Positions 1-24,005 of a DNA stretch of 24,005 nt are shown here, one piece after another. How positions within the stretch are numbered: position 1 is the first letter of the stretch; each line of letters begins with the position of its first letter. The notes under the pieces are model-generated. The model saw nothing but the letters and a program-made list of their open reading frames with translations, was not told the origin of the DNA and did no database searches. Location of the stretch: the IMG/VR virus record IMGVR_UViG_3300020470_002255, positions 1 to 24,005 of that record; one strand, given 5' to 3'. The stretch comes from a virus. The position numbers and the translations under genes are program-made.

Positions 1-3000
1 TTCAATCCATGACGATTAGAGAACACAGTTACAATACCAGTGCTGGCAGTATATGCAGCAGTTGTTATTGAGTAATTTTTAATCGTTGTTACACCAACAT
101 TAATGGTAATACTATTATCAGTTGTTGCTCCAATACCAACACTCTTATTACCACCAATAGGATCATCAGGACGAGGATAAGCATGTTTCGTCTTATGTTC
201 ATCTCTGAAACATGTCATAACGATTGATGCAGTATTAATTCCAACTGTATCAGTCGCTTTCTTCAATGCATTTGCAGAAGAACTCTTAAAGATATGATTA
301 GTTGTATTTGTAGAAATTCCAACAAAAACTGAGAATGTATTAATACCAACATTGTAAATTGGTAACCATTCGTTCAAATATGGATCAGATGCTCTTGGAT
401 ATGCATGATCAGTTGCATAATCATCTTCCTCACAGTTAAATGTAATCGCACCAAGATCAAATTTAACATAATCACCGCTAAGGAACCCATGAGCTGTGAT
501 TGTAGGTTCTAATACACCTGTAGAAGGAGTATATGTTGCGGTTGTGATGGTGTGTGAGGTTGGAGAAGTATAAGAATGACCTGTTCCAACTGCCAATGTT
601 AAATCACCTGTGGCAGGGTTATACCCAGCGTTAGTGATTGATCTTTCTTGAATAGTTGATACACCGACTCTAACTTCAAAAGTATTAGTTGTTGTATCAA
701 CAATTCCCAATTCTGTGTTATATGCTGGGTCTGTTGTACGAGGATATGCATGTTCCGTTGCATAATTATCTTTTGCACACTTGAATGTTAATGCACCTTT
801 AGATATTTCAACCTTTGTTGAAGGTCTCTTAAGTCCACCAGCAACAGCAGATGCAAATGTATGGTCATAGACACCACCAGTAATTACGGCATCTGTTCCC
901 ACTCCACTAAATGTATGTCCATAATCACCACCAGAAATTACACCCTCAACTGCAACACCTTGGTTTGGAACAAATGAGTGTATAAAGTTACCAAGAGTTG
1001 TTACACCAACATTAGCTGTGAATATTGTACCAGCACAACTAACAATAGGAACCGATGTATTATAGAAGGGATCCTGTGGTCTTGGATAGAAATGGTTAGT
1101 TTGGAAAGCATCTTTAGCACATTTAAAGACGATAGAACCTTCTTTAAATTTAATACTTTCTCCAACAGTAAATCCATGAACCCTATCAAGAGAAACAGTA
1201 ATAATACCAACAACAGGGTTATAATCTGCAAATCTAATATTGTACTTAACTATAGTTGTAACACCAACTTGTACAGTGATTGTTGTATCGCCTACTCCAG
1301 TAATAGGAACAGCAGTATCATAAACAGGGTCGCTAGATCTTGGATAATACTTTGTAGATGTCTGACCATCCATCTCACACTTAAATCCAAGTGAAGATGG
1401 TTTAATTTTAATACTAGAACCTGATAATAGATCATGATCACCAATAGTCATGGTCATCACACCTACAGAAGGCGTATAATCAGCATCAGTAACACTGTAA
1501 TTAACAATGGTACTCATACCAACAAATACTTCAAAGTTATCTGTTGTTTTATTAGATATTGGCAACCACTGATTACTTACAGGATCAGTAGTACGTGGAT
1601 ATGTATGAATGGTGGAATTATCATCCATTGAACACTTAAATCCAATGGCATTATCATCAATCTTAATTTGATCACCATTGGCAAAACCATGACTAGGAAC
1701 AGTTATGGTTAATATACCAACAAGAGCATTATATCTTGCAGTTGTTATTGTATGAGATGTTGGCCCTGATAATCCATGGCCAGGAACTGTTAGAACTAAT
1801 GCACCAGTACTAGGAACATAATCTGCATTTGTTGGTGTAGTTGTACCACCACCAACTATATCAATACATCCAGAAACAGTTCTTGATGGGACAAAAGTAT
1901 GTGCATAATTGCCACCAACTTTTATAGTCTTATCCTCAGAACTAACGAATTTATGTTCGTAATTACCACCACTGAATGTAGAGTTAGAAGTAGCACTAAT
2001 AAACTTGTGAGTAAAATCTCCACCAGTTAATAATGCACCTTCTTCTGCACGAAGGAACTTGTGATTATATGCACCACCAGTTATTAAAGCATCAGCATTT
2101 GCCTTATCAAATACATGAGTGAATTGATCCTTTGGAGGAGCAAATCCAACATCAATAGTAACTGTTGTACCAGCAATACCAACAATAGGAAGTGAAGTAT
2201 CGTATGCAGTAGAACGACTTCTTGGGTAATAGTGTTGATTTGCACCATTATCCAACTGACATGTAAATCCTAGACCAGTAAATACAACATCTTTACCCAC
2301 CTTATAACCATGAGCAGCAGAAGTTGTTACTGTCATAACACCTGTAGTGTTATCATACTCTGCACTTGATATACCTAGTGCTGGATCATAATTACAAGTG
2401 AATGATATACCAGAAAGAATGACGCAATCGTCTTCGGTCAGATTATGATTCTTTCTAGTAGTAATTGTTGCAATACCAGTACTTTCATCATATTCTACTC
2501 CACCAACATTTACGGAAGGAGCACTTGTAAATGTAACCGCAATACCAGTTGCATATATGAAATCATCAGTTTCTAATCCATGTCCTTCATAGGCAATGAA
2601 AGAACCTATCCCTGCATGATGAGTATGGATACCAGTTGTTTCTAGTTGATCTCCAATATTAACAGTGAAATTATTAGCATCTGCAACACTTCTTACACCA
2701 TAATACTTTTGTGCATCAGATGGGAATGTAATATCACCCTGACCAGTACTAAAACCAATTCCAACTAATTTAACAACACTGGATGTTGTTAATCCATGTC
2801 CACTTCCAGAAGTAATTGTGGCAACACCAGATATATCATCATAATCTACTAATGTAATTGCAACTGAATTTCCAGCCTGATTACCATAAGCAGTAAGAGT
2901 GGTAATACCATTTGAAGGAGTTTCATTGATGTATGAAATAGTCCTTGGTGCATAGAATCCAGTTCCACCTTCTACAATACTGAAATTGGTTATTATTCCT

Positions 3001-4496
3001 GCTTCTGCCCTGTTGACTACACCACCAGTTACATATTGATGTGCAAAAGTAGATATACCAACAAAAGCTTCAAATGTATTTGTGGTTACACCAATTACAT
3101 CAAAACCAAGTACATTTCTACCCTCTAAAATGGCAGTATCAACACCAGCTCTTGTAATTCCACCACTAACATAAGTTAATGGTTGTGTACTTATACCAAG
3201 ATTAACTAATACGTTATTGGCATCAATAACTTCAGTAATCGGATAAGCATCTTCTCTAAAGGTATATGTACTAATACCATTATAGACTTGTACTTGTGTT
3301 ATTAATAGATTTCTACTTCTATTACTTCCCGTACCAATATAGTGACCACCCGTAACTCCAATAGTAGCAATTCCAGTTATATAATCATATCCAAAGGTAT
3401 TAATATTCCTATTCGCAGATACAGGAGTAAATGTAAATCCTGCACCAGTTACCCTAACTCTATCATCTTTCTCAAACCCATGAGATGCAGCACCAGTACT
3501 AAATGTACAGATACCTGCAATATGGTTATAATCTGCGGTACTAATAGCAACTGCACTTCCAGCTGAAGTTCCAAGATATGCAGTTAAACTTGCACCATAA
3601 CCTTGAGATGATCTAACACTAATTTCTGGTACTGATCTATATCCTTGACCCTTACCTTCTATTTGAATAAACTCAAGACTACCAGTTGATCCAACACCAA
3701 CCCTTGCAGCAGCCTTAAGAGGTAAGTAATATCCTGAACCAGTTTGAAGTCCTACTTTATTAATTCTTCCTGCCCTTGGAACTCCACTTAAGAAATTGAT
3801 CTTATTTGAGGCATTATCTACAATCTCAAAATCGAGTCCTGGCGTTTGTACTACATTATTGATTAAAACGAATGGATTATTGTTAATATCCACTCCAGTA
3901 TTAACATTATTATAAACAGAGGTAACTATCCCGTTATTCTCTGTTAAAGTAAATTGAGTTCCTGCAATACCTGTAAATTCTAATGATATGTCATCTAGAA
4001 TTGTGTTAGTGTCAGAAGTGTCATAAGGATCCAACTTTCTGGAGAACATTCTGCCAGCAAATGAAGATCCAGTTTTGAGTCCGACTGGGCCAGTTTTACC
4101 ATAGGGAGCATCACTGAAAAAGATGTTATCGTCTACAATATTATAGTCACCTGAAAATACTGAATAAGCAATACCAGCAGAACTATGACTAGTTCCTAAA
4201 GTACCAAAAGCACCTCTCTCTACAACAACCTGTGACTGTGTAGATGTACTAAAAACAGGATAATATCCAACACCTGTTTTAAAGATAATAATATCAGATA
4301 TGGTGCCTACACCACTAATAACAGGGAAAAATACACCTTCAACAGTCGGTGAAGTTGTCCCTTCAATTTCTATTTTTGGAGGATCCGTTTTAGCGTATCC
4401 AGATCCACCAGACAAGACTTCTATCTGATGGACACCGTAAGTTGAGTTAAAGGATGGTTTAAATAACGCTCCCGATCCAGGCGTAGTTCTTGGCAT
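1..4496 (-). CDS. Giant repeat-built virion structural protein (tail fibre/baseplate-like), partial at left edge
   Basis: Reading from an ATG at 4494-4496, the frame stays open to base 1. This gives 1498 complete codons with no stop, so the C-terminus lies outside the window. The N-terminus (MPRTTPGSGALFKPSF) leads into GG-x-GY beta modules (SGGSGYAKTDPPKIEIEG; GKGQGYRSVPEISV). From about residue 740 onward there are seven modules of the form C-x2-D-x5-H-x-YPR-x2-DP, and six copies of GG-x-[YF]-x-H-[KT]-F. The composition is rich in T, G, V, S and I, as in phage fibre proteins. A GAGGA ribosome site lies about 10 nt before the ATG, overlapping the stop of the 340-residue gene, and the gap between the genes is 14 nt. 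It probably shares the late promoter at 5553-5560. The virion role is inferred from composition and neighbours; the exact location (fibre or baseplate) is unknown. Confidence 0.85.
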   Translation of the reverse strand, partial: MPRTTPGSGALFKPSFNSTYGVHQIEVLSGGSGYAKTDPPKIEIEGTTSPTVEGVFFPVISGVGTISDIIIFKTGVGYYPVFSTSTQSQVVVERGAFGTLGTSHSSAGIAYSVFSGDYNIVDDNIFFSDAPYGKTGPVGLKTGSSFAGRMFSRKLDPYDTSDTNTILDDISLEFTGIAGTQFTLTENNGIVTSVYNNVNTGVDINNNPFVLINNVVQTPGLDFEIVDNASNKINFLSGVPRAGRINKVGLQTGSGYYLPLKAAARVGVGSTGSLEFIQIEGKGQGYRSVPEISVRSSQGYGASLTAYLGTSAGSAVAISTADYNHIAGICTFSTGAASHGFEKDDRVRVTGAGFTFTPVSANRNINTFGYDYITGIATIGVTGGHYIGTGSNRSRNLLITQVQVYNGISTYTFREDAYPITEVIDANNVLVNLGISTQPLTYVSGGITRAGVDTAILEGRNVLGFDVIGVTTNTFEAFVGISTFAHQYVTGGVVNRAEAGIITNFSIVEGGTGFYAPRTISYINETPSNGITTLTAYGNQAGNSVAITLVDYDDISGVATITSGSGHGLTTSSVVKLVGIGFSTGQGDITFPSDAQKYYGVRSVADANNFTVNIGDQLETTGIHTHHAGIGSFIAYEGHGLETDDFIYATGIAVTFTSAPSVNVGGVEYDESTGIATITTRKNHNLTEDDCVILSGISFTCNYDPALGISSAEYDNTTGVMTVTTSAAHGYKVGKDVVFTGLGFTCQLDNGANQHYYPRSRSTAYDTSLPIVGIAGTTVTIDVGFAPPKDQFTHVFDKANADALITGGAYNHKFLRAEEGALLTGGDFTHKFISATSNSTFSGGNYEHKFVSSEDKTIKVGGNYAHTFVPSRTVSGCIDIVGGGTTTPTNADYVPSTGALVLTVPGHGLSGPTSHTITTARYNALVGILTITVPSHGFANGDQIKIDDNAIGFKCSMDDNSTIHTYPRTTDPVSNQWLPISNKTTDNFEVFVGMSTIVNYSVTDADYTPSVGVMTMTIGDHDLLSGSSIKIKPSSLGFKCEMDGQTSTKYYPRSSDPVYDTAVPITGVGDTTITVQVGVTTIVKYNIRFADYNPVVGIITVSLDRVHGFTVGESIKFKEGSIVFKCAKDAFQTNHFYPRPQDPFYNTSVPIVSCAGTIFTANVGVTTLGNFIHSFVPNQGVAVEGVISGGDYGHTFSGVGTDAVITGGVYDHTFASAVAGGLKRPSTKVEISKGALTFKCAKDNYATEHAYPRTTDPAYNTELGIVDTTTNTFEVRVGVSTIQERSITNAGYNPATGDLTLAVGTGHSYTSPTSHTITTATYTPSTGVLEPTITAHGFLSGDYVKFDLGAITFNCEEDDYATDHAYPRASDPYLNEWLPIYNVGINTFSVFVGISTNTTNHIFKSSSANALKKATDTVGINTASIVMTCFRDEHKTKHAYPRPDDPIGGNKSVGIGATTDNSITINVGVTTIKNYSITTAAYTASTGIVTVFSNRHGL
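172..2264 (-). repeat. Seven protein-level Cys/YPR modules inside the partial giant gene
   Basis: Seven copies of a motif C-x2-D-(x)5-H-x-YPR-x2-DP lie near 2264-2221, 1635-1594, 1381-1342, 1125-1078, 783-742, 442-400 and 213-172. Examples are CAKDNYATEHAYPRTTDP and CEEDDYATDHAYPRASDP. Spacing between successive copies is about 209, 85, 86, 114, 114 and 76 residues. Each copy is followed 15-20 residues later by a V-G-[VI]-[ST]-T type strand. The first copy has lost the DP. The modules have diverged at DNA level, so they are ancient duplications under protein-level selection. Confidence 0.75.
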
Positions 4497-4510
4497 TTAA
4501 TCTACGTCCT

Positions 4511-5533
4511 CTATATGATGTTAATGGAACTACTACAGTAAACTCTAGTAACACCAGTAGAATCTCTGATAATACTAAAGGTCAATATATCATCGTTTGC
4601 GGTTGCAGGAGGAGGATTACCACCAACCCACCTAACGCCAGATGCAACTGGAGCACCATTGACGTTTACTGCATCTCCGTAGGTATAACCAATTCCAGAT
4701 CTATTGATAAGAGTAACCGTTGTTGCTTTACTGTTTGCACCACTAACATTAGTGAAATCCCATGTAACAACAGAAGTTGTAAGTCCACCCAGAACAACTG
4801 ATCCTTGATTTACATCAACAGTAAATGTACCACCTGCACTTACAGTGAGATTATCACTAAAGTTACCTACTACCTTCTCTGTAATATCTGCATTAAAGTT
4901 TACTTGATCCGTTAAAGTACTAGTACCACTGACTAAAACATCACCCTGAACATCTAGTCTACAAGTTGGAGCAGTAGAACCTATTCCAGTATATGCATTT
5001 TTATCAACAACAAATGACTTTCCATCGGTAATATTTTGATCGGATACTCGCAATCCATGTCCATTACCTTTTGCAATTGCCCATATAGTAGGTCTTTCGT
5101 TTGAGAATGATGCAACTTGTAACTGTGAGGTAGGCAATGATGTGCCGATACCAACCATACCATCAGCTTTGATCCTAAACATGGTGGTTGCATAACCAAC
5201 CTCAATAGGCCCATCCGTAATTGCACCTGGCTGTTGAATAGTTATCTTACCAACATCAGCATAACTTGATGTTACAACACCAGATGTATTGACCATTATA
5301 TCATCTGCAACACTCTTCGCAATACCCGCTGCAATTGATGTTGTTGCAATACCGCAGTTGGTAGAGTAACCAGCAGTAGTAGCGTAAGAAACGAAACTTA
5401 AAAGGTTAGCACCGTCCCCAAACGTTTCATAAATTTCACTAAAATTACTATTGATTTTTATGGTTCCTGCCAATAGGGTATCACCCGTGCCGTCATTCGG
5501 AGCAGAACCAGTACTAATTCCCTGTTTAGACAT
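4511..5533 (-). CDS. Virion structural protein, tail-fibre/baseplate type (340 aa)
   Basis: The first 40 residues carry a motif widespread at the N-terminus of T4-like phage fibre and baseplate proteins: P-NDGTGD at residues 12-18, followed by K-I-N-x-NF-x-EIY. The middle part has VGIGTS and GIGST segments of the kind that repeat in phage fibre shafts. The C-terminal third (residues about 220-340) is a predicted beta-rich domain. There is no signal peptide or membrane segment. The ATG at 5531-5533 sits 19 nt after a perfect TATAAATA late promoter, so this gene starts a late transcript that continues into the partial giant gene 14 nt downstream. The leader has only a weak purine stretch as ribosome site. 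Function is inferred from the N-terminal motif and the location; the attachment partner is not known. Confidence 0.8.
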   Translation of the reverse strand: MSKQGISTGSAPNDGTGDTLLAGTIKINSNFSEIYETFGDGANLLSFVSYATTAGYSTNCGIATTSIAAGIAKSVADDIMVNTSGVVTSSYADVGKITIQQPGAITDGPIEVGYATTMFRIKADGMVGIGTSLPTSQLQVASFSNERPTIWAIAKGNGHGLRVSDQNITDGKSFVVDKNAYTGIGSTAPTCRLDVQGDVLVSGTSTLTDQVNFNADITEKVVGNFSDNLTVSAGGTFTVDVNQGSVVLGGLTTSVVTWDFTNVSGANSKATTVTLINRSGIGYTYGDAVNVNGAPVASGVRWVGGNPPPATANDDILTFSIIRDSTGVTRVYCSSSINII

Positions 5534-5552
5534 TATTTAAAACGTTTTTCTT

Positions 5553-5560
5553 TATTTATA
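5553..5560 (-). promoter_or_regulatory. T4-type late promoter TATAAATA
   Basis: The minus strand reads TATAAATA exactly, the late-promoter consensus recognised by the T4 gp55/gp33-modified RNA polymerase. It lies in the 28-nt gap between the 3000-residue gene and the 340-residue gene, 19 nt before the latter's ATG. The giant and fibre-like genes downstream can therefore be transcribed without reading through the 9-kb gene. Confidence 0.8.
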
Positions 5561-5561
5561 G

Positions 5562-8500
5562 TTAATATGGAGGGTTATCATCGTGAGTTACTGTTGTGGT
5601 ATCAGCACTAGTCACATTTGAGTTCACTCTATTAGTATCATAATAGAAATTATTAGCAACTGTATTCTCTGCCTTGGCTGTTCTTGCCTGAGCAAATGTA
5701 GTGTCACCAATCTGTTTAACCTTCATATATTCATCATCTATCTTCAAAATATCTCCTTTTGATAGAGAACCAATTCCTGCAGAAACCGTTACACCTTCGT
5801 CAGTTTGACCAAGAGCACTTGAAACAGTTACATTTAGTTTTTTGTTCTTTATAGGAGTTTGAATGATATTATCAATCATAATCAATGCCTGTTTTGTTGG
5901 TTCCTGAACTTTAAGTAGATGTGTTCCAGTTCCTAAACCAATAAAGTTGAAAGGTAAAGATGTAGATAATCCAGCAACTCTGAATTTAAAATCATCAACT
6001 TTCTGAACAAATAATTCATTAGGCATAACATTTGTACCTAACTCTGTAGGAGAAAGGAATATGTTATCTGTTGGAGTAGCTCCACCAATATATGTACCTG
6101 CGATGGATATGACATTGGTAGAAGCATATCCAGTTCCACCAGTTACAATACCAATATTAGTAACATCCAAATTACCATCTCTGGTAATGTTGAATATTGC
6201 ACCTGATCCAGATCCATCATTTGTCGATGGAACATTGCTGTACATCGTGGTTATACCAGTTCTTGTTCCAGTAACTTTAGTAACTGGGAATGTGAGATTG
6301 TTTGCTGGGGTAGCACCACCCAAATATGTACCAGCAATACTTACATTATCTCCAACAAAGTAACCAGATCCACCATTAATCAAAGTAACTGCAGTAGATA
6401 TACACTGACCAGTAGTTTGATTGAAGTCAAACTTAACTTGGAAGTGAGCATTACTACCTCTTGTAGAAATGCCAGGCAATCCACCATCAGGATTACCAAA
6501 ACCATAAATTCGGAATTGATCGCCAGGAGGATTAGCAGTTACAGCAGTACCCGTTACAGGGCCTGGAATTTGAACGTTATATCCATTTTCAAACATTGCA
6601 CTACCACCAATACCAGATGTTGTGGCAGCCATAATGATATCTTTAGTGCCTGTCGTATGGGATGTAATTGCAATACCAATTTTAGATCCACCTTGAGTAT
6701 CCAATGTCACTGCTTGTCCAGTTTGGAAATCATGATTCTGGATACTAATGATGTTAAGTGCTAGATCAACAACGTTTCCATCAGCAGAATTATATTGTTT
6801 CTTAAAGGCAGGGACGCCGCCAGAAGTTAATTGGAACTGTTTACTTCCAACCAATGTTCCAGTTCTATCATGAGCACCATTAAATCCACTAGAAATATCA
6901 TCTAAATTTAAGACCTTATTGGTCTTATTCATAACAAAACTCTTAATGGGTCTTCCTTCTGGGAAATAAATTCTCTGTACAGAACCGTCTGGTAGAGGAT
7001 CGTCCTCAGTAATCATAGCAAAATTATCTCTTTTACCCAAATACATCTCACTATCAATATTCAAAATAAGGTCAATCTTAATATCAGCAGGTTTGACCTT
7101 CATGTTGGTTGACTTAGCAATACCAACAGATACCAAATTCAATGTTTCAGCATCTTTCTTAGAATTACTCTCTACTACAAGATCGGAGAATTCTAGGAAT
7201 CCAGATGGATGAACAATAGATTTTACAGCCTCTTTCCACCTATTGTGCGGTAACTTACTCTTAATTGAATATGCAAACTTTTGATAATAGAAGTTATCCG
7301 ATAATCTCTGACTGAAATCATTCAGAATACCAACATTCATATCATTCTTGGAAACCTTATCCCTAGTAACTCCAAGCGTTGTATCAACACTAAATCTATT
7401 AACATCTCTTACATTACCATAAAGTTTAGACACCTGACCATACAATGTATCTCCAGGCAATAGTTTTCCAATAGTATCTCTAAGTCTAAGTTGTCCAATG
7501 TTTCCATTCCAACCATTCTCAGATACATAACCTTCAAATCTAGTAGATGTTACTTTCTCTCCAGAGACATACTTTGCATCATCAATAATTGTCATCTGGA
7601 ACTTAGCCATGTCATTGTAATTGACAATGGAACCCAAAGTGAAATCATCATCATAAGAACCCAAAGTAACCGTTGAAATGCCAGGAGCATCATTCATACT
7701 AAAGGTAACTGTATTATTGACAGTACTTACACCAGTTACACTATAGAAAGTATAGTCATAATCAGCAGAGTTAAAATTACCTTCTCCTGCAATTAAGGAT
7801 GTTGGTTTTAATCTACAACCTTCAACAAATACCTTATCTCCAATTGCAAATGGTAATTTGGTTTCAGTAGATGCAAATCCAGTTTTTACTGGGATATTAA
7901 ACTGTGCATCTAATAACAATTCAACAGTAACAGATGTTCCTGTGTGAGTTATGGCATCAATGTCATAACCATTAGAGTTATTGGTTGTGATTATGCTTAG
8001 TGGTTCTTTAAATTCATAAGCATTATCAATGACTTCTACACGATCAACAGATCCACCAACTACATGTGCGGCAATTGATACGTTATCATTACCACGAACA
8101 GTAAGTTTAGGTGGTTGATTGTATCTCTTACCACCATCAACAACTTTGATTTGATCTATTCTAGCAATACCACTTATATCAACAATGGCAGGAACACTTA
8201 AGAATGGCAATAAAGTAGGATCAGTTGGATAATCAAATCCATCTTTTACTCTTTCAATAGTATCAATCTGACCTATTTCTGGTGAAGAAACCTTAACAAT
8301 CGCATCTTGACCTTCACTACTTGCAAACCCAATAACTTTAGGTAAAACAGTATATCCTTTGCCAGGAAAATTGATTTTGGTCTTAGAAACTGGGCCCCTT
8401 GCAGTAGGTGAAGTTGTACTATATGTGATAGTACTTACACCTGTTCTAGAGATATATTTCTGAGATTCTAATGGTTTTTCTAATAAGTTGAAAGTAAAGT

Positions 8501-11500
8501 TCTTATCATCACTTCTTATGACCTTATGCTCATTCTTTAAGACAATATTCTTAAATGTTATGTTATTTCTTCCAGTAACATCAGTATCAGATGTTCCATA
8601 TGTCTTTCTTGCATCTGAAGGAACAACAGGAGTCAAATTATAGTAGGTCTTACTTGGCCATTCAATGTCAGTTCTAACAACTACATTTGCATTTGCATTT
8701 CCAGAAATACCATTTCTTGTAATGTTAAATCCACTTGTACTTGAACCATAAACATCTAATCTTGAATTGAAAGTAATATCTTCAAAGAAATCTAATCTCA
8801 TGTCCAATAGACTGTTATCAGAAACATCAAAAGTGATGGTATTTCCAGTTGTAAAATCTAATGGTGGATTAATCTTAGCAATATAACTCTTATTACCTGC
8901 TTGAGACTCAGTTACAGATGTTATTGCTACAGGATTAGAAGTAACTACGTCAGATTTGTATTTGCAAAGTTTGATAGACTCAGTATCTTCTCTAAGAACA
9001 AAATAAGTCTCATTATTTGATAGTCCAGCGATAGTATTTCCACTATCGTAATAAACTACTTTATCGCCACTCTGTAAGTCTTCATCAGCGATGTTTATTT
9101 GTGTTAAATCAGGAGAAAAACTAGTTAATCCAAATCCAACTTTCTTTGTAGTTAACTTTGCAATAACTGGGTCATATCTGAAAGAAACAGATTCTTGAGA
9201 CTTAGGTAATGCATCTAATGTAATCGTATCTCCAGTTAAAAGACCATGAGCTGTAGATAGTCCAACATCTCCGTAGAATCTCTCCACTTTCGTGGTTACT
9301 TTGGGATACTTAGTCGTTAATGAATGTGCAAAACCAGAATTAGAAGCAGGAGTATAGAACCATATTGCATCACCAGCCGTAGGGAATCCAACAGTTGCTA
9401 ATCCAATATAATTTGGTTCAAAATTAATTGCCCAAACATCCCCATCAGGAAGAACTGCCGTACCTACTCCAGAAGTTGCACCAGCACTGGTTTTTGCCCA
9501 AACAATAGAAGTTGCACCAATACCCATATTATAGGTTAGGTTTTGACCAGTAAAGAATGTATGATCTTTAATATAAATTCTCTGTTGAGGTACAAACCTG
9601 TTTTCTATAGTTTGTGTAGCAGTAGTACTTAAACCAGTAAGAGGTATATCATAATGTGTTCCAGTAGAACCTACACCAACAGTCTGTTGTGGATTAAAGT
9701 AAGTTGCATAATTTTCAAAAGTAAACTGCGTAACTGTTGAATTACCGACTGGGAATGAGAATTTCTTTGGTTTTAATATGACATTAAATTCTCCTGCTGC
9801 ATGAGTCATTGCAGCACCAACAAAATTCTCTCTGTTTACAAATAACCTAGAGAATTGTTCATCAATATTTGTAACTAAGAATGTCTCAGTTCCTATTCCA
9901 ATATGATCACTTGGTTCAAAACCTCGTGTATCTGTAACGTAAATGTGGGTACTAACTCCAGTATTTGTGACATTATCTAAGAATGTAGCCAATCCAACAG
10001 TTCTACCAATAACAGTAACCTTCTGAGGCCCATTAAATTCAGTAAATTGAGAAGTATCAATACCACTTAAAACAATTGTCTCTCCACTTGATATTTCATG
10101 AGGAACTGTTGTTATACCAATAATTAAACCCTTATCCTTCCTTAATTCAGTGGCTGTGAATGTAGAAACTCCAATAGTTACGGATTCTACATCTTTACCA
10201 AGAATTTCACTTACAACAATACTTGCTCCAGTACCATCAGTTCCTCTATTGTCTAAAGTAAGAGGATCGTCTATTTTATACCCATCTCCTCTAGCAAAAA
10301 TGGTTACTGAAGTTATTCCAGCATTCTTTGTTTTTCTAACTTCAAATTCTTGTTTTAAAGCATCCTTAACATCATCAATCAATTCATAATCCGAATTACC
10401 ATATGTCAGATAATATGGGGATATATTTCTAGTAAGTTTTCTAGCAGCAATATCAATATCTTGGTTGAAGAAAGTTACAAAATTCTCTTCTATTGGGGTA
10501 TCTTTAAATGAACCACCAATCATATATGGGAACTTAGGTTCAGCAACACCACTAGAATCAACATCAACACTGTAAAAATATGCATAAGTTCCATCTGGGA
10601 ACTGTGGTGTAACACAATATCTTCCACCATGTTCATCTAAGTCGCCAGAGTTGTCAAAAAGATAATCATTAACAAAGTATCCAAATGCAAAGCCAGGAGG
10701 TCTTAAACCCGATCTTAGACTTGTATCAAGGATATATCCACTACTCAATCTAATAATGGCACCACCAACAGCATTCTGATAACCATAAGGGCCGTAAATC
10801 GGATTACCATCATAAGCATATCCCAATACTGGTGAATGAGTTGCATTAGGTGTTTCTAAGTTACCAGAGTCAATATTATCTCCAAGTTGATACCTCAACT
10901 TCTGTGGAGGATACATTCCTATTGTTTGAAGTTGATATTCTGGGTTTGTACTTGGTTTCGTTAATATAGAGTCCTCAACGCTAATAATACTTTCATTTTT
11001 ATTGACTTGATTGATTTTCCACTCTTTAACATTAGCAATAAACTTAGCAGACTTACCTCTATTTCTTAAATCTAAAGTAGTATCACTAGAAGCATAACCA
11101 ACACCACCATCAAGTATTGATACACCAGTTATTCTATTATTTGTAATAATTGGCCTAATATCAGCAAAATCCCCTGTAGGACTGTAAACAATGATATCCG
11201 AGTCTTCTCTATACCCCTGACCAGTAGCAAGTATCTGAACGTCTACAATAGAACCATCAATAATGATTGGTTTCAATAATGCTTGATATACAACGGTTGA
11301 TATACCAACATCAGGTCTTCTATGGAAATCCATGATGTTAGTACAACCATAACCAATTCCACCCTCTTCTAAGTAAACACTTTCAATAGATCCAAGAACT
11401 AAAGGTGATATCTCTGGTTTAATAACAGTTGTACTACCAATAGCAGATAAACTTTCTACGTTTACTACTATAGGTGGGTATTTTATGGTATGTTTACCAC

Positions 11501-14500
11501 TACCCAAACTCTTAATTACAACAGTTTTATTTTTGTCATAATTCGTAAGATCTCTTAGTGTTGAAACACCGACATCACACAATCTGAACCTATTTGAGTC
11601 AATTTTCTTAACAGCATATTGTGTAGTGGTTGAAAGACCATTAGCAACAGTCCCATCGGTAGAATACTCAACAATCTCACCATTATCAAAATTATGATCA
11701 TATGCAAGAATATAATTATCGGATGTACTAATACCCGACTGCGTATCACCATTAACAGGTCTTGCCTGAACGATAATCTTCTTATTTGAATATCCAGAAC
11801 CAGATTCTTTAACGTAAATCTTGGTTATAGTGTTTTTAGCGTTAAGTGAGGTGAATTTATGGAAACCAAAACTGATATTTCCCAAATTAACCGTATTAAT
11901 TCCAACTTTAGCTTCTTCTGGAGTATTATATAATTTAATTTTCTTTTCATTCTCCACTCCAACGAAATAAGTAGATCCACTAACAACGTTAACAATAGGA
12001 GTATTACCTCTAGCGTCATAAACAACACCTTCACCAACTTCAAAGTTGTGTCTTTCTTGGAAAGTTACACTTTCATCAGTTGTGTTGACTGAAGTACCAT
12101 CTGCCTTGAAATTAGCAATAATTCTACCTTTTACAAGGTTAGACTCAAGAACAGCACCAGATCCATTGCCACCACTGACTGTTATCTTGGGTTTTTCTTG
12201 ATATCCAATGCCAGGAGTAATTAACTTGACTTCTCTGAATGATCCAGAAATATTAGCATGTCCAACAGCACCAGATCCTTGTTGATCATTAATGACCAAA
12301 GGTGGGCCTGTTATAACATCATAACCTTCGCCTGGATTTGTTACTTTTATACTAGTAATATCACCGTGGAAGATCTGTTCATCAAAAACAGTAGGTGGGA
12401 ACAGCTCAACACCATTCGCCATCAATCCGATAGCTCTATTATTAACTTCTCTCTTGTTTGGATCATCAAATAACGTCTTTTCTTTGATGAATGGATACTT
12501 TCTAAGAATCTTTTGATTCTTTAGTGTTTTATTCTCCCACCCAGACTTATAAATGTACTGACCTGTAGTATTTGTCCTTACAGCAATGTATTTTTTAGCA
12601 AATACGTCAGCACCACTAAATGAAAGATAGAATTGAGTTTGGTTAATAGTCGTGACAAAGTAGATACCAGTACTAATTCCACTATTGGTAGTGTTGTCCC
12701 AATAGATTTTATCTCCAGTTACGTAATTGTGGTTTAGAGGGGTGTTGGCAGCGGGGTCTTCTGATTTTATGGTATATGTATAGCCACCACCTAATAAAGG
12801 TGTTCCAAACCCATCTGTGACCTCTACAGAACTACTCTTAACCCATACCTTATTGTCAGTTGCAAAAATAGGGTAATTTGGTAGACCAGATGATGCTACA
12901 TAGAAATATTTCTCTTCTTTATCAAGATAACTGTTTTGAATACCAACAGGGAAGTTATCTACTCCAGCAAAATAATTAGAATTATGGGAAGCTTTGGTAA
13001 CTGTCTTGGTAATAGTGTCTGCACCAGTTGGAACCGTGCCACTAGTTTGAACAACAATAGTGTTTGAATATACTTGCGATACATTCGTTGAATCATATTC
13101 AATTTGCTTAATTGTAACGTCAACAGACTCTTGATTTTGATTTTTTAGTTTTAGAATCTCATCAATATAGAAAACACATGAATCATATAGTGAAATTCTG
13201 TAAGTATTGACGTTTACCTGATCAAGAGTAGAAATACTATGACTAGAAGGAATATTATAGATCCAATTATTAAATTTCGCACTCTCACCCATGTCCTTAC
13301 CGAACGAGAGTAACTTGAGGTTATCCCCAAGTTTCATATTCGTAGATTTAGTAGTATCTACTTGATCAATAACATTAACAAGTCTAAATTCAAGTTTTGA
13401 TGTCTGCCCATATCCTGCATAGGCATATGCGAGTTTATTTTCAAGTATATCTGCACCAAAAACCAAAGAAGTACTGATACCAGTAACTCCTAAGAATTGG
13501 TTTATTGTTTTATCCGTATAACGTAAGTTTAGGAAGTTTGCACCTGCTCTAGGTTTAACTAATAGAGTACCACTCTGTCCAAATCCAACTGTGGAGTCTA
13601 CAACAAGAGTCTCAGCATTTTCATCAGTTAATTCCAATGCCTTCGTCTTACCAGGCACTTGGAAATTACCATCAAATGATGTAGAGTCTAACGATACTTC
13701 ATAAAAGTCCTGTTGATTAATTGGACGATACTCAACATTGTAAATTGAAGCACTAACAGTACCAATACCAGCAACATCTTGATATAAGAAGTTACCAACA
13801 GTTTCTAAAGGTTCACCACCAAACAAGTTTTCTAAAAGAACATGTTTAGTTTTGAAATATACGTTATCAGAAGGAACTAATGTTCTTTCAATTGGTTTGA
13901 TGAGTTCAATATCCTCACCATAAAGAAGTTTGAATAGGATCTGATAAGAAGCATCAGTTCCTTTCGACATATAGAAGTCTTTTGCCCTTGTTAGGACATT
14001 AGTAACTGATGTTCCAGATATAAACGATCTATTTTCAAAGCCTGGAAGAAATTCTGTCTTAAACTTAGTAAAGAAACTTTGTAAGAAGAGATTACTTAAA
14101 TTAGTTACTACTGCACCTTCAAGGTGTGCCTTTGCAGAAGTTTCTGCGAAATTTAAGAATTCTGCAGCATCTTCTTTCGATATCTGATCTATTCCACTAA
14201 AACCCCTTGCACATCCATCAAATGTAGTAGCGGTCTTTGATGTATATGTAATAATCTCATTATCAATCTTCAACAGACCATAAGTTTCAGGCCAACCAGT
14301 TGTTGATGCAACTTCTATAGTAGTATCACCTGCAAGTGCAGATAAAGTAAGAACTGTAGCTGGTATTAAAGTTTCATTATTAAAAGCACCAATCTTCCTG
14401 TATTCTGGTAAATTGGTCGCTAGATCAACTACACCAGATTGATGTTCTTGAGATTCGTAATATTGGTTTAGAAAAGCCCCAAACAAAGGAGATTCCTGAT

Positions 14501-14564
14501 TCAAAAACTCAGGAATCTGTGATTCTATTAAATGAGAGACTTTTACTCTTTTAATATCCGTCAT
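5562..14564 (-). CDS. Giant virion structural protein with YHYH-type domain (3000 aa), baseplate-associated
   Basis: This is one uninterrupted frame of 3000 codons, about 37% of the window. The N-terminal 260 residues (SHLIESQIPEFL, then a long helical stretch with FLQSFFTKFKTEFLPG) resemble the conserved head of large tail/baseplate proteins in cyanophages. A small beta domain at about 70-123 ends in IDNEIITY and CARGFSG, and a similar one recurs near the C-terminus (GDILKIDDEYMKVKQIG). About ten GG-x-GY beta modules are spread along the chain. Residues about 1240-1330 contain LGYAYDGNPIYGPYG and HGGRYCVTPQFPDGTYAYF, a YHYH-type domain of unknown biochemical role. The ATG directly follows the gp6 stop (TAAATG), so the two are probably translationally coupled. 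Position after gp6 suggests the gp7/gp8 slot of T4, but I see no convincing similarity to T4 gp7, so no symbol is given. Confidence 0.9.
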   Translation of the reverse strand: MTDIKRVKVSHLIESQIPEFLNQESPLFGAFLNQYYESQEHQSGVVDLATNLPEYRKIGAFNNETLIPATVLTLSALAGDTTIEVASTTGWPETYGLLKIDNEIITYTSKTATTFDGCARGFSGIDQISKEDAAEFLNFAETSAKAHLEGAVVTNLSNLFLQSFFTKFKTEFLPGFENRSFISGTSVTNVLTRAKDFYMSKGTDASYQILFKLLYGEDIELIKPIERTLVPSDNVYFKTKHVLLENLFGGEPLETVGNFLYQDVAGIGTVSASIYNVEYRPINQQDFYEVSLDSTSFDGNFQVPGKTKALELTDENAETLVVDSTVGFGQSGTLLVKPRAGANFLNLRYTDKTINQFLGVTGISTSLVFGADILENKLAYAYAGYGQTSKLEFRLVNVIDQVDTTKSTNMKLGDNLKLLSFGKDMGESAKFNNWIYNIPSSHSISTLDQVNVNTYRISLYDSCVFYIDEILKLKNQNQESVDVTIKQIEYDSTNVSQVYSNTIVVQTSGTVPTGADTITKTVTKASHNSNYFAGVDNFPVGIQNSYLDKEEKYFYVASSGLPNYPIFATDNKVWVKSSSVEVTDGFGTPLLGGGYTYTIKSEDPAANTPLNHNYVTGDKIYWDNTTNSGISTGIYFVTTINQTQFYLSFSGADVFAKKYIAVRTNTTGQYIYKSGWENKTLKNQKILRKYPFIKEKTLFDDPNKREVNNRAIGLMANGVELFPPTVFDEQIFHGDITSIKVTNPGEGYDVITGPPLVINDQQGSGAVGHANISGSFREVKLITPGIGYQEKPKITVSGGNGSGAVLESNLVKGRIIANFKADGTSVNTTDESVTFQERHNFEVGEGVVYDARGNTPIVNVVSGSTYFVGVENEKKIKLYNTPEEAKVGINTVNLGNISFGFHKFTSLNAKNTITKIYVKESGSGYSNKKIIVQARPVNGDTQSGISTSDNYILAYDHNFDNGEIVEYSTDGTVANGLSTTTQYAVKKIDSNRFRLCDVGVSTLRDLTNYDKNKTVVIKSLGSGKHTIKYPPIVVNVESLSAIGSTTVIKPEISPLVLGSIESVYLEEGGIGYGCTNIMDFHRRPDVGISTVVYQALLKPIIIDGSIVDVQILATGQGYREDSDIIVYSPTGDFADIRPIITNNRITGVSILDGGVGYASSDTTLDLRNRGKSAKFIANVKEWKINQVNKNESIISVEDSILTKPSTNPEYQLQTIGMYPPQKLRYQLGDNIDSGNLETPNATHSPVLGYAYDGNPIYGPYGYQNAVGGAIIRLSSGYILDTSLRSGLRPPGFAFGYFVNDYLFDNSGDLDEHGGRYCVTPQFPDGTYAYFYSVDVDSSGVAEPKFPYMIGGSFKDTPIEENFVTFFNQDIDIAARKLTRNISPYYLTYGNSDYELIDDVKDALKQEFEVRKTKNAGITSVTIFARGDGYKIDDPLTLDNRGTDGTGASIVVSEILGKDVESVTIGVSTFTATELRKDKGLIIGITTVPHEISSGETIVLSGIDTSQFTEFNGPQKVTVIGRTVGLATFLDNVTNTGVSTHIYVTDTRGFEPSDHIGIGTETFLVTNIDEQFSRLFVNRENFVGAAMTHAAGEFNVILKPKKFSFPVGNSTVTQFTFENYATYFNPQQTVGVGSTGTHYDIPLTGLSTTATQTIENRFVPQQRIYIKDHTFFTGQNLTYNMGIGATSIVWAKTSAGATSGVGTAVLPDGDVWAINFEPNYIGLATVGFPTAGDAIWFYTPASNSGFAHSLTTKYPKVTTKVERFYGDVGLSTAHGLLTGDTITLDALPKSQESVSFRYDPVIAKLTTKKVGFGLTSFSPDLTQINIADEDLQSGDKVVYYDSGNTIAGLSNNETYFVLREDTESIKLCKYKSDVVTSNPVAITSVTESQAGNKSYIAKINPPLDFTTGNTITFDVSDNSLLDMRLDFFEDITFNSRLDVYGSSTSGFNITRNGISGNANANVVVRTDIEWPSKTYYNLTPVVPSDARKTYGTSDTDVTGRNNITFKNIVLKNEHKVIRSDDKNFTFNLLEKPLESQKYISRTGVSTITYSTTSPTARGPVSKTKINFPGKGYTVLPKVIGFASSEGQDAIVKVSSPEIGQIDTIERVKDGFDYPTDPTLLPFLSVPAIVDISGIARIDQIKVVDGGKRYNQPPKLTVRGNDNVSIAAHVVGGSVDRVEVIDNAYEFKEPLSIITTNNSNGYDIDAITHTGTSVTVELLLDAQFNIPVKTGFASTETKLPFAIGDKVFVEGCRLKPTSLIAGEGNFNSADYDYTFYSVTGVSTVNNTVTFSMNDAPGISTVTLGSYDDDFTLGSIVNYNDMAKFQMTIIDDAKYVSGEKVTSTRFEGYVSENGWNGNIGQLRLRDTIGKLLPGDTLYGQVSKLYGNVRDVNRFSVDTTLGVTRDKVSKNDMNVGILNDFSQRLSDNFYYQKFAYSIKSKLPHNRWKEAVKSIVHPSGFLEFSDLVVESNSKKDAETLNLVSVGIAKSTNMKVKPADIKIDLILNIDSEMYLGKRDNFAMITEDDPLPDGSVQRIYFPEGRPIKSFVMNKTNKVLNLDDISSGFNGAHDRTGTLVGSKQFQLTSGGVPAFKKQYNSADGNVVDLALNIISIQNHDFQTGQAVTLDTQGGSKIGIAITSHTTGTKDIIMAATTSGIGGSAMFENGYNVQIPGPVTGTAVTANPPGDQFRIYGFGNPDGGLPGISTRGSNAHFQVKFDFNQTTGQCISTAVTLINGGSGYFVGDNVSIAGTYLGGATPANNLTFPVTKVTGTRTGITTMYSNVPSTNDGSGSGAIFNITRDGNLDVTNIGIVTGGTGYASTNVISIAGTYIGGATPTDNIFLSPTELGTNVMPNELFVQKVDDFKFRVAGLSTSLPFNFIGLGTGTHLLKVQEPTKQALIMIDNIIQTPIKNKKLNVTVSSALGQTDEGVTVSAGIGSLSKGDILKIDDEYMKVKQIGDTTFAQARTAKAENTVANNFYYDTNRVNSNVTSADTTTVTHDDNPPY

Positions 14565-16439
14565 TTATCTTGTATAGATTGTTTCGCTAGCATAACTAGA
14601 GGTTTTGACGTATGATGTAGCAGATGTATTTTCACCAGATGAAATAACGTCTGGTAAAGCAGTAACTTTACTATTTGCGACATCTAATTGGAGATACAAA
14701 TCCTTCAAAGCAATAACATCATTTGATTCGGGAATTGTCTCTATTTCGATGACTCCGCTTGCAAGTGCAGCACCTGTTATATTTACCACATCCAAAATAA
14801 GCTCTCCGTGAGCATAATCAATTGTACCAGCGTCATTTTTAACAATTAGAGGAAGATTATTGACTAATTTAAAGAATACAAGTTTTCCTACAGTTGTTCC
14901 AGCGGTAGGAATGTCTCCAATATATAAAGTTCCATCAATACCACTTACTGTAAACCCTGTTGAACGCACTCCATATCCACCACACTGTTGATAGAAGGCA
15001 TTTCCATAACAGAGTTCATATGTTGCAAAAGTATTGATCTCAGGGGTTATATCCCTCCTCATCTTAACTCTGGTGATGTTTGAAGTAACACCCCTTGCAG
15101 AGTCATCAATTAGACCAACAACTTTACTATATTTGAATCTACCACCAAAATCATTAATATCAGACGATGATGAGTAAGTTGTTAGTGTTCTTGTAACAGC
15201 AGTAAGCAATTCAGTAGCATCTGAAGTTGCGTTAGTGTTATAATACACTGCCGTATCGACTTCAACGTAAAGATACTTGAGATCGATGATTTCTGGTTTA
15301 ATTCCAGCAATAGAATACTGTTTTAGTTGCCTAGAAATATCATCCTTAGTAATTTGAGATAAGAATGAACCATTTTTAGGTTTTATTGAAATAAAGACCT
15401 TTCCATATTCAGGAGGATCCAGTTCTTCCCCTCCATAGGCGGTCACAGACTCAACGTTAGGATATACGAATGGAATTATACCCGAATAGTCGTTGGCGGT
15501 CACGGCACGGTACTGTGATGAGTATATACGAGGTGCAAGATACTTAATTGAACTTACATCTTCAATACTGTCACCCATTTCCGCTTTTTGGGTTGTTGTG
15601 AGAAGTGAAATACCACCAGTAATCGTAGAATCGGTATCATCCTTCAAAATTCCCACAAATGAGAAATTTCTAGCGTTATTTCCCAATGCTCCGTTAGTTA
15701 CAATGTAAGTAACTTCAATAATTGCTCCAGCAGGCGGTTTTTTACCAATAATTCCGTCTCCAAAGAGAATTTCGTAATGTTCGTCTTCAATTTCTTGAAT
15801 TAGGAACAATTTAGAAGTAGCATCTACTTGTAAAATGTTGTTATAGAGCGTATAAATCTCATTTGTCGTAGATTTGACCGTAACACGAATAGAAGTAGTG
15901 TCAATATTCGCATTTGGAAGGATAAAACGCTGATTTGGTAACGAATAATCAATTTGGAAGGTTTTTGTTAGATAAACTCCTTCATAAATCGTTAAATTAT
16001 CAAATTGAGCTATATTATTTTCACCAGTTGTAGCAACGAAGTCGTCTGGAATGGAAAATATGTAAGAACTTCCTTGTTGTGTACCTAATGCACACTGTCC
16101 TGCCTTTAAAGTTACAATTTTTGTGTCATTCGTACCTAAATCTACACTGAAATTAACCACAGCTTGTGCAGATCTAGATGATCTTGGTACATAACCGATA
16201 TTTCTTGCTAGTGAAACTACATTTTCTCTTAAAGTTGCACTATCAAGGAAACATTCATTAACTGCCATGTTCGTATTGTAGGCAGTAATGTATGAGTTAT
16301 ACGCTAGAAGGTCAATTAACGTTGAAAAGTTAGACCCCTCAAAGTCAAAATCAGAGAAATCGCTGTTTACACGAAGGTAATCTTTAATTTGTGCCCTTAG
16401 ATCAGCGAAATCTAAGTTTGTAAACTGGTTAAATGACAT
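14565..16439 (-). CDS. 6: Baseplate wedge protein gp6 (624 aa)
   Basis: The protein begins MSFNQFTNLDFADLRAQIKD and continues with VNSDFSDFDFEGSNFSTLIDLLAYNS-type sequence and NMAVNECFLDSATLRENVVSLARNIGY. This is the hallmark N-terminal helical region of T4-like gp6. The length (624 aa) is close to T4 gp6 (660 aa). The central part (ILFGDGIIGKKPPAGA, then APRIYSSQYRAVTANDY) fits the baseplate J-like fold of the family. In T4, gp6 dimers form the inner ring of the baseplate around the hub and change shape on contraction. The start codon shares one base with the gp25 stop (TAATG), indicating coupled translation. The stop abuts the next gene's ATG. Identification rests on sequence features and on gp25 immediately upstream. 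Confidence 0.93.
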   Translation of the reverse strand: MSFNQFTNLDFADLRAQIKDYLRVNSDFSDFDFEGSNFSTLIDLLAYNSYITAYNTNMAVNECFLDSATLRENVVSLARNIGYVPRSSRSAQAVVNFSVDLGTNDTKIVTLKAGQCALGTQQGSSYIFSIPDDFVATTGENNIAQFDNLTIYEGVYLTKTFQIDYSLPNQRFILPNANIDTTSIRVTVKSTTNEIYTLYNNILQVDATSKLFLIQEIEDEHYEILFGDGIIGKKPPAGAIIEVTYIVTNGALGNNARNFSFVGILKDDTDSTITGGISLLTTTQKAEMGDSIEDVSSIKYLAPRIYSSQYRAVTANDYSGIIPFVYPNVESVTAYGGEELDPPEYGKVFISIKPKNGSFLSQITKDDISRQLKQYSIAGIKPEIIDLKYLYVEVDTAVYYNTNATSDATELLTAVTRTLTTYSSSSDINDFGGRFKYSKVVGLIDDSARGVTSNITRVKMRRDITPEINTFATYELCYGNAFYQQCGGYGVRSTGFTVSGIDGTLYIGDIPTAGTTVGKLVFFKLVNNLPLIVKNDAGTIDYAHGELILDVVNITGAALASGVIEIETIPESNDVIALKDLYLQLDVANSKVTALPDVISSGENTSATSYVKTSSYASETIYTR

Positions 16440-16855
16440 TATATTCTAGTTGATTGAAGAACGAATTCTATATTTTGTCTTGGAACGGTTAATCCCACAA
16501 TGTTATAAGAAATAGTTACCGTCAATTCATTGGTATCTAAAGGATATATGACCTGAACCGTTGCTCCATCTATTCTAGGTTCATAGTTTTCAAGCAAAAG
16601 TTGTATATCATCTTCCAAAACAACGGCAGTATCTGGATCTTGTTGTTCAAATAACGAATCTTCTAGTTCACTTCCCAATAATTTTTGATAAAATCTTTCA
16701 CCAACCCGTGTTCGGACTAAATTCGTCACAGATCTTTTAATTGCAGCTTCATTTGTAAACACTCCAATATCATCCGTTACTGGATGGCGAACAAATGAGA
16801 GACTTATATCCTTAAAAGCCTGACTATTTTGTAATCGGGTGTCAACTTTAGCCAT
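16439..16855 (-). CDS. 25: Baseplate wedge protein gp25 (138 aa)
   Basis: This is a gp25/GpW-family (lysozyme-like fold) baseplate protein. The diagnostic block at residues 47-70 reads VRTRVGERFYQKLLG then SELEDSLFE, matching the family's R-x-GER...P/LLG-S-x-L-x-D-x-LFE signature. T4 gp25 has 132 residues. In T4 it joins gp6 and gp53 in the baseplate wedge core and helps start sheath assembly. The C-terminal half (NELTVTISYNIVGLTVPRQNIEFVLQ) supplies the family's closing beta strands. Its ATG lies inside the end of a 50-residue gene (ATGGCTAA, 8-nt overlap), and its stop overlaps the gp6 start, so the three genes are a coupled late operon. Confidence 0.93.
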   Translation of the reverse strand: MAKVDTRLQNSQAFKDISLSFVRHPVTDDIGVFTNEAAIKRSVTNLVRTRVGERFYQKLLGSELEDSLFEQQDPDTAVVLEDDIQLLLENYEPRIDGATVQVIYPLDTNELTVTISYNIVGLTVPRQNIEFVLQSTRI

Positions 16856-17000
16856 TTTCGGTCAAATTTTGCTTTCTTTTAGCGTCATGGAGAAAATCTC
16901 CTACAACTTCACGCAATAAATTGTCCTTTTCTTCGGGTTTATCAACTAAATCCTTGAAATTAGAGCTAATATAGTCAATTTTGATATGATCGTTATGCAT
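16848..17000 (-). CDS. Small protein of unknown function, first gene of the gp25-gp6 operon (50 aa)
   Basis: Translation from the ATG at 16998-17000 gives MHNDHIKIDYISSNFKDLVD, then a charged helical stretch (KPEEKDNLLREVVGDFLHDAKRK) and a stop. The stop overlaps the gp25 start by 8 nt (ATGGCTAA), a typical coupled arrangement. An AAGGAA purine run directly abuts the ATG, closer than an ideal ribosome site. The coding look and the overlap make it likely real. The amphipathic helix and position suggest a small baseplate or assembly factor, but I recognise no family. A CTAAATA late-promoter-like box lies 27 nt upstream. T4 has gene 53 beside 25; this peptide is far too short to be gp53. Confidence 0.7.
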   Translation of the reverse strand: MHNDHIKIDYISSNFKDLVDKPEEKDNLLREVVGDFLHDAKRKQNLTENG

Positions 17001-17027
17001 TTCCTTAAGAAAGGTAATATCATAATC

Positions 17028-17034
17028 TATTTAG
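17028..17034 (-). promoter_or_regulatory. Candidate late promoter CTAAATA for the gp25 operon
   Basis: The minus strand reads CTAAATAG, a close variant of TATAAATA, 27 nt before the ATG of the 50-residue gene. The distance is nearly the same as for the perfect box at 17280-17287 (29 nt). It starts four bases after the T-run of the terminator at 17039-17072, where a new promoter would be needed to express gp25 and gp6. Confidence 0.5.
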
Positions 17035-17038
17035 CGAC

Positions 17039-17072
17039 AAAAAAACACCTTTAGGCAAGGAACCCAAAGGCG
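17039..17072 (-). terminator. Intrinsic terminator after the 51-residue gene
   Basis: On the minus strand CGCCTTTGGG pairs with CCTAAAGGTG (10 bp, two G-U pairs) around a 7-nt loop. Seven T follow. It lies 23 nt after the stop of the gene at 17095-17250 and isolates that unit from the gp25 operon. Confidence 0.85.
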
Positions 17073-17094
17073 TTTGATTAATATTCGGTTTTTA

Positions 17095-17250
17095 TTAACC
17101 TGCAGCTAGTGGAGATTGGGCATTATTGTTAATTGCGGCACTCTTTTTACGTGCTTGGGCACTTACATCGTACTGTCCTTTTACACTACCGCTACCATGC
17201 CCAGAACTTACTACGTTATGGGGTGCTTTTGTTGGATCTGAATCTGCCAT
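17095..17250 (-). CDS. Small late protein of unknown function (51 aa)
   Basis: The ATG at 17248-17250 has a GGAG ribosome site five bases upstream and a perfect TATAAATA late promoter 29 nt upstream. An intrinsic terminator follows the stop. It is therefore a self-contained late transcription unit, which is strong support for such a short frame. The product starts MADSDPTKAPHNVVSSGHGS and is low in hydrophobic residues, with many S, G, A, N and K. It is probably mostly disordered, with a basic ARKKSAA patch in the middle. The late promoter suggests a virion, packaging or assembly role, but no domain is recognisable. Confidence 0.75.
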   Translation of the reverse strand: MADSDPTKAPHNVVSSGHGSGSVKGQYDVSAQARKKSAAINNNAQSPLAAG

Positions 17251-17279
17251 TACTACTCCATTTTGCTTGATCGTATCTC

Positions 17280-17287
17280 TATTTATA
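17280..17287 (-). promoter_or_regulatory. T4-type late promoter TATAAATA
   Basis: The minus strand has an exact TATAAATA between the 54-residue gene (stop at 17315) and the 51-residue gene (ATG at 17250). The 29-nt distance to the ATG leaves a short leader holding GGAG. Confidence 0.82.
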
Positions 17288-17314
17288 CTTTAAGGTGTGT
17301 TTTACGCCGAAATT

Positions 17315-17479
17315 TTACTCTGGAGATGCTCTAAGACGTTCTGGAGAGACACCTTCATTAATATGAAAGTTTAATCTCTCCTCGGCCTGTTCCTTGGTGA
17401 GGTGTTGATCCCTTTTTTCATCAGGGATCCCCCAACCATTAGTACCCAACTCCATTACTTTGTATAAACGGTCTGCCAT
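17315..17479 (-). CDS. Small conserved-looking protein (54 aa)
   Basis: The frame starts two bases after the glycosyltransferase stop, so the two are probably co-transcribed. The product begins MADRLYKVMELGTNGWGIPD, followed by a charged helix (LTKEQAEERLNFHINEG) and ends SPERLRASPE. The pattern V-M-E-L-x-T-x-GW plus an LTKEQA helix is balanced and gene-like, and I believe similar short proteins occur in other cyanophages, though I cannot confirm this here. No catalytic motif is visible. The ribosome site is weak, consistent with translational coupling to the upstream gene. A terminator does not follow; the next element is a late promoter. Confidence 0.72.
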   Translation of the reverse strand: MADRLYKVMELGTNGWGIPDEKRDQHLTKEQAEERLNFHINEGVSPERLRASPE

Positions 17480-17481
17480 AA

Positions 17482-18240
17482 TTAGATTATACGAGTTTTC
17501 TCATGGCCAACACGGATTTTTGGATCACACCAGATCTCAAATCCTGCTTCTTTCGCATCGAGACAGAAAGAAACGTCTTCTCCACACATGTCTTGGACAT
17601 CACCAGACTCAAAGACCTGCATTTTAGGAGCAAACCAAGGATACTTCATCTCTTTATGTTCAAATACTCCATGTTTAATGAGAAGCCAACCAAATCCTGT
17701 GTAGTCAACTGTGAAAGGCTTTCTACGACGAGAGATAGACTCAATAGTCTCGTGGTTCATGACTCCACCATTCTTAGCAAAGTCCTCTTCTTCTAACCAA
17801 TGTGCAACCGATGTGGTCTTTCCATCTTCTGTGCAATACCAACCAGCAGCAATATCCTTTTGCATCCATACCAAACGGTAGAACTTCTCAGTATCGAAAA
17901 CGATATCGGAGTCAATCCAGATTTGATAGTCGTATTTTAGTTTTCCGTCCCAAGGAATTTGATCTGGGCCTCGTAGAACATTTGCGCCCAAACACTTACA
18001 ACGTGCAAAGTTGACCATTGAGGAATAGTCTTGGGAGATTTGGATACTAGATCCATTTTGAACAAGGTCAAAACATAGTTGAACGAATGCTTTTAAGAAG
18101 ATATAAGAGACTCCTCTACCAGGCAGACAGAAAACAAATGCTTTTCCTTTCGCTAATTCTTTTGCTTTACCCAGATCGAAGTCGTCCTCAACTTTCTTCG
18201 TTTTCGGGGCAGTAGCTTTTACTGTAAATCCTTTAGCCAT
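17482..18240 (-). CDS. GT-A fold glycosyltransferase-like protein (252 aa)
   Basis: The core shows the features of a metal-dependent GT-A glycosyltransferase. There is an N-terminal beta strand FVFCLPGRG (35-43), then NFARCKCLG (77-85) in the nucleotide-binding half. A DxD-type metal motif W-I-DSD-I-V-F is centred on D110/D112. Further on are TGFGWLLIKHGVF (181-193), a GED motif (220-222) as likely catalytic acid/base, and a late His (H246, VGHEK) that can complete metal binding. The donor and acceptor sugars cannot be told from sequence; phage glycan or host envelope modification are both possible. The first 30 residues are basic and extra to the core. It has its own sigma70-type promoter (18263-18291) but no clear Shine-Dalgarno. 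No other ATG lies nearby in frame. Confidence 0.78.
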   Translation of the reverse strand: MAKGFTVKATAPKTKKVEDDFDLGKAKELAKGKAFVFCLPGRGVSYIFLKAFVQLCFDLVQNGSSIQISQDYSSMVNFARCKCLGANVLRGPDQIPWDGKLKYDYQIWIDSDIVFDTEKFYRLVWMQKDIAAGWYCTEDGKTTSVAHWLEEEDFAKNGGVMNHETIESISRRRKPFTVDYTGFGWLLIKHGVFEHKEMKYPWFAPKMQVFESGDVQDMCGEDVSFCLDAKEAGFEIWCDPKIRVGHEKTRII

Positions 18241-18262
18241 AACATGTATTCAGTACATAGTA

Positions 18263-18291
18263 AGTATACCACGGTCAAATCATTTTGTCCA
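18263..18291 (-). promoter_or_regulatory. Sigma70-type promoter for the glycosyltransferase gene
   Basis: On the minus strand TGGACA (18286-18291) and TATACT (18263-18268) are separated by 17 nt. Each is one base from consensus. Predicted start is near 18256, about 16 nt before the ATG. It lies in the 68-nt gap behind the oxygenase gene. Confidence 0.65.
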
Positions 18292-18308
18292 TAGTGTTAT
18301 ATTATATA

Positions 18309-18977
18309 TCAAGCTTCTTTTGATAGAAATTCTTGACTGTTTTCAGTGCCTAACAACATTCCTTGATCGTAAATACCCTCTATTTTATTACTGTTTAGTG
18401 CAATATCACCAGCCAAAGATATTCTTTTCTCATCAGTTAAGAAATGTGGGTAAACCGCATGAAATAAAGCACTTGGAAACAGTAACATATGACCTTCATT
18501 GTACTGTTTTTCCAATTTCCAGTTAGCTTTACAGTGTCTTCCTGTTATATCTGAGTAAGTTAGTATAAAATCACCTGCTTCAGGGTGCATTGTATTGTGA
18601 ACTTGCTGTTCTTCAGTAGCAACAGAGGGTATTTTTAACCAAACTACGAAAGAAAATACCGCATCATGGTTATGTAATGCTTGATATTGACCTTTTGTAG
18701 TAGAATTTACCCAGAATTTCTGAAAAGTAAGGTCATGAATATGTGTTGACTGCAATCTTGTGGGAAAACCCCACTCTTTTACATAATAATTGATGGCAGG
18801 ATCAAGAACGGTCTGTTTAAATCGATGTTCATCATCAACTAACATCCATTGTTGCATCCCTTGATCAGCATCAATTTCATATTTTTCTATAAGATGGTAA
18901 AGATGGTCAATATGTTCCCTCTCCAGAGTTACATCTAGCACTCCGAGATTGGGTAAAACCCTTTTTTCAATCTTCAT
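18309..18977 (-). CDS. 2-oxoglutarate/Fe(II)-dependent oxygenase-like protein A (222 aa)
   Basis: The fold signature is a double-stranded beta helix dioxygenase. YQALHNHDAVFSFVVWLKIP carries the proximal His pair H102-x-H104. HPEAGDFILTY is a central strand. GHMLLFPSALFHAVYPH holds the distal His (H173). RISLAGDIALN holds the Arg (R185) that should bind the 2OG carboxylate. Such enzymes hydroxylate or demethylate substrates using O2 and 2OG, and several are common in T4-like cyanophages. The substrate is unknown. The gene overlaps the preceding 52-residue gene by ATGA. It is a clear paralogue of the protein at 19303-19965. The usual HxD is not cleanly present: the shared pattern is H-x-H. Confidence 0.82.
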   Translation of the reverse strand: MKIEKRVLPNLGVLDVTLEREHIDHLYHLIEKYEIDADQGMQQWMLVDDEHRFKQTVLDPAINYYVKEWGFPTRLQSTHIHDLTFQKFWVNSTTKGQYQALHNHDAVFSFVVWLKIPSVATEEQQVHNTMHPEAGDFILTYSDITGRHCKANWKLEKQYNEGHMLLFPSALFHAVYPHFLTDEKRISLAGDIALNSNKIEGIYDQGMLLGTENSQEFLSKEA

Positions 18978-19132
18978 TTTGATTTAACCACCTTAATTTG
19001 TTCATTTTTAAGTTCATCATCAGGATAATGAGTAAAATACGCTCTTAAAAACTCTAATTTGTATTTTAAATCATGTTCACTGACTTCTGACATGATTTCT
19101 TTATCGCCTATAAAGACGTTATAAGTATTCAT
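18974..19132 (-). CDS. Small protein of unknown function (52 aa)
   Basis: The frame begins MNTYNVFIGDKEIMSEVSEH and has a helix-rich middle (KYKLEFLRAYF) and an acidic then basic tail. Its TGA overlaps the ATG of oxygenase A by 4 nt, and its own start lies inside the last codons of the 49-residue gene (14-nt overlap). GGGAAG directly precedes the ATG. The first ten residues resemble those of the 55-residue protein at 20492-20659 (MKTYHIYLNDR), so both may belong to one small family. No known function. Confidence 0.7.
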   Translation of the reverse strand: MNTYNVFIGDKEIMSEVSEHDLKYKLEFLRAYFTHYPDDELKNEQIKVVKSK

Positions 19133-19268
19133 CTTCCCAAATCGCCATCATATCTTCTAAATCTTTCCTTATGTTTGGATGGTACATAAGGTGATTATCG
19201 TTTTCGAGTCGGTATTGAATTGATTCATAGATTAATTCCAACTCGCTTACGTCCAGATCAATATTCAT
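19119..19268 (-). CDS. Small acidic helical protein (49 aa)
   Basis: The product starts MNIDLDVSELELIYESIQYR and ends with an acidic stretch (KDLEDMMAIWEDEYL). It is rich in Leu, Glu, Asp and Tyr in a pattern that fits two amphipathic helices. It overlaps the next gene by 14 nt and follows the stop of oxygenase B by about 35 nt. The ribosome site is only a weak AGGG. Small acidic helical proteins of this sort are common in cyanophage accessory regions; the role is unknown. Confidence 0.65.
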   Translation of the reverse strand: MNIDLDVSELELIYESIQYRLENDNHLMYHPNIRKDLEDMMAIWEDEYL

Positions 19269-19302
19269 CTGCGAGTAGCCCTATTTCATTCTATCTATAA
19301 AT

Positions 19303-19965
19303 TTAGATTTCTTTAGTACTAGGATTAATTAACGCATGAGTACTATGAGAATTTAATACAATATCCCCAGCAAGAGAAATACGATAGTCTTTTGTCGTAT
19401 AATGTGGATACACAATATGATTCATATCGCTTGGAAATAACATCATCCTACCTTCTGCACCTTTACTAAGAACATAGTTCTTTTTTTGTAATTGTCCACA
19501 AGTATCAGGGTATACAATAACGAAATCACCTGCTTCTGGTCTGAACCCCATTGATGCAGAACGTTCTATTTCTTGATCAAATGGAATAGTTAACCATACT
19601 ACAAAGGTAAAAATCCCTTGATGATCGTGTATACTTTGATATTCGCCTTCATTAGATGCACGGCCCCAGAACCTACTGAATGATAGGTCATGATAGTGAG
19701 TCGTTTTAAGTTTAAACGGAGTTCCATACTCGTCAAAGTACTTTTGTGCCGCAGGCATTAAACAATTGTTTTGGAAATATAAATCATCATCATTCATGGA
19801 GAACTGTTTATCTTCATCGTCTATCTCTAGAAGTTTCCTACCATCCCATTTAGCGTTGGGTGTGTACTTATGGACAAGTTTCCACAGGTAATCTACTTCT
19901 TCTTGTTCTAATATACATTGCATAACACCGTAGTTAGGCAAGTCTTCTATATCACAACTCTTCAT
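19303..19965 (-). CDS. 2-oxoglutarate/Fe(II)-dependent oxygenase-like protein B (220 aa)
   Basis: The protein has the same architecture as its neighbour at 18309-18977. YQSIHDHQGIFTFVVWLTIP has H113-x-H115, followed by FRPEAGDFVIVYP and GRMMLFPSDMNHIVYPH with distal H183. RISLAGDIVLN has R195 as probable 2OG ligand. Length is nearly identical (220 against 222). The N-terminal region also aligns (LPNYGVMQCILEQEEVDYL against LPNLGVLDVTLEREHIDHL), so they arose by tandem duplication and then diverged. The ATG shares a base with the upstream stop (TAATG). The substrate is unknown. Confidence 0.82.
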   Translation of the reverse strand: MKSCDIEDLPNYGVMQCILEQEEVDYLWKLVHKYTPNAKWDGRKLLEIDDEDKQFSMNDDDLYFQNNCLMPAAQKYFDEYGTPFKLKTTHYHDLSFSRFWGRASNEGEYQSIHDHQGIFTFVVWLTIPFDQEIERSASMGFRPEAGDFVIVYPDTCGQLQKKNYVLSKGAEGRMMLFPSDMNHIVYPHYTTKDYRISLAGDIVLNSHSTHALINPSTKEI

Positions 19966-20492
19966 TATAATCTCTCTCTATACTTGGCACGACCAGTAAC
20001 CACCTTCTCCATTTGTTCGGGACTATAGTGGCCAATATAATAACCTTGTTTCTCTAATTGTTTAGATGCATTGTCTAAGTCAGTAATCCTTTGTATCATT
20101 ACTATAGTATACATTCCATCTATCTTAGTTAATAACCATATATCTTTTCTCTGTTCATTCAGAAACGTGTTGAGTCCGTCAACGCCGCCGCTCATTTGAT
20201 CAGGATTTATATGATTTGCATTAGATTTAGCAACAACTAATACTATATCATGTTTATTAATATCAAAACTGTCACATTCCCTGCTAACAACTTCCCAAAA
20301 GTCATATGCAGAATAGTAATCATAGACTTTAACGAATTTTATTCTACCTTCATCCCATGCCTTCTTTGCGAAGGGACAACGAGGGCCAGTATACTCAGGT
20401 AAGTCTTGCCTCGTATGATCTTCGTCGGTCTCCTGCAACCAATTGATCCAATCATTCGTAAAGTCTTCAAGATGATCTAAGACATGTGCCAT
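19965..20492 (-). CDS. Protein of unknown function with a CPFAKKAW motif (175 aa)
   Basis: I do not recognise the family with certainty. The N-terminal 30 residues are acidic. Residues 35-55 read YTGPRCPFAKKAWDEG then RIKFVKVYD, a short Cys-Pro-Phe patch. From residue 80 a predicted beta/alpha core (HDIVLVVAKS; KDIWLLTKIDGMYTIVMIQR) follows, with a basic C-terminus. There is no membrane segment. Both ends overlap neighbours by one base (TAATG), so it is translated as part of the oxygenase operon and may act with oxygenase B. GAAGAGG lies 10 nt before the start. The CPF patch resembles that of some small uncharacterised bacterial domains, but I cannot verify homology. Confidence 0.75.
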   Translation of the reverse strand: MAHVLDHLEDFTNDWINWLQETDEDHTRQDLPEYTGPRCPFAKKAWDEGRIKFVKVYDYYSAYDFWEVVSRECDSFDINKHDIVLVVAKSNANHINPDQMSGGVDGLNTFLNEQRKDIWLLTKIDGMYTIVMIQRITDLDNASKQLEKQGYYIGHYSPEQMEKVVTGRAKYRERL

Positions 20493-20659
20493 TAAAAACT
20501 AGCCTCTTCATACTGTTCTAATTGATTTTCACTCACTTCACTGTAAGTAATACCATCCCAATAAGAATGATATAGTCTTCCCCATATTACTTTAAACTCC
20601 TCAGCATTTAAATTCTTGAATAAACACCTATCGTTTAGGTAGATATGGTATGTTTTCAT
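20492..20659 (-). CDS. Small protein of unknown function (55 aa)
   Basis: The start is placed at the ATG at 20657-20659. It has a strong GGAG six bases upstream and overlaps the upstream stop as ATGA. A longer frame beginning at 20689 is less likely because it lacks a ribosome site. The product begins MKTYHIYLNDRCLFKNLNAE and has a compact aromatic-rich body (KVIWGRLYHSYWDG). This looks like a small alpha/beta domain often seen in cyanophage accessory regions. The C-terminus is acidic. No function is known. It resembles the 52-residue protein at 18974-19132 at the N-terminus. Confidence 0.75.
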   Translation of the reverse strand: MKTYHIYLNDRCLFKNLNAEEFKVIWGRLYHSYWDGITYSEVSENQLEQYEEASF

Positions 20660-21024
20660 GTCTTTCTCCTCGGTACTTGGATAGTCCATGCTGGTGCAAC
20701 TAAATCAACTAGTTCAAAGTTGTCCTCAAAGTATTTCTTTCTTGCCTTTGCTTCCTTCTCTAATCTCATTAACTCTGCTTCTCTGCCAGGTTCTGGAGAG
20801 ATCTCGCCATAATGGGGACGATTGGGGTTATCCTCATCCATATACTCTAATATAAGGTCATCAATCATGCCATAAAGAGTATCCCATGTAAGACGAATAC
20901 GTGCATCAATAGCCACTTCGTCTATATCATCCTCAGTCATCTCTAACTTAAGGACTCCTGCCCTAATTGCAACTAACTCATTCAAGTTAAATTCAATTTT
21001 GATATCATTATACATTGCAGACAT
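20656..21024 (-). CDS. Protein of unknown function, NLNEL family copy 2 (122 aa)
   Basis: The ATG at 21022-21024 has GAGGAA five bases upstream, formed by the end of the preceding gene. A second Met at residue 4 is an alternative start. The N-terminus MYNDIKIEFNLNELVAIRAG matches the neighbouring upstream protein (RDYEIRINLNELIEKR), so the two are probably diverged tandem copies. The middle is strongly acidic (DDIDEVAID; YMDEDN), followed by a charged helix (EAELMRLEKEAKARKKYFED) and a hydrophobic C-terminal tail ending RRKT. No catalytic motif. The stop overlaps the next ATG by 4 nt. Confidence 0.77.
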   Translation of the reverse strand: MSAMYNDIKIEFNLNELVAIRAGVLKLEMTEDDIDEVAIDARIRLTWDTLYGMIDDLILEYMDEDNPNRPHYGEISPEPGREAELMRLEKEAKARKKYFEDNFELVDLVAPAWTIQVPRRKT

Positions 21025-21026
21025 GA

Positions 21027-21290
21027 TTATTCCTCAAGGTCAGGTAATTTCTTTTCAACCCAGTGTTCTGAGTTATCAATACCAGCTGCAGTAACATACC
21101 TCATGATATGCTCATCTATCTGATGGTAGATTGGATGTAGATCCAAGTCCATATTAATATCATGTGCTATCTGTGATACCTGATCTGCTGTAAAACAGTG
21201 ATCTGGATGTAATAGATCACAACACGGAATTCTTTTTTCGATTAACTCATTTAAGTTAATACGAATCTCGTAATCTCTGTAGACTGACAT
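21027..21290 (-). CDS. Protein of unknown function, NLNEL family copy 1 (87 aa)
   Basis: The product begins MSVYRDYEIRINLNELIEKR and then has a Cys/His-containing stretch (PCCDLLHPDHCF), which could bind a metal. The remainder is helical and acidic. It ends two bases before the ATG of copy 2 and begins 10 nt after the 56-residue gene. No clear Shine-Dalgarno precedes the ATG, so it probably depends on coupling to the upstream gene. No family assignment. Confidence 0.73.
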   Translation of the reverse strand: MSVYRDYEIRINLNELIEKRIPCCDLLHPDHCFTADQVSQIAHDINMDLDLHPIYHQIDEHIMRYVTAAGIDNSEHWVEKKLPDLEE

Positions 21291-21300
21291 AGTTGTTTCG

Positions 21301-21471
21301 TTATGGTTCTAGTATATCACATAATGTGCCTTCTGTCATCAGCCTATGTCTCTTTCCTGTGGACTTTGCTCTTGCTTGTGCTGACCGAAACGCATCTCTC
21401 TCATTATGTTTAGTTACCAAGTGTCTCCAATGGCCGAATTGATCCTGCCACTCTATTTCATACTTGGGCAT
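21301..21471 (-). CDS. Small basic protein of unknown function (56 aa)
   Basis: The frame begins MPKYEIEWQDQFGHWRHLVT and continues KHNERDAFRSAQARAKSTGKRHRL, ending ILEP. It has a plausible beta-hairpin start (YEIEWQDQFGHW) and a basic helix, like small proteins that display one strand pair and one helix. I think similar proteins are found in other marine T4-like phages. It is the first well-supported gene of the accessory operon. An A-rich leader (GGTATAAAAAA) precedes the ATG with only a weak AGG. Confidence 0.72.
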   Translation of the reverse strand: MPKYEIEWQDQFGHWRHLVTKHNERDAFRSAQARAKSTGKRHRLMTEGTLCDILEP

Positions 21472-21500
21472 TTTTTTATACCTGAAAAAATATTTTAATA

Positions 21501-21581
21501 CTAATAATATATAGCTCTCGCTTTTGGTTCGTTGTAGGTTAGGGACTTAGCGCTTTTTATAACCGCCATCATCGCATCCAT
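21501..21581 (-). CDS. Possible short gene, uncertain start (26 aa or longer)
   Basis: From the ATG at 21579-21581 the product is MDAMMAVIKSAKSLTYNEPK then ARAIYY. The same frame is open upstream to about 21649 and reads gene-like (NEQLICVSYAYLMDAMM), but there is no in-frame ATG or GTG and no ribosome site at 21581. A strong Shine-Dalgarno (AAGGGAGG) with an ATG six bases on is present at about 21640, but in a different frame that stops after five codons. It may be a frameshifted or decayed gene, or a leader peptide. Confidence 0.3.
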   Translation of the reverse strand: MDAMMAVIKSAKSLTYNEPKARAIYY

Positions 21582-21627
21582 AAGATAAGCATAAGAAACG
21601 CAAATTAACTGCTCATTTGCTACACAT

Positions 21628-21656
21628 AGTCTACCATATTGCCTCCCTTATGTCAA
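21628..21656 (-). promoter_or_regulatory. Sigma70-type promoter for the accessory operon
   Basis: On the minus strand a perfect TTGACA (21651-21656) is 17 nt from TAGACT (21628-21633). It begins nine bases after the T-run of the terminator at 21666-21691, as expected for a fresh transcription unit running into the genes from 21471 downward. A TGTAGCAAA motif (21616-21624) overlaps the predicted start. Confidence 0.65.
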
Positions 21657-21665
21657 GCAAACATG

Positions 21666-21691
21666 AAAAAAGGGTTAGTGTTACCTAACCC
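21666..21691 (-). terminator. Intrinsic terminator after the 61-residue gene
   Basis: On the minus strand GGGTTAG pairs perfectly with CTAACCC around a 6-nt loop, followed by six T. It starts 10 nt after the stop at 21702. Confidence 0.85.
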
Positions 21692-21701
21692 CTGTAATAT
21701 C

Positions 21702-21887
21702 TCATAAAAGTGTAGCGAACTTGGAGTTAATCTTACCCCTATTTGTGTTAGTTCGTGTTCCTTTGGTTTGTGTTAACCAGAGATCAGATTTGCGAGGTTT
21801 GCTGCTCGGTAATCTGATATATTTGATCTTGTTTTGTGTATCCAAGATCTCAAGATCTAGTCTTGAAAGTGTAGCAAACTCAGACAT
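21702..21887 (-). CDS. Small basic protein of unknown function (61 aa)
   Basis: The start is placed at the ATG at 21885-21887, which has AGG seven bases upstream; a longer frame from 21983 would run through an extended hairpin and is less likely. The product begins MSEFATLSRLDLEILDTQNK and has a basic, Thr/Lys/Arg/Asn-rich C-terminal half (RKSDLWLTQTKGTRTNTNRG), suggesting nucleic-acid contact. The sequence FATL occurs at both ends of the protein, each coinciding with a TGTAGCRAA motif on the opposite strand. A terminator follows directly. A TTTTCCACA box ends seven bases before the start codon. Overlapping plus-strand frames lack ribosome sites. Confidence 0.6.
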   Translation of the reverse strand: MSEFATLSRLDLEILDTQNKIKYIRLPSSKPRKSDLWLTQTKGTRTNTNRGKINSKFATLL

Positions 21888-21927
21888 AATAACCTGTGGA
21901 AAAGTGTTAACGAAGAGAGGAGAGATT

Positions 21928-21970
21928 GTCGTCCTTAAGTTGCTCGAATGATGACGAGGATTAGGACGAC
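21928..21970. other. Stem-loop between two small genes
   Basis: GTCGTCCT (21928-21935) and AGGACGAC (21963-21970) form a perfect 8-bp stem with a 27-nt loop that contains a further CTCG/CGAG pair. No T-run follows on either strand, so it is not a standard terminator. It lies seven bases after the stop of the 116-residue gene, and could stabilise or process its mRNA. Confidence 0.6.
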
Positions 21971-21976
21971 ATTTGC

Positions 21977-22327
21977 TTAACAAACCTCAAGACGATTGCC
22001 ATGGTCAATTAATACCATACCGTCAAAGAATGACTCTGTTTGGTTATACATTTGCACGAACCAATTCCAATTCTTTTGGAATACTTTCGCACCGTACATA
22101 ACCTCACTAAGTAAAGCATTGAGACGGGATTTTGTGGTTACTGTTTCATAACCACAAGACGAGATCTTAACCGCATTAGTGTTATGATCTACAGTAGCAA
22201 TTTGGTGACCATGTAGCGAAATAGTGGAACAATTTGTGGAGTCGTTGTAGCAAACTGTTGTGTTTGATTTGCTCCAATTAGTGCGGTTAATTACTGCACT
22301 GTTCATTGCTCTTTCGATTTTACGCAT
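21977..22327 (-). CDS. Conserved phage protein of unknown function (116 aa)
   Basis: The product begins MRKIERAMNSAVINRTNWSK. It continues with a beta-rich middle (VYLHGH-like ISLHGHQIATVDH), the block TTKSRLNALLSEV, and a C-terminal FQKNWNWFVQMYN. The pattern M-R-K-I-E-x2-M-N ... L-H-G-x2-I-A ... T-K-S-R-L-N-A-L ... F-Q-K-N-x2-W matches a small protein I recall from many cyanophages, both T4-like and T7-like; its function is unknown to me. AAGGAC lies five bases before the ATG. A near-consensus promoter is 25 nt upstream, so this is probably an early gene. Confidence 0.85.
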   Translation of the reverse strand: MRKIERAMNSAVINRTNWSKSNTTVCYNDSTNCSTISLHGHQIATVDHNTNAVKISSCGYETVTTKSRLNALLSEVMYGAKVFQKNWNWFVQMYNQTESFFDGMVLIDHGNRLEVC

Positions 22328-22352
22328 TTAAGTCCTTTGTTGTTACTTTCTT

Positions 22353-22380
22353 ATTATAATCCCTCAGACGACGTTATCAA
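22353..22380 (-). promoter_or_regulatory. Strong sigma70-type promoter for the 116-residue gene
   Basis: On the minus strand TTGATA (22375-22380) and a perfect TATAAT (22353-22358) are 16 nt apart. Predicted start is near 22346, giving a leader of about 18 nt with AAGGAC. The promoter overlaps the 3' end of the 34-residue gene. Confidence 0.78.
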
Positions 22381-22458
22381 CCAGTCTTGTGACACTTTTC
22401 TCACTGTCCACTCTAAATGTAGCAAATTCCCCTCTGATTGTCTTATGTAAATTTTCAT
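22354..22458 (-). CDS. Very small protein (34 aa)
   Basis: The frame starts MKIYIRQSEGNLLHLEWTVR and ends SSEGL. An AAGGGA ribosome site lies four bases before the ATG. Composition is gene-like (two Trp, balanced charge, alternating hydrophobic residues suggestive of a beta sheet). It overlaps the promoter of the next gene. Its function is unknown and its small size means it could be chance. Confidence 0.5.
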   Translation of the reverse strand: MKIYIRQSEGNLLHLEWTVRKVSQDWLITSSEGL

Positions 22459-22466
22459 GAATTCCC

Positions 22467-22495
22467 TTGCTATTTCAGAGGATTTGTGTTATAAT
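22467..22495 (+). promoter_or_regulatory. Plus-strand sigma70-type promoter
   Basis: TTGCTA (22467-22472) is 17 nt from a perfect TATAAT (22490-22495). A start near 22502 would fall three bases before the hairpin at 22505-22547. It is the only supported promoter in the window that faces against all genes. Confidence 0.6.
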
Positions 22496-22501
22496 GCGCC
22501 C

Positions 22502-22575
22502 CAAGATAACGACTCTGAGAGCACTTAATTAACTCTTAATCGTTATCGAGATAGAGCACACTTATACGTTTTTTT
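22502..22575 (+). ncRNA. Candidate small RNA with 5' hairpin
   Basis: The expected transcript from the plus-strand promoter begins with GATAACGA...TCGTTATC (8-bp perfect stem, 27-nt loop with inner GAGAG/CTCTT pairing at 22517-22537). A 21-nt linker and seven T (22569-22575) follow. No gene in this orientation is downstream. The T-run is too far from the hairpin for a classic terminator, so the 3' end is uncertain. Confidence 0.35.
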
Positions 22576-22641
22576 AACCCTTTTTAAATATAACTAATTC
22601 ATCATAAGTTATCCACAGTTTGAGCAACTTTATGTGGAAAA
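22569..22641. other. AT-rich tract with paired DnaA-box-like sites (origin-like)
   Basis: An A/T tract (22569-22610) contains an imperfect 19-bp palindrome (22592-22610). It runs into TTATCCACA (22609-22617) and, 15 nt on and in opposite orientation, TTTTCCACA on the minus strand (22633-22641). TTATCCACA is the bacterial DnaA-box consensus; TTTTCCACA is, as I recall, the box reported at the Synechococcus origin. The arrangement resembles an unwinding element flanked by initiator sites. Confidence 0.45.
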
Positions 22642-22842
22642 CTCCCCTCTAATGTCGCTCTGAAGGTAATTAACTTTGTGTTGAATTTGCTTTAGTAACT
22701 CATAGATACTTCCACTCTCTTCGATAACATTTACGTCATCATATTTGGAGAGGTTTTCTAACACTAACAGTTTAATTAATGATAGTTCTTGTGAACTAAA
22801 CTCGGATGCAATTAGTCTTTCTAAATGTTGTTTAGGGATCAT
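22630..22842 (-). CDS. Small helical protein of unknown function (70 aa)
   Basis: The start is placed at the ATG at 22840-22842, five bases after a TTTTCCACA box. A longer version would extend to 22899, overlapping the 47-residue gene. The product begins MIPKQHLERLIASEFSSQEL and is mainly helical, with a Leu-rich heptad-like stretch (LSLIKLLVLENLSKY), an acidic segment and QIQHKVNYLQSD near the C-terminus. This could be a short coiled coil. No SD is evident. The last codons include the box at 22633-22641. Confidence 0.6.
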   Translation of the reverse strand: MIPKQHLERLIASEFSSQELSLIKLLVLENLSKYDDVNVIEESGSIYELLKQIQHKVNYLQSDIRGEFST

Positions 22843-22975
22843 AGTCTTGTGGAAAATCAATAACAAACCCATCATAATATTGTTGTTCTTCAATATCATC
22901 AGGGTCAGTTAATCGTTCAATAAAATGTTTAGTATCTTCGACAATCTTCATGTCGGTTTGCTTTACTTTATCCAT
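22832..22975 (-). CDS. Small acidic protein (47 aa)
   Basis: The ATG at 22973-22975 overlaps the stop of the 74-residue gene by 8 nt (ATGGATAA), and GAGG lies 8 nt upstream. The product is MDKVKQTDMKIVEDTKHFIE followed by RLTDPDDIEEQQYYDGF and ends DFPQDYDP. It is strongly acidic with a helical start. It ends within the start of the 70-residue gene (overlapping ATGATCCCTAA). This nested chain is typical of phage operons. Function unknown. Confidence 0.65.
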   Translation of the reverse strand: MDKVKQTDMKIVEDTKHFIERLTDPDDIEEQQYYDGFVIDFPQDYDP

Positions 22976-23192
22976 GACGATTACCTCTCTTAGTTGTTAC
23001 TTTCTTACAGGCAATCTGTCCCAAGTTCTCTACATATACCTCTTTAACTCTCTCATTCACGTTATCATCCAATTCTAGTAATTCTCTCCAATTCCAATCA
23101 CTTGGACTTGTACAGTTCTTATCATTAACTGTGAAATCTAATGTTACTCTATAACGTGTAACTTTTTCATTTGATAGTGTTTGAGAAGTCAT
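22968..23192 (-). CDS. Small protein of unknown function (74 aa)
   Basis: The product begins MTSQTLSNEKVTRYRVTLDF and has alternating hydrophobic strands (RYRVTLDFTVND; RVKEVYVENLG), a WNWRELLEL segment, two Cys and a basic C-terminal tail (KKVTTKRGNRHG). Similar small proteins with a RYRV-x-LDF start and a W-x-W-x2-LL motif are familiar to me from cyanophages, but I cannot verify this. A strong promoter lies 28 nt upstream, yet there is no Shine-Dalgarno in the pyrimidine-rich leader. It is the first gene of a three-gene operon. Confidence 0.7.
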   Translation of the reverse strand: MTSQTLSNEKVTRYRVTLDFTVNDKNCTSPSDWNWRELLELDDNVNERVKEVYVENLGQIACKKVTTKRGNRHG

Positions 23193-23219
23193 AAGATTGA
23201 AGAGTGAAGTTGATAGTTT

Positions 23220-23247
23220 ATTCTAACAGATATTAACAAATTGTCAA
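23220..23247 (-). promoter_or_regulatory. Strong sigma70-type promoter for the 74-residue gene
   Basis: On the minus strand a perfect TTGACA (23242-23247) is 16 nt from TAGAAT (23220-23225), preceded by TGT as an extended -10. Predicted start is about 20 nt before the ATG at 23192. Confidence 0.78.
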
Positions 23248-23445
23248 CACTTTTGACTATTATTAGTTCTTCTTCGTTCTTATTTAGTGGGGAACATTGT
23301 CAGGTTCATGTATATTCACATAAGAGGCAATCGTAGATCTTAAGTATAAAAAAATCTGCGGCGTTTGACTCGGAGTGACTATTAACAATGAGAGACAAAT
23401 AAAGACGAGTAATTAACATTTTTACTCATAATCTATTAGGTTAAA
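23248..23445. other. Non-coding gap behind the promoter
   Basis: No frame above 16 codons with a ribosome site is seen on either strand. A weak hairpin GAGTAA/TTACTC (23407-23427) with a T-rich tail on the minus strand may end transcripts of the 76-residue gene. A GC-richer patch near 23355-23380 has no convincing fold. Confidence 0.4.
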
Positions 23446-23676
23446 TCATATAAACTGTCTGGGTCTTTTGGTGTTGATAGTAACAGCGAAATTGTGATTA
23501 TCTAGTCTATTTTGTATATCTTTGTCCCAACTATCGATATCAATTACTCTCTTTAATATGGTTTGTCCGTTGTTAGTTATGACCTTTAATATCTTGTCTT
23601 CGATATTCTTTCCCATCCAATTCTTTGTTGGATAGTAGTCAACAACTGTTTGAAGATTAGGTGAGGTTAATTGCAT
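23446..23676 (-). CDS. Small protein of unknown function (76 aa)
   Basis: The product begins MQLTSPNLQTVVDYYPTKNW and continues with a strand-turn-strand pattern (KILKVITNNGQTILKRVIDI) and a basic C-terminal tail (TKRPRQFI). There is no Shine-Dalgarno; the leader is pyrimidine-rich. It begins about 20 nt after the strong terminator hairpin that follows the 71-residue gene, so it is expressed by readthrough or from an unseen promoter. The first 16 residues resemble those of the 71-residue protein (M-Q-x-T ... LQTV), and the two DNAs share a stretch (CTTCAAACAGTT). No family is recognised. Confidence 0.6.
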   Translation of the reverse strand: MQLTSPNLQTVVDYYPTKNWMGKNIEDKILKVITNNGQTILKRVIDIDSWDKDIQNRLDNHNFAVTINTKRPRQFI

Positions 23677-23696
23677 AATAAAAAGGAAAATAGGAT

Positions 23697-23723
23697 AAAA
23701 AAAGGGATCTTACGACCCCTTTT
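23697..23723 (-). terminator. Intrinsic terminator with GTAA loop
   Basis: On the minus strand AAAAGGGGTC pairs with GATCCCTTTT across a GTAA tetraloop (GNRA type; one G-U pair), and three more T follow. It lies just after the stop of the 71-residue gene at 23737 and about 20 nt before the next start codon. Confidence 0.82.
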
Positions 23724-23736
23724 ATTGTGGATTAAG

Positions 23737-23952
23737 TTAAGAATACATTTCTAAATCTTCCATAACTCGATGTAGCGCAGAGAGACAATCTACGATATCA
23801 ACTTTATAATCAGTGTGTTCAATTACATTGTAGAACTTTGTATAAAGTCGGTAAAAATCATCTCCCTCAGTAACACTACGATCCTCCATTTCAAATGGTA
23901 GATCATTAAGAACTGTTTGAAGTTCTTTAACACTTAGTTTGGTTGATTGCAT
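23737..23952 (-). CDS. Small protein of unknown function (71 aa)
   Basis: The product begins MQSTKLSVKELQTVLNDLPF and is helical and acidic (EMEDRSVTEGDDFYRLYTKFY), with a C-terminal helix (IVDCLSALHRVMEDLEMYS). The start codon overlaps the last base of a TTTTCCACA box, so the leader reads TTTTCCACATG and has no Shine-Dalgarno. A perfect terminator follows. Its promoter would lie at or beyond the right edge. No homologue is recognised. Confidence 0.62.
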   Translation of the reverse strand: MQSTKLSVKELQTVLNDLPFEMEDRSVTEGDDFYRLYTKFYNVIEHTDYKVDIVDCLSALHRVMEDLEMYS

Positions 23953-24005
23953 GTGGAAAATGATAATAAAGGACGATTAATAAAGAAAGATATGTATCAT
24001 TTACT

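Follow-up and report, generated by a model that had tools for sequence, protein, structure and literature searches.

The 24,005-base viral contig analysed here (G000, called the window below) comes from the genome of a T4-like cyanomyovirus (Kyanoviridae) near S-SSM7, of which it is a fragment, and the best DNA-level matches of its right part are the Synechococcus phages S-SSM7 and S-SSM6a. Its recognised genes all lie on the minus strand, with the baseplate genes gp25 and gp6 to the left of the locus described here, whose features are collected in Table 1. The small basic protein encoded there matched no Pfam or PHROG family; members of its family, recognisable by the invariant motif, are also present in Sf-FS3 and S-SCSM2R. 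Among the neighbouring open reading frames no Rep or initiator family was recognised in Pfam or PHROGs, and an Rfam search of the region gave no credible family.

Table 1. Features of the gp96 locus in the window
Feature	Position	Strand	Remarks
TTYGCTACA-family box, intergenic	21616..21624	-	just past the -10 of promoter 21656-21628; operator-like position
Predicted sigma-70-type promoter of the downstream operon, TTGACA-N17-TAGACT	21628..21656	-	
Intrinsic-terminator-like hairpin	21670..21693	-	after the small gene
Gene for a small basic protein, 61 aa	21702..21887	-	conserved; invariant TKGxRTNTNR
Motif copy at the C-terminus of the small gene	21711..21719	+	encodes F-A-T-L; residues A-T-L kept in relatives
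Motif copy at the 5' end of the small gene	21870..21878	+	encodes F-A-T-L; same frame as 21711
DnaA box TTTTCCACA	21895..21903	-	survivor of a direct pair
Kyano_Gp96 gene (gp96)	21977..22327	-	function unknown; PF23790, phrog_554
Motif copy in gp96	22212..22220	+	coding S-L-H-G
Motif copy in gp96	22246..22254	+	coding C-Y-N
Predicted gp96 promoter, TTGATA-N16-TATAAT	22353..22380	-	
Intergenic box	22418..22426	+	gene strand reads TTTGCTACATTTAG, near the array consensus TTTGCTACATWTAA
Predicted divergent sigma-70-type promoter, TTGCTA-N17-TATAAT	22467..22495	+	toward the DnaA pair and opposite in direction to every neighbouring gene
AT-rich tract adjoining the DnaA pair	22565..22608		candidate unwinding element
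DnaA box TTATCCACA, arm of inverted pair	22609..22617	+	
DnaA box TTTTCCACA, other arm of inverted pair	22633..22641	-	24 bp start to start
Further DnaA box TTTTCCACA	22848..22856	-	
Outlying DnaA box TTTTCCACA	23952..23960	-	

The divergent promoter is kept in ten relatives, including S-SSM7. Between 22467 and 22600 (plus strand) a conserved AAAGAGATAGAGCACAC block comes after this promoter; no gene is evident there, and any transcript may be a non-coding or primer RNA. The gp96 promoter of the window is closely preceded by a TGTGNCA-type inverted repeat (22383-22410), a possible operator that has the same place at L001:5430-5470, in S-SSM7 and in several relatives. Other lineages carry different repeats near gp96, namely the iterated palindrome ATCTCGWCGAGA, which lies partly in promoter spacers (L072:2824-3040, L076:1561-1790), and CTACGAGATTT (L051:1530-1600, L060:1360-1430); both are probably repressor operators. 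On the other side of the small gene, at 21499-21618 (minus strand), is a non-coding element with core CCTAACCTACAA at 21532-21543 and the pattern TTATAAAAA..ACT(A/T)CCCTAACCTACAAMG. This element (the 21532 element) was found at 35 sites in the loci read, among them S-SSM7, Sf-FS3, P-SSM7 and S-RSM4, and also in S-RIM8; it lies upstream of the next operon across cyanomyoviruses and matches no Rfam family. In P-SSM7 a direct pair of DnaA boxes comes directly after it.

The TTYGCTACA box in the window and its relatives

The motif TGTAGCRAA (TTYGCTACA when read on the other strand) occurs in six exact copies at this locus, five on the plus strand and one on the minus strand, as the first-pass annotation had reported, and it is found nowhere else in the 24 kb. 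The chance expectation was put there at less than 0.1; dinucleotide shuffles give 0.32 for the whole window, which is slightly more, while the excess itself stands, none of 100 such shuffles having six copies. As a correction for the motif having been chosen after the sequence was seen, copies were also counted for whichever 9-mer, allowed a single R/Y position, is most frequent in any 820 bp: the real sequence has 6 copies, a number that none of 200 block-wise dinucleotide shuffles reaches (their maximum, 5, was reached in two). The same annotation held that the copies fall in different reading frames and in non-coding DNA and that codon usage does not explain them. This is right only in part, since two real genes contain four of the six copies. 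Two of these four, at 21711 and 21870, are 159 bp apart, share a frame and encode the same four residues; only the copies at 21616 and 22418 are intergenic. The spacing of the six is irregular, with no regular series of direct repeats.

In related genomes the box is found in quite different numbers. Across 163 related loci (1.13 Mb) there are 91 boxes, very unevenly distributed, compared with 12 matches to the reversed pattern; in a few loci, such as L122 and L149, the copies are coding repeats. Two syntenic sister lineages, L019 and L043, share the gene order of the window, but the intergenic stretch that follows the small gene measures 899 bp in L019 and 687 bp in L043, as against 161 bp in the window, and it contains 11 and 8 copies, respectively, of TTTGCTACA, all on a single strand. 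These arrays lie between the counterpart of the terminator hairpin and the 21532 element. Successive copies in L019 are 35, 36, 70 or 142 bp apart (58 at one edge), and the steps in L043 are similar; Tandem Repeats Finder reports periods of 36 and 70. TWTAA comes after most copies, and on the gene strand the extended form of the box in the sister arrays is TTTGCTACATWTAA. A third metagenome yielded L184, which also has the array and is near-identical to L019 over their overlap. The amplification of the box at 35/36/70-bp spacing in L019 and L043 marks it as a true iterated element. The same intergenic region has two copies in L004 and one each in L007 and L008, and there is none in that region of L005, L006, L009 and L010. 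An array scan of all viral contigs gave 31 matches, of which only L165 (= L043), L177 (= L019) and L184 are this element; most of the 31 are unrelated coding or tandem repeats, and in the viral collection scanned the array was not found outside this small clade. No cultured phage is known to carry it. The similarity of S-B43 to the array region is due to a shared terminator-like stretch and not to the box. As read from these sequences, then, the TTYGCTACA box is an iterated element, varies in copy number and is confined to a small clade. The earlier description of the pattern as iteron-like is thus borne out by the L019 and L043 arrays, with their period of about 35 bp and their place beside DnaA boxes, themselves conserved and characteristic of the locus. 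It holds less well elsewhere: the absence of the motif from orthologous loci with conserved coding sequences had been named as evidence against it, and in part this is what was found, as many such loci retain the genes and have no motif, which makes the box a lineage-specific element.

The box also stands in two relationships to other signals. It resembles the DnaA box, as TTTGCTACA and TTTTCCACA are identical at 7 of 9 positions, so that it could be a weak DnaA-type site; the exact repetition of TTTGCTACA suggests, however, a separate binding protein. A composite, TTTGCTACATTTTCCACAG, in which the box is fused head to tail with a DnaA box, is present in L004, L019 and L043 alone among the viral contigs. 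The second relationship is with promoters, and here the operator alternative raised in the first-pass annotation gains ground. The copy at 21616 lies directly past the -10 of the operon promoter, a position that is kept in L004 and L007 (both TGTAGCAAA) and is occupied by degenerate versions in L009 (AGCAGCAAA), L019 (TATAGCAAA) and L043. About 20 nt past the -10 of the divergent promoter, L009, L010, L019 and L043 have TTCGCTACATTTA, and L004, L007 and L008 have the degenerate TTTGCTACCTTTA; S-SSM7 has TTCGCTTCATTTAA slightly further downstream, and the window has lost the box at this promoter. These positions at two promoters support a putative operator role for the box, alone or together with an iteron role.

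DnaA boxes in cyanophages and cyanobacteria

In cyanobacteria the 9-mer TTTTCCACA serves as the DnaA box (PMC4674748), and the AT-rich tract and DnaA-like pair that had been noticed near the TGTAGCRAA copies are both real. TTTTCCACA is also the top 9-mer in an unsupervised enrichment, with 126 occurrences in 206 kb of gp96 neighbourhood (36 loci) versus 26 in 267 kb outside. In most relatives it is confined to the locus (for example, all 5 copies on a contig of 70.8 kb lie within 328 bp, and all 4 on one of 81.5 kb within 617 bp), and the probability of such clustering on a single contig is often <0.001 under a uniform model. Exceptions to this confinement or clustering are G010, G011, G028, P-TIM68 and the cluster-free phages listed below. 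The window is marginal, its cluster being weaker than those of its relatives (three exact TTTTCCACA in 1.3 kb, P ~0.03 by itself, plus TTATCCACA). The boxes keep a constant arrangement, in which the two starts of an inverted pair are separated by 23-24 bp and AT-rich DNA comes next. There is a direct pair as well, with boxes 21-22 bp apart in L004, L007, L009, L019 and L043 and 21 bp apart in L012, L016 and P-SSM7; one box of this pair is missing from the window, where only 21895-21903 remains.

A pattern scan of viral contigs for the inverted pair found it in at least 120. Among the matches listed, the gap is N14 in 64, N15 in 45, N12 in 10 and N13 in 2 (109 of 121 are N14 or N15), and 98 of 119 loci among the matches listed carry either the 21532 element or marker genes that cyanomyoviruses have in this neighbourhood. 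The cultured phages Syn9 (dyad at 52565-52597), S-RIM8 (about 41.7 kb), S-RIM50 and P-SSM7 have the inverted pair, and in these four and the window it lies 5.0-6.2 kb upstream of gp6. S-PM2, Syn1 and S-SM1 have related DnaA-box clusters with other spacings. No cluster of exact boxes was found in S-SSM7, Sf-FS3, P-SSM2, P-SSM4, P-TIM40, P-RSM6 or S-RSM4, so that an origin of DnaA-box type would not be common to the whole family.

Of 291 cyanobacterial genomes, 186 contain the direct-pair geometry of the phages, TTTTCCACA-N12-TTTTCCACA, and none contains the reversed-pattern control. In 14 of 15 Prochlorococcus-sized genomes there are no exact box pairs within 30 bp; some genomes of this size have, next to dnaN, boxes of the TTTCCACA type together with a CTA repeat, so the match to the host is close there and not exact. 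A scan of bacterial genomes for a triple TTTTCCACA was not specific, the matches listed coming from mixed taxa.

A candidate origin of replication

The iteron array, the TTTGCTACATTTTCCACAG composite, the enrichment of TTTTCCACA, the inverted pair upstream of gp6 and a place on the map like that of T4 oriE together make this locus a candidate origin. We think the chances roughly even that the region between gp96 and gp25/gp6 is a replication-control region, most likely an origin, of T4-like cyanomyoviruses. Against this are the cultured phages that have no cluster of exact boxes, the fact that the array is known from two lineages only, the lack of a recognised initiator gene nearby, and the absence from the window of one direct-pair box and of the TTYGCTACA box at the divergent promoter. 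The GC skew of P-SSM7 gave no origin signal, being monotonic and tracking the gene strand.

From the sequences, clustering, geometry, conservation and position of these elements we infer binding, opening, initiation and regulation as follows. The conserved core would be the inverted pair of host-type DnaA boxes beside the AT-rich tract, with an opposite-strand promoter running toward the pair. Host DnaA would bind the dyad and help to melt the AT-rich tract, and a transcript started at the conserved divergent promoter may assist in this or serve as primer. TTYGCTACA, in its extended form TTTGCTACATWTAA, would be a second, lineage-specific putative binding site, apparently amplified in L019 and L043 to an iteron array with a period of about 35 bp, and reduced in the window to two intergenic copies plus four in-gene look-alikes. 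A putative protein, probably phage-encoded, would bind this box and act on the origin and on the two flanking promoters, and in this way could couple origin activity to transcription as plasmid initiators do on iterons and operators. In its full form this proposal, a dedicated origin that recruits host DnaA through the box dyad, with an iteron array for a phage initiator in some lineages, and hence a plasmid- or P1-like arrangement within a lytic T4-type genome, is put forward only tentatively.

The origins of iteron plasmids and of P1 type combine iterons, DnaA boxes and an AT-rich opener, with a period of about 20 bp. All three element types occur in one locus in L019 and L043, and in the window the DnaA boxes and AT-rich tract are in the same locus as the TTYGCTACA boxes; the direct repeats are regular in L019, L043 and L184 and irregular in the window. 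The cyanophage locus differs from such origins in its period of about 35 bp, in having no recognised Rep gene, and in lying in a lytic T4-like genome. Within T4 itself, oriE is the positional analogue of the locus, being found a short way upstream of gene 6 (1.7 kb, compared with 5-6 kb here). Its iterons are 12 nt long and evenly spaced, and their role is unproven (PMC3016281). Evenly spaced direct repeats (here in the sister contigs only) and small genes round about are common to both; oriE is also transcribed against the neighbouring genes, for which the conserved divergent predicted promoter would be a possible counterpart here. Unlike T4, where the review cited mentions no link of the 12-nt repeats to DnaA, the locus described here has a 9-bp box at about 35 bp together with host DnaA boxes, and no relative of repEA or repEB was recognised. 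Cyanobacterial oriC, with its boxes near dnaN (PMC4674748), has the identical box TTTTCCACA and the 21-bp direct pair of the window's relatives; it differs in that the phage locus has neither dnaN nor dnaA, the N14-N15 inverted pair is dominant, and the window has one box of the direct pair. A search of open-access full text, judged by titles and abstracts, returned no paper that links cyanomyoviruses to DnaA boxes at an origin. The only earlier cyanophage origin literature found is a prediction of a single theta origin in Syn9, known to us as it is cited in PMC2984593, and Syn9 carries its DnaA dyad in the syntenic region upstream of gp6.

Several other explanations were weighed. The motif count in the window may be a coincidence, in which the four coding copies follow from protein sequence and only the two intergenic boxes are real. 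The coding copies do specify F-A-T-L twice, S-L-H-G and C-Y-N in proteins that are mostly conserved, the gp96 residues being common to relatives; the part of the small protein encoded at the 21870 copy is not conserved at all. This explanation, which we regard as possible and not as the probable one, leaves the intergenic copies unexplained, and the outcome of the 200 shuffles and the independent arrays in L019 and L043 speak against it. The box could instead be an operator family at the start sites of the operon and divergent promoters, with the array regulatory or titrating and no role in replication. Its exact or degenerate presence at both promoters, and the iterated palindrome ATCTCGWCGAGA that other lineages have in the same neighbourhood, would fit such a family, but 8-11 even, one-strand copies between terminator and promoter exceed the needs of simple repression, the box is non-palindromic, and in three contigs it is fused to a DnaA box; we consider this account unlikely. 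T4 middle promoters have a MotA box with the consensus WWTGCTTYA, which TTTGCTACA matches at 8 of 9 positions, a resemblance of sequence alone. A TANNNT -10 hexamer at the required 11-13 bp follows just 2 of the 11 copies in L019 and 3 of the 8 in L043, in DNA that is very AT-rich. No MotCF match was found, though the control search was silent too, and cyanomyoviruses are reported to be without motA (PMC2984593); MotA-like middle promoters are thus largely excluded by -10 spacing and literature, and are a highly improbable reading of the array.

The DnaA boxes admit a different reading as well, that they titrate or regulate, either by soaking up host DnaA and so stopping host initiation or by making DnaA a transcription factor for early genes. 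They flank promoters, have the host consensus sequence, and keep their geometry at a variable distance from gp96 and on either side of it, which speaks for this reading. It seems to us rather improbable, however, as there are just 3-5 boxes per genome, and the fixed spacing of the dyad, the AT-rich tract and the conserved antisense promoter are more like an origin.

T4-like cyanophages are very abundant viruses of the ocean. The presence of the dyad at a fixed place in Syn9, S-RIM8, S-RIM50 and P-SSM7 makes the question of how their replication starts directly testable. If the locus is indeed an origin, viral replication would be linked to the host initiator DnaA, and the dyad would be a landmark by which an active infection could be recognised in metagenomic coverage.
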